NCBI GenBank assembly: GCA_010093605.1
Contig: MU004191.1
Location: 171,112-235,111, forward strand
Source: Lophium mytilinum
Taxonomy: Eukaryota > Ascomycota > Dothideomycetes > Mytilinidiales > Mytilinidiaceae
DNA: 64,000 nt
Reading direction: 5' to 3'
Part shown: positions 1 through 64,000 of the stretch, piece after piece
Position numbering within the stretch: the stretch's first letter is position 1
Layout: every line of letters begins with the position of its first letter
Notes under the pieces: model-generated
Databases searched by the model: none
Seen by the model: only the letters and a program-made list of their open reading frames with translations
Told to the model about the DNA's origin: nothing
Made by a program: the position numbers and the translations under genes

Positions 1-456
1 GGGGAAGGCTTTGCTCGGCGCAATAAGTGGAATGAGGTGCTCGGAGTGTTGCTAAGCTTTCCGCATCTGGAGTCGGTGTCGTTACGGTTACTCATAGAGT
101 ACCGTGGGTATTCCAAAAAAGTTCTTTTCTCCGATGAAGAAGAGGGCATGGCAGACTACATCGGCGAGGGCGACCCGGTATATGAGCTTGAGCTTGCGGA
201 CCGCAAGTATTACTGGTCAGACGAATTAAAACTGCACGGTCGCCAGGAAATCGCGGATATACTCGAGCACGCTGTTACGGGTCAGCTGGAGTTTGATTGC
301 CCTTACCGTAGCCGTGCTGCAGAGCCTTGGCTCTGGTGGGGAAGTAAGTTGTTCAGAACAGCATTTTCCGACGCTCATATGCGTAATTATCCTCCTGCCT
401 ACCCTGCTCCCAAGGTTCAACTCCGAAGGTTCGGCGGGATACTTAGAAGGCACTAG
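1..456 (+). CDS. F-box/LRR-like protein, 3' end only (5' end outside window)
   Basis: The reading frame is open from base 1 to the stop at 454-456, so only about the last 151 residues of a longer protein are present. The first in-frame residues (NKWNEV, then FPHLESVSLRLLIEYRG) align with the C-terminal part of the 540-residue protein at 3315-4937 (NKWVEV, FDNLKSVTLRNLMEYRG). A second shared block follows (KLHGRQEIADIL against ALRGQREILKGL). It is therefore a paralogue of that F-box-like protein, in opposite orientation and with the two 3' ends facing each other across the GPI-protein gene. F-box proteins of this fungal class usually serve as substrate receptors of SCF ubiquitin ligases, but no F-box is visible in this fragment. 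The role is inferred only through the paralogue. Confidence 0.75.
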   Translation, partial: GEGFARRNKWNEVLGVLLSFPHLESVSLRLLIEYRGYSKKVLFSDEEEGMADYIGEGDPVYELELADRKYYWSDELKLHGRQEIADILEHAVTGQLEFDCPYRSRAAEPWLWWGSKLFRTAFSDAHMRNYPPAYPAPKVQLRRFGGILRRH

Positions 457-1973
457 GTAGCCAAGTACGCGGAGAGATGCTCGATGCACCAAGCTCTGTT
501 ATCGACTTTCACTGGCTGGTTGAACCCGTTCAAGGAGGCAATGAGTTACGGCAATGGCTGTAATTGTCGCCTAAATGATGAAGGCTGTATATCTTTCGAA
601 AAAACGCCGGCAGTATCCCATTAAGAGTGTTTTATGCTTCTATTCTTTATTATTCAAGAGGCTCGTTTAGATTAGACCAGGGTCATCTCACGTTTTCAAT
701 ACTTTTCAAGAGATACATTACACGTGCCCGTTTATCTTGTCTTGAGTGTCTGGCAACGCCACGAAATCTTTAGGATGCTAAAGATTAGGGAATGAGTGCT
801 AGTGAAAGGTCAAGCTTCTCGTTCTTTTGGTGATATTCCATCGAGCCAAACAAGGACACAGTATCAGTGAGGTCTCTCTATGACGCAGTCAGGACAGTAC
901 CATGGCATAGGTTTGAGTTCCTACGTTGACGTCCTGGCGTGCTTCTTCCGTCTTGCCAACCTTCACACGCAACTCACACAGCTGAAAACTCAACGTCTAC
1001 CATCGGGAGCCGTCTTTGGAGACATCCAGATCTATCGATAGAGTAATCTGGTCACTCCTGTCGATCGACGGTACTTGATCGTAGGCTGCGGCACGCGTAA
1101 ATCTCGCTGCTGGTGCATGACTCTTGCTCGTGCTTGAATTCTCCTCGTTCGACACCACTGTGAAGAATGCCCTAGCTAGAAACTACTCGGGTGTTTAGAA
1201 GCGAGTCTAATTTCCTATGCACTGATAATTTCATCGTATTTATAGTCTGACAAACCTTTGATGTAGGATACTCAGGCTCCTCTCTTGCAATCGACACACC
1301 ACTATAAAGAGTACCTTAGCCAGCGCATCTCTAGTCAGTCAAGCGTTAGGCGTATTTCCGCTGCGTGGGAAAAAGATCGTAGTTGGAGTTTGATAAAACT
1401 ATTCGGATACCTTAAGTGTTGTGGAGGTCATAGCCGGTCCCTTAGTCAGCGCTCAATTTTCTTCCCATCCTCCCGCACGAGCCTCATGGCCACACATCTC
1501 AGCTCCTGAGCGTGGCTTTATTGACTTTCCCAGACCAGTCAACCTTTGCACCCGAACTCTGTTCCCCATCACAAGGCTGGGCATCCAGACCATCATGTTC
1601 ACCGGTGCTGAGTGGTAGCTCAACCACGTTGTGGCGCGCCAGGTAGACATCGTGCCACCAGCTGAGGGCTGAGCCCGTAACAACATGCCGTCTGCCGCTC
1701 GCCTCGCGCCACAACTTTCCCTTTCGATACTTAGATCCCAAGTCGGCGTACCTGCCAAGTGTTCTAGTCCAAACCCTCCTTCGCATGCTGAATTCGTGCA
1801 ACGTTAGACCCAAGGGGGCAGTGCTTCCACCATTGAAACTTTCAGCTCTCCAGTCGAGTACGATCTCCAAGAAATTCAAAAGTATGGTTCTGCCGCATGA
1901 TTTCCTACATCTCATTCACTTACATCGAGCTCATATCCGTCCTTCGTCTCAAACTCATACTCCATAAAACATC
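457..1973. other. Intergenic stretch, nothing recognised
   Basis: About 1.5 kb between the partial F-box-like gene and the GPI-protein gene. Overlapping short open frames lie on both strands near 1285-1915, but none has a recognisable domain, convincing splice sites or a sensible amino-acid make-up. The last few hundred bases are presumably the promoter and leader of the gene starting at 1974; the leader just before the ATG is rich in C and T, as is common in ascomycetes. Confidence 0.6.
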
Positions 1974-2935
1974 ATGTATTCGCTGCACCACCGGATCTCC
2001 GCTATCCTCGGCTTCTCTGCAGTCGCAGCAGCCTTCAACATCGATCTCCCCCAGCCCACCCAGACCCTAAAAGACTACTCCGCCAACGGCTTCACCCCGA
2101 AACCAACCGCCGATCCCCTCATCGAATTGAGGAAACGGGACTCGCCATCAAGCGTCTGCGCCTACCTTACCGGCGACCCCTCAGCGCCCTACACCTGCGG
2201 TAGCGGAGGCGTATGCGGCTACAACACAGCGCTCAGCTGGTTCGGATGCTGCGACGGCGAGTCTGGCGGTTCCGTTACGGGATGTCCCGTCATCACCGGC
2301 TGCGTGCCGTACACATCTGTTGACGCGTGCGCGTCTAACTCTGAATGCGCGTCGGATACTTTGTTGATTGCTTGGTTCGTCTCCTATACACCTCTTTCTG
2401 TAATTGAACAACATCTCCTCCTAATGCTGCGAAAAGTACCGAGTCTGCCACCCCCTACTGTGCCGCCGGCGCCCTCACTGTCGGCACCGACACCCTCGCG
2501 CACTTCGTCTGCGACACGACCTCCTACGTTCTCGACTTCGAGCTCACAGCCGATGGCGGCGCGGCCTCGTCTGCCTTCGATGCTACGACCTTCACGGATG
2601 ATTTTGAGAGCACGTCGTCCACTGAGGAGTCTGGGAGCACTTCGACCGACGACTTTGCCGCGACAACTACGGTGGACGATTCCTCGTCTACAGCCGCGGT
2701 GGTCCTGACGAAGATTATCTCCGCGTCGGCTAAGGGCAGCTCCGCGAGCGGAGCGGCGACTACTGGGGCGCCGGCGAGCTCGAAGACAGGCGGTATCAAC
2801 TTCCTCCTCAGCTCAATAGGTGGGCAGTCGACGGCGGGTACCGCTACATCGACTGGCGGTGCGGCTGTGAGGACAGGCGCGGCGATTATGGGAGCTGCGG
2901 GTGGTGTGGCTGGCTTGGTCATGCTGCTTGCTTGA
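1974..2935 (+). CDS. GPI-anchored, Cys-rich secreted protein
   Basis: Two exons, 1974-2374 and 2437-2935, give 299 residues. The 62-nt intron has a branch-like ctaatgctg, and removing it restores a continuous frame across SDTLLIAC/TESATPYC. Visible parts are an N-terminal signal peptide (about residues 1-20), a Lys-Arg processing-like site near residue 54 (LRKRD), and a Cys-rich ectodomain of about residues 60-160 with spaced CC and C pairs. A Ser/Thr/Ala-rich stalk follows, then a hydrophobic C-terminus (MGAAGGVAGLVMLLA) typical of a GPI-attachment signal. It is therefore probably a cell-wall or plasma-membrane surface protein. The Cys pattern resembles a common fungal family of unknown function. 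It is not a CFEM domain, because the eight-Cys spacing does not fit. No enzymatic motif is seen. Confidence 0.85.
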
Positions 2936-3314
2936 AGAGAGGTATGTCTGCTGTGCAAGTACGACGGAACGAGTGGGAGTGTAAGTAGGTGTAATATCAA
3001 CGATTTGCATGGTTAGTAGCTTTGTGCAACCTCCTTCTAGCGCGTGAAGCCGAGTCGGAATCGAAAGGTCACATGGTCAGCCTTTGTACACACTTTTATC
3101 CGCATGGAAATCAAGATATCAGGCAAGGCCATACAACACACATTAAGCCAATGGTCTAGCGACCTGGCGGGCCTACCTCCCATCTCGTAAAAAGCAGTCG
3201 CAGCCTCTCCAGAACCGTCGAATCAGATACCTCCATCTCAATCCTTTCCTCTCCTCTCCTCACCCCAAATCCAGCTCATCGAAAGCTCTCCTCCCCACCC
3301 ACAAACCCACCCGC
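2936..3314. other. Convergent 3' intergenic gap
   Basis: A 379-bp gap between the 3' ends of the GPI-protein gene (plus strand) and the F-box-like gene (minus strand). It should hold both 3' UTRs. No further gene or repeat was seen. Confidence 0.6.
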
Positions 3315-4937
3315 CTAGCGCTTCCCATTCACCGCTAGCGCCCGAAGCTTCAATCTCGTATATTGGTTCCCACCAATATCACGCGGCATGCCGTCAGACC
3401 ACGCATCCCCCACAACCTGTCCCAGTCCCTTCAAAATCTCTCGCTGGCCCCTCAGCGCCAGTATCTTCACTTCCCCCAACTCCCTGCGCCTGCCGCCGGG
3501 ATGAAGCGAAGTACCTCGACCCCAATCGAATACACCAGCCTTGCTGTTCAGGGCTGTGACGGTCGGGCCGCGATACTCCATCAAGTTGCGCAGCGTGACA
3601 GACTTGAGATTGTCAAAGCCGCGCAGTAGGTCGCAGACTTCGACCCACTTGTTCCTTTGTATGTACTCGCTCTCATCCCGCGATGAAGGGGTTGGGGGAC
3701 CGTTCGTGATAGCCATGCCGGAGAGGCTGATGGTGTCGAGGCTAGAGCTTAACTGCGTGAGGGCAGACAGGAGCACGTCGAGGTCGACGTTGTCGTGCTC
3801 AAGCTCCAAGACTCGCAGCTTGGGGTATCTGCCAGAGGCGAAGTGGTGGAAGATGTAGCCGAGGTGGTTGCGGTTGGTGGTGTATTTGCCCCATGACCCA
3901 CGTAAACTGGTCGTCTGGAAGGAGGTTATTGATGTGGTTTGCGCGATGAGCTGGTTGAGCCAGGCGTCGAACGCGAGGTGGGCAAGCCCATCTGGCGCGT
4001 ATGATTTGCTATAGTACGCGAAGTCCACGGTCAGGCGTCGTGTACGAGGAAGGGCGGCTTGGACGTCTGAGGATGAGAGCGAGAAAGGCATGTCGTGGTG
4101 GCCAAGCAGTTCACGAAGATAAAGGTCCAACTTGAGATCTCGGCCAACCTCCTGAAGGACATTGAAAACGGTCTTGAACGCACGATAGGGAGCACCAATA
4201 TGGATGTGCGTCGTCTCGTTATTCAACATCTGGAATCGACACGGGACTCGGTTTCGTAGGTCAGGCCGATTTTCATGAATTTCCACAACGCCCAGCTTCC
4301 GGAGCAGCTTCTCGATGCCCCAGGGCTGCATGTGCTCCTCATCCCATACCCGCTCAGCTTGCGATTCGGCCATTCTTGGACCTCCGATTCCCACGCTCTG
4401 CAGATTTGGCAGGGAGCTTAGGACTCCAGTCAGGATGCGCCTGGCGGTGCCGTCCTTGTCTAATTCCACTTGCCGGCGCAGCTGTGTCTCGTACTCGTTG
4501 CGATATGTTTGGGCCCATTCGTCAAAATTCTGGGCATCCCATTTATTGAGGATCTGGGAGTGGATCCGCTCGGTTCCAATTCCAATATGCCGGATATAGT
4601 GGGACAGCTCATCGTTTTTGGAAATGTCCTCTAGGGCTTGCAGGCTATCCGGCGACAGCATGAACTTCATGTGCTTGAAGTACCGGCGGCCGAATGCTTT
4701 CGAGGTTTTCTTGTAGAGATCGCGGCAGGCAAGACGGAGGTTGAAGAAGTCTAGACTCTCCAGATGCTCGAAGCCCAGTACGTCCATGAGATCGGCCGGT
4801 AATCCAAGCAGGTTGAATGGCTGTGGCTTGCTGGCCAACATAGCCGCTTCGTTCGAGTGCGGGAGATCAATCGTACCGTCCGTCGCATTGCGTTTGTAAG
4901 ACGACATGTTGAAGTTGCGGCCTTGCGAACCGGTCAT
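3315..4937 (-). CDS. F-box-like / leucine-rich protein
   Basis: A single-exon gene of 540 residues. Around residues 42-75 the pattern LLGLPADLMDVLGFEHLESL followed by LRLACRDLYKKTS matches a degenerate fungal F-box (short helix, Leu/Pro, then the L..AC motif). After it come irregular leucine-rich stretches such as LPNLQSVGIGG, LRVLELEHDNVDLDVLLSAL and DNLKSVTLRNLMEYRG, as in F-box/LRR-like proteins of ascomycetes. The start at 4937 is the first ATG; a second in-frame ATG lies ten codons further on (MSSYKRN). The inferred role is a substrate receptor of an SCF-type ubiquitin ligase, but the F-box is weak and no substrate can be guessed. Its C-terminal third is paralogous to the gene cut by the left edge of the window. 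Confidence 0.75.
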   Translation of the reverse strand: MTGSQGRNFNMSSYKRNATDGTIDLPHSNEAAMLASKPQPFNLLGLPADLMDVLGFEHLESLDFFNLRLACRDLYKKTSKAFGRRYFKHMKFMLSPDSLQALEDISKNDELSHYIRHIGIGTERIHSQILNKWDAQNFDEWAQTYRNEYETQLRRQVELDKDGTARRILTGVLSSLPNLQSVGIGGPRMAESQAERVWDEEHMQPWGIEKLLRKLGVVEIHENRPDLRNRVPCRFQMLNNETTHIHIGAPYRAFKTVFNVLQEVGRDLKLDLYLRELLGHHDMPFSLSSSDVQAALPRTRRLTVDFAYYSKSYAPDGLAHLAFDAWLNQLIAQTTSITSFQTTSLRGSWGKYTTNRNHLGYIFHHFASGRYPKLRVLELEHDNVDLDVLLSALTQLSSSLDTISLSGMAITNGPPTPSSRDESEYIQRNKWVEVCDLLRGFDNLKSVTLRNLMEYRGPTVTALNSKAGVFDWGRGTSLHPGGRRRELGEVKILALRGQREILKGLGQVVGDAWSDGMPRDIGGNQYTRLKLRALAVNGKR

Positions 4938-5872
4938 AGTAGGTTAGGAGGTCTCGTGGTTGTGTTGGTAGTGAGGTACCACAGAGTGCGGAAGAAACAC
5001 GCGAGAACGATGTATGAAGATGTACGGTTGATTTAAGGTTTGAAGACCACGTGAGATCAGAGATTCGCACTCGCTACTCTCATGGCTAGAGGCGCTAGCA
5101 CGCTAGCCGAGTGAAAGCACTCTTCGGGGAAACTAATCTTACGCAGACTCGGCCTTTCGGATGGAAATACCGATCGACGCCTAGGTCATATAATGGGATG
5201 CTCGCCTAGCATGAGTCTTTGTTTGATATCTTATAGCTCACTGGATAGTCTGCTCCTCTTTCTCCTATGCTAGCCATCGGATGGTCCAACAGCTTGTCTA
5301 AATCCTCAACCGCTCTCAACTTTTCCAGTATCCTTGAGACAATTAGATGCAAATCCATCTGTAGCCTACATCAGATATATCAACCGCCCTTGCTAAGAGA
5401 AGTTATGAGTTTCCGTATTTCAGCTTTCGATTATACGTCAGCGCAAAATACCCCAATACCTGTTTACTACAAACAAGCAAAGACACGGTCCCAGGATCTA
5501 TACATTGGGCAATCTCTTGCTACTGCTTGAGATCTAGCTATGGACTTATCGATCTCTCAGAAAGTCAAGGTATGTGCAGTGGAAAAGATGCTACCCTTTG
5601 AGGATTGAGTACTTACTATTCAAGCACCTTCTGCCATAAGGTGCCCGACTACAAGAGTGGAGCTCAAGACTGCTATATCCGTGTGCCGTGTACCCAGACT
5701 GAGACCCTAGTACTGCAGTATCTGTCCTAGACGGAAGGAAAACCATGGAGGAAGACTGGCTGTGCCGCCTCTTTCATTAAGATTTCCACCAGCTGACCAC
5801 CTGGACATTACTCACTGAGTCTAGGTATGTTGTTAGAGTAAGTTTTCGGGGAATCTTCGAGTGGAAGAGCAT
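4938..5872. other. Intergenic stretch, nothing recognised
   Basis: About 930 bp upstream of the F-box-like gene and downstream of the NIF3-like gene. It contains only short frames without similarity that I recognise. The part next to 4937 should be the promoter of the F-box-like gene. It looks more A/T-rich than the flanking genes by eye. Confidence 0.5.
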
Positions 5873-6284
5873 CTAGATATCCTCCAACTTGTACACCTCA
5901 TATGCGGGTGTTTCATATGGATGAGCCCTGAGATGAGATTTCAGTTCCGTTCGGCAGATGACTGAAAGGGTTTTCAAGAATATTGGCATACTTCTTCAAT
6001 GCTTGAACAGCCTCTTTCACAACACTTTCTCAGATGCAAAGGATCTCGACCCTTGCCTCCTCAACGAACTCCAGTTCGCCTACTTTTCCTATATGTGGGT
6101 TCGCGGCATCTCCTGGACGAAATTGGCCGGTGCCGAGAGATACAAAACAGCATTCGGTATACAGCCCTCCCGGATAGCGGCCAGCGCCGGCAGAGAAGAT
6201 AGCGGCCTTGCAGGCGTTGAGTCCAGATGATGGGACACGGAAAACAAGCTTGAAACGGGTGAGGGATAGAGCGGCAGCCATCAT
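5873..6284 (-). pseudogene. NIF3-like (PII/CutA-like domain) protein gene with in-frame TGA
   Basis: Two exons on the minus strand: 6284-5992 and 5927-5873. The intron has donor gtatgcc and acceptor atctcag. The encoded small protein would be about 115 residues. It shows the strongly conserved block of the NIF3-like PII-type domain: FKLVFRVP, CKAAIFSAGAGRYPGG, CCFVSLGTGQFRPGDAANP, a Glu-rich VEEARVEILC segment, and after splicing AHPYETPAYEVYKLEDI. The family is widespread and its biochemical role is unsettled; NIF3 of yeast was named as an Ngg1-interacting factor. One TGA lies in frame at 6032-6030, directly after VEILCI, where relatives have a Gly-Glu. The frame and the splice sites stay intact behind it, so this is a very recent inactivation, a sequencing error, or a product shortened by about 30 residues. 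A neighbouring ATG pair (6284 and 6281) gives the start. Confidence 0.75.
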
Positions 6285-6537
6285 CAATCGTGGTATTGGG
6301 AACCTGCGGAGAGTACTTCGATTTAAGAGATAGCGTAAGAAGTTGTATAAAAAGATTGTCGCAGAGGGGTTTAGTGAAGATCTTTGATTACGTAAATTGT
6401 CCAGACGACTTTGGCCCGGAATCTGTGGCGCTAGGTATCTTACAGGCATGCACGCCACATATAACTGGCTCATTCGCTGCTCCTTTTCTATGACTTGCTG
6501 TATCTATTCAAATACACGTGTGTCACTACCTGCCCTC

Positions 6538-7389
6538 TTATTTTCTGATGATTTGCTCAACAACGTCGAGCCCAGTCAGCTTCTTCACCATCCCATCAAA
6601 CATCCCAAACGGCAACACCGCCGCCAACCGCGTCAACCACGCCGAGTCTCCCCTCCAGATAACATTCGGCGGGTTTTTCTTCAGTAAGTCCAGTACAGTC
6701 AATCTCGCCCACTCCTCCGCCTTCATTCCCGCATTCTCATCAAACCCCTCCTGCCGTAGCGCCTTCTCTACCACCTCCCTCGCAGGTTCGTAGATCGATC
6801 CATCCGGTAACGACGGCTGCTTAGCCTCGTTCAGATTCTTGACCAAGTTAGTCTTCACGATTGCCGTTCTTAGATCAACAACGGTGATCCCAAACGGCTG
6901 CAGTTCCAATCGCAGCGTATCCGACAGCATCGCCGTGGCCGCTTTCGAGGCGTTATACACCCCCTGAAACGGGATGGTCGTGACAGCTCCTACAGACGTT
7001 TGATTGACAACCATTCCTCTTTCTGCCTTTAACAGTAACGGCAGGAAAGCCTGCGTCACGGCAATGTAGGACCAGACATTCAAATCAAAGAGTTCTTTGG
7101 CTTCGGGGATGGATAAGTCGGCTATGGGCATGGTGTACTGGGCGCCGGCATTGTTGACGAGCATGTCCAGGCTGGGGATTTGATTGACGCAAGCGGCGAT
7201 TGAGGAGGCGGATTGGACATCGAGGGTGAGGGTGGAGATGCCGAGGGAAGTAAGATGGGCCATTTTTGAAGGAGTGCGGGCGGTGGCGTAGACGTGGAGG
7301 CCAGAGGCATGGAATGCGAGGGCGAGGGCGGAGCCCATGCTGCCAGCGGAGCAGCCCGTTATTAGGACGGTGCGTTTCGTAGTAGACAT
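6538..7389 (-). CDS. Short-chain dehydrogenase/reductase, Ayr1-like
   Basis: A single exon of 283 residues. It is a classical SDR Rossmann protein. The cofactor-binding TGCSAGSMG is at residues 11-19, the structural NNAG at 79-82, the catalytic Ser in QTSVG near 132, and Tyr145/Lys149 in YNASK. A basic residue in the ATARTP segment (about 35-40) fits NADPH preference. The overall pattern and length match fungal NADPH-dependent 1-acyldihydroxyacetone-phosphate reductase-like proteins (yeast Ayr1), which act in lipid metabolism at ER and lipid droplets. However, many paralogues of this subgroup have unknown substrates, so the exact reaction is open. The protein ends with IIRK and has no clear C-terminal transmembrane segment. 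Confidence 0.85.
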   Translation of the reverse strand: MSTTKRTVLITGCSAGSMGSALALAFHASGLHVYATARTPSKMAHLTSLGISTLTLDVQSASSIAACVNQIPSLDMLVNNAGAQYTMPIADLSIPEAKELFDLNVWSYIAVTQAFLPLLLKAERGMVVNQTSVGAVTTIPFQGVYNASKAATAMLSDTLRLELQPFGITVVDLRTAIVKTNLVKNLNEAKQPSLPDGSIYEPAREVVEKALRQEGFDENAGMKAEEWARLTVLDLLKKNPPNVIWRGDSAWLTRLAAVLPFGMFDGMVKKLTGLDVVEQIIRK

Positions 7390-7679
7390 TTGGCAAGACC
7401 AAAGGTTGATATGGAGGTGTTCGGGTTTGGGAGGTAACGTGGATATGAGAGACGTAGGTGGTATTATTGATTACAAGAGCGGCAAATAGGTTTGGATGTA
7501 GTGCGCAATGTGGGAAAGATGAACTTAACTTTCTCTTGCCTCAAACCATCCTACCTCCAGTCCGGAATTACCAATGTGGTTAGTCGCATTTCATTGGCTG
7601 AGAACTTTCCCGCGCGGGAAAGTTTGAACCCCATTGCGGCACCATTCTCACTGTACCGTAATAGCTAATGCTCGAGGCC

Positions 7680-7742
7680 CGCGGGATCCGCCGGGAATCG
7701 AACCCAAGGTCCTCGAGTTGGCCCCCGAAGCCGAGAGCTAAC
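7680..7742 (-). other. tRNA-like fragment (T-arm plus possible D-arm)
   Basis: On the minus strand a T-arm-like GGGTTCGATTCCC is preceded about 45 nt upstream by TTAGCTC...GGGGGC, which could fold as a D-arm (GCTC pairing with GGGC). No anticodon stem can be formed between them, and the 7 bases after the T-arm (CGGATCC) have no 5' acceptor partner. I read it as a decayed tRNA or a tRNA-derived repeat fragment, not a working tRNA gene. Confidence 0.3.
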
Positions 7743-8054
7743 GATATTCTTCCCCCAAAAGAGGTTCTAAAGATGATAACGCGTAATTCCAGACCCCACC
7801 CTACCGTCTCGGTCTTTGATGAAGTGAATGTGCGACCTCAAAAAGGCACATCAATCACGCCGACGCTCATGTACCACGGCATTACGGCGAACTCAATCAC
7901 CGTCTTTACTCCAGAAATAAACAGTAAGATGACTTGATTGTACGTTTTTTGAATTTGGGGCGGCCTCTGAATGCGCACCTCGCTGTAGTCGGAACATCGG
8001 TGCTTGGATCGGAAGCCGGTGCAATGTTCGCAAGATGAAAATTGGTCCGTGGGT

Positions 8055-8098
8055 CTTTCTGACAGCGTTCTGACAGCTTTCTGACAGCTTTCTGACAC
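8055..8098 (+). repeat. 11-bp tandem repeat, 4 copies
   Basis: Four consecutive copies of an 11-bp unit close to CTTTCTGACAG; copies 2 and 4 differ by one or two bases. It lies in the gap between the SDR and the aminotransferase 3' end and is probably a simple minisatellite. Confidence 0.8.
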
Positions 8099-8309
8099 TC
8101 CAATTTGGCTGGCAGCAATTTGATCCCCAGACACATATAGTCATTGCGTGTACAATTTATCCTTTTGCGGAACATGTAGATAGAAATTCACCCTTTGTTT
8201 GGGCATGGATGTGAAAATAATGCTGAGATGAGACAAAAACGCTGCTTGCTGATGCCCAGGAAATTTGATTGCGAAATACCTTTTGAAGTCGCAAAAAGAG
8301 CACTCGCCT

Positions 8310-9782
8310 CTAAGAGAGATCTAGCCTAGTTTCTTCTTGAATGTACGCTTCCTTCAGCAGTGTCACTATTTTCCCCAAATCGACCACCGACGTAGTAAAT
8401 GGCGGAGCGATAATAACATGATCACCACGAACTCCATCTACTGTTCCGGCGCCAGGATAAACGGCCAAACCCAGATTGAACGCGTTCTGTTGGACATTGA
8501 AGCCAAAGTGGCAGGACGGTGAGAATGTCTCCTTCGTCGTCTTATCCCTCACGAACTCAAGGGCCCAGAATAGACCTCGTCCTCGAATGTTACCGACGAA
8601 CTTACAGCCACCAAAAGTATCCACCAATAACTGATTCAAAAGCATGCCCATCAGGGCACACCGCTGAACGAGACTCTCTCTTCGCACAATCTTCTGTACT
8701 GCAAGCGCAGTAGCACATGTCACGGGATGCGCCTGGTACGTTTGACCGTGATTGAAAGCAGCTGAACCAGCTCTCAGCGTGTCCACGACCTTTGAGGATA
8801 TCAGCACCGCAGCCACAGGCGCATATCCACCTCCGAGTCCTTTCCCGACAGTGACGATGTCCGGTAGCACGTCCTCTTGCTCAAACGCAAAGTATGTTCC
8901 AGTTCTGCCCATCCCGCACATGATCTCATCTAGGTGGAGCAGGATTCCGTATTTATCGCACAGCTTGCGGACTCCCGCGAAGTACCCTTTCGGTGCCGCA
9001 ACGCATCCAGATGTGGCGCCTACGACGGGCTCAGCAATGAAGGAGATGACATTCTCCGGGCCTATCCGTTGGAACTCAGCGTCCAGCTCCGCAATTAGCC
9101 GAACAACGTATTCCTGCTCTGTTTCGCTGGAGCGTTGGTATTGGTACGAATACGCGGGCGAAACAAATGATACGTTGTGCATCAAGATATCCTGGTACGG
9201 GACCTTCCTTGGCAGGTTCGCGGAAACCGACATGCTGGCGATTGAATTCCCGTGATAGCTTTGCGACCTCGATACGTAGAACTTCCGTTGTGGCTCCCCC
9301 TTTTCGTAGAAATACTGCCGAGCGAGCTTCAAGGCCGCATCGTTGGCTTCGCTACCGCTGCCACAAAAATACGCCTTTTCGAGCCCATGCTGAAATCCTC
9401 CGGGTGGGATTTCCAGAATCAAGTCTGCGAGGTCCTCGGCGGAGGAGGTAGTGTATGAAAGCGTGTGAACGTAGGAGACCTTTTGCATTTGTGCTACCGT
9501 GGCAGCCATGACTTCTTCGTTGCCGTGGCCGATGATGGCGACCGCTGCTCCACCGCAACCGTCCAGGATCGAGACTCCGGTGGAGAGTTGAAGGTAACTC
9601 CCCAAGGCGCTTGATACTTCGTACGGTGACTCCGTAAAAGATCGGTGCAGAAGACCTCTCCCTTGGCCTCTAGATTCTGGTGACATGGTGGTGGACGGTG
9701 TTGCCTCTGCTACAATGCTCTTTGCAATGGCAGAGGCATCCCCGTTCGAGGAGACAGTCTCGAGAAGGAGTGAGGGTGCCAT
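8310..9782 (-). CDS. Class III PLP-dependent aminotransferase
   Basis: A single exon of 490 residues, matching the class III (omega-aminotransferase, acetylornithine/DAPA/beta-alanine-type) fold throughout. Visible are the phosphate-binding GSGSEAND (residues 141-148), the cofactor-ring residues YHGNS (176-180), the LLHLDEIMCGMGRTG signature with PLP-N1-binding Asp285, and the Schiff-base Lys314 in TVGKGLGGGYAPVAA. FNHGQTYQAHP also matches the family. These enzymes move the amino group of an omega-amino acid, amine or amino polyol to an oxo acid. It has no presequence or PTS1, so it is probably cytosolic. It is divergently transcribed from an MFS carrier through a 534-bp shared promoter. With the nearby SDR, esterase and two Zn2Cys6 regulators it forms a likely cluster. 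The substrate is unknown. Confidence 0.93.
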   Translation of the reverse strand: MAPSLLLETVSSNGDASAIAKSIVAEATPSTTMSPESRGQGRGLLHRSFTESPYEVSSALGSYLQLSTGVSILDGCGGAAVAIIGHGNEEVMAATVAQMQKVSYVHTLSYTTSSAEDLADLILEIPPGGFQHGLEKAYFCGSGSEANDAALKLARQYFYEKGEPQRKFYVSRSQSYHGNSIASMSVSANLPRKVPYQDILMHNVSFVSPAYSYQYQRSSETEQEYVVRLIAELDAEFQRIGPENVISFIAEPVVGATSGCVAAPKGYFAGVRKLCDKYGILLHLDEIMCGMGRTGTYFAFEQEDVLPDIVTVGKGLGGGYAPVAAVLISSKVVDTLRAGSAAFNHGQTYQAHPVTCATALAVQKIVRRESLVQRCALMGMLLNQLLVDTFGGCKFVGNIRGRGLFWALEFVRDKTTKETFSPSCHFGFNVQQNAFNLGLAVYPGAGTVDGVRGDHVIIAPPFTTSVVDLGKIVTLLKEAYIQEETRLDLS

Positions 9783-10316
9783 GATGAGTGATGTTTCGAA
9801 TGTCTAGATCGTTTGGAGTACTCTTTGCTGCTAATAAAGAAACCGATCGAAGACTTCCAGCTCGGAGGGACGAGGACTGCAGACAGCTCGGCCACGGGGC
9901 CATCCCGAACTCGGAAGCTCCAAGTCCCGTCGCAGGAATAGATGGGCCATCTTGTGGAGCAGATGGGGCGCCTCGTTGGCAGATATCCGGGTGCGAGTCT
10001 CAAAGGCCGGTTGATGGCGACCGTAAGATTAGGTCGGGTCTGACCGGGGTTTTCTTTCGCTTCTCAACCGGCGTTTCGCTCCACCACTCCTGTCGCCCTT
10101 GACAACATCCGACACCCTATCTACATCCATCGTCTGAGTCTTGGAGCATCCCTGAGCTCAATGAAAGAATCGCCGCGTTTACCTCGTCGTGCTAACTCGA
10201 ACATTGCGCTGCGATGATAAGGACCGTCGTGATGGGTTCTATATGTAGGGCGACGATGTCAACGGGGAAAGCATCCTTGAAAGTCATCATCGACCAGCAT
10301 CATTCTATCATCAATA
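9783..10316. promoter_or_regulatory. Bidirectional promoter, aminotransferase / MFS carrier
   Basis: A 534-bp divergent intergenic region. It holds an inverted dyad CGG-N6-CCG at 10035-10046 (part of GGTCGGGTCTGACCGG), the classic layout of a Zn2Cys6 dimer site. Further CCGG/CGG triplets lie between 10010 and 10075. Because two Zn2Cys6 genes sit in the same cluster, control of both divergent genes by one of them is plausible; this is inference. Confidence 0.45.
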
Positions 10317-12005
10317 ATGTCTTCAGCCGTTAAGAAGGCTCCGTCACTCGCACACGTCAATACTATCGATCGAGAGAAGGGTGAGTCACTCGTCGATCGC
10401 CATGCGGATTTGGGACTTCAGCATCTGGCCAAGCATGGTCGTGTCGAATACACCGTCGAGGAAGAGAATGCCGTACGATGGAAAATCGATCTCTGTTTGA
10501 TGCCAATTGTAGGTCCACATCATTGCTATTGAAGACTAGAAGCCAATATTACCAGTTGGCCATCACTTTTGGGCTCCAATACTTGGACAAAGTCACCATC
10601 AGTTACGCTGCAGTCTACGGTATGCGCAAAGATCTGCATCTGGTTGGCACGCAATACTCATGGGCCAATTCCATCTTCTATTTCGGGTACCTTGTTGGAG
10701 AGATTCCTTCCAACTATCTCATGCAAAAACTCCCCATCGGTAAATTTGCATCCGTCAACCTCCTCATCTGGGGCGTATTGGTCATGCTCTGCGCTGTGTG
10801 TAAGAACTTTGCTGGTCTTGCCACTGTCCGCTTTCTGATGGGTATTTTTGAGTCTTGTATTGGCCCTTGCTGGGTCACTATCACAGCTATGTTCTACAAG
10901 GGACAGGAACAAGGAACCAGGTGCACAGCGTGGTACTTTATGGTCGGAGTTGCTGCTATTGTGGGTGGCCTCTTATCGTATGGCATTGGCCATGTTGACT
11001 CCGTCGCAGTCGATCAATGGCAACTCGTTGTAAGTACTCGAGATCTTGGATCAGACTTCGAAACATCTTGAGCTGATTTGCTTAGTTTTTGATCTGCGGT
11101 GGCTTCACCGTTGCGTGGGCTGTAATTGTATTCTTGTTTTTGCCTGACTCTCCACTTAACGCCAAATTCCTTAATGAGCGGGAGAGATCGATCGCGGTTG
11201 AACGTCTGCGGAACAACCGGACTGGTATCAAGACGTCGCAATTTAAATGGCATCAGGTCCAAGAAGGTTTGTTGCGCGACAAAACTTTTCAAAACACTTC
11301 TGACATTCGATAGCTCTGCGAGATCCTCAAGTATGGATGATCACCCTCTGGGCAGGGATCAGCAATATTTGCAACATCGGAGGATCTTTCCTTCCTCTCA
11401 TCATCCAGGAGATGGGGTTTTCAGGCATCACCACAACGCTTTTGACTCTGCCGGTAGGCGGAACGGAGTGTGTTGCAATGATTGTTGCAGGGGGTGCATC
11501 ATGGTACTTCACCAACGGCAGATCTATCATTATGTTTGTGGTCGCACTCCCAACGCTCGTTGGCACGATTTTACTTCAAGCCCTCCCACAATCCGCAACT
11601 TGGGGACGCTGTGTCGGTGTATGGTTTCTCCTTTGCGTGCCTGCATCGTACGCTATCCTTCTTAGTCTCATATCTTCCAACATCGCCGGTTTCTCTAAGA
11701 AAATCACCACGACTTTCCTGGTATTTGTCAGCTTCTGCGTCGGCAACATTGTCAGTCCGCAGTTGTTTCTCACCTCGGAGGCGCCGCACTATGGTACTGG
11801 ATGTCGGGCGATGCTGGTGGCCATCTGCCTATGCCAGGCACTCTCGGTCGGGCTTGGATGCTATTACTGGTTTGAGAACAAGAAGAGAGACAAGCTTTTG
11901 GCGGAAGCGCCTGTCGAGGCCGTCAATGCGGCTTCAGTAGAGGATGAGGAGTTCTTAGATAGGACTGACATGGAGGACGCGCTGAAGTTCCGATACAGAT
12001 GGTAG
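10317..12005 (+). CDS. MFS transporter, DAL5-type (anion:cation symporter family)
   Basis: Four exons: 10317-10508, 10556-11029, 11086-11266 and 11314-12005, giving 512 residues. The introns are 47, 56 and 47 nt. The last one hides an in-frame stop, and removing it yields HQVQEALRDPQVW, a conserved stretch of this family. Typical motifs are LQYLDKVTISYAAVYGM in TM1, YFGYLVGEIPSNYLMQ, the RFLMGIFESCIGPCW region and a large central loop with LNERERSIAVERLRNNRTG before TM7. About 12 TM segments are expected, with both ends cytosolic. Relatives (Dal5, Tna1, Vht1, Seo1-like) import allantoate, nicotinate, vitamins and other organic anions with protons. Divergent pairing with the aminotransferase suggests uptake of the cluster's substrate, though export cannot be ruled out. 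Confidence 0.92.
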
Positions 12006-12273
12006 CTCTGCGGGACTTCGCAGAAGCCCGCACCGACGCCTTTAGCGCTGCAACTTAGATCAACATTCTCATGCTACTGCTATACATACTTCAATGCATT
12101 AGGCATCTAAAACACCACGTGAATCTCTTTGCGCTACGAATCAACACCATCAGTTCATCATTTCTAGGATATTCCAATACATCGCGAAACTTTTCCCCGG
12201 TTTCGTATTGCTAGCTTAAGCATACTATAGGCATTGGACTAGCCCCATCTTGAACGCCCAGGCGATGTCCTCC

Positions 12274-13070
12274 TCACCAGGGGTAGATGCCATCCTTCTG
12301 AACAAAGAGACCTGCGTCTGCATCGCGCTTTCCTTCGATGATACTCAGAACGAGCTCCCCAGAGACCTTTGGATCCTCAGCTTTGCCGAAAGCGCCTCCG
12401 TTCCTTGCCTCCTCGCTCTTACCACGGAGATTGGAGATCACAAACCCTGGGCACATGGCAAACGATTTGAGACCCTTCGACTTATACACTGCCCATTCTC
12501 GTGCCATGACCATGTTGAGTGCAGCCTTACTAGTGCAATAAGCATCGGCGCCTGGGAAATCAGGGCCGCTAGCACCCCCCGCCATTGCGATTGATCCAAG
12601 TCCGGAGCTGATGTAGATCGAATATGGTTTCTCTGCCTTCAGCAGCAGCGGCCTGAAGGCTTCGGCTACCATCGCAGGCCCGACGACGTTGGTCTCTAAG
12701 ACTGCTTGGAAGCGAGTCTTCAGGTCTGGATCTCTGTTACCGATGCCGGCGTTGTTGACGAGGACATCCAGGGTTCCGAATTTGTCGCTGACGAGCTCGG
12801 CGGCTTGCTCAATCGATTTCTGATCAGTGACATCGAGATGGATGGTGGATAAGGTGCCCTTTATTCCGGTTGCTTCGATCTCTGACTTGGCGTTTTCTGC
12901 GTTTTCGAGAGAGCGGCAAGCCATGATGATGTGGAAGTTCTCTGATGCACTGGCTAGGACTTTGGCCGTAGCGTAGCCGACGCCAGAATTGGCACCTGAT
13001 TCATATAAGACCATGTTGATAGTTCAAGTCTCTGGGACTCACCGGTAATGAGAACTGTTGTTGGAGCCAT
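12274..13070 (-). CDS. Short-chain dehydrogenase/reductase
   Basis: Two exons: 13070-13043 (28 nt) and 12995-12274, with a 47-nt intron, giving 249 residues. The tiny first exon supplies the start of the cofactor motif: MAPTTVLITG joins ANSGVG, so the GxxxGxG is split by the intron at residue 10. Other marks are NNAG (90-93), Ser139/140 in YISSGLGS and Tyr162/Lys166 in YCTSK. ACRS after the second strand (residues 35-38) puts Arg where NADP(H) binders often have it. The reaction is oxidation or reduction of an alcohol/carbonyl, substrate unknown. It sits tail to tail with the MFS carrier and is divergent from the first Zn2Cys6 gene. In a cluster model it could process the oxo product of the aminotransferase. 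Confidence 0.9.
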
Positions 13071-13708
13071 CTTGGTACCGCTCAGAAGACAATTCAATTA
13101 AGGGATGTTGATAAAGCTTGATAGATTAGAAAACAGGATGAGTTGAGTGATGAGCTGGTTGACCTTTCACGAGATGGACGGAGTGCATTTATAGCTGAAC
13201 GGCCCCGTTCTATCTCCCGATCTCCGTCCATTTCTTAGTACATATCGTCATAGGACAGTTCGCCTTGTGGATAACTCGGACAGGGACTAAACTATTTCGG
13301 GAGCTACTCGCTACGGGATGAAACTACATTACGCTTACCGAGACGGTGAGCATTTTCGGAAAGATCATAAATCATCGAGTAGAGAGAGGCCTTTCCGCCT
13401 CTGGTGTTACACACATCAGTACGGATATATAGCAAACTCCGGGGAAGAGACTCATGCTAGCGATGGCACTAAATATACCAGGCGCTAAACCGACTCTGGC
13501 GATACTCGCGGCGCAGGGACGTGCACGTCACTAGTTGGACGAATAAGAACGCCGGCGGAGTTAAGCACTCAAGCCCAACTCGCAGGTATCCTCATCTCCT
13601 AGACTTACTCCATCAAAGCCATCACAAGTAGAACATCGTCTTAACGAGCGAACGACCGAGTTTGCCCTCTTTCGAACGAGCGACGCGCACAAATCCTGCC
13701 TAGGCATC
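13071..13708. promoter_or_regulatory. Bidirectional promoter, SDR / Zn2Cys6 regulator
   Basis: A 638-bp divergent region. A TATAAAT box for the minus-strand SDR lies at 13187-13193, about 117 nt before its ATG. Just upstream is a near-perfect inverted repeat, GAACGG-CC-CCGTTC at 13197-13210, that is CGG-N2-CCG. Its place next to a TATA box in a cluster with Zn2Cys6 genes makes it a candidate operator. Confidence 0.45.
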
Positions 13709-15331
13709 ATGCCGTTCCCAAGCGCTGGGTGCCAGCCATGTAGGGCCCGACGGCTCAAGGCTAGTCGACCCCGTAATATGATTGAAGACTTCTGACCTTG
13801 ACTGTAGTGCGACGAGGCCCAGCCCGTGTGCCAGAGGTGTGCAAAATCCCGGCGAATCTGCGATGGGCGACAAGCTTTCATAGTGCATACGGAAAACCCT
13901 TACGCTAGCGGCCAGAAAAAGCGTCCCAGAGGACCACGATCAACTCGCAAAAGCGAGCCAGCAACCACTCTGCATGCCCTTCTCCCGCGTCAGCCTTTAG
14001 ACCTGCAGGCCGAAGCCGTTGTGTACTACGTACGTTTCTATCTGCATAGCCCAAAGGATGCCCTGCCACTTCTAAGTGCACACTGTGCGCCGAGTGATCT
14101 GCAACCTGGGCGAACATTACAGATAGAGTGTCAGTTGGTGAACCTCGCCATTTCGTCAATAGCGCTAGCTTTATTTTCACGAACCCAGCAATGCCCGCAA
14201 GCAGGCGTCCAAGCAGCAGCTCAGTATCAGAAACTGCTCCAGCTGCTTCAGCTAACTCTCATTTCTTTGAACCAAAACAACATCGAGTCCTGTCTACTTG
14301 CAATCTCTCACATGGGTCTCTATGAGAACGCTATCTACCGACCTCAAAAGCAGGGAAATGCCTCATTATCTATGGCCTTGCCGAGCATGCCCCACGATGA
14401 AGGGGCATTGGTCTTATTGAAGTTCTGGAAAGAACACTTGAGTCTCAGACAGCCTGCGACCAATGTCGTAAAGACGATCAGACGTGAGGCAATCAAGCAC
14501 GCTTTGCTTGGAAAAGTTGCCCTACCAGAGTGGATGAAAGACGGCGCGGCTTTCGGCGAAGACGGCCTCGCGCTCGAATACGACACCATACTTATACGTA
14601 TTGCCAGTGTTCGGCAGAGACTTTCCGCTCTATTTCAGTACAAATCTAGCCGTCAGCCAGATGCAAAGGAGCTTGCAGGATTAGCAGAGCCCCTCAATCA
14701 AGAGGCTCAAGATATAGACCAAGCACTGCAGGACTGGAGAATGAATTTCCCGAACGCGTGGTCCTATACTCGACATCGATTACCTACTCATCGACTTTGG
14801 CCTAAAACTAGCTTCTTTTCTCCAGAAGTCTCTGTCTACCGGAGACTCGAAGATGCTGCGGTGTGGGCTCGGTACTTCTCCAGCAGAATGCTTGTCCTCA
14901 GTACACGGTTAAGCATCCTTCAGAATATCGAAGTGAATCCGGATAGCCTGCAACATGAACAAAGTTCGGGCTGCCGTTTCAAGCTACAAGCTACGGCTGC
15001 TTCTCTAGCATCTACCGTACCGTTTTGCCTCGAACGGTTCAAGTTCGCGAATGGTCCCGACTTGGCCGATCAAGATATTACTCTAAACAAAAGCGAGATC
15101 ACGACCAACCCTTATGCAGCGGGGTTGGTAACGAATCCGCTTGTCACTGCATCAAGCATCGTCAGTCATTTACCCAAGGAGCAGAAATCGTGGTTCCAGA
15201 GCCAGCTCGCACAGCTTGGAAGAGTCTCGGGCTTCGGGATTTTCGAAATCGCCACCACCGAGCGGTGGTCGGACCTTGTGCAGAGATGTGACGAGATCAA
15301 CGGAATTCATTGCGTGAAAAAATCTACATGA
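13709..15331 (+). CDS. Zn2Cys6 transcription factor (cluster regulator candidate)
   Basis: Two exons: 13709-13759 and 13808-15331, giving 524 residues. The N-terminal zinc cluster is perfect, C-x2-C-x6-C-x6-C-x2-C-x6-C: CQPCRARRLKC at residues 8-18 followed by CQRCAKSRRIC. The intron falls exactly inside it, between LK and the third Cys. To keep the frame the donor must be GC (AAG/GCTAGT) with acceptor tgtag, a GC-AG intron of 48 nt. The remainder lacks obvious motifs and fits the loosely conserved fungal regulator middle-homology region with helical LLQLLQLTLISL-type segments. It would bind CGG-containing DNA in the nucleus. Its stop overlaps the convergent carboxylesterase coding end by 8 nt. 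It is likely a local activator of the cluster. Confidence 0.88.
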
Positions 15332-17072
15332 CTTTCATGGCTGTCTCAGCATCTGCGTTCTCAATCTGTGTCCCGACACCTCCGCTTGCTAAACCTGTCC
15401 TTCGAGTTAAGAGCTCACTTCTCCTGATGCACAGCTCGACACTGAGATCCGCGAGATCCTTGATGAGATCTAGCTCATGCAGCCGGTCCCAGATTTCATA
15501 CCCTCGCCCCTCGTCCTCCTCGCGAGTCATCATCTTCGCCCCACTCTCCTTGATCACCATCCACCGGTTCTTGTCATCAAACCTTTCCCAAGGCGCTTCG
15601 CCATTCGCAAACTTTATCCACGCCTCAACCATGACCTCTCCGATCTTTTGATGTCCTTTAGGCAACGTATGCTTCAACACAGACCAGATAAGCACATTGT
15701 CAAATGAGTGGTGTGCCATTCCACCCCACGCATTGTCATATGGCGAAGGAACGTCAAAATGCCACGCATACACACCCGGAGATGCCAACTCAGCGAAATA
15801 GTTCAGAACAGAGTACATTCCATGGCTTGTGAATCGTTCCAAAGCAGTAAATGTCTCCGCCGGCGTCGAACCTTCAGAAATACCGTACAAATCTGCAATC
15901 ACCTTTGCCTTTTCAGCGCCGAGGTAGGACTCCATCTTTCGGAGAAGAAGGGGTGCTGTAGGCGTCGAAAGATCTGCATCTTTGGCCATTGGCGTTGCAG
16001 ATAGGTTATCCCACGCTTTGTTCCAGATGATACACTCGTTAATGCAGTCGCCCAACATGATCCTCGGACACCATTCGGGGATTTTAAATTGGTTGTATTG
16101 CGCATAAGTGGGAATACCGCCGGGTATGAGCACGTTGTCATCGCATAATCCCATCGTGATGACTGGCGTGATGAAAACGGGGACCATCGCCGCAGTAACA
16201 TCCGCCGTATTGACAGCGAGGAGTTGCTTGACTCTTTCGGTAGGCGGAAGGTCCAGACTGATTCCTAGCTCAAGGAGCATGTTCTCATAGCAGATTTGAT
16301 ATTCGTCAATTGACATGACTCCACATAGTCGAATCAAACCGGACTGTAGAATAGCAGACGAGAAAAGCGCTTCATCTCGGAGAAGGTGCGTGTGAACTGA
16401 AACTCCCCCAGCGCTTTGGCCGAAGAGCGTCACTTGTTCTGGGTCGCCACCAAAGCCGGCGATGTATTGCTGGATCCATCGCAATGCTAGAACTTGGTCC
16501 CAGATACCGTAGTTGCCGACTCCAGACTCTCTGTGCTGCTTGTTGTATGCCTCTAGGTCGTGGCCCGCGAGGAATCCATAGACGCCGAGGCGGTAGTTCA
16601 ACGTGATAATGATGGTCGGTCTAGCGAGCACGTTGGCCGAAGCATCGGCGAGAATCCGACCGTCATAAATCGGCGAAGAACCCATCGCATACACGAATGC
16701 GCCGCCGTGCAAGAAGACCATGACAGGTAGTTTTGATCCATTTTGAGCGGGCAGTCTAGGTACTGAGATATTGAGGTTGAGGCAGTTGAATTCGTCCGCG
16801 GTTGGCATCTGAAGCCATGGTCTTGCGGCCGAGGGGATTGGATAGAAGTCTCGGGGTGGTTGTGGACAATATGGTCCTAGTTTCGTGCCGTCGTGCTCGC
16901 CGTTTGTCCATGCTGGCGAAGGAATTGATCTCCGGAAGCGTCCTGGAATACTTGCGTAGGGAATTCCGAGATATTGACTTGTTGAGTCGTTGTAAGAAAT
17001 GCCTTTAATTTTCCCTAGACCTGGGATCTGGGTATCGACAGTGTCGACTTTGGGGATCTCGTCGGATTTCAT
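15324..17072 (-). CDS. Type B carboxylesterase
   Basis: A single exon of 582 residues with an alpha/beta-hydrolase (COesterase) pattern throughout: LGIPYA near residue 35, the EFNCLNLNI block at 94-102, the oxyanion-hole HGGAF at 122-126 and the nucleophile elbow GQSAGG with Ser220. Near the end, GGMAHHSFDNVL supplies the likely catalytic His. There is no signal peptide (the protein starts MKSDEIPKVDTV), unlike many fungal secreted relatives, so it probably acts inside the cell on an imported ester. It is transcribed divergently from the second Zn2Cys6 gene and convergently, with an 8-nt coding overlap, to the first. In the cluster it would free the acid and alcohol parts of the substrate before transamination. 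The substrate is not predictable. Confidence 0.93.
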   Translation of the reverse strand: MKSDEIPKVDTVDTQIPGLGKIKGISYNDSTSQYLGIPYASIPGRFRRSIPSPAWTNGEHDGTKLGPYCPQPPRDFYPIPSAARPWLQMPTADEFNCLNLNISVPRLPAQNGSKLPVMVFLHGGAFVYAMGSSPIYDGRILADASANVLARPTIIITLNYRLGVYGFLAGHDLEAYNKQHRESGVGNYGIWDQVLALRWIQQYIAGFGGDPEQVTLFGQSAGGVSVHTHLLRDEALFSSAILQSGLIRLCGVMSIDEYQICYENMLLELGISLDLPPTERVKQLLAVNTADVTAAMVPVFITPVITMGLCDDNVLIPGGIPTYAQYNQFKIPEWCPRIMLGDCINECIIWNKAWDNLSATPMAKDADLSTPTAPLLLRKMESYLGAEKAKVIADLYGISEGSTPAETFTALERFTSHGMYSVLNYFAELASPGVYAWHFDVPSPYDNAWGGMAHHSFDNVLIWSVLKHTLPKGHQKIGEVMVEAWIKFANGEAPWERFDDKNRWMVIKESGAKMMTREEDEGRGYEIWDRLHELDLIKDLADLSVELCIRRSELLTRRTGLASGGVGTQIENADAETAMKVM

Positions 17073-17518
17073 GTCTCAGATTAATGATTATTCGTAGAGC
17101 TTTGGGACAATATGAGTTCGATGTTAGAAGTCAGAGCTTTTCTTAAGTCGTGATCCCCAGTCCCTAACGCTGCAAGCACGATTGGAGCTTGGTATACTCA
17201 TCAGAGGCATGGTCGGGCTCAAAGGCCCGCACGCGTCGGCCCTGGAAAGATAGTGAATGTAAGAGGGTGGTTACGTCGGAGACAAACCCCGCCCCTGACT
17301 CTAATCCCTCCAGAATTCAGATAGCATCTCGCACGGCCTATCAGTGGAGATATGCTAGCGTCCGAACAACCGGCAACAAAAGCCGGTGAAGCCCCACCGT
17401 CAAACCCGAACATATCCATCTCAGACGGCAACAACATCGCCGGCAATGAATATGGGTTTCGATAGGAGTAAGCACAGCATAGCTTGATAATAGGGCCGGA
17501 ACCCGTGTCTGATACAGG
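17073..17518. promoter_or_regulatory. Bidirectional promoter, carboxylesterase / second Zn2Cys6 gene
   Basis: A 446-bp divergent region. It contains an inverted dyad CGGGC-TCAAAG-GCCCG at 17214-17229 (CGG-N10-CCG), about 142 nt before the esterase ATG and 290 nt before the regulator ATG. This would suit a Zn2Cys6 dimer and possible autoregulation; this is inference. Confidence 0.45.
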
Positions 17519-19645
17519 ATGGTACGTACGGCGATCGCGTGTGCTTGGTGCAGGTACGTGAAAGAGGAGCCGGAATTTCCTGAGGTATTTCGCACGTGAC
17601 CTTGAAATCTGCAATTCGCGAAGTGCAACTCTAATGAATGCTAAATGAGAATAGGAGATCTAAGATCAAGTGCATACATCAAGGAGAACCGCCATGTCGG
17701 AATTGTTTGAGGAATGGACGGACATCTCCAGGAGACTGCATCTTGTCCGGACCCATACACGCCATCAGGAGGAAGCGCTACAGAACCCCTGTGCTATCCC
17801 ATACGCCAACAAGTGTCGAGACCACCCATGAAGAGGGAGGTATTGATGCGCAAGACGCGACATGTACCTCGAATGTGTTGTCTCCCATCAACCCAAACGG
17901 TGGGGTCATCAACACGTTCAATGCTGCGTCGAGAACCGATATTCTTGACGCTGCGTCGAAATTCCATTCAAAATTCCCCGAGTTGAGCTTCTTACATCTG
18001 GGAACTTTCGATCTTGACTCCGAAGAGACTGGGAATGTCCTGTTTAAGGCTGCACTGCTGGCGCTGTGCTCAACCCGTCCAGATGTACACGCGAAGTACG
18101 TCAAATCCGCGCTCTCCAAAGTACTATTAGAACCACCAAGACTAGTCACAGTGCAGACTCTTCTCATACTTGCTATGTACGAATGGGGAGATGGAAGGGG
18201 ATATGACGCATGGATGACCACTGGAACCGCAATTAGGATGATGCAATCCCTAGAGGCCATGAGAGGACCAATTCAACCCAATGAGTTGGAAGAAGAGATC
18301 TACAACCGTACTTTCTGGAGCTGTTTCATTATGGATCGACTCGTTCTCTGTGGAAAATGTCAGCCATTTACTCTTCCCCTGGACCAGATGAGCATTCATC
18401 TGCCTATTGGAGATCAAGACTTTGCGTTTGGGCAATGTTCGAGTCCGCGAATTTACATCAGCCATGTCCGCGGAGACCTGTGTAATACCATCGAGTACAG
18501 CTACAGCATGTTAGTCAGGGGCTTCGATATTTGGGCCCGCATCCTGAAGTGGATTGTTAATGGCGGGAGGCGGCAACCCGGCATGACGGTCCTCGCCAAC
18601 TGTCCCTGGATGGCTGGATCGCCTTGGAAAGATCTATACGATGAGTTGGATGATTGGAGACAGCAGCAGCACCAGCGAATGAAGTATCCCGAAGTTCAAA
18701 TTGCTGGCCATGTATCACTTGGCCATGGAGAGCAATTTGCATTCATCAACTTGGTCTACTTTATCAGGTAAGCTCGATACTGTCAATCCTCAGGCTTGAC
18801 TAAATGTTGTAGTATTCTATTTCTTAGCCGGGAATATATCCCGTTTCTTCCAAAGCCTGAGTCGGAACCCGAGGGTCCAATTGATCCGCCGCACCTAGAA
18901 TCTGCTGCTCCTGCTGGCTGGTGGGCGGAGCGGGCTGATCAGCTCTTTAGCTCCGCGGCACACATTACGAATCTACTCCATCAGCTTGACGATCTTAACA
19001 CGTCGCTGTTGACGCCTTTCTCCGGATTTTGTGCCTTTTCTGCAGCCATCATGAATGCCTATGTGTCGAGCTTCCCGCGAATGAACTACGGGAAGTGTAT
19101 TCCATTCTCAAAGAAATTGCTAGATGTCAATATCCAGTGGCTGTCGCGCTTCAAGGATGTCTGGAAGATGGGAAATGGATGGGTACGTAATTGGCTCGCG
19201 TTGAGAGACACTACTAAGTTCTAAGCAGCTGAAAACGACGATACATGCTCAAAATCTCTATATCAAAGCTAGTAGAGATCACCAGCGTTTCCAAGGTAAA
19301 ACGCGAGTGGACTTCGAAGCTTTAGAAGCCTCGATTCATGATTCTTCGGGAGTCTCGCCTATTCACGAGGACGACACTCGGATTGTAGAAACAGAAAACC
19401 ATGGGATACAGGGCAGTAGTGCAGGCCATGAAACGGAGGCAGCACTTGGCTTGCAGCAACTATCTCATTCAAATAACGATCCACAACAATCTTTACAGTC
19501 TCCAGAAGATATGTACTTTCCGCACGAGATTTCCATATTCAACCAATGGAATCAGGTATGGCCGCTCTGGGGTGAACAGCAATCTGGGCCATTAGCAATT
19601 GGAGGTTTCAATCTTGACTACAATCTCGAAATTCCGGGTCTTTAA
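17519..19645 (+). CDS. Zn2Cys6 transcription factor with fungal-specific TF domain
   Basis: Four exons: 17519-17553, 17655-18767, 18813-19182 and 19229-19645, giving 644 residues. The first exon (35 nt) encodes MVRTAIACAWC, and the following 101-nt intron splits an Arg codon inside the zinc cluster. Joined, the cluster reads CAWCRRSKIKC, then C-x2-C and a final Cys after LRNGRTSPGD, which is nine residues and longer than usual. An in-frame TGA just before 17519 supports this start. The middle (about 110-400) matches the fungal transcription-factor homology region: LLALCSTRPD, LVTVQTLLILAMYEWGDG, AIRMMQSLEAM, EEEIYNRTFWSCFIMDRL. The C-terminus is Gln/Ser-rich, as activation regions often are. 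It is a nuclear DNA-binding regulator, probably of the adjoining esterase gene. Confidence 0.92.
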
Positions 19646-20157
19646 ACTTGTGTCGACTGCTCAGCAAACAGTCCCGAGAAGTCATTGAGTATCATCCGGC
19701 ACAGTGCATTCGCAAAGTTGCAAACAGATCTCTTTCTAAGACCCAAGGTACAAGGCGCATCAAAATCGAGTCAACGATGAGGCCAAATCCTGCGTTTTTC
19801 CCTCGCAATTTTCACGAGAACAGACTTGGCTATGGATGCATTCGCATTTCCTTCACGACTGGCTGAAGATACGACAAGTGGGCCTTCGCTATGTAGTCCC
19901 GGGAAACAGAACTCTTTGGGAACCGCCTAGCGCCAGATGCACAGTCCATCCTTCAAATCCCAGTTACAAGGTTGTGGTCGCGGCTGAAGATAGGGTCTGG
20001 CTTAGGGAACCGGCATGCCTATCTATACCATTCACGAAGCTCATCTTCGAAATTACGCATGCTCATTTCAATCGGTACATATCACAAGCATTCAACATGG
20101 CATCTCTTTCGATGAAACAGTCCACATACGCCGTCTTGCGTCATTCAACCCGTCATC
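19646..20157. other. Intergenic gap, nothing recognised
   Basis: About 510 bp between the second Zn2Cys6 gene and the truncated carboxylesterase. Short overlapping frames have no recognisable product. It should carry the old promoter of the esterase remnant. Confidence 0.5.
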
Positions 20158-21072
20158 ATGCAGTATCGGTCTCTCTGCTTTGTTTTCTTGGCTTTCTTTC
20201 AGATCCAAGTATATGCTGTATTAGGACCTCTCGGGCATAATAAAAATGGCACATTCATGGGTCTTACCATACCCCAATTTAAGCAGGACTTCTTCCTTGG
20301 GATTCCCTATGCTAAGCCGCTGACTGGAGAATACCGATCTCGATACCCTCGATCATTGACTTCGAAATTCCCAGGTGTCAAGGATGCGACCAAGATTGGG
20401 TACACCTGTTCCGGGAAAGACAATGCTACTCTCTATAGCTTGAACGAAGACTGTTTGAACCTGAACATCATCAGGCCGTCCGACTATCATACCACCAAGA
20501 GGTTTCCGGTCTTAGTGCAGTTGTATGGTGGCGCAGGGCAGACTGGGTCTACCAATTCCAATGGCAACAACATGACCTTCCTCGTCCAAAGGTCACAAGA
20601 GATGAACCAGCGCCAGAATGTCATCTCCGGCGATGTGGTGTTCAACAGCAACAGCCGACAAGACGCTAGAGTTATGTCTGCGGCTGGCATGGCTGTGTAT
20701 AAGTATCAGTTTGCTACCCCGTCTTGGACGAGCAAAGAGGTCGCTCCAGAGGCGTATCTGGGCGCCGGCCACGTGACGAACCAGCGTTTCAGCTTCAATC
20801 TCCCGAATAACTTCACATTGCCGTGGTGCGGCTCCGGTGAGGCGCGAGCACGGCTGAAGGAAATGGCTTCGTCTATGACGGTGGCGTTTGTGGCGACGTT
20901 GGACCCGAATGAGCATGGCCGTAAGGACTTCACGTATTGGCCTGCGTATAACGAGAGTAGGAATGGAATTAACTTTGTGTTCAAGGATTCGGGATCGTGG
21001 GTGGAGGAGGTTACGTTTAGGGAAGAGGCGATAGATTGGTTGATTGAGACGCAGGCGGGGCGAGGCCAGTGA
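20158..21072 (+). pseudogene. Carboxylesterase remnant with internal in-frame deletion
   Basis: An open frame of 304 residues joins the two ends of a secreted type B carboxylesterase that is normally about 550-600 residues. Residues 1-150 match the N-terminal part: a signal peptide (about 1-20), FFLGIPYAKP, NEDCLNLNI and an altered oxyanion loop LYGGAG. From about residue 152 (near base 20610) the C-terminal part follows directly: GDVVFNSNSR, YKYQFATPSW, then GAGHVTNQRF, which holds the likely catalytic His at 205. The nucleophile Gly-x-Ser-x-Gly block and some 250 residues around it are missing, so it cannot work as an esterase even though the frame is open. It is secreted-type, unlike the intact esterase at 15324-17072, so it is not a recent copy of that gene. 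Confidence 0.8.
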
Positions 21073-21368
21073 GGGAGACATAAACTCATAGCGAAAGGAG
21101 AGCGAAATGCGACTCTCTCAACTACGATCTCAGGGATACATAATCTTAATAACCTAAGTATGCGAGAACTCACATGGAGCTATTTGTAGGCCTCGTCATT
21201 CACGTGTATTCTAAACGTTAACGATGGAGAGAAGTCCGTCTAACACTCACTTTACAATGGTATGATACTATCCCACCTCATCCTATCATCCTCTCTCTTA
21301 CGTTCAAAATCCAAGGACCAGCTGGAATCCCGCAGCACCTACTACAATACTCCTTTCACATCCCAATC

Positions 21369-22550
21369 CTACTTCCCAGCCGCGTCCTCGCTGTGGCTGA
21401 AATAGCCACTATCACTCCCCTTGACTCTCTCAACCGAACCCACAGGCACCGCAGTAGAGCTCCTCTCCCTAGACACTGCTCTATTGACGTCACCCTCAGA
21501 CCCCGAGCCACCCGCCATAACCACCGGCTCTGGCGCCTTCAACCCAGCCCCCTTCCCCTTCTTCGCCTTCTTCGTAATAATATCCATCAACGTCACCGGT
21601 GCCATCACCGTAAGACTATGACCGAGCGAACTCGACGACGACCCACTCCCGTTAGATAGCAGCGCCGGGCACGGCGGCGTCACCGTCTCAGCCTCCTCCT
21701 CACTTTCCCTCTCCGGCTCCTCTACAACCTGCGCAAGCGGAGACGAGCCAACCGTCTTCCGCCTCGTCGCGCTCGCCAGCAGCGCGCCCCAGAAATCCGT
21801 CTTGCCGCTCTTTTTCACGCCTCCATCACTCACGCCCTCCAGCTGCATCTCAAGCGTCGGCGCCGGGGGAGGCGGCGGCGGTGGCGGCGGCGGACACAAA
21901 GGGATAACCACCGCATCCACCTTCGCCGGCGTGTGGACGCCAAACTGCTTGCCCCACCTACACTCGCTGGGGTAATCGCACGTATTCCAGCAATTCTTCG
22001 CTGGTCTCGCATCCAGCTCGCTCTCCGCCTCCGAGGATGAGGAGGACACCGAGTAGGCATCTGAACTAGCCGCGTCGATCATGCGCACGTCTTCGTCGCC
22101 CCCGCGCCGCCACTGGCCCCATGTCTTCCAGCCCTGGTAGTCGAACTCGCTGGCACAGGCGCGATGAGTGCGCACGCGGCGCGGGTTGACGGATTTGCGC
22201 CAGGACTTGATGGTCGTGGTGCCGGCGCAGAAGAAGTGGCCGTCGTCGAGGCAGCGGCGGGTGACGCCGAGTTGGTAGGTGCGGGAGCATTTATGGCATT
22301 GCCAGAGCCATTGGAGGGGGGAGGGCGGAGGGGGGCTTGATAGGGTCGTGGCTGAGGCGGCGGCTTTGGTGATGGCTCGCTGATTGAGAGAGGGGAATTC
22401 GGGCGTGATTGGGATGCGTGGGGAGAACGGGGATGGAGGAATGGAGAGGAGGGTTGGTTTGAAGGGGGCCGGGTGGACGGTCAGGCGGGCGGCTTTGGAT
22501 TGAGGGCGTTTCTTGTTGCACGATTTGTTCGTGTCTGGGTGTTGTGCCAT
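21369..22550 (-). CDS. Conserved fungal protein with Cys-rich putative zinc-binding motifs
   Basis: A single exon of 393 residues. The centre carries two Cys-containing blocks. The first is WQCHKCSRTYQLGVTRRCLD followed by DGHFFCAG. The second is CWNTCDYPSECRWGKQFG. Together they look like a metal-binding module, although the spacing fits no named zinc finger that I know. The rest is low complexity: Pro/Ser-rich N-terminus, a Ser run near 165-175, a poly-Pro stretch after VVIPLCPP and an acidic/Ser-rich C-terminal half. The N-terminal KKRPQSK could be a nuclear signal. I know proteins of this type as unnamed hypotheticals in ascomycetes; function unknown. Confidence 0.75.
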   Translation of the reverse strand: MAQHPDTNKSCNKKRPQSKAARLTVHPAPFKPTLLSIPPSPFSPRIPITPEFPSLNQRAITKAAASATTLSSPPPPSPLQWLWQCHKCSRTYQLGVTRRCLDDGHFFCAGTTTIKSWRKSVNPRRVRTHRACASEFDYQGWKTWGQWRRGGDEDVRMIDAASSDAYSVSSSSSEAESELDARPAKNCWNTCDYPSECRWGKQFGVHTPAKVDAVVIPLCPPPPPPPPPPAPTLEMQLEGVSDGGVKKSGKTDFWGALLASATRRKTVGSSPLAQVVEEPERESEEEAETVTPPCPALLSNGSGSSSSSLGHSLTVMAPVTLMDIITKKAKKGKGAGLKAPEPVVMAGGSGSEGDVNRAVSRERSSTAVPVGSVERVKGSDSGYFSHSEDAAGK

Positions 22551-25068
22551 AATTTAACGTGGTAGCCTGAGCGGCTGATCGTTGCTTGGTATGTTTCGGA
22601 TAGGGGATGATTGTTTAACTTTCGTACGGACGAGGTTTGAAACGAGTGAGTGCAGGATCGCAAAGGCCTGCTTTGCGAAAATCTAAATGAGGGAAATGCA
22701 CAAGAAGCTCTTCAGGATCCAGTCCTATCGATATACACGGCAATTAATACGGAACGAAAGCAAGAAAAACGATGAGACATTGTAATAGAGAAAATCAGTT
22801 GCCGGCGAACACCTTGTGATGGGTGACTCGCAGCAAAGACTCTTTGTCCGAAGATACACATCCTTGCTATTCAGTCCTTCTGACACGGTCGAACAAAGAA
22901 AAGGTAAGAGTCAGATGGCTGAGGACAAAGATTGTTGCACTCGAGATTAGCGGCAGACGTCCTCTCTTTATTCATACTTGCTTCACGTGACCATCTACGT
23001 AATGTGGCCATCTTGGTATGAGTGGCTTGGTTCTAGACTTTCGGTACTTGATTCCATGCTTTTAAACATGAAAGTTTTGTAAGTTGTAACCCATTTCAGG
23101 GTTTAACACATTAAAATGGGACCAACGCAATCCTACCAAAATAGCCACTTTATCTTAAAAGTGTTCCTTCGTGATGAGATAACTTCCCCGGGAAGGCGGG
23201 AAGTAGATCTTATGCGTGGACGCATGATATTAAGCACGTGACCCTTCAAGGTAAAGCGAAGTTTGAAGTGGGCCATGCCACGTGACCTAGTCGGTGATTG
23301 GATATGTAAAATAGGTAGAGACGATTGTCCAGTGTATCTACCCTGCTTATTGGAAGACAGTGCAGAACCACGCTGAGAAAAGTGGTTTACGGACCTCGAC
23401 AGTCGCCTACCTAGTCCGATACTAGTAATGCCTCAAGTGACTCAAGCAGTGATAGGCCAGTGTACACAAGTCTAGAGGATGTGTACCTCTGGACTAACAC
23501 TCTTTTCCCGCCTAGCGGGGATAAGGGTAGTTTGCGCTAAGACAAGGCCACCGGAAAGGTCGCGATCCTGACAATAATAGCAGACTTTGAGGCGAAGATG
23601 AAGACTAAGAAATACAACCGACTCCATGGCACTTTGAGGGACGCGTCAGAGAGCAGCAAGACGCCTGAAGCGGGCAACACAAAAGTCAAACCTCAAGCCA
23701 ACATACCCCCTGAACTTAATTGTAGCTCTTCCTACACCTTCGCCACTTTCCAAATATTCATAAGCTCACAAACGACATCCCTCGCACATTCCATTATCTA
23801 GACATTGTAAATCTAGTAACAAGCTTTCACATTTGTCCTGACGCTGCGAATTAGACCACAGAATCGGAGTAAATATTGCATGTATGAGATGTACAAAATG
23901 GAGCTAGTCCGTGCGATTTGAAGTCGAGCTTGGAATGCTATTACCAGACGCTTTGAATTAGGGCGTGGAAAAGAGATTAATTTGAGGGTTGCGAGACGTA
24001 TAAAATGGAGCCAGTCCGTGCGATTTGAAGTCGATCTTGGCATATTATTGCCAGACGCTTCGAATAAGGGCGTAGAGAATGGATTAATATAAAGGTTATG
24101 AGATGTATAAAGTGGAGCCAGTCCGTACAATTTTGAAGACATTTTGGGCATACTATTGCAAGAGAAGCCAGATCAAACTTTGTATTTCGGGCTCGACTGA
24201 GAGCCTAAAGTAAGTCCGATGACCTACAGCCTTGATCAGCAGTAATCAGCAAAGGTCCTATGCGCCAAAGATTCCCTAGTCAACAAATCCTCTAGAATCC
24301 TCTAAAATCCTACCTAGCTGAAGCACTACACAGCCAAGCAGCTCTACGCATTCCCCCTTTCTATGTAGCGATCATAGATAAGAAATTCCTTGGCTGGCAA
24401 CTCGATGCCCGCTTAGCACTCGATTTCCAGACTCATGCCCAGTATAGTGACATCACCACCGCGATCGCCGTACCACAATCCGGGGTGCAGGTGATAAGGA
24501 GCGGAGAAAGATGGCGAAGAGGAAAGGCCGTCTCAGCTTTCCCATGAAGGGATTCTAAGCGGTGCCAAGACTGCCGATCGGCTTGGCAGCGATAAGGTCA
24601 GGCACGTGATCCGGGGTTTAAGGTGGGTTGCTGTGATTCCACTATGTCACCACTGTGAGGGATTTCCTGCGCCGTGGGACAGGTGGAGTCGTGTCTCACG
24701 CGGTCGGGGGCCTGGCAGGGACCTGGGTAGCGGGAGGAGGGGGCTGTGGAGAGCTCTGGTGGAACAAGTGAATTGCGCGTTCTGTTTCACGATGCACGGC
24801 ACTTGGGTGTGAAGTGAATATGTAATATGTACAAGGGAATAGATTGCCGGCGTCAGCCAGTGGTGGTAAATAGTTCAAACAATATATGCTCACATAACAC
24901 AGGCGCCAACGTACGTCTCCATGTCCTTCAACTCGGATAGCATACCCCAGCCCATTCAAATGAGACCGGCTACATTTCCGAATAGTGACAGTAACAATAT
25001 ATGGTATCCAACTCCTAACATGCTCAAACCCAGCCAACGATCACAATAACGGGAACTCTATTTTTAGA
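22551..25068. other. 2.5-kb intergenic region with a tandem repeat
   Basis: Upstream of the Cys-rich protein gene and downstream of the ammonium transporter. Apart from the 107-bp tandem repeat at 23840-24165, I see only short frames without recognisable products. Stretches around 23040-23180 and 23780-24180 look A/T-rich compared with the coding regions. Confidence 0.55.
23840..24165. repeat. 107-bp tandem repeat, about 3 copies
   Basis: The landmark GAGAYGTAYAAARTGGAGC recurs at 23886, 23993 and 24100, an exact 107-bp spacing both times. The whole unit between landmarks is alike: AGTCCGTGCGATTTGAAGTC, then TATTRCCAGACGCTT and AATTAGGGCG-type blocks. The first copy is preceded by a diverged half unit from about 23840, and the last fades near 24165. 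Because 107 is not a multiple of 3, the open minus-strand frame across it (23813-24151) is accidental. No terminal inverted repeats were seen. Confidence 0.85.
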
Positions 25069-26849
25069 TCACTCTCCGTGGTCAACCTTCTCCGCCGCGA
25101 CACCGTGGCGGTCGCCGCCAATGCCGGTGTGCTGCTCGCCACTGCTCTCGCTGGGTTCCTTGCCCTCTAGCATCTGGCTGTGCTGCGAGATACCGTGACG
25201 GTCACCCTGGGGGATGTTGTGTTCGGAATGGGAGGGTTCCTTCTGGGCTGGGGTCCAGGCGAGATAGTCGCGGCGGACCTCCACGTAGTCGTAAGCAAAC
25301 TCGCCGAGCTGGTCATCGTCCATGCCGAGGAGCTCGGCCTCTTCAGAGGCGCGGAGCTTGAGGCCAGGGATGTAGTTGATGGCGTAGGCGAGGATGGCGC
25401 TGACAACGAAGGCATACGCGGTGACGGCGATGATGTAGGCAAACTGAATGTAGAGCTGCTTGTAGTTGTGTTGGATCCAGCCACCGTTGAAGAGGCCTGT
25501 GTTGACACCATCGAGGCCGATGATGTAGCTGGCGCCGAAGATACCGTTGGCGAGAAGGCCGACCATTCCAGCGACGCCGTGCTCAGCGAACACGTCGAGG
25601 GCATCATCGATCTTGATCCAGAACTTGACTGTGATGTTGTTAGCTTATACTAGGTTTGGAGAGAGAATAAGACGTACTCTTAGTCGCAAAATTGCATACG
25701 ACACCGGTCACGATGCCGAGAACAACACTGCCCCAGGGGGTGATGAAACCAGACGCAGGAGTAGCGGCAACGAGACCAGAGATGCAGCCTGAGCACCAGC
25801 CGACCATGGACCACTTTCGGGCCAATCGCCAATCGAGCAGAACCCAAGTGGCGGCACCGAACATCGCAGTCAAGTTGGAGTTCCAGCAGGCCATGGTCGC
25901 GCGCAGGTTGGCACCGAAAGACGATCCGCCGTTGAAGCCCAACCATCCAAACCAGAGCAGCACCGTTCCGAGGGTGATCAAAGACACGTTGTGAGGGCGG
26001 AAGTTGAGCATCATCTTCTCCTGGCGTCTACCAAGGACCATTGAGTAGGCCAGGGCAGACATACCGGAAACGATCTCGACAGGTCCGCCGCCCGCGTAGT
26101 CCAACACCCCCCACTTGAAAGCCCACCCATTGACGTTCCAGACCCAGCAGGCCACCGGGCAGTAGACGATTGTAGCCCAAGCGAAGATGAAGACCATCAT
26201 GGGGATGAGGCGGCCGCGTTCGGCGGTGGCTCCAACGACGATAGCGGCGGTAACGGCGCAGAATTGCATCTGGAGAGGGGGTTAGTTCGAGCTGCGAGAA
26301 TGACGGGATCCTGAGAGAGCTTACCTGGTAGAAAGCGTATAGAAGGTCGGGGATCAAAGGACTTCCCGGGCTGGGGGCGCCCAGAGTCTTCATGAGGCCG
26401 AATTTTGAGAGATCGCCGATGAAGCCGCTGGTGCCATACTGGCTGAATGCGAGCGAGTAACCCCAGAAGTACCATTGGAATGTGATGACGGAGCAGGAGC
26501 CCATGCAGGCCCAAATAAGAGACAGAGCAGACTTTCTGCGTGCGAGGCCGGAGTAGAGGAATCCTAGACCCGGCACCATGACCAACACCATCGCCGAAGC
26601 AATGATGATGTAGGCCTGGTCGCCAGACTGGTACCATTGATTGAGATTCTCGGAGTCTGCAGCTGAGCGTCAGTACTTGTGACCAGCAAAATGTTGCGAG
26701 TGGCAATGGGGTTTTTGAAAAAGTAGCCGTCTAGCTCGCTTTCACGTGTCAGACGTAGGACAGTGCTGGCGTCACATACCGGAATCACCACCAAGGAATT
26801 CGTTTGTGCCATTGAAGGCGGTAGGGGGCCCCACCCACGAGTAGGACAT
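25069..26849 (-). CDS. Ammonium transporter, Mep1/Mep3-like
   Basis: Four exons on the minus strand: 26849-26780, 26656-26325, 26269-25678 and 25628-25069, giving 517 residues. The introns are 123, 55 and 49 nt, with donors gtatgt, gtaagc and gtacgt. The Amt/Mep/Rh fold is evident: AYIIIASAMVLVMVPGLGFLYSG, TFQWYFWGYSLAFS, DYAGGGPVEIVSG, WFGWLGFNGGSS and DDALDVFAEHGVAGMVG, with about 11 TM segments. The second pore histidine is present (His348). The first twin-His is replaced by Glu199 in PVEIVSG, as known for yeast Mep1/Mep3-type carriers. A cytosolic hydrophilic tail of about 80 residues follows YDYVEVRRDYLAW. It mediates ammonium uptake at the plasma membrane. GATA-type sites upstream fit nitrogen control. 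Confidence 0.95.
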
Positions 26850-29800
26850 GTTTTAAGGAGGGTGCTCGAGGGAGCTGTGTATTACAAGAGAAGTATCAAC
26901 GAGGCGAGACGAAAGGGTAAGAAGCCTTGGACAAGGTGTGAGGGCAGCGAGAAGGGCTGCACCGAGTATAAGAATGGCGGAAGACGCTGGCTTGGATCGA
27001 CACGGCAGTACCGGCGGCTTTTAAGTTCATGATGCTTTCCACAGCATGGGCTCTGTCACCAGCTTATCGCCCTGGTTCAGCCCAGCAGCATCCCCCCCTG
27101 CTGCGGCAAAATAAACTAGGCGAGCTGGAGCTTTCCCCCAAACACGACGTGGGGTCGCGCCGGCAGCATCGTACAGATCTCAAGGACCTTTGCTTTTCGG
27201 GGATCGGATCAGCCTGGCGTCAGTCTGCATTGCGGTCCCTTGGCCGGTGGCCCAATGGCAGCGGCCCCTAAACCATGCCGTCAGCCCCAAGTGGGAGCCT
27301 CTGGCCGGCCAGACACACTGCGACATGCAGGAAAACTCTTGCGGCCACACCCACGCGTGCAGACGAGCCCCTCGAACCCCCAATTGCAGCCACGCTGCTG
27401 ACAGGGCGCGCTGTCGCAGCTCTCGACGCCTCGAGACGCCGCCGACAGGCTTCCCCAGAGCGCAGCGGCATCGAAGCCTCGACGGCGGAGGCCTTGGCGC
27501 GGGACTGTCGTTGAGCGGGTCCTTATCTTTCGGCGTTTTCGTTGATCACCTCCTTACGCAAGGCCGCCCGCCAGCGCTGCAATTGGCCGCCAGCCGATTC
27601 TGCGCACTGAAAGCGGCGCAAATGCCCAGCTTTTAGCCTTCGTCCCCGCCAGGAGGGTGCTGCCAAGACTAACTTCATTGACGACGAGCGAACCAAGGGC
27701 CACCGTTTAGAAGTAAAGATAAGGACGTGTTTGCAATGGCAAAGGGCGTCGATGCCGAGCCAATGCTGCGCCTTTGAAGCGTGAAGAACCGCGGGCATCG
27801 AATGGTCCTCGGAGCCGTGGCGATGACGTCCGGTCTGCCATCAGAGAGCAGTAGTAGGACTTCGTAGTGTAGTCGTATGCCCTTGCTCAGTCGGATAGCA
27901 GAAGAAGACAAAAACTTCGTAAGCCCGTGCGTGTTGGACTACCATATCTGATGGATGTCGGGCTATGCTGCGATTTGGAAGACATGTGCAGCTCTAGGGC
28001 AGCTGAGAAACCACTGAGAGCCCTTTGCGAAGTCAGGATCAGGGTCGGCGTCACGCCAGCGTCCAACCGTGGGCCTGGAGTGTAAAGCGAGGTGAACATG
28101 GTCGAACGAGCCAGCCGTGGAGATACACAAAACCACGCCAAGGCTCAATCACGCTGCGCGGCGTCGAGTCGGCAACAGATGGCCGGACCCAGCGCCAGAC
28201 GTTCGTATGACCTTGAGTACCGAAATGACGGTCGTCACGGTTCGCTTCGTCTTGGCTCGTTCGTTCTCAGCTCGTCGTTTGGAAAGCTTCTTCGCTGCTT
28301 CCCTGCATGATCCCGTTCTCCCGTATAGCGCCAGCGCAAATATGGATTACGGCGCGTGCTGGTGGGATTCGGAGCCGTGGTAGCTTCGCGGGGCCCAGCA
28401 GCCCGCGCGGCGGTGATGCAAATACGTTCGGTCAGGCCGCCTGAGGCCTTGGGATGTGTCTGGAACATTGGTAAGGCGTGGTTCGGTTGTGGCTTGCAGT
28501 CCCTCCACGCCGACGAGGTGGGATGGTCCCGTTTCTTCCCTAGCGTCAAACTCTGCACATCATCTCTCTCGTGTCACCATCCCCGGCCTGTCTCACGACG
28601 CCCTGACGCGTGGGGACTGCAGGGCGCGTCCTCCGAAACCGCTGTGCAAAATTTTCATCTCATCCCAACACCTCGATTCTGCTTGACGAGCAGTCACCAC
28701 CACCTGCACGTCTTGAAAGAGGCTTTCACGCGGGGAGCTGACTTTCCCTATCCGACTGAACAGAATGTGTTAACAAACTCCTCGGGGTGGCCGACCGAAT
28801 CGACATCACCACTCGATGAATCGGTACCTTCAAATCAGCATCCATTCAGCACCACCCAGGCTCTCCTTCCTTGCAAATATCATAGGGCTTACAAGAAGCA
28901 AGATCGTATCACCGAAGAAGCTCCTATCAGCCTCTAGGTCAAAGTCCGAAAAAGGCCATCCCTCCTAATATCGAGCACTGAAGCAAGAGCTATGGAAAAC
29001 TAGAGGACTAGAGGACTACTACCATATACCTCACTCGCAATTTTCAAACGCGACTGTCAAGAGGCATTATACCTGGGCACATACACCGCGAATGCAATGC
29101 AGGGCTCCACTACTATCAAGCCTACTCAAGATTAGGGGCAGAGTGTGACTAGTCCGAGATGAATCTCGTGAACTGAACGGAATAACCCGGGGAAAATAGT
29201 AAGATAGAAAGGAAACTAACAATCAATAGTAGCCAAAAGACGAGGAGGTGGTGTCCCAGTGTGACAATAGTTGCAGCTCGTACGCACGGAGTTTCAGGAT
29301 CCCAGGCTCCGCCGCCCTTCGTCAGCGATCTTCGATGGAGTCCCGCGACAAATACTCGTGCGGTGCTATTGTATAAGGCCTGGAAGCATCATTATCTCGT
29401 CACCAGCCCATCCTCTACGGACTGATCGTAGCCACTATTAGATAGGCAACGACACGAGATCCGTGTCGAATGCGGAAATACGTCCTCTCTATTCGCCGGT
29501 AGCTTTTTGCGTACTAGCTGCGGCGTCCAGTGACCCAAACGGGCTGAGAACGACGTGCTTTTTCTGCCGCTTGTTCAAAAATGCGTTACCTTGATCACGA
29601 CAACTATAGAGCCTGTGAAAGCATGCTGTGGTCAGCGTGCAGGTGGCTACAAGGGTGGATGGCGGTACTAGAAGCCGACGAGGGAGGTTTCAATGGCCGG
29701 AATGGCCTTGGAAAAGGTAGACAGCCTTCGTTACGCAGCATTCACGAGATGCATGAACCACAGCATGCGTCCACAGGCGGTAGTAGCAAACATGGGGCTG

Positions 29801-31896
29801 TACCGATTTACTTCGAGATGTCATTTCAGTACCTCGACGCTTTCTTCTCCATCGATGTGTTACGACATTGTTTGCTACGACTTGCTGATCAGCTGCGTCG
29901 GAGCCTGGAGCCTCTCCCCGATATACGAGGTAAAGGCTTTAAGGCTCTGTCTTTGACGGTAGCCACCTTGCCAAAGCTATCCTGCCCGTGCACGTTGACT
30001 TTGCGCCAGCACCCACCACGTATACTAACCTCGATTGTCGTCGGCAGTCCCTCGGACCTAGAGTTGACTTGACGCAAGAAGAGGTTTGATATAGGAACAG
30101 GATGGATGGGAAGGATGGTATAACAATCTCGAAGGGTAGCTAACCACGCTGGGCAAGAAAATAGGTGGCACACTCAGCAAGTAATCTGTCTCGTGCAGTC
30201 GTGGGTATACGGCAGAATGCTTGCTGAGTGTGCCACCTTTTTCATGCCTAGCGTGCGACCCCTGCATCTTCAGCACGTGGCTGGTTGACAGCGGGCCGGT
30301 CCCGAAAGGGCGTCACCATGCGGGGAAGGACCTCAAACCTGGCAGACGCCTCATCATTCCAATGAAAACCTGTCATTCTCGTATCCCATTCTTCTCTCTC
30401 TCTCTGACTGGTCTCCTGTATCGCACAGCTTGTCGGGGTCAGCTCCCCCTCCATTTCCTTTAGAAACCATGTCCTTTGCCATGTGCAAGACACTCACCTT
30501 TGCTCGTGCCGGTCGTCAGGTCCACTTGCTCGCGTAAAGGTAGACCTTATTCAATCTTCTCAAACCTAACGGGTCGGTATCGTGGTTGTATTGCATCAAT
30601 TGCCCACTTACTCAACACCTGGCACTACATGAAAGACGAGTTCATCGACTCACGAAACGGGGAGAACCCGCGAGCACCTGCAAGCCTGCAGATTTCCAGG
30701 TTTTCTGACAGCTTGGCTGCGTCGAACCCCAGTGTTAGGGGACCAACGCTCTGCTCCCTGTTCCAGATACAGCCACCAGTTCACGGGATCGTTCACCGCC
30801 AGAACGTTCATTCTTGTCCTGTTCTCTACTCGCATCCCCATATGCTCCTCCTAGAAGGAAGCTGCAAACTTCAAATGTATCTTACCAGCTGAATGCTATT
30901 ATAGATGCTAAAGACCTAGACTATCCTAGCGGCACGTCGAAGTCGAAGCGCTTCATGTCCAAGGCGTCCACAGTAAATGGCTGCCGACAAATTGTCACAG
31001 AAACTTGACGGCACAAAGAAATATACAGGGATCAGCAATCATGGATGCCCCTCCATCCCCCAAACTTCAACTAGCCAACCTCATGTACCTTCGACCCTAA
31101 GGCAAAATGTGTTCCTGGCTTCGTTCGGCAATGCAACGGCATTTTCATGACCCGGATTTCCCACCACACCATCGAAAAATGCCTTCCATCAAGGAGGGTG
31201 GGTTCCATGTTGATTCGCTGAGTATTCGGGACGTTCTCCAATTCCGTTCTCTTTCGCTACGATGGTACCTCAGCCATGTATTCCGTGGCTCCAGGAGCCG
31301 TGGAACAGGTCTACCGTTCAATGAGTCTAATACCAAGGGCTATCCCCGTTCCTTGTTTACGACAGTAGCTGTGAGCCTTTTCAGAATACTAGTTTGGAGG
31401 GAGAATGGCACATGTCACAAAGATGGCCAGAACCAATCCCAAGCCACGGCCCCTTGGTTGCATGACCTTACGACCACAGTTTTCAGCTGCAATACAGACT
31501 TAGGTTCAACTGAACTACTGGGCTGCCACACCTTTCCAGGCTTTAATGCATCATTTTATCCATGGCACAGCTAGAATGCACGCCTGTCTGGTACTAACCG
31601 ACTATGGACTCCCTCTGGTTCGATCTCTTCCCCACACCACGCGATGATCGACCGTCCAGGTTTCGGCCTGTAGCTTGAAAGGGTGTCATTAGACGCGACC
31701 CATGTAATTGCCACATGAAGAGCTATAATCGAGCACTTATTATTACCCGCGCCGTTCCCTTGGTTTCTGTCCCTTTGGCACCCAGTCGCCATTTCCTGGG
31801 GCAACTAAGATTTGTGCCTTATACTTCATCCCTTCCTCTCGTCGCATTGGATGTGCAAGTCTCCGCACGGTGTGTCCTAATTGTGTTGTCTCTACG
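26850..31896. other. 5-kb gene-poor region
   Basis: No gene with recognisable product over 5 kb. The first part is the promoter of the ammonium transporter. HGATAR-type sites (GATAAG on either strand) occur at 27063-27068, 27522-27527 and 27718-27723, as expected for AreA/Nit2 control. The open frames at 28356-28937, 29581-30072, 30476-30892 and 31107-31574 have no domain, no hydrophobic or charge pattern of a real protein and no consistent splice structure. A fold-back element lies at 30144-30257. The last part is the promoter of the 7-TM gene. Confidence 0.5.
30144..30257. repeat. Fold-back (MITE-like) element
   Basis: Arms of about 38 nt (30144-30181 and 30220-30257) are inverted copies of each other around a 38-nt loop. 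The inner 19 nt (AGGTGGCACACTCAGCAAG and complement) are perfect; the outer halves differ at several positions. A 30-nt piece of the right arm recurs at 38053-38082, so the arm is a dispersed sequence. It is too short to code, and no clear target duplication is visible. Confidence 0.6.
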
Positions 31897-33677
31897 ATGG
31901 GCACTCATCTTCGCGCTATCCCTACGAGTGCTACTGCGCAGTGGCCCGCCCCTAATTATACCAACCCCGAAAGGCGAACATGGTTTCCAGTATTTGGCCT
32001 TATTTTGCAAGTCGTCGCCACGCTGCTCTTTGCGACTAGATTATTGTCGAACTTGTTGCGACGCGGTGGCTCGCCAAGTATAGACGACGCGTTCATAAGT
32101 ATTGCTTGGGTGAGCAACCGTGTACTCCCCCAAAAATGACATTTAGCTCATGTCTCCAGCTCTTTGGAACTCTTTTTACTGCGCTATGTGTACTCGGTAA
32201 GTGAGATGTTCCCCCAGCTTTCACCCGGGGTCTTCGGCGAAGCATTCCGACGCCATCTCCGTATTTTCATAACCTGGACTGCTGTATTACATGCGCCGCT
32301 AGGAGTGCTGTAGCTTCTTCGGTATGCCTGTGCTTCAAGTCCTTGGAAATTTCGACCGGTGTGCTATTGTGTATGCTTTAGTCTATGGCCACTTTAGTGC
32401 TAGGAGGGTACTGTCGGATTCCAGAATGATAATATCAACTCGCTGCCAGCCTTTGAGGTGTATCTGATACATTCACTAATCTCTATGAAACTAATCTCTA
32501 TGTACAGGAACCCTACGGCTCGGCTTTGACCGCCATATCTGGGACAGCGATCCGAACTCTTTCAGTGATTCAGCTCTGGTACTTTCCCAACTCCCAGCAC
32601 GGTGAATATTTCGCTGACCTCCGCATTGACCAGCTGGCTTAGTGAAGGCGCCTTCTTATTTAGCACTTGCTTCACCAAAGTTTCCGTTCTTTGTATATAC
32701 CGCCGTCTAGGCGCAGATGGTATTAGCAGAGAGTGGAAGTGGGTCATATGGGTCGCTATAGGCTTCACGGCCGCTTACACCCTTACATTCCTCTTCGTCT
32801 TAGTTCTAATGTGTCGTCCTACGGAGGCATTTTGGAAATCTTTCGATCCTGTATACTCGAAGGCGTATCAGTGCTCCAGCAGCCATGTTACGAATCCGTG
32901 GGTAGGAGCTCTAGGGGCAGTCTCTGACTTCTACACGGTTCTGCTTTCGGCTATACTTGTTTGGAATATGCAAATGCAGAGGAGGGAGAGAATCGGGCTA
33001 AATGTCATTCTCGCGCTGGCTGTATCGTAAGTTTTGGTACCTCACGACATCGAGGTTTACGCTAATATCTTGCAACAGAGTGATCGGAGCAGGCATCGCA
33101 AGATCCGTACGGCTCTCTCAGCTGGCCGATAGCTCTTTAGTAGACATCACGTGTAAGCTGCCGCTCGAGTGCGACGACATCGCCTCTCTAACAATCGACA
33201 GGGCACGGCTTCGACGTATTCGTTTCCTCCCAGCTCGAATGTCAACTCGCAATAATCTGCGCCTGCGCACCGTCTCTCATAGCCCTCGCACGCCGCCAGC
33301 CCACTCCTACTCCTTTCATTCACCCGAACCAAGAGAGCAGGACGCTGGTCAATTCCCTAATTTCAACCCGAAGCGGGAGCACCCTACACGAGCGCTTCAA
33401 GCGCTCCATGCTGTTGAAAAATGCCGATAGCCGAAGACGGCTAGTAATATCGGATCCACAGGTACTGGAGATACCGGACTGGGCGACTGAGGCATTTGAG
33501 TCCCCTCGGTATACAAACTCGCCAATAGATGTAGAGGTATATGAGCGGTATGTTGCTGGGAAATATGGGCCGCCGCCGCCGCCGAAGGATCATGGGGAAA
33601 TATTCGCGCAGTATCGGGCCGTGCCAGCTATTCCGAGTAAGGATTTGTTTTCGCAGTATCGTGATGGTTTTGTGTAG
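31897..33677 (+). CDS. SAT4/PTH11-like seven-transmembrane protein (fungal rhodopsin-fold domain)
   Basis: Predicted exons: 31897-32109, 32160-32196, 32508-32601, about 32634 (or 32643)-33026, 33079-33152 and 33202-33677, giving about 425-428 residues. Family marks are SPSIDDAFISIAW in TM2, LGFDRHIWD after TM2, STCFTKVSVLCIYRRL in TM3, MCRPTEAFW after TM4, DFYTVLLSAILVW in TM5, ITWHGFDVFVSSQLE and ICACAPSL in TM7. The hydrophilic tail is Pro-rich, with FAQYRAV and FSQYRDG near the end. These fungal membrane proteins resemble the domain of the Magnaporthe receptor Pth11 but mostly lack known ligands; this one has no CFEM domain. One intron is unusually long (311 nt). The third splice junction is uncertain, with a candidate intron of only 32 or 41 nt. 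Confidence 0.8.
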
Positions 33678-34391
33678 TACAGGCAAGCTTAGTTGAACTT
33701 GAAGTCGTAGAACAACACGGTCTGTAGTAACTTAGAGAGCTATGAGGTTTGCCAAAACTATCACTTTGCGGATTTGGACAAAGTACTAGAGGGTTCCATC
33801 TTGTTGTAGGCAAGTATGCACACGTCTAGAATGAGAATAGAATCACGGATTTTGGACTGCCATTTTTTGGTGTAGGGAGCCTGAATGTAGTTGGATGTAT
33901 TCCGAAACGTGACTAGATGAGTTGTAGAAATGATATTCTCATAGCTTGGAGTGAATAGAAACTACCTACAAGGGACATCTAGCAATGGACTAGCTAAGTT
34001 ACCGAACTACATCTCTTGCATGCGACCATGTTCATATGATGCATAATTGCCCCTCCTTAGACTCACATAGTCGATTAACGTGAAGGGTGCACAGCTCCCA
34101 AGCGTTCGGGTCTCCCATGTGCCCTGGGTGAATTTTTGCGGGGAAACCCTTCTTTTCCACCATTCGCTGGATAAACAAAAACAGACGCGCAGCCAAAGCA
34201 AGCCTTTTCACCGATCAGTTACCCTTGGGCTGCATCAAGCAGTCTTCCCTGCCAATACCACCTGCACCCCTCCCGAATCGAGTGCAGAAGTCTTGGCGCC
34301 TTTCCACCTGCATTGCGGAGTGCAGCGCGCCACCCGCAACAACCAACGACCGACACCTCTCCCAGCTCCCACCGAGCGACGACCAGCAAGC
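33678..34391. other. Intergenic gap, 7-TM gene to AP-2 sigma
   Basis: About 710 bp holding the 3' UTR of the 7-TM gene and the promoter/leader of the AP-2 sigma gene. No other gene recognised. Confidence 0.55.
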
Positions 34392-35088
34392 ATGGTGCTG
34401 TCCTTCATCCTCATCCAGAACCGGCAGTATGCTCACCGCTACCTGAGCAAACTCAATGTCGCATTGCAGGCGTGCTAACCGTTCCCAGAGGCAAGACTCG
34501 TCTCGCGAAGTGGTATGCGCCGTACAGCGTAAGCTCCCCCTCCCATCCCCTCACAGACGACATACTAACAGCTCCGCAGGATGAAGAGAAAGTGAAGCTA
34601 AAGGGCGAGGTACACATCCATCCGCCCTTCACCGCCCTCCCCATCTCCCACCCTCCCCCAGAATCCCCTAACACGTCCCTCACTAGGTCCACCGCCTCAT
34701 CGCGCCCCGCGACCAAAAACACCAATCCAACTTCGTCGAATTCCGCAACACATCCAAAATCGTATACCGGCGCTACGCGGGGCTATTCTTCTGCGCGTGT
34801 GTGGACACCAACGACAACGAGCTCGCGTATCTGGAGGCTATACACTTCTTTGTCGAGGTGCTAGATGCGTTCTTCGGGAACGTGTGCGAATTAGATCTGG
34901 TTTTTAACTTTTATAAGGTGCGTGACGCCGGCCGGGTAGGGGTTGTTTTGTTAGGGCGGAGAGCTAATAATTGGGGGGTGGTATAGGTCTATGCGATCCT
35001 CGATGAGGTGTTTTTGGCGGGCGAGATCGAGGAGACGAGTAAGCAGGTTGTGCTGACGAGGTTGGTGCATTTGGATAAGCTGGAGTAA
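34392..35088 (+). CDS. APS2: AP-2 complex subunit sigma
   Basis: Five exons: 34392-34426, 34489-34528, 34580-34609, 34687-34917 and 34987-35088, giving 145 residues. The small exons rebuild the invariant N-terminus: [12 protein letters not shown] joins [13 protein letters not shown], then [10 protein letters not shown], then [10 protein letters not shown]. Later blocks [33 protein letters not shown] and [13 protein letters not shown] joined to [19 protein letters not shown] are the clathrin-adaptor small-chain signature. VEFR, the Leu-rich C-terminus and the overall length fit sigma-2 better than sigma-1 or sigma-3. It forms part of the AP-2 core at the plasma membrane and helps bind acidic dileucine cargo in endocytosis. 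Intron-rich small genes of this type are typical for ascomycetes. Confidence 0.95.
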
Positions 35089-35736
35089 GGGAAGAGTTGG
35101 GTATAGGTGGGGAGTGCATGGGTGGTGTTTTGGCGTTTGGAGCGAGGATGCTGTTGCATCTGGCTTGGTCTCGATCGAAAGATACAATGCCTGGTTATAG
35201 AAATTTGTACACCCGTTTACCGCTGCATGAGGAGCCTCAAAATATTCTTAGGACACACAAAAGAGACTAGTTTGACATTTTGGACTACTAGCAAACTCAG
35301 TACGCTACTCCAGACAGTGGTAACATGGTGTATAGGGATTAGATGCGTATGTGCTGCCTCTAGTTTTTAATAGTACGTGGAAACCCTAACCAAACTGGTG
35401 GAGAAGTAAGTGCACGGGTATCTCTGGCAAGTCACTATATCTCATCAATTTCAAGAGTCAAGTTCCATAGTCATTGTCATTCATCTGTCATTGTGCTGCG
35501 GACTATTTGGGCTTGCAAACACCTTCCTCGTGCGTCACCATAGCTGTCCAAAGCCCTTCGAGTCAAGTCAGGCCAAACCCAGAGACCGCCAGGTCCCAAC
35601 CAAACCAGATACCCAAATCTCCGCCATAACGCCTGCAGTTAGGGAAACTCCATAACCGTTTGAGGGGACCTTCGCATTGCTCGCCGGGGAAGTCACCAAG
35701 GAACGCAGGCGAGGCTGGGGCGTGTAGGATGTGCGC
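35089..35736. other. Convergent intergenic gap
   Basis: About 650 bp between the 3' ends of the AP-2 sigma gene and the minus-strand SANT-like gene. Nothing recognised apart from presumed 3' UTRs. Confidence 0.55.
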
Positions 35737-36235
35737 TCATGCGACATCATCGACATCGTCATACTGCTCCACCTCCTCATACTTGGGCTCGATCTTGATC
35801 TTCTTGCCTACGAACTGGTCAAAGCCTTCGTCGTCGTCATCATCATCAGCGCTCTGCGCACGCTTGGTGCCTTTCTTGACACCGGTCTCGTCTCCATCGA
35901 CCTTTTTCTTGGTAGCAGACTTCGGCTTGGAAGCGCCGTTCTTGTTTACGGCCTTCTTGGGGCTCTTGGCCTCTTTGCTAGTGTCGGGAGCGGCTGCACC
36001 GCTCTTGAGACGCTCTATATCGTCCTTGAGCTTGTCTTTGGTGTTCTGAACCATCCTCTGACAAGCCTTCACGCTTCGGCCGGCGGGGATAGGCACTTTC
36101 TTCCAGTCGATCGACTGGCCATTGTCGAAGATCATGATGAAGTACGCCAACTATGATGCGTTAGTGGAATGCTTGAAGAGCGCAAGAGCGACCTCTGACC
36201 TTCTCGATGTCGGTCCAACTCTGGCCTGAAGACAT
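35737..36235 (-). CDS. Small nuclear protein with SANT/Myb-like N-terminus
   Basis: Two exons: 36235-36200 and 36150-35737, with a 49-nt intron (gtcaga...catag), giving 149 residues. The join gives MSSGQSWTDIEKLAYFIMIF. Residues 6-48 follow a Myb/SANT-like pattern: Trp7 and Trp27 in IDWKKV, then GRSVKACQRMVQ. The rest is Lys/Ala-rich with nuclear-signal-like KKK and GKKIKIEPKYE segments and a run of Asp near residue 115-125. This layout is common among small fungal chromatin-associated proteins. A DNA- or histone-binding role is inferred, not shown, and I do not recognise a named orthologue. Confidence 0.75.
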
Positions 36236-36671
36236 GGTGATTTGCGATGTCTATGCGGAAGTCAGTTATGTCGGTACTCGAGATCTGGTAAATAGGGGAA
36301 CTCACTGCGATGCTTGGTGAATTCGAGAGCCTTGTCTGACGGTCGCAGGGTGCGCCAGCAGAGGTGATGAGTTCCTGTAATGTAGGAGAGACCAGGGGAT
36401 GAGGGTAACGGAAGGGTAAGGGCTGGGCTGGGAGGGGTCAAAGTTGGGGTGGTCAGTGAGACGCCAACAAGTGAAATGGTAGCCTTGGGGTGAAGTTGGA
36501 GACGTCACGCGATTGTTGGAAGCGATATCAACCTCTTAAAATTGCACCAACTATCAAGGCGACGGAAGCCGATGATTTAAGGCTCCTGCCAGGGTTCGGA
36601 TAACTCTTGTCTTCTATTCTTGCACACTCTTCATCTTCAACACCCTACCCACTACAAGTCATTCGCCAGAA
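36236..36671. promoter_or_regulatory. Divergent promoter region
   Basis: A 436-bp region between the divergent SANT-like and 2EXR-type genes. The part before 36672 is pyrimidine-rich (TCTTGTCTTCTATTCTTGC), as in many ascomycete core promoters. No specific site stands out. Confidence 0.4.
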
Positions 36672-37454
36672 ATGGATCTCGACGTCGACAAGAACGCTCC
36701 GCAGAGCGTTGCTAAGAGCTCGGACGGTATGTTATCCTCTTGTAGAGCCAAGAATAGTGAGCTAATGTGCGTGCGTCTAGATGCGTCCCCCAATCCCTCC
36801 CTGTTCATGAGACTCCCGTTGGAGCTCCGCCGCAAAATCTACAAAGAACTCCTCAAAGCGGGTCTTTACGTTGTGCTGTCGCCCATGTACAACCAAAACG
36901 GATGGCAGACTTATCAAAATTCCAGCTTCTGCAAGATCCGCTTCGAACATGCCCGACTGCGCAAGCCACTCTTCCCTGCGATCCTCTGCGTCAATCACCA
37001 GATCCACGAGGAAGCCACCGATGTTCTCTACCGAGAGAACTTCTTCATGCTTCACTATGATACCGGCATCAAGAATGGACAGCCACTACGCTCCAAGCTG
37101 CCGCACTATTTCGACAAGATCAAGAATGTCTGGATTTCGGTGGAGGACATGGAAGATTTGGTGGCGGAGGATTTCCCACAGAGCCTTCAGACCATGAGGG
37201 TGTTCAGCAGCATGGACAGCATGCACAAGAGACACTTGAGCTACGTCCTCCGACTACTTCCTGCGCTAGTCAAGGCTGGCCTCCAGATGGTCCAATTCGA
37301 TGAACAGTACAAGCCGCTTGGAGATTTCAAGAAGCTCATCACACTCATCATGGAGAAGGGGGAGGAAGAGACCCATCGGATTCTCAAGGAGCAACGGATG
37401 GAGAAGCTGGGTATATTCAATCGCCACATGGCCAGAACGCGCTTGAGTAAATGA
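36672..37454 (+). CDS. 2EXR/F-box-like domain protein
   Basis: Probably two exons, 36672-36726 and 36781-37454, giving 242 residues. If the intervening 54 nt are kept, the frame stays open and the protein has 260. The splice signals are good: donor gtatgt, branch gctaatg and acceptor ctag. The domain begins FMRLPLELRRKIYKELL and continues with PAILCVNHQIHEEATDVLY and RENFF, the pattern shared by fungal 2EXR-type proteins, which are often annotated F-box-like. The C-terminal half is charged and helical (KLITLIMEKGEEETHRILK). Function unknown. A protein-interaction role is likely by analogy with F-box proteins, but no Skp1-binding proof exists in the sequence. Confidence 0.8.
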   Translation: MDLDVDKNAPQSVAKSSDGMLSSCRAKNSELMCVRLDASPNPSLFMRLPLELRRKIYKELLKAGLYVVLSPMYNQNGWQTYQNSSFCKIRFEHARLRKPLFPAILCVNHQIHEEATDVLYRENFFMLHYDTGIKNGQPLRSKLPHYFDKIKNVWISVEDMEDLVAEDFPQSLQTMRVFSSMDSMHKRHLSYVLRLLPALVKAGLQMVQFDEQYKPLGDFKKLITLIMEKGEEETHRILKEQRMEKLGIFNRHMARTRLSK

Positions 37455-38397
37455 TGGCGAGGAGAAGATCGAGACTGACGGTGATAAACAGAGATAAATC
37501 GAGGCGGCATGCGGGACAGGGAGGGCGATGATGACACCATGATACACCACCAATTGGCATGTTTGGATTGCACTAATAGTCACAATCCAGCATATATTGG
37601 CATACACTCATCACAATGGTGACACGATGAACGTGAAATCTGGCCAATCCACTCTCAACCTAGCTTACCCGGATTGCCTCTATGCAGACACAAAGGGCAT
37701 GAAAAGGTAGCACTCTGATCTGCCGTTTACACACCTATCTACCTTTGCTTGTAGTGCTTCGATGCATTTCAAAATATAAGTAAGAGAGAATCTTATGTTT
37801 CTGGACTATGTGGAATTTTGTTGAAGCACCCGAAGCAGTGGCATACAGGTGCACCTACCTACTAGGTAAGCATGGTAGTTGAGTGGCAGTAGAAATTGGC
37901 AGAATACGAATCCGTGAGGGGTACGCACTATTTCCGTGTACCTAGGTTTAGCACCGCTTGAGGTCCTCTAGTATGCTATTGCTATTTATGAAGTACAAGC
38001 TTTGGCAAGCCTGATAGCTCTCTAGACCACCTCAGACGGTGTTGAACACATGGAGTGTGCCAATTTTTTCATGCCTAGTGTGGCAGACTTACTATTGATA
38101 CTTGGGATACCCAAAAGTCGACAATATCGTTGGGGCATCATATGAAGCTTCATAGACTTGAGTTGAGGTGAAAGGACGTCAATGCTAAGGCTGACTAGGC
38201 GACATTTTGAATCCTTCGCAACCCCGGCCCCTGCGCGGCGTTCAAGCCAGGCACCGCCCGGGGTCTTCTGGCAGACGTGAATTCATTCCCGATTATCAAT
38301 TTATCAATCCCTTCGGTCTCGCATCGCCTTCTGCAGACCCGTCTCTCCTCCTACACCCGTGGTAGTCGCTTGTCGCTGCCTTGCCCTGACTCTCTGG
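37455..38397. other. Intergenic region with a dispersed repeat arm
   Basis: About 940 bp between the 2EXR gene and the Nma111 gene. It includes a 30-nt copy (38053-38082) of the arm of the fold-back element at 30.2 kb. The GC-rich stretch after 38200 is probably the Nma111 promoter. No gene recognised. Confidence 0.5.
38053..38082. repeat. Single copy of fold-back element arm
   Basis: Matches 30226-30255 at about 27 of 30 positions (GAGTGTGCCA, a T run, then CATGCCTAG and GTG). No facing inverted copy was found with confidence nearby. A weak candidate lies near 37590-37610, where TTGGCATACACTCA resembles the complement. Confidence 0.55.
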
Positions 38398-38622
38398 ATG
38401 CTCCTTGGTCGTGCCACCTTCGCCGCAAGAGAATCTCTCCGCAGCCCTGCCTCGTCCGTTCTCACCCTCCTTCAGCGCCCTTGCGCCACCTATTCTCCAG
38501 CCTCCCCACGTCTACCTAATCGCTTCTTCTCGGCAAAGGCTATCGTAGGCGCCAGCCAGCACAGTCCTTTGCGCCCAGCCTTCTCTCGTCCTCAGACAGC
38601 ACGAATCAGCACAGCGACGGCT

Positions 38623-41600
38623 ATGGAACAGAATGGAGACGCCCGAACCAAGCGAAAACAACCTCCAACCCCCTCCAGCGAACGGCCAATGAAGCAGATG
38701 AAGCCTGAAGCCGACTTTCACCAACGGAACGGCTCAGGTCTCGTCGTTACTTCACAGGGTCCAGCCTCGACTCAGCCCATGGAAGAGGATTCAGACTTCG
38801 AGGAAATGGACATGGCACGCGTGGTTGGCACCGGACAAGACACCGCCGAGTGGCAGAAGACGATTGAGAAGGTGGTGAAGAATGTTGTGTCTATTCACTT
38901 CTGCGCGACCTGCTCTTTCGACACCGACCCGGCCCTAGCCAGCGAGGCTACGGGTTTCGTCGTAGATGCGGAGAAGGGCTATATCCTGACAAACAGGCAC
39001 GTCGTGGGCCCTGGACCGTTCATAGGCTACTGCATATTCGACAATCACGAAGAGGTATGTTAACATGATCAATGGCCCTTCGGAGCAAGCCTCTAACTTT
39101 TTGGGCCAGTGTGACGTATACCCTGTCTACCGCGACCCTGTCCACGATTTCGGTATCCTGCGATTCGACCCTAAAGCCATCAAGTACATGCCTGTTGAGT
39201 CGTTGGTGCTCAGGCCAGATCTTGCCAGTGCGTAACCCGATTCCCAACCTGGCGATGCGATGCTGACGATACACAGAGGTTGGAGTTGAGATTCGAGTCG
39301 TTGGTAATGATGCCGGAGAGAAACTCAGTATCTTATCAGGTGTCATCAGTCGACTCGACCGCAATGCGCCGGAGTATGGAGAGGGATATAGCGATTTCAG
39401 TATGTCTACCGAGGGACTGCGTCTATGCAGAAGCTAACTGGGTGTAGACACCAATTATATCCAAGCAGCAGCCGCTGCTAGTGGCGGCAGCTCTGGAAGT
39501 CCTGTGGTCGATAAAGACGGCTTTGCTGTTGCGCTCCAAGCTGGTGGTAGAGCCGACGGAGCAGCTACTGATTACTTCCTACCCTTGGATCGGCCCCTAC
39601 GAGCGCTCAATTGCGTGCGGAATGGCCAAACAATAACCCGAGGAACTATTCAGGTTCAGTGGATGCTCAAGCCGTTCGACGAATGCCGAAGACTCGGATT
39701 GTCACCGGACTGGGAGAAGGAAATTCGACAGGCATTTCCTAAGGAGACCGGAATGCTCGTGGCCGAAGTCGTACTTCCGAAAGGACCTGCGGACAAAAAT
39801 GTTGAAGAGGGTGATGTGCTAATCAAGGTCAACGGGGAGCTTCTTACGCAATTCGTGCGCCTGGATTCTATTCTGGATGACAGTGTCGAGGGAAAAATCT
39901 CATTGCTGATTCAACGAGGTGGCGAGGACATCCTTGTTGAATTGGAAGTTGGAAACCTACACGATATAACGCCCGATCGTTTCGTGTCTGCTGCAGGAGC
40001 GGCATTCCACGACCTGTCCTACCAGCAAGCTCGACTTTATGCCATCGCAACCAAGGACGCTGGCGTCTACGTTTGCGAATCGGCTGGATCTTTCAGATTT
40101 GATGGCAGTGATTCTGGATGGCTCATTCAATCCATTGATAACAAAGAGACCCCCAACCTAGTTACCTTCGTAGAGGTCATGAAAGCTATTCCAGGTATGT
40201 TATACAGTACGGTTAGCGTAGAGACTCGAAACTAACCAGGTTCTAGATCGATCTCGAGTTGTCGTTGTGTACAAGCATCTCCGAGATTTGCACACCTCTA
40301 GCACGAATATCATCACTATCGACCGTCACTGGCATTCTAAGATGAGACTCGCCAAACGTAACGATAAGACTGGCCTCTGGGACTTCACGGTTATTGCCGA
40401 CGCTATCCCGGCCGCGCCTCCCGTTCCACGCAAAGCCAACTTTATCCGCATGGATAGCGCGAAGTACCCAGCCGCTGTCGATATCGTGAGAAGCTTTGTT
40501 CGGGTTTCTGCGTCGATGCCCATCAAGCTCGACGGCTTTCCCAGGGCGAGAAAGATTGGCTATGGCTTGGTTGTGGATGCTAAACAAGGCCTAGTCATAG
40601 TATCAAGAGCTCTGATCCCTTACAATCTCTGCGATATCATGCTAACCATCGCGGACTCGATCATCGTTGATGCCAAAGTGGTCTTCATGCACCCGTTACA
40701 GAACTACGCTATCATTAAGTACGACACGTCCCTGGTCAATGCGCCGGTCAAGACCCCGAAGTTTGCTACAAATTTCATCAAGCAAGGAGAGGAGACAGTT
40801 TTCTTCGGATTCAACCAGAACCTTCGCCCGGTTGTGGCGAAGACTGTAGTAACCGATATTACTACAGTTGCCATTCCAGCCAGTGCTGCAACTCCGCGTT
40901 ACCGGGCTATCAATCTAGATGCAGTAACGGTCGACACGAACCTCGCCAGTCAGTGTGGAACCGGAGTGTTGATTGCCGAAGATGGCACCGTCCAAGCACT
41001 TTGGCTCTCCTATCTCGGCGAACGCAACTCCCACAGTGGCAAGGACAATGAATATCATCTAGGTCTCGCCACCCCTATGGTCCTCCCCGTGCTTAAGGAG
41101 ATCCAAAACGGCAATACGCCCACACTACGGATTCTGAACGTGGAGACACACACCGTACAAATGAGCCAGGCTCGGATCATGGGAGTCTCCGAAGGTAACA
41201 AAGCCCGTGACAGCCGTACAGTGATAGCATACTAACATACCCCCAGAATGGATCGAGAGAACCGAGAAAGACGATCCCGAACGCCACCAACTCTTCATGG
41301 TCCGCAAAGTCGACTCCGGCCACGAGCACGGCCTACAGGAAGGCGACGTGATCCTCACGCTCAACAACAAGCTCATCACGCGCGTCTCGGACCTCGACAT
41401 CATGTACGACAACGACTTCCTCGAAGCCCTCGTCGTGCGCAAGCGCAAAGAACTCAGCATCAAAGTCCCCACCGTGCCCACCGAGGACCTCGAAACCGAC
41501 CGCGCCGTCATGTTTTGCGGCGCCACGCTGCACCGCCCCCACCACGCCGTCCGCCAGCAGATCAGCAAGGTGCACTCGGACATCTACGTCTCGGCGCGGG

Positions 41601-41989
41601 CGCGCGGCTCGCCGGCATACATGTACGGCCTCGCGCCGACAAACTTCATCACGCATGTCAACGGCGTGCCGACGCAGAACCTCGACGCGTTCCTGAACGA
41701 GGTCAAGAAGATTGGGGATAACACGTATTTCAGGCTCAAGGTTATCACGTTTGATAACGTGCCGTGGGTTGCGACGATGAAGAAGAATGAGCACTATTTC
41801 CCGACGATGGAGTATGTGAAGGATACGACTGATGAGTTGGGCTGGAAGAAGATTATGCATGAGTGTGATGAGGGGGGCGTGCGGGAGGTGATGGGGGGTG
41901 GGGAGACGGAGATGGAGGCGGGGGATGGGGGGGATATGGCTGTTGGGCAGGTGGATAATGGCGAGCCGAAGGTGAGGTCGATGTTGTGA
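38623..41989 (+). CDS. NMA111: Nma111, HtrA-like pro-apoptotic serine protease
   Basis: Six exons: 38623-39054, 39110-39227, 39277-39399, 39448-40194, 40247-41194 and 41247-41989, giving 1036 residues. The first trypsin-like domain carries the triad His126 (LTNRHVV), Asp157 (PVHDFGI) and Ser240 (GGSSGSPVV). PDZ domains follow (for example [16 protein letters not shown]), then a second degenerate protease-like half and a last PDZ ([16 protein letters not shown]). This duplicated layout and length are those of yeast Nma111, a nuclear HtrA-like protease linked to apoptosis and heat stress. KRK near residue 10 (ARTKRKQ) fits the nuclear signal. The same frame stays open upstream to an ATG at 38398, adding 75 Arg/Ser/Ala-rich residues that look like a mitochondrial presequence. 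Confidence 0.95.
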
Positions 41990-44203
41990 GAGGGAGTTTC
42001 GAGACGGATATACAGGTGGTGGTTGGCGGCGAGGGCTGAACTACTTACTCCTTGGGGTGGGTGTACTATTAGAAGCATACCTTAGATTCGCTTAAAGGCA
42101 TGGGTGCATATGTTGGGCGTTTTCTAGTCGTTTCCTTGTGGATGGCAGGTATGGATAAATTGGTAGGTTTGAGGGGTTGGGTTGGGCGGTGGGTAGGCTT
42201 TATGACCCGGTTGCAGCGTGGGCTGGTGGGTCATGGACTGGTAGGATACCTATGTAGATCTCGACGAATGTAGGTATCCTGCGAGCATAGTTTTCAAGCA
42301 GTGACTGCGCGAATTCCATCTCCAAAGCCCTCTTCGCACTCCTATCTATACCATAGTCTGGGAAGTTGAGCACCTAGCTCGCTAACCCTACTCTCACTCC
42401 ATGTCTGCAGGAACGAACTCTCAACGTGGTCAAGTTCTGTGAGAAGATGTAAGTAAAGGAAAGGTCGAAGCTTTAGGACCGGGATGGCAGCAGGCCTGAG
42501 TAGCTTTTCCCCTAAGTGAAGCGCGGTATTAGTTCAGGCTGTCATGTAGGAAGCGGTGGGATGGTCGATTGAAAGAATGATCGCTGTAATATCCCCCTCC
42601 GCATCTACTAAGCTTCTTAGCATACGCGATGGAGGAACGTCTCTCGACCTTGGATGTTTCGCCCAGCATGTGAAGAGATCGAAAGCTGTATACGAAATCA
42701 TGAGGAAGAGCTGCTGCAATCTTTCAGGGTAGTTGGTTCGTAGGTGTCTGGGTTCTCCCGTTGCGAACGTTTGAATTCTGGGGATTTCGTGTCACCTGGA
42801 ATGGAGATTGACGTAGCCTTCACGTACTCCTAGTCCTCTCTTACTAGCTTCATGGCTCATAATAGCTACATAGCTACCGAGGACGGGTTCTATACAATTT
42901 GGAAGAGGAATGAGCCTTCTGTGAGTGAGACTACTGCGCCACTGCGGGATATCTGCTCATGGTGCTGGCTAACTGTATTCGACGGGAATTAGGCGTCTTG
43001 TTATTGCCGTACGGACGGTATGGAGAAAGACGGATTGTAGATAAGGATGCCAAATAGAAAGAGAGCGCTGTGTGTTGCTCCAGTAGGAAGGTCTGGAACT
43101 GCATGTGTTCGAGGCGCAGCGGATACCTAGTATGTATTTGTATTATACATGTACCAAAGCGAGAAAAGCGATGATGATCGAGATCGCCTACTCTAGGGTA
43201 CGAGGGATTTTCACCCTAGCAATCATATACGATAACACCAACGATGAAAAGAGGGAGGGTGCTGCACGCTGATGAGGGGGGATTATGCCTCAGGTTATTG
43301 TTTGCGCCGTCGAATCAGCCCAAGCCGCAAGCTCGAAGGAGTGTGTCTCTCCTCAGCCTCGAAAACAGAACCGTGTACTCCGGTAAAATATGCCAAGGTG
43401 GGCATTGCAAAGGCTAATCGTGTTCTTCACAGTGTGCCTGATTAGTTGCCACAACAGCAGTGCCGCGCGCTTGACGTAAGGCCGAGAAATGCGACAAATA
43501 TCCGTCTTCTTGGGCGGGTTCTTGGTGTATTGAATCTGCCTTGTGCTGACGGAGTACGGTAGATGGCCTTATTGGCCAATGTGGAGGTAATGGTGGCGAA
43601 CGCGCATCCTCGTGTCTGCTGGCTCGTTTGCTGCCGGATTAGCCGTCCTCTGGCCGGCTTCTGAGTGGCCGAGGACGCCTTGTGGGAATAAAAAGTGTTC
43701 ACGTGGCGTGACGGTTTTGGTGATCTGATATGTGTCCTGGTCGTACTCTGCGCCTAGATGCTCTCACGCCTCATGAATTCCCATGGCGCGGTAGAGTCTC
43801 TCCCATGGCGCATTGCTCAGAAGACGGCGCCTGGAGACTAAAGAGGATTGCCGCCGGTCTACCACGTAGCTGTGCCGTTGCTGAGCCCTGGCTTGAGGGG
43901 GGAATTAGCGCGCAGGGCTGCAGTTTGGTGGAGCAAGGCGAGCACATGAGGACGGGAGCATAGCCCCAATATGCGGCCAGGCAAAGCTTAGATTATTAGC
44001 GTGCTGCTCTTACCGTATTGGGCGAGCTTCCCCACCCTCATAAGAGTCTCGACATCACCACCCGAAACGCTGTCCCTACACGTCTCCGTACGCCACCACA
44101 TCACATCACTTCTTTATATCTACTGCCCCTCTCCCTCACTGTGGCTTCCACCTCCACCCGCAGCATTCTCGCACAATCTTCCATTCGCGACTCTACTTCC
44201 ATC
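41990..44203. other. 2.2-kb intergenic region, nothing recognised
   Basis: Between the Nma111 3' end and the stomatin-like gene. Short frames at 42534-42719, 43442-43702 and 43730-43963 lack recognisable products. The CT-rich, ACACC-repeating stretch from about 44030 to 44200 is probably leader and core promoter of the stomatin-like gene. Confidence 0.5.
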
Positions 44204-45331
44204 ATGACCGACCACAACGGCAAAGCTCCTATGGATCCCCTCAGCGGGGGTGTCAACGGCACTCGCGCTGGCCTCAACGACCCTATCGTCAAGGTGCAGC
44301 CTCCACGTCGCGAGGACCTTCAGCCTTCCTATGCGCGCGTCATCAAGCCTGATGACGCCGACGAGAGCGACCACGGCTGGTATGGTGCTATGATCAACGG
44401 CCTAGGCAGCTGTGTCGGCACATTGGGAGCTATTCCCTGCTGCATTGTCTGCCCGAACCCATACAAGCCCGTAAACCAGGGCAACGTTGGTCTTGTCACC
44501 AAGTTTGGGCGATTCGAACGCGCCGTAGATCCTGGTCTCGTCAAAGTCAACCCGCTGTCTGAACAGCTCATCCAGGTGGACGTCAAGATCCAGATTGTCG
44601 GTATGTGATTCAACCTTTTGCGCACCAGTCCGTCGCGACCATAGCTAATAGTATGATCAGAGGTTCCCAAGCAAATCTGCATGACCAAGGACAATGTATC
44701 GCTACATCTCACCTCCGTCATTTATTATCGCATCATCTCGCCCCACAAGGCCGCCTTCGGCATCAGCAACATCCGCCAAGCGCTCATCGAGCGCACCCAA
44801 ACCACCCTGCGCCACGTCATTGGCGCACGCGTGCTACAGGACGTGATCGAGCGTCGCGAGGAGATCGCGCAATCGATCCGCGAGATCATTGAGGAGACCG
44901 CGACAGGCTGGGGTGTTGAGGTCGAGTCCATGCTCGTCAAAGACATCATCTTCAGCCAGGACCTCCAGGAATCCCTCTCCATGGCCGCCCAGTCCAAGCG
45001 AACTGGTGAGGCCAAGGTCATCGCCGCCCGCGCCGAGGTTGAGTCTGCCAAGTTGATGAGGCAGGCCGCCGATATCTTGTCCAGCGCACCCGCTATGCAG
45101 ATCCGGTATCTTGAGGCTATGCAAGCTATGGCCAAGTCTGCAAACTCCAAGGTCATCTTCCTACCGGCGCAGAACCAGACTGTGCAGTCTGCTATGGCTA
45201 TGGCCGACGCTCATGGCGAAGGACCCAGCCAGTATAAGTACAAGGGACCTGAGGGTGCGGACTCCGAGTACGGACACGGAACCCCAGGCTTCCAAAGCGC
45301 CATCAACGCTGGCATCATCGAGAACATGTAA
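44204..45331 (+). CDS. Stomatin/SPFH (band 7) family membrane protein
   Basis: Two exons, 44204-44600 and 44661-45331, joined across a 60-nt intron inside a Glu codon (QIV-E-VPKQ), giving 355 residues. After a hydrophilic N-terminus there is a short hydrophobic segment (GSCVGTLGAIPCCIVCPNPY) that likely forms the membrane hairpin. The SPFH domain follows: GNVGLVTKFGRFERAVDPGL, VDVKIQIVEVPKQ, TKDNVSLHLTSVIYYRI, RQALIERTQTTLRHVIG, then a coiled EVESMLVKDI and AARAEVESAKLMRQAADIL. These features match stomatin-like proteins that scaffold lipid microdomains. Whether it sits at the plasma membrane or inner mitochondrial membrane is not settled: no clear presequence is seen in front of the chosen ATG. 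Confidence 0.93.
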
Positions 45332-47853
45332 AGCCGCAGCCAACTAGGACGTGGTCACCGAACCACTAATTCCGGAGGTCACCATCTTAATTGAACATGA
45401 TTCTGTTTCGTTGTACTCTATTTTGAGGTTCCAGACTGGATATGCGGGATATGCAGGGATGAGAGGCTGCGGCTGTATCTCAGGTTCAGGGCTTTTCCTT
45501 TTCGTACTTTGTGATACCCGGCCGGCGTCGATTCCACTCGCTTCAGCTACGATACCAAGGGTGTTTTCAAAATTGGCGCAACGGGGTCCTAAGTAGTACT
45601 TAATGAAAATGTGTATAATGCATCAGTTTTGCTTCTGTCCGTGAGATTCGTGGATTATTCGTCACTTCTGTTCCAAAGTCGTTCTATGTATATACCGACA
45701 TTTAGAGTACTAATAGGTATAGATTGCTTGAAGAGCTGTGCATCGGGCTATTTCACCAACTTTATTCCGACCACTTGACCTCACTAACCACTCTCCCTGG
45801 CCACGTGCTAAATTACTAATTTGTCACGTGCAGACTGACTTATCTTAGATATAAGAACCTCCCCAACCTCTGTTTCGAACTTCAGAGCAAGTCGCCTGGG
45901 AGAGGATTTGCAAAATGCAGGAAAATACAATGTGATGAGTTCGGACTCGTTCGTTCGTCGCTAACAGAAATGGAGATGTTGCAGGTCTGGGAAGTGTGTG
46001 GTATCTGGCGTGGTCAACAGACTTGACCATAATGAAAAATGGTCGCTGGTGTCGGTGTTGGCGCCGGTATTGCTTCATGGTGATGGTGAAGATCACGACT
46101 AATTGCTCTTTGTGGAAACGGGCAGCAGGGGATAAAAACGTTGAGATCTTGAGGTATGGAACTGTAAAGAGTAGGTGCATTAGATAATGAAGGTGCGCAT
46201 CTTTATGTGATGGGCATTGCCTCCGCGGAACTCATGATGTCATCCACGGCTTCCTTTATTATGAATCGTCCGTCCATCTCTTTGCTGGTCGGAACTTGGG
46301 CCCGGTGGATGAATGTGGTTTTATACTAGGAGAAATGGGCGACATTTGACACGCGTGACTGGAAATGGTAGAGACTACGAACATCGAAATCATGCCTCTG
46401 TTACAACAGGAGGCTTGAGTGGTTCGAGAGCTCGACAAAATACACTTAGTACAACTAGAGAAGGCGGTACGACAAGAATCCTCTCTCATGCTTCAATTCT
46501 ACTCATTCACCTAGGTGCATATCTTCCCTCTTACCATAACCGGCAACTCACCATCATGACCCTCATTCTATGCACAAATAGCAAGGTCTCTTATCAAATC
46601 TACCCCAGACCGTCGGCAAGATCCGACACTGGAGTTGGGCGAATATTCCTATCTCGATGGCACCATGGGGGACGCCTCCGATTTATTCTCGCCCTCGGCC
46701 TCGTCTTCCCAATTGCAGAGCTTCCCGGTTGTCGCGGCCGCGGATGTACCCCGCCGCAAGCTGCATATTTGCAGATTCAAGAATAGAAAAATGCGGAGAT
46801 GTGTCGATGGTCCCATGTCGGTACTTATGCGCTTTTCCAACGGCAGGACGTGATGCCGAAGTTGAGGGACTTTGGTGTAGATGTGTAATATCTGGAAGTT
46901 GACTCGGAGACTTGCTCAGCCCTGCACATAGTCCGATGTCCCACCGGCTGGGTAAAGATTGATGCATGCATGGCCGCCTGTGCTCGGTATCCCGGAGGGC
47001 CCTGTATCCTTGCCTCGACGTCAAGAAGGGAGGCTGTCCTGCTGTTTCTGCTCTCGTGAGAAGAAAGGGACACTGCTGACGCTGGCTGCGGAATGACCGC
47101 AACTCGGGGTCCGAGTCGATGGCCTCCTAGTGTCGTGTACCCCAGGACAGCTGACGGCGGTGCAGCCCGAGCTGGCAGGAGTGCTGGCCTCGTGCGATGC
47201 CCCAGGCACTTGACGAGTAGAAGAAGGGGCGCTGGCTGTGGCGCGGCGGCAATTTGTTCCACGACTGATTCGGTGCAGTTGAGACAGGATGTCAGGCCAG
47301 GAGGCGCCTGTCGCCGTGACTTGGCGGGCTGTCTGGACTCGTTAAATGCTCTCTCCTATCCCAAAGCCAGGCACGTATTTAGATAGAGAATAGGCCGGCG
47401 GGTTGTCTGGGGTGGTTTCACAACGAGCACCGGGAGGCTGTCGCAGATCAATCGGGCCTAGCGAACCGCGCGACGCTCTTCCGCTACCGATCTCCAATCT
47501 CCATCATTCCTCTAACCCGAATACTCCTCTTCCTCTCCGCCAAGCTCTACCTACACCTCCACCTACGCCCGCCCATCCATGAGAGCAGCAATTCCGCCGG
47601 CCATCGCCCCTGACAGCACACGAGCGATTTGGATGGCACCGTTACTCTTCGCTACAGCACCACCCGCCCTCCCTTTCTTCCCACTGAACACCTCCCTGTG
47701 CGCGCCGCAGAGCCTCACTTCCGTCGACCCATGATTCCCATTCGCATATCCACACCACCACACCCACCCCGATAGTCGCGGACTCGCTCTAGTGTTGCAG
47801 CGAGCGGTGCGTCTAGCGCGAGGGTGTGAGCGTCTCAAAGCCAGCCGTCCGCC
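45332..47853. other. 2.5-kb intergenic region, nothing firm
   Basis: Between the stomatin-like and carrier genes. A plus-strand frame at about 46580-46850 reads Ser-rich text (ELGEYSYLDGT, DLFSPSASSS) followed by basic residues, but it has no start codon upstream of its middle and no recognised relatives, so I do not call it. The CT-rich stretch from 47500 to 47580 resembles a promoter/leader for the carrier gene. Confidence 0.45.
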
Positions 47854-49151
47854 ATGACTTCGTCGCAGTCGTCTGAACGCGCTGAAGATGGCCGCCCAGC
47901 TTTCACGGTGGTTCCTGGGGGGAATGGCATTGTACGTGTGGAACCTCTAGATTCTGAATAGGAAAAGAAGAGTCCAACTGACCCGATTGCGCTCCAGCCT
48001 TCCGCCCTGACACCTCCACCCCCAAACACCGGCCTCGAGCGCTTCAAAGAAATCGTCGCGCACCCCGTCCTCGCCTCCTTCATCGCCGGCGGCGTCGCGG
48101 GCGCCGTCTCGCGCACCGTCGTCTCCCCGCTCGAGCGCTTAAAGATCCTCTTCCAGATCCAGAGCGTGGGAAGGAATGACTACAAAATGCCGGTCCACAA
48201 AGCGCTCGCGAAGATGTGGAGGGAAGAGGGCTGGCGCGGCTTCATGGCCGGCAACGGCACCAATTGCATCCGGATCGTGCCCTATTCGGCCGTCCAGTTC
48301 GGCTCGTACAATATATACAAAAAAGTGAGTTTTGGGAGACGTCTTCAGGATTCTCTACCACTGCGAAGGGAGAGAATTCGCGGTTGAAAACGGTACCAAT
48401 AACCCCAACCTAGTTCTTCGAAGACTCCCCCGGTTCTGGACTCAACCCCTACAAGCGTCTGTTCTGCGGCGGCCTTGCTGGCATCACCTCAGTGACCTTC
48501 ACCTACCCCCTCGACATCGTCCGCACTCGGTTATCTATCCAATCCGCCTCTTTCGCAGACCTGAAAAAGTCGTCTGGCCAGAAACTCCCCGGCATGTGGT
48601 CCGTCCTGGTCACAATGTACAAGACTGAGGGTGGCTTCTCCGCGCTCTACCGCGGCATCATCCCCACCGTCGCTGGCGTCGCGCCCTACGTCGGGCTAAA
48701 CTTCATGGTCTACGAGAGCATGCGCGTCGCCTTCACCAAAGAAGGCGACAGCGACCCCAACGCGGCTGGGAAGCTGGCCGCGGGCGCTATATCCGGGGCC
48801 GTTGCGCAAACATGCACGTATCCATTGTACGTTGGGAACCCCCTAACCCTCCTCCCCCTACATTGATTTGGAAACCCAAAAAGACTTCGAAGGCCGAGAA
48901 AAGCTAACACCAAACCCAGCGACGTCCTCCGCCGCCGCTTCCAAATCAACACCATGTCCGGCATGGGCTACCAATACAACTCCATCGGCGGCGCAATACG
49001 CCAGATCATCAAGACCGAAGGCGTGCGCGGCCTCTACAAAGGCATCGTGCCCAACCTACTCAAAGTCGCGCCCAGCATGGCCAGCAGCTGGCTGAGTTTC
49101 GAGTTCACGCGCGACTTCGTCATGGGGAAGCGGCGCGAGGGCCATTTATAG
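47854..49151 (+). CDS. Mitochondrial carrier, Ypr011c-like (probable APS/PAPS transporter)
   Basis: Four exons: 47854-47931, 47998-48324, 48414-48826 and 48920-49151, giving 349 residues. The three carrier repeats are complete, each with the Px[D/E]xx[R/K] signature: SPLERLKILFQ, YPLDIVRTRLS and YPFDVLRRRFQ (the last rebuilt across an intron). Six TM helices are expected, and the inner-membrane location is standard for the family. Blocks such as AGGVAGAVSRTVVSPLERLK, WREEGWRGFMAGNGTNCIRI and VPYSAVQFGSY match the fungal Ypr011c group. In yeast that carrier moves adenosine 5'-phosphosulfate and PAPS; CoA-type carriers (Leu5/SLC25A42) are the closest alternative. The hydrophilic N-terminus of about 40 residues is not a typical presequence. 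Confidence 0.93.
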
Positions 49152-50179
49152 ACTGAAAAAGATACCCCAGGGAACCCCGCAAGAACAAAAACACACTCAA
49201 GCGATGAATCAATTCGTGAAAAAGAAAGAATTATTATATTTACCACCCACCCCTAACTGAAACAACCGAGAAACCCCTCTGTGTACACTTAACCTAAAAG
49301 ACCTCGAACTTCTTTTCCTTGAACCCCCCTGGGGTACTCTCTTCCTCATTTTCCCTTTTTTTGCATCCAGGCAGGGTTCGGGACACAACACATCGGGGAC
49401 TACCAGTAAAGGCATCATGGGGAGCGCTCAACCGGGCGGCGCGGGGGCGTATGCGAAGCGGCCCCCCGGCCCCCCCTTACATTGGATACAGCGTTGGCGT
49501 TCATACTTGATTTTTTCGATCAAGGGGAGGTGGGCGGATAAGGAACACTCGATGAGAAAAACGAACGGGGAGGGAGGGGGGGAGGGCCAAGGGGAAGGAG
49601 AAGTAGAAAGCCCCCAGGGGGTGTTTAAGAAAGCACCAGAGCTGTTTTGCCCATTTTGAGCTCAAATTTTGACTATAATTCATGGTCGGTGTGATTCTAA
49701 ACCTGCGTCTGCCGTTTTAATCGGAGAAAAAGGGGGTTGATTTTGGTATCTTTTTCCGTATTCTTAGGACTTGGCTCAAGCCTTCCCCGCCACCTCAATG
49801 TGTTGGATACCGACAGCGCGTGTGGGTTCCGAAGATCACAGTTTGGAAGTCCAAGCGCCCGATACACCCCCCCTGCTCTTGCATCCATGTCCTGGAAGGG
49901 CGGCTTCCAAAATTGTTCCACCTTTTCCCCCTACCTCCGGAAGAAAAAAAGAACCACCAACGAATGCAACTGTTACAGTTCTATGCCATTCGCCAATCGG
50001 AATGGGAAATGGGCGCCGTGCTTTGTCCCACCTCTTGCGAGAAACATCACCATGTTGCGTAAAAGTACACGCTTTGCCGCCGTTCCTACGCAGCCAGCTG
50101 CGGAATCAATTAACCTCCCCCTTCATGGAAACCCGCTGAAATTTAGCTCGCTTTCTCACACCACGCTTGTGGGGGCCCA
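49152..50179. other. Convergent intergenic region
   Basis: About 1 kb between the carrier gene (plus) and the SS18-like gene (minus), expected to hold two 3' UTRs. Notable only for homopolymer-rich stretches (G-rich 49560-49620 and C-rich 49455-49480). The plus-strand frame that runs to 50324 is the antisense of the Gln repeats. Confidence 0.55.
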
Positions 50180-51732
50180 TTATTGTGATTGCTGCTGTTG
50201 TTGCTGTTGCATCTGCATCTGCTGCTGCGCCTGTTGCTGCTGTTGTTGTTGTTGCTGCATATTTGGTCGTTGCGGTCCCGGCGAGGCTTTCATGGGACCT
50301 TGTTGGCCTTTCCAGCCAGGGTAGAGAATTTGGAGCTTGGTATATAGCTCCGAGAGCGCGGGCGGGGTGGAGGGGATCGACATAATCGCGGGTCCGGGGG
50401 GGATTTGAGCAGCGGGCTTGTGGGCGCGCTCGGCGGTTGTGGCGAGGTAGGAGAGGTTAGCTTGGAGGCGGCGCATGCAGCTGCAGATTGCATTAGATAC
50501 TTATACCAGAACAACTGACTGACAGAAGAAAGTGGTGAATGGGTGAAGCTTGCACCCAGCGCGAAGGAGACATGATAAATATCTCTCGAGAAACAGCCGG
50601 GCGGACAAGAAACCAGCGCGAATGGTGGAAGGTAAACTTACTCAACATACTCCTTACTCGCCGCCTTGAGCTCCTCCTTCCCGTCCTCCTTCGGCGGCGG
50701 CATCGTCCCAATATGCCCGTTCTTCCCCAGCTCCTGCAGCCGGCAGATCTCCTGCAGCAGCTCGTTGTTGATCTCCAGCAACAGCGCCACGCGCTCCTTG
50801 TCCCGCGCCTGCGCGCCTGGCGACACGGGCGACTGCGGTACGGACTTCACTGCCTGGGCGGTGGGCGGCGCGGCCATGGGGAGCTGCTGCGCGTGGGTAG
50901 GCGATTGCTGCGGAGCGGCGCTGCTGTTGGCATACGGCGACGCGTGGTTGGTACCGTTCGAGTTCCCGTTGCTGTGGCTGACGCCGGGTGAGGCTGTCGC
51001 GGGCTTGTTGAACTGGCTGAACTTGTGGGCGGCGGAGGTGGAGGCGGGGGACTGGAGGGCGGGGGAGAAGGGCGCGGTCGAGTATGGGCTTGAGGGGGGT
51101 TGTGCTAGTAGAGATGGAGTCGCTGGTCAGCGGAGGGTTCCAAGGTTGAGGTAGTTGACTCGGGGTGGAGCGGGGCGGGACTGATGTGGTGGAAAGCGGG
51201 TTGGACTGGCCTTGGTGCTCGAGTCTCACAGAAGGTGGGAGGGAAGCAAAAGCGTGGAAGAACGTACCTCGCGTGTGAAGCTGCGGTGGCTGCATCATGG
51301 CCGCGCCACTACTCGGGGGCATTCCGCCCATGTGGCCCGGCAGCGAGCCCGCCTGGAACTGCGGGAGCTGGGCATTGTGCTGAAAGAAGGTCGGGTGGTG
51401 CTGCTGCTGGCGAGCTTGTTGGCTCTGGAACGGCGGTGGTGCATGCTGCGGGGAGTGTTGGGCGGGAAGGGAAGCGGGGGCGTTCTGCTGCTGCGCGAAG
51501 GGCTGCAGGGCCGGAGAGGGCAGCGGGCGCTGGAAGTCCATCTCTCCAATGAGGGCGTCGCACACGGCGGGTTAGATTGGACGATGGGGGTCGCGAGAGG
51601 GGCTGGCTGCTGGCATCCAGGAGAGAGACGATAACCAGAAAACCCGCCCGGCGAGACTGATTTCGGCACGCCCCCTGCTGACGGCGCCGGCGTGGCGCCC
51701 GGGGGGTACGTAGGGCGCCCTGTATGGGCCAT
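50180..51732 (-). CDS. SS18/Snf11-like (SSXT domain) SWI/SNF subunit, Gln-rich
   Basis: Four exons on the minus strand: 51732-51636, 51543-51268, 51104-50642 and 50480-50180, giving 378 residues. The introns are 92, 163 and 161 nt. The first has a weaker donor (gttatc), so that join is less sure. The N-terminal two thirds are Pro/Gln/Ser-rich without fold. The recognisable part is RVALLLEINNELLQEI, then EYVDCMRRLQANLSYLATTA, which matches the SSXT/SNH motif of human SS18 and yeast Snf11 (LLxxNxxLxxxI ... LHxNLxYLAxxAD). The C-terminus is almost pure Gln with Met and Ala interruptions. By family it would be a small accessory subunit of the SWI/SNF chromatin-remodelling complex in the nucleus. 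Confidence 0.82.
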
Positions 51733-52176
51733 ATTATCCACAAAGTGTGAAGTTATGGAGAAAACTCGGGCAGCATCTTCATCACAGGAAGAAGAAGGCC
51801 TGCTATTTCCAGCGGCTGTGACCGTGGCAGCTTCCCAGACCCAGGGATCACAGCGGTTTCTGGGCCCGGGCGTGTGGATCTGCTATGACCGCAACGGCAG
51901 TAGCTCATGCGCTAGTGCAACCTCGTTCCATTCCATGTTACCATGTAATTCTTCGTCCCGAGACACTGACTTGAATCAAAGTCATGTGCTTGTGTTCCTA
52001 CTAACTTCGAGCCTGTTGGTGAGGGCTTTGTGGGTTTATCTTGTAATACCGACTATAAGCACATGTGATCTAGAAATTCTCATCACAGCGAGTATATTTT
52101 ATATATAATACAAGTACTACTACAAGCGCTTCCTATCCTACAACAAGCTCTTTACTGAATCCAACTCTACGCTCCC
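51733..52176. other. Intergenic gap
   Basis: About 440 bp between the start of the SS18-like gene and the stop of the Mrm2 gene, both on the minus strand. It should hold the SS18-like promoter and the Mrm2 3' UTR. Nothing else seen. Confidence 0.5.
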
Positions 52177-53757
52177 TCAATCCTGAAATACCTCTTCCTT
52201 CGACGGCGTCTCATTCCGCCTCAGCGCTACAAAATACGCTTCTTTCGACTCCTACTCCACATTAGCACTTCCCTTCAGCATCTGAGAACTACACTTACAC
52301 TCCTCGACGACTCTGGCTTCTCCCGATGCACTTTCTGGAACAGCCGCTTTAGCCTCGTCTCTAATGCCTTCTCCTCCGCCCCTTGGTAAAACTTGCACAC
52401 AAAGTGGCCTCCGGTCCTTAGCGTATCGAAGCCGAATGTTAGGGCGGCCATGCAAAGGTCCTGTAGTAGAGTAGATCAGCCTCCTGCCAACCCCCCTATA
52501 GATTGCCGTAGAGGAAACACGGGGCAGCGACTACGAAAAGGGTAGGAGAAATGAACTGAAAGGGTACGAAGAGTGCATACAGGGGGAATAGAAAGGGTAT
52601 CAATAGTGCAGGATGGGTGTGAAAAGAGCACAAATAGTATAGGAAGGGTGTGGAAATGCAACTTAAGGGTAAAAGAGCGTAGATAAGAACACGTACCATA
52701 CTCCCCGCATGATCCCTAAACGCCACCCCACTCGTGTTCATCATCCTAAAATACGGGTCACTAAGGCTCCTCTTGTAAAACCCCGTCGTCTGCTCCCAGG
52801 GCGCGGACATATCACTCAACACCACATCAACCACCCTCCCCTGCTGCTCATCCCGCTGCCTGCGGCTCAGCCGCCTCTCCTTCCCTCCTTCCCCCGCACT
52901 CCCCGTGCTGTTCTCGGCTCCATCGAGGTGCGCGTGCCGCTCGAGGTCGATATACCCCCGCTCCATCTCATCCAGCTCGTCCTCAGTCACAGAATCCTCC
53001 TCCGCCTCGTCGGCGGTCGAGATGGTCCTGCGCCGCGGGCGGCCGAGGCCGGCGTCTTGCACGTAGGCGCGCACTTCGGCTTGGACGGCGGGCGAGAGGA
53101 AGTTGCCCTGGATGGTTGAGACGCCGCGGGGGGGTTGGGCGGGGATGATGTCGATGCCGACGACGCGGCCGTTGGGGGATGTGCGGTCCGCAGCGACCTA
53201 AATACCACACCACATCAGCCATCATGACCCTCAACATCCTCCTAATTCACGAATAGCAGAGCGAAAGGAGGACCAGCATACCTGCGACCAACTCCCCGGC
53301 GCATAACCCTACCCACTCTATCAGCCATCCACCCCCAAACACTAATAGTACGTCGAGCTTACTAGATCCACAACCGTCTGCCCGGGCTTGAACAGCTTGT
53401 ACTTTTCGTTTATCTACACCCATAGTATCCAGCATTAGCAATTGCTCACACCCTTTCTTACGTTTCAAGCAACCCAGCATAAAGTGATTGCCCCACCTCA
53501 AGCAACTTGAACGCCGCCCGGCTCTTCAACCCCTGCACCTTCGCCTCCTTTGCAAAGTGGTCGTTGCCCTGCCGCGATTTCCATCGCGTGGACGACGACG
53601 AGGACGCAGCGCGTAGTTGGGGCGCATTCGGATTCCTGGGTTGGAGGGTTGTTGCGGGCGCGCATTGGAGAGAGGGACAGCGGGAACAGGCAGGGCGGAA
53701 CCTCGGGCCCAGGAGGATGCTGTCGGTCAGCTCGCGGAAGATGCGGCGGGAGAGCAT
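52177..53757 (-). CDS. MRM2: Mitochondrial rRNA 2'-O-methyltransferase (Mrm2/RrmJ family)
   Basis: Six exons on the minus strand: 53757-53497, 53413-53363, 53308-53282, 53197-52697, 52460-52299 and 52251-52177, giving 358 residues. The start MLSRRIFRELT and the following Arg/Ser-rich stretch look like a mitochondrial presequence. The RrmJ/FtsJ core shows Lys in LKSRAAFKLLE, SAM motif I VVDLGYAPGSWSQVA (spread over three exons, Tyr where most relatives have Cys), Asp in VLSDMSAPW, Lys in GGHFVCKFYQG and Glu in ESSRSESKEAYFVA, completing the K-D-K-E tetrad. An acidic/Ser-rich insert of about 80 residues (ADEAEEDSVTEDELDEME) separates strands 2 and 4. It methylates a U in the peptidyl-transferase loop of the large mitochondrial rRNA in yeast. 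Confidence 0.92.
52556..52675. repeat. Diverged ~32-bp repeats inside an Mrm2 intron
   Basis: The 236-nt intron 52461-52696 contains about four diverged copies of a unit like GAAAGGGTAYCAATAGTGC-AGG (plus strand). Landmarks GAAAGGGTA, GAAAGGGTA, GAAAAGAGC and GGAAATGC follow at about 30-34 bp. This explains why the intron is far longer than the other introns of the gene. Confidence 0.55.
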
Positions 53758-54448
53758 CGAGGGTGGTGTGGTTGAGAGGGGGTTCGCGGAACTTTTTTGA
53801 GATGGGAGATAGAAGGGTGGTCTGTGCTTTATTGCGGAGATGCAAGGGTTTAGATGCGAGATGGAGGGGTTTTTATTTTCATGGCATGTTTGATGTGAGG
53901 TGAGATCGCTTTTAGTTATACATTCAACGTTCTATTGTATATACGGTTTTGATTCCTCGTGTAATCTCCATAATTGCCGGATACAGTACGTACACATCAC
54001 GACATCAGCGATAATTGCTTTGGTTAGTTTCGTCGGCAGTTAGCAACTTACATATCAAGATTGTTCCTGCTTTTTGTTACTTTGCGGAATCAATAATGGG
54101 CGCCGACATGGGAACCATTCATCACAACGACAGGACATCACGTAAGCCCTTCGAACGTGCATAGCACGCCGAAGCCCAAAACCGTCATGAGGTCTCTCGG
54201 ACTCCAAAGACAGTAGGACGCTCAATGACCGCAAGGCCCGTCCTAGTCACCGCTAGGCGGGACGTATTGGTTTGTTCAGGAATGGGTTGTATTTGCTCTA
54301 TGTGAGAACTAAACACCATTCCTCAGCCACCACGCTTAAAGAGTGCACACTGCTTCAGCAGGTAGCAACCCTAAATGTCCTTTCCTCCCCACCACACAGG
54401 TATTTTGTATTGCCGTATCCGGAGCGCCACCGTTTCCAAAGCACACCC
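53758..54448. other. Intergenic gap, Mrm2 promoter / uL15 3' region
   Basis: About 690 bp upstream of Mrm2 and downstream of the ribosomal protein gene, both on the minus strand. No further gene recognised. Confidence 0.5.
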
Positions 54449-55132
<684 letters not shown>

Positions 55133-55709
55133 GTTGAGTGGCCTGTGTGGTTAGTATCTGAGGGAAGTCGTCTGCAGTTTCGAGTTTGTGAGGTGTTGAA
55201 AAGCTAAGCGAGTTTGTGGCGTCACGTGCATTATTCCTCGTCACGCTAACACCAACTCCAGGACTCTCGACCAGATTCAAAAGCGTTACAGGGTCTAGAG
55301 AGTGGGCGATCCGATGAGTGCTTCGAAAGGTATTATCTTTCGAGAACCAAGGGCCTAAAAGTAAGCTTGGACAAGGAGAATATCGAAGTGAGTGAAGTTA
55401 CAGGCACGCTGCAATTTTGTAGTGAACCTGGAATCTTTGTTTGATTAACGACACGCATGTCTAAATCAGTCACGCAAGGTGCAAAGGCTCATTTACAAAT
55501 GGCTCGGTTCATTGTGTTGCTCATTAAATATCCTATCGTGACTGCATAGACATCCATCGTAACCTCGTGAATCCAGTCAACCCAGCAAACCGTACTACAA
55601 CCAATCAAAAAAGTAAAAAGATGGAATCATAAAGAAACCCTAGACCCCATATCATGAATCCTCCCAATGAAATTGTCCCAGGTTAAGCAAACCAATAAGA
55701 AAATAGGTG
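55133..55709. other. Intergenic gap, uL15 promoter
   Basis: About 580 bp between the uL15 gene start and the stop of the DUF3824 gene. It should contain the strong ribosomal-protein promoter; I could not identify a defined element. No gene seen. Confidence 0.5.
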
Positions 55710-58412
55710 CTATCTCCTTCGTCCAGACGAAGAAGAGGAAGAAGAGCCAAGCAAGTCCCCCGCAAAACGCTGAAAAAGCTTCCCAGCCGGTCCTTTGCCA
55801 CTAAGAAACTCCTCCAGTTTATCAGCGATAGGATCGTCAGACTTTTCTCGGCCAGAGTCATCAAATCGAGGCGGAAGATCGATAGTTTCATCAGACGAGA
55901 CAGAGGAAGGCGAATCGTCGCGACTGCGATGTTTCGAGTGCCTATCTTTTCTCCCCCTGTCATGATGCCCATCTCTTGAATTTTCTGATGAGTGTCGCCG
56001 ATCGGAAGACGTACGACGCTCTGGCGATGGTGTTTTCTCTTCAGGATCGAGGTTAAATTGAACGGTTTTGGCGGTGTTCGCCGGAGAAGAGCTGCGAGGT
56101 GTGCTTAAACCATCTGTATGAATCTTCAGTTAGCTGTCCGTTCTCGGAGTCTATGGCAAATGCCTAGACCCACCATCGTAGTGCCCTGGAGCAGACTGAG
56201 CACTCACATTGTCGCCAGGTTGGCGGAAACGAGGGTCATGTGCGTAAGGATTAGGATCTTGGGGAGGAGGCGTGTAGGCGTAAGGTGCTTGTTGAGGAGG
56301 CATGGCACTGGAAGGCGGTGGGTAATCTGCTGGATTGTACGGGGGGTATTGCTCTGGTGGTGGATACGGCTCTGTTGCTGCTCTGGGCGGGGGAGGGAAG
56401 TAATTCGATTGGGGGAAATATGCATCGGGCTGTCCATTTGGCGGAGGAGGAGAGAAGCTGTCATTAGAGTAATTGGCTTCCTCAGATTGACCTAGAGCAT
56501 TGTGAGCGAGTTACACGAGATATTAGTAAGTAGTGTAGAACATACGTCTCCGCTCCTCTTTCTCCGCCTTCTTCCTTTCCCGCCGTTTCGCAGCTTCATG
56601 CGCAGCCACACCAGCAACACCAGCAACAGCGGCCGTTTCTGCTAGCTTTCTACTTCGACTCTTACTCCGGCTGCGGCTTGACCGACGTCGATCACCGTCT
56701 GATGAACTGGATGAGCCCCGATGTCTACCCCTATGGTCTGCTGGGTCGTCGTCGTAGCCACGGCTGCGAGACCGGCGCGAGTGGCTACGCACGGGGGGGT
56801 CGGTATAGATTGGCTCACCACCGTACTCTACAAGGGCAGTGTCACTTGAAGTGCTATGTCTTCTGCCGGAGTGTACCGACCTGGACCTTGATCTTGATCG
56901 CGACCTCTCTAGCTTCTCCTCCTTCCTGGCTTTCTTCTTCTCGTACAATCCAGCGACGGCTGCTCCAGCGAGACCTGCTGCAGCGATAGGGACACCAGTC
57001 TTTACTCGGCTTCGACTCCGTGACTTTTTGCCCTTTCTGCTTCGTGACTTGCTTCGGGCACGTTCCACTAAGCCGGCAACGGCAGCAGTAGCAAGGCCGG
57101 CTTGTGCAACACGACGATTGCGGTGTTCGGGATCTCGGTGCTTGCTGGACGACCTCTCTCTTTCAGTGTCGCTGACTGCGCTAACAGAGGATCTCCTGCG
57201 CCTCGATCTGCTTCGGCGGTCCTCCACGACTACCTTGTTCTTGTTGTTTCGGCTCACAGCGTATGCGAGAGCACCAGCGGCAGCAAGGGCAGCAACAGTG
57301 CCTAGCTTCTTGTTTCTCGACGAAGAGCGATGTCTGCGACCACGATCTCGAGATCCCGACCTAGAGCGTGATCTAGATCGTCGGAATCGACTCACGGCTT
57401 CGGCACCGATTGCTCCCAAGGCACCGTAGCCAACGGTTTGCCGGATATGATGGCCTGGGTCTTCCCCTTGCTTCTTCCTGTGATGCCGCATCAACTGCGC
57501 GGCGGCCACACCACCGATGACACCTTCAGCTAGATGGCGCTTATGGTGAGGGCTGACGTCGCGCTCGCCCCAGGTATCACGTTCCTTACGGATAAAAACA
57601 ATGTCGTCGTCGCTGTACGCTTCACGATCATCGTGGTGTCCACGCCGGTCGCGACCATATTCTCTCTCGTCGTAATATCGTTCCTCAGGTTTCCCGCCGC
57701 GATCCACTTCCTTGATCTTTCGCTCGTAGTAGTAATCTTCTTCCCTGCGTGGTTCTTCCCTGCGTGGTTCACGACGAACAACCTGGCGCTCCTCGGGCTC
57801 GGGCCGTTCGATGATCTCGTATTGTGGCTCTTCTCGCCTGACTATGATTTGTTGCCGGGCTGGCTCTTGTATGATGATGGGCTGTGGCACTTCTTGCCGG
57901 ATGACGATAGGTTGAGCGGGTTCGGGTCTGGAGAAGTATTCGGTCGATTTTGAGTATCGTTCGAGCTCGTAGGGGCTCTTTTGTGGCTCTCTCTCCCATT
58001 CACGTTCAATACGATACTCTCTCACGGGTGGTGGAGACGGCGAGCGGTCGATCTCGCGCTCAATGCGGTACTCGCGGACTTCGCGGCGGGGAGGAGATGG
58101 CGAGCGCTCGAGCTCACGTTCGACGTAGCGATACTCGCGAACCTCTCGTGGAGCAGGCTCACGCTCGCGCTCGGTTTCGCGGATGTCGATGTACTCCCTG
58201 ACCTCGCGAACGTCACGAGGCGGCGAGCGCTCTCGTTCGCGGACGATGCGGGTCTCCTTGACTTCTTCGTACTCTTCCTCATCGAAGTGCGAGTGGGACG
58301 ACTTGTCAGGAATCTTGTAGCGCTTAACCGTGGTAAAAGTCTGTCCGCCGCCACGGGAGGAGACAGCGTCCCAGTCCCGCTCCCGTTCCCGTTCTCGGTA
58401 GATGGTCGACAT
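55710..58412 (-). CDS. DUF3824-type Arg/Ser- and Pro-rich protein
   Basis: Three exons on the minus strand: 58412-56546, 56491-56174 and 56113-55710, giving 862 residues. The second donor is GATG/gtgggt; the earlier gtgagt would lead at once to a stop, so it is not used. The N-terminal third is full of charged repeats such as REVREYRIEREIDRSPSPP and YERKIKEVDRGG. The middle has alternating RS-rich stretches (RSRSRSRSGSRDRGRRHRS) and short Ala-rich hydrophobic segments (KLGTVAALAAAGALAYAVS, AGLAGAAVAGLYEKKKARK), the hallmark of DUF3824. Pro/Tyr-rich text (PPPEQYPPYNPADYPPP) and an RS/Asp-rich tail follow. Function unknown. The RS content could suit RNA-processing bodies or membrane-edge scaffolds, but nothing in the sequence decides. 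Confidence 0.85.
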
Positions 58413-61400
58413 GACGGCGTGGAACCGTGGTTCAGTGGCAGAGGGTTGGAATCAGGGTCCGTTGCGCGACGTTGGGAAGATAAGAAGCTTGTGTCGGGAT
58501 CTCCAGCTAGCCCACGGGTGTTTGAAGGATGAGAGGCTCGTTAGCTGGACCAGTTGCGACAATGGCGGGCGAGGCAGGCTGCAGAAGCAGATGACTTGCT
58601 GCGCCCAACTAGTGCGATGGAGGGGTTCTTCGGTGCGGGTGCGTCGGTGCAGGTGCGTAATGCCGATCTTTGCGCGGATGACTCGGTCTGACACAGCAAC
58701 ACGCACGAAGTGAGGATTGTTTCGAGGATGAAGGCTTGCTTGAGTGCTCGAGCAGTGAAGCGGCTTTGGGGTCCGGCGAGATTGAAAAGGACAGCAAGGC
58801 CGGCAAAACAGGAGGCGGGTCAGGCGCGACGAAGGCACTGCCAAGTTGGGATATCAGATGATGTCACCGGCTCTGCACAACCTCACTTTTGCGTTGCTCA
58901 CTCAGAGCCCTGCGCGGGGGACGAGGGGCCTGTTTCTTTATACACGGCCCGCCGCCTCGTTGAGGACACGACAGAACGCAGTGCTTCGCCGCCAGACGCA
59001 GCCCAACTGCCGCCGCGCTGGAGATGCCCACGGGAAGGCGGGCGGCCGGTGGACTGGCATGGGCCCTGCGCAGCTATCTACACTGCAACCTGTCCCTAAT
59101 GTGCCAACACCACACCCAGCACGAGGCCACCCCGTCCGGTTGGTACACCTCTCTTTGCCACACTTATTTCACCGGCTGTCTCGACTGTCTTGAGCAAAAC
59201 CGTCGAGCTGCATAGCCACGCAGACGGTGAAATCAGAGCACGGGCCACATCACCGGTCCATATGGCTTCCCTTTTTTACGCCTCCCAAACGGGGCACAGT
59301 CATCGGCTCTGCTGCCTGCGCATGAGGGGGAAGAATCCTGCCCGTGGCTTAGTTGTCTTTGAAACCGGCCCATCCCGCGGTGACCCATCCCACTGATTGA
59401 CCGGCATGATTGCCAGGGTCACAAGGCTGGAAGCTGGCCTGGTGGGATCTGGCGGTTCGCATCGATCCTATTCACCCTTCCGCAGCCTTATCCAATCGAC
59501 ATCTAGAACCATTCGTCTAAAGTGTGATCGCTTGTGTTGCTTACCCGAACCGTATAATAGTTAGGCGGCCCGCACATTGTGTCGGTGAATTCTCCAGTCC
59601 CAACAGTATCACGGTTGAGCGAATAGTCGACCTAACACTGGGCCGACACGCATACTCAGTTGATGCCATGACGGCATGGCGTCCTTAAGACCCCTCTGAT
59701 CGTTTACTCTTCGAGAAATGTGTGCGCTTCTTAGGTTGCGAGCGCGAAATGCAAGCTAGAGTGGTGGTGGGAAGAAGCCTGCAGTGACTAGACAAACATG
59801 CAGCCTCGTGCTTCCGGTGACTGCAGTGGTACCCAGGCTGACGCAGAAAAGACCACACTCCGGAAGTGTGGCCGACGTACCAGGGATATATGACCGGTCG
59901 GTCTTCCTACTGGTAGCAATTCAGGTACTCAAGAGAACTTACGTCCGGATTAGGGTTGATATACACACCTTTAGCAACCAACCGGTCCCAAGAGCTTTTA
60001 GTTGATATAACACCAGAATCAGGCAACCAGCAAACATCGTCTATGTTGCATCGGCCTTAGGCTCAAACACGTTCTGCAACAAGCGCGCTCGGAGTTTGCT
60101 TAACTGAAAGTGCTTTCGTGGCGTGCATGCTCAGCTCACTGGGTGGTACTCGGAACATGGCCTTAGTGCATGTATCAAGCCATCAACCATAATAATCCTG
60201 TGCTCCAATGTGGGGGAGATGTGGCGTGGATGTGTTGTACTTCACTATGCCACGAGGTACAAAGGTACGAGGTCAACACGAATAGATCTATGACCCCCAG
60301 ATCCATGACCTCTGCGTGAATTTTTCTCGGCGTGGTCTCATGATGGACGTTCTTGTCGTTCATACGTGAAGCGGGAAAATGCGTCTGAATATGTGATATT
60401 CGAAATCGTCAAGATAAAATCTCCGTCAGTCGTTTGGTAGTGCTAAAACCTAGACTATTCTTTCGGTACACTCCATAGGAAGGCATCCTCTAGAACAACG
60501 CTCCGACGTGCTCTACCAATCGTCCCAGATCAACGTGTTGTCTGCATAGACACGGCTCTGTCCTTTCTTTCCAAAAATCTAGAGGACGCATCAAAATACA
60601 AGGTTTTGCACACCTGCTAAAGATGAGGCGCAGCAAATAAATCTAATAGTAGGTATCCTGGGGTACATGGCGCCGTGTGCAAGGTCGCTCAAGCCTACGA
60701 AGCCATCCACTATTTGCTGACTTGGTTCTTTTTTCGGGTCGGCTGCCTCGATCTTGACCTCTGCTCCAGAGTGCCTCTGCCTCGAACTTCAAGTATACAA
60801 TTAAATTGAAGATCGTAGAGTGTGGGCTTGAAAACACGACAAGCTGCAGTCTGTAGATACGTGACAGCATTGATGATAGACTGGAGGCGACTTGGTAGAG
60901 AGTGCAAGTGATGTCAAGAGAAGCACAAAGAAGGGTGACATGGGCTTTACACTGCCTGTATCTCCATCGCGGAAGCACTTCAGCCTCGACTCCGTCATCC
61001 TGGCAGTCGGGACCGAGTAGCTTTACACAGTCGCACCGTTCGGGGCGGACCCTGGCGTACCTGTGCTATGTATAGTCAGCTGCGAGCCAGCGACACTTGA
61101 AGTCATGTTTGATAGAGCATGACAGCGACCAGGGCGCAGAGATTGCCGTGGACGTAAGTAGCAGAGAGACGGAGTTTCAGAGGCGCGATTATTACAGCTG
61201 ATGAAAAGGAGACGCATGATGCTGCCCCTGAATGATGAAGAGGCGTCATGGCGGGAGAGAAAGCTCGGCAAGACGGCAGCCGGCAGGGGGAGAGCGGGAA
61301 GCCAAGGACGCCAAGGGCGAATTGGGATGGGTCACTGCAGCGGGTTGCCAGCGGGCGAAAAGGAGACCCTTCACGGCTTCACGGCTGCAGAGTGCTTCAC

Positions 61401-62024
61401 GGCTCTTGAAGTCGGAGGCTCTATATGGCAGCGATGACGCTTAAGTTGCACCAAGATAAGATTCCCCGCCCCTGCGATCAACTCTCGTATCCAGGCGGGA
61501 GGCACAACGGCGTTCATCACGGCTCCAAACGGGCAGCTCAAGAACGCCGCCTCTCCGCACTGCGCAGGTGCTGGAATTCGGCCCCTGTGCGGCGTCCAGG
61601 GCTGGCAAGGGGCTCTGCTGTGAATGGCGGGCTGCTTGCTCGCGCGGCGCCTCATCTAAGTCCGGCCACGCTATTCAGCAAAGCCTCCAAGCCTCTCTCC
61701 ACCGACGGGGGGACCACCGCGTTCCCCTTCTCGCCTTGGCTTGACCGCGTGCCTCATCCTTATTATTCGTCGTCGTCGTCGCCGTCGTCCTGAGCGCCTC
61801 CCTTCCTCCTCCCACGCCATCTTACCCTCCTTCTGTCCTCTCTCTGTCCAAACACGCTGCTATTGTGCAGGAGTCAATATTTGGATGCTTCTGCCGAGCC
61901 TATTTATGAACCGCTCCTTTGAACTGCGCCCCCGCCGCAATCGCTACATCTTATAATCAGGGCATCTGCGTGCTTGTTTGTTCCTTCGCCCGACTGCTAT
62001 TATTCCTACTAGACTTCCTCCGCC
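58413..62024. other. 3.6-kb intergenic region, nothing recognised
   Basis: Between the DUF3824 gene (minus) and the acyltransferase gene (plus), so both promoters lie here. Short frames (for example 58710-59099 and 60643-60978) have no recognisable product. The last 300 bp before 62025 are CT-rich with TCGTCGTCGTCG-type triplets near 61768, consistent with a long leader. Confidence 0.5.
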
Positions 62025-63491
62025 ATGCCTCCACGCGACGCAAACTGGGTCGATGTAAGCCTCTCCACCGCGGGAATCCTGGGCTCGCGTCGTCCCGCCT
62101 GAGGATGAGACAGCAGATCACCGCTGACATCGGCATTCACAGGGCTTTCGAGGCATCGCATCCTTCATGGTCGTCTGCGGTCACCTCTGCACCGCCTTCG
62201 TCCCGTGGCTCCACGCTCCTGCACACTCGGCCACCGAGGCGCCGCACCTCTTCCAACTCCCCTTCTTCCGTCTCGCCGTTGGAGGCCGCAGCGCCGTGGC
62301 TATATTCTTCCTTATAACAGGCTATGTTAACTCAATTGGTCCAATTGCGAGATCGAGGTCCGGCAACACCGAGGCCGCCTTGTCAGGGTTGGCGAGGAGC
62401 ACCTTGGCTCGGTCAGGAAGGCTAGTCCTCCCAACCATGGTTGCGACCCTGATTACCTGGTTCCTGGCAAACATAAATGCCTACCACATGACTAAACATG
62501 TGGATTCGACCTGGATTCGCCAAGGCTGGCATCGCCAGGAGCCCACTCTGTACAAAATGTTTACCAGTCTGGTGCGGGCAGAAGTTGGGACCTGGACAAC
62601 GGGATGGGACGAATACGACGGCACCCAATGGACTCTACAGCTTTTCCTGGAGGGCAGCATGATGGTCTACCTGACTATGCTAGCGACAGTTCTAATTAAA
62701 CCACGCGCTAGGAAACTAGTATTTGCCGTGCTCTACGTTTATTGCTGGATTTCAGGCCAAGGTACGTTTGAAGAGGCCGAGTAGCTCCCTCTAATCGCAT
62801 TGTACTGACTTGTGCAGGCCTTTCTATTGGACCCCTGAAAAGTTTGAACATCATTACTGGCATGTTTCTAGCGGAACTGCAAAACGAGTACAAAGACGCA
62901 GCCACTAGCATGATTCCAGCTCCCATTCCCGCCCTCATGATCATATTTGGAATGTTCATGTCCAGCTACCCGCAAGATGCCCCGGAGCGCGCTGCCTGGT
63001 CCAACCACATGTGCAAATTCATGCACCACTTCACTCCCAAGGATGCCGACGTCCGCCGATACTGGGACTCCTTAGGCGCATCGACTGTCCTTTTCGGAAT
63101 CTTCTTCTCTAGGAACGCTCGAAAAGTGCTCACTTCTCCAGTATTCAACTTCTTGGGACGGGTCAGCTTCCCAGTCTACCTCATGCACAACACTCTCATC
63201 AAATCTGTTCTGACGTGGATGGTATACCTGCCCTCTGCCATGAATCCTCCACGCAACGCGAAGGGCGAGCAAATGGATCTGCAGCGCGGCTCCACCATGC
63301 ACATTTTCATTGCTGTTGGAATCTTCTACTACATTCTTTACCGCCTCGCATCGCTCTGGGTCCAGTACATCGATCCAGCCTGCGGCAGAGTTGTGAATGC
63401 TTTCACCAAGTGGGCAACCGGAGACCCTCCTACCCACAACGGACACGCCATCGGCAATGGACATGCGGAAAAGCCAGTGCTGCTGCAATAA
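62025..63491 (+). CDS. Acyltransferase-3 family membrane protein
   Basis: Three exons: 62025-62054, 62143-62761 and 62818-63491, giving 440 residues. The ten-codon first exon MPPRDANWVD joins GFRGIASFMVVCGHLCTAF, which is the family's N-terminal GxRGxA...H block with the conserved His near residue 24. Further marks are GRSAVAIFFLITGYV, RSGRLVLPTMVATLI, TLQLFLEGSMMVYLT and, late in the protein, FNFLGRVSFPVYLMHNTLI. About ten TM segments are expected. Relatives transfer acyl groups onto sugars, lipids or secondary metabolites across membranes. In fungi they occur both alone and in biosynthetic clusters, and no such partner genes are visible here. The hydrophilic tail after WVQYIDPACG is short and His/Asn/Gly-rich. 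Confidence 0.9.
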
Positions 63492-64000
63492 ACATGACAG
63501 AAGGAAAGTTAAGAGAACTACTCCCAAATCTGAAGCTGGGACTGGACTCTACAGCACGCAGGGGAATTCGCCATTTGATGAACCACGACATTACTTCTTC
63601 TAATCTGATCCGGGATTCGCCCGGCCCACCAGCTTTTACGGAACAATCCGCCGCGTCGCTGATATGCAAGCATGCATGACGACAAATGTCTATAATTTTT
63701 CCTCAAAACTTCTTGGATTATCTAGAAGCTCGGAGTCACGGAGGAGGAACGTTGATTCTGAATACCCGATCTCCAATTTCATTTCAAGCTTTTGCGCATC
63801 TGTGGAGAGAAGGACAACCTCTCCCATTGATTCTGTCAAAAATCGTCATATTCTTGTGTATTGTCTTTTGGTTCGAATAGCAAGAATAGTCGGATATTCA
63901 GACTAAAGCTCGCGCCCAGTTTAGCCACTGCTAATTTCGTTTCCATCCGCATTTTTTGCATCCTGAGGAGTATTGGGAAAGGCTGGCGAACAAGTGATTT
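63492..64000. other. Right-edge region, nothing recognised
   Basis: The last 509 bp hold the 3' UTR of the acyltransferase gene and unassigned sequence. Small frames at 63664-63906 show no recognisable product. Confidence 0.5.

Follow-up and report, generated by a model that had tools for sequence, protein, structure and literature searches.

In the FDB1 and FDB2 clusters of Fusarium verticillioides, which exemplify fungal clusters for breaking down xenobiotics and nutrients, a fungal-specific transcription factor, a transporter, hydrolases including the carboxylesterase-family protein FVEG_12634, and oxidoreductases adjoin one another (PMC10512309). Fumonisin degradation offers a further comparison, i.e., the structure of the aminotransferase FumI is deposited as PDB 6hbs (PMC9858248), and in Exophiala an oxidative deaminase acts in place of the aminotransferase (PMC4843849). 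No description of the gene set reported here was found in open-licence PubMed Central, so it may be in print elsewhere. Many fungal catabolic-looking clusters are without a known substrate. The present locus is a compact, testable case with few genes, two candidate regulators and one predicted site. If the cluster is real, it could reveal a plant or microbial ester that the fungus feeds on or detoxifies, and it would provide a fungal function for a cytosolic branch of type B carboxylesterases as well as for a member of the PRK07483 transaminases, whose curated family name is silent on substrate.

Results

The window, i.e., the whole 64-kb stretch of Lophium mytilinum DNA analysed, carries six intact genes at 8310-19645 in the order AT, MFS, SDR, TF1, EST and TF2, arranged as three divergent pairs (Table 1). 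The stop codons of AT (8310) and TF2 (19645) form the outer limits, and TF1 and EST share 8 bp where their 3' ends meet. The identity, integrity and arrangement of the six genes are direct observations; the reading frames are open and each product has a Pfam match, which bears out both the six genes and the three divergent intergenic regions of the original prediction. Its inventory overlooked two further genes, the adjoining CE2 relic and SDR2, of which SDR2 is an uncertain cluster member. Genes for uptake, catalysis and regulation lie physically side by side here, which is one mark of a fungal catabolic cluster. As also predicted, the 20 further window ORFs and two flanking ORFs scanned contained no family of PKS, NRPS or terpene synthase; these ORFs came from 72 stop-to-stop ORFs of at least 150 aa in the window (one of the 20 is a 23-aa fragment of another). 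Composition is uninformative, since the cluster genes have a GC3 of 0.51-0.60, well within what 31 other ORFs span (median 0.619, 13/31 at or below 0.60).

Table 1. Genes and divergent promoters at the locus, with neighbouring SDR2 and CE2 (window positions)
Feature	Position	Strand	Details
SDR2, second short-chain dehydrogenase, 283 aa	6538..7389	-	920 bp beyond AT
AT, class III aminotransferase, 490 aa	8310..9782	-	single exon
AT-MFS divergent promoter, 534 bp	9783..10316	.	GCCGGT-N8-ACCGT at 10006-10024
MFS carrier, 512 aa	10317..12005	+	exons 10317-10508, 10556-11029, 11086-11266, 11314-12005
SDR, 249 aa	12274..13070	-	exons 13070-13043, 12995-12274; adh_short
SDR-TF1 divergent promoter, 638 bp	13071..13708	.	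without CGG-N10-CCG or CGGT-N8-ACCG
TF1, Zn2Cys6 regulator, 524 aa	13709..15331	+	exons 13709-13759, 13808-15331
EST, type B carboxylesterase, 582 aa	15324..17072	-	COesterase; GQSAGG serine motif
EST-TF2 divergent promoter, 446 bp	17073..17518	.	GCCGGT-N8-ACCGT at 17382-17400
TF2, Zn2Cys6 + Fungal_trans, 644 aa	17519..19645	+	exons 17519-17553, 17655-18767, 18813-19182, 19229-19645
CE2, secreted type B carboxylesterase relic, 304 aa	20158..21072	+	COesterase 98.0 bits

AT matches Aminotran_3 (PF00202) with 261.6 bits against the Pfam cut-off of 30.5, and its Lys314 (K314) and Asp285 (D285), which we take to be catalytic residues of the class III aminotransferase family, are invariant across 35 aligned sequences. 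The protein also exceeds the curated NCBIfam cut-off of the bacterial family PRK07483 (NF005685; 536.3 vs 485 bits). An AT ORF was retained at 56 of 71 bacterial loci, where the genes within 2.5 kb of AT included an RpiR regulator and the beta-keto-acid cleavage enzyme, BKACE (13/56 each), a TAXI-TRAP receptor (10/56), a TRAP permease (9/56) and an M81 hydrolase (5/56), with one representative per recurrent neighbour type verified by Pfam; no carboxylesterase was found among the seven recurrent neighbours scanned. Five plasmid regions with an AT relative were inspected from 15 matches listed (1914 records): RpiR adjoined AT in three, an ABC or TRAP importer lay nearby in four, and BKACE was annotated in one. 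A beta-amino-acid route via BKACE was rejected for the fungus, as BKACE (PF05853) has 0 matches in the L. mytilinum genome; the same search was positive in 1 of 14 control genomes. In a tree of 57 rows, with the two L. mytilinum ATs as the only fungal sequences, both group with nine bacterial rows in a clade of 11 (support 100/100); they are long-branched and grouped together in only 19% of bootstrap trees. None of the loci carrying RpiR or BKACE belongs to the bacterial clade closest to AT. Horizontal acquisition of AT from bacteria is one possibility.

The carrier matches MFS_1 (125.6 bits, Pfam cut-off 33.4), and its best NCBIfam model is TIGR00893 (2A0114), presumably the ACS/DAL5 carrier family. 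The name DAL5-type given to it originally depends on this model, with which it scores 230.2 bits, below the cut-off of 395. One scan of viral contigs with the MFS query gave no relative. SDR matches adh_short with 112.2 bits (Pfam cut-off 26.6).

EST scores 219.6 bits with COesterase (PF00135, Pfam cut-off 27), its nucleophile motif GQSAGG aligns with GESAGG of pnbA, and no signal peptide was seen by inspection. Its best matches on bacterial plasmids share about 32% identity and are therefore too distant for use. CE2 has lost the segment that corresponds to roughly residues 133-402 in the chain of human CES1, presumably the region holding the catalytic serine, and its second aligned stretch is weak (i-Evalue 0.26). 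The closest EST paralogue in the genome lies at another catabolic-looking locus (C16, 374001-404000), near an amino-acid permease, Rieske oxygenase parts, two P450s, an FAD monooxygenase and two Zn2Cys6-type regulators. One of these regulators is divergent from the EST paralogue and belongs to another subtype, Fungal_trans_2; no AT is present there. Neither gave a tblastn match to TF1 or TF2, and the first aligns with TF1 over a 22-residue zinc-cluster match only.

Eight window proteins (the six, SDR2 and CE2) were used as tblastn queries against 12 of the 14 own-genome stretches, and no second copy of the cluster was found in them. The paralogues lie at C14 (AT), C16 at 1.58 Mb (SDR) and 0.39 Mb (EST), C19 and C5 (TF1), and C12 (TF2), unlinked to each other. 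SDR2 matched the SDR paralogue at 30%, and MFS had a single weak match close to the TF2 paralogue.

Zn_clus was matched by TF1 (27.6 bits) and TF2 (21.8 bits) against the Pfam cut-off of 21, and TF2 also contains Fungal_trans (65.2 bits, cut-off 23). The TF1 intron is GC-AG and occupies the same position in two paralogues, where it is GT-AG. The pair of Zn2Cys6 genes was rejected as evidence for a cluster because at least 149 Zn_clus matches in the genome, a lower bound from 150 of 281 candidates scored, make chance pairs likely; two within six genes are not in themselves unusual.

A zinc-cluster-type site, GCCGGT-N8-ACCGT, is common to the AT-MFS and EST-TF2 promoters. Its position and rarity were observed directly: the only two CGGT-N8-ACCG sites in the window lie one in each of these promoters, and across 43.2 Mb the 11-base form was counted 11 times, compared with 21 occurrences of a control pattern. 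Two CGGT-N8-ACCG sites per window were attained by 19/100 shuffles and a promoter-shared site by 11/1000 (2 to 172/1000 across seven settings, one of which gave 172/1000), and these figures concern a motif found post hoc, after looking. The looser CGG-N10-CCG shows no enrichment across the window, with 10 occurrences vs 17.4 expected. The SDR-TF1 promoter contains neither form, thus the shared-site evidence covers two of the three pairs, and identical 6- to 8-base words common to the three promoters yielded nothing convincing.

Discussion

We give an even chance to the reading that the six genes make up an inducible mini-cluster with which the fungus imports and breaks down an amino-bearing ester or a related nitrogen compound; a catabolic role is plausible. 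The claim of one catabolic pathway was partly upheld as to this role by the family context of AT, the locus of the EST paralogue and the site shared by two of the three promoters, and it lost ground as to the unity of all six genes, since SDR-TF1 is without the site and the own-genome paralogues are scattered.

We infer the reactions, their order, the binding regulator and the substrate class as follows. The ACS/DAL5-like carrier would import an anionic or zwitterionic compound, whose ester would be hydrolysed by the cytosolic EST; AT could then transfer its amino group onto a keto acid, which would leave a carbonyl, and SDR might reduce or oxidise that carbonyl or a released alcohol. TF2 (or TF1) would activate AT, MFS, EST and TF2 itself via GCCGGT-N8-ACCGT in the two divergent promoters, while SDR and TF1 may respond to a different signal. 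CE2 would be a decayed extracellular esterase. A more ambitious version, which we hold to be rather unlikely, is a fungal pathway not yet described, in which a transaminase of bacterial clade would work jointly with a cytosolic type B carboxylesterase to dismantle an imported amino ester. Its Zn2Cys6 regulator would activate its own gene and act through GCCGGT-N8-ACCGT, and the genome would employ the esterase family a second time at C16, alongside Rieske oxygenase and P450 genes, the two uses serving different plant esters that contain nitrogen.

The genes could also be neighbours that do not share one pathway, with AT-MFS as an uptake/deamination unit, EST-TF2 as an esterase unit and SDR-TF1 as a third, joined by chance or lying in a general accessory region. 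We regard this as possible rather than probable: each divergent pair is self-contained, the paralogues are unlinked, the EST paralogue has its own divergent Fungal_trans_2-type Zn2Cys6 partner and no AT, and the SDR-TF1 promoter is without the shared site, whereas the rare site common to two of the three pairs and their uninterrupted, tight spacing argue for a connection. A small biosynthetic or tailoring cluster, in which AT would aminate, SDR reduce, EST hydrolyse or transfer and MFS export, seems improbable, although biosynthetic clusters, too, often contain AT, SDR, MFS and Zn2Cys6 genes. No core synthase is present in the window ORFs scanned (20 and two flanking, beside the six), drug-export models match the carrier far more weakly than TIGR00893, an uptake-type family, and bacterial AT relatives often stand beside importers.

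Detoxification of fumonisin or a sphingoid compound in the manner of FumD/FumI is very unlikely. The FumI structure 6hbs is neither among the best 60 of 186 PDB matches of AT nor in 50 structural rows, the top solved matches of AT are generic omega-transaminases, and the fumonisin B1 esterase 8s6d is not among the best 60 of 155 PDB matches of EST; kinship may nonetheless exist in both cases. FumD is secreted, and EST shows no signal peptide by inspection. What speaks for such a function is that an esterase and a class III aminotransferase occur together here as they do there (compare PMC4843849) and that 8s6d is a weak PDB match of CE2 (40.1 bits, 13th; human CES1 46.4). There is no specific sign of fumonisin as substrate. 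The FumD/FumI analogy drawn in the original prediction gains nothing, because 6hbs and 8s6d lie outside the best 60 PDB matches for AT and EST and because Exophiala takes the deaminase route.

Compared with known systems, the proposed catabolic mini-cluster shares with FumD/FumI of Sphingopyxis the combination of a carboxylesterase and a class III aminotransferase, and it differs in an EST without signal peptide by inspection and in its best 60 PDB matches, which include neither FumI in the case of AT nor the FB1 esterase in the case of EST. The bacterial neighbourhoods of PRK07483 (NF005685) combine the same AT family with an importer, a local regulator and downstream enzymes, but the regulators and importers are others, and BKACE, present at 13/56 loci there, has no match in this fungus. 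At C16, an EST-type gene with a divergent Zn2Cys6 gene is again accompanied by a second Zn2Cys6-type regulator, whereas a permease, Rieske parts, P450s and an FAD monooxygenase replace AT, SDR and the ACS-like carrier. The FDB1/FDB2 clusters differ in carrying lactamases, amidases and NAT1, and the main text of both FDB papers nowhere uses the word aminotransferase; they resemble our locus in that a local regulator, a transporter, a carboxylesterase-family hydrolase and oxidoreductases lie side by side (PMC10512309). The locus most likely fits this familiar type, a small, locally controlled fungal breakdown cluster.

Results

The window corresponds to C11:171112-235111 in a genome of 43.2 Mb and 24 contigs. 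The original prediction of six adjoining genes arranged as three divergent pairs between 8310 and 19645 was confirmed, with open frames and Pfam support for each gene; exon boundaries were drawn by eye, following splice signals and reading frames that stay open. The gaps within the pairs AT-MFS, SDR-TF1, and EST-TF2 are 534, 638, and 446 bp, respectively, MFS and SDR converge with 268 bp between them, and the ends of TF1 and EST share 8 bp. The block is not distinct in GC3. The first intron of TF1 (within 13709-13808) has a GC donor, while paralogues on contigs C5 and C19 have a GT intron at the same position, and thus the TF1 model is supported, though its donor is unusual.

Features of the gene block and its surroundings (window positions)
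Feature	Position	Strand	Description
SDR2	6538-7389		second SDR, 920 bp beyond AT
11-bp tandem repeat	8055-8097		short, TTCTGACAGC-type, downstream of AT
AT	8310-9782	minus	class III aminotransferase, 490 aa, one exon
MFS	10317-12005	plus	DAL5-like carrier, 512 aa, four exons
SDR	12274-13070	minus	249 aa, two exons
TF1	13709-15331	plus	Zn2Cys6 regulator, 524 aa, two exons
EST	15324-17072	minus	type B carboxylesterase, 582 aa, one exon
TF2	17519-19645	plus	Zn2Cys6 regulator, 644 aa, four exons
CE2	20158-21072		secreted type B carboxylesterase, 304 aa, COesterase 98.0 bits, N-terminus signal-like by inspection
107-bp repeat	23886-24099		two tandem copies, 82% alike; no ORF of 150 aa is listed there

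CE2 and SDR2 were absent from the original prediction. Residues 43-133 of CE2 align with positions 29-132 of human CES1, and a second, weaker stretch (i-Evalue 0.26) pairs residues 158-269 with positions 403-506. Since this leaves the middle of the chain unmatched, where the serine nucleophile lies, CE2 lacks its catalytic-serine region and is probably a relic gene adjoining the cluster. Among 20 sequences selected from the 72 window ORFs and scanned, none encoded a PKS, NRPS, or terpene synthase, in line with the prediction, and 10 had no family match. The others comprise an ammonium transporter, a mitochondrial carrier, an acyltransferase and an FtsJ-like methyltransferase, parts of PDZ/HtrA-type protease and Band 7 proteins, and DUF7730/2EXR and DUF3824 matches.

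The 64-kb window has two sites of the pattern CGGT-N8-ACCG (0.75 expected; at least two in 19 of 100 shuffles), one each in the AT-MFS and EST-TF2 promoters. The looser CGG-N10-CCG is not enriched (10 observed vs. 17.4 expected), and three of its ten sites lie in these two promoters. Genome-wide, GCCGGT-N8-ACCGT has 11 occurrences vs. 21 for the reversed control, a rarity that is no test by itself because the pattern was defined from the two promoter sites. In a test that leaves free the spacing (0-17), the orientation of the half-sites, the strand, and the promoter pair, 11 of 1000 dinucleotide shuffles equalled the shared site; when flank and inner length were varied over seven settings, 172, 12, 11, 38, 3, 20, and 2 shuffles per 1000 reached it. 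No site of the CGGT-N8-ACCG type was found in the SDR-TF1 promoter.

Discussion

The shared site is moderate evidence that AT, MFS, EST, and TF2 are under a common zinc-cluster regulator, and it gives no evidence for co-regulation of SDR and TF1. The proposal that all six genes form a breakdown pathway stands in part: a catabolic cluster is the best reading of the block, at about even chances, and the shared site supports it for two of the three promoters, while the SDR-TF1 promoter lacks the site. The main rival, a plain neighbourhood of six genes, is possible but less likely. The genome showed no second copy of the cluster, and paralogues of AT, SDR, EST, TF1, and TF2 lie apart; this scatter does not refute the cluster because paralogues are not orthologues. 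Relatives of MFS are numerous and mostly less than 45% identical (93 matching stretches, its own included); the closest by identity, C11:1859943-1860164, is 68% identical to residues 382-458, has two stops, and is perhaps an MFS pseudogene piece. Two Zn2Cys6 genes among six are unsurprising, as the genome has at least 149 such domains; Zn2Cys6 genes were absent from all 14 prokaryote control genomes and, together with the introns, show the sequence to be fungal.

The EST branch recurs in catabolic-looking company, as seen from the neighbours of its single close paralogue on contig C16 (44-65% identical by segment; the next by score 37%). This second catabolic-looking locus (C16:374001-404000) holds an amino-acid permease, P450s on either side, Rieske oxygenase parts, an FAD monooxygenase, and an MFS part. 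Its second regulator of the Zn2Cys6 type is a Fungal_trans gene directly preceded by a Zn_clus match. The partial Rieske domain is nearest to the glycine betaine monooxygenase model, at 72.3 bits against a cut-off of 670. Like the window cluster, the locus pairs an EST-type esterase with a divergent Zn2Cys6 gene (Fungal_trans_2 type), but tblastn matched no other cluster member there. EST itself retains an intact GQSAGG motif, and the nearest of its best 60 PDB matches are a bacterial p-nitrobenzyl esterase (140.2 bits) and cholinesterases.

Bacterial aminotransferases of the PRK07483 family, to which AT belongs, lie within 2.5 kb of a beta-keto-acid cleavage enzyme (BKACE) at 13 loci; at some of these, TAXI-TRAP transport genes or an acyl-CoA synthetase are present as well, and the grouping is likely a beta-amino-acid breakdown unit. 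At two further loci, L024 and L054, a large metallophosphoesterase adjoins an aminotransferase of the clade nearest the fungal ones, and transport genes and a GntR regulator also lie close by. The E. coli plasmid pBH100alpha, which also bears drug-resistance genes, carries an RpiR-aminotransferase pair of this family flanked by IS elements.

The analogy drawn with the bacterial FumD/FumI pairing gained no support. FumI, which is PDB 6hbs according to PMC9858248 and is listed as aminopentol aminotransferase, is not among the best 60 PDB matches of AT, nor is fumonisin B1 esterase 8s6d among those of EST; for the relic CE2, 8s6d ranks 13th (40.1 bits). Exophiala, according to PMC4843849, pairs its carboxylesterase with an oxidative deaminase rather than an aminotransferase. 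Finding these two enzyme classes together thus does not point to fumonisin. Searches of open-licence PubMed Central aimed at the six-gene set listed no earlier description of it. Catabolic clusters that carry their own regulators are already known from fungi, e.g., FDB2, which, according to PMC10512309, combines a carboxylesterase-family gene with a fungal-specific transcription factor and resembles the window cluster in both respects.
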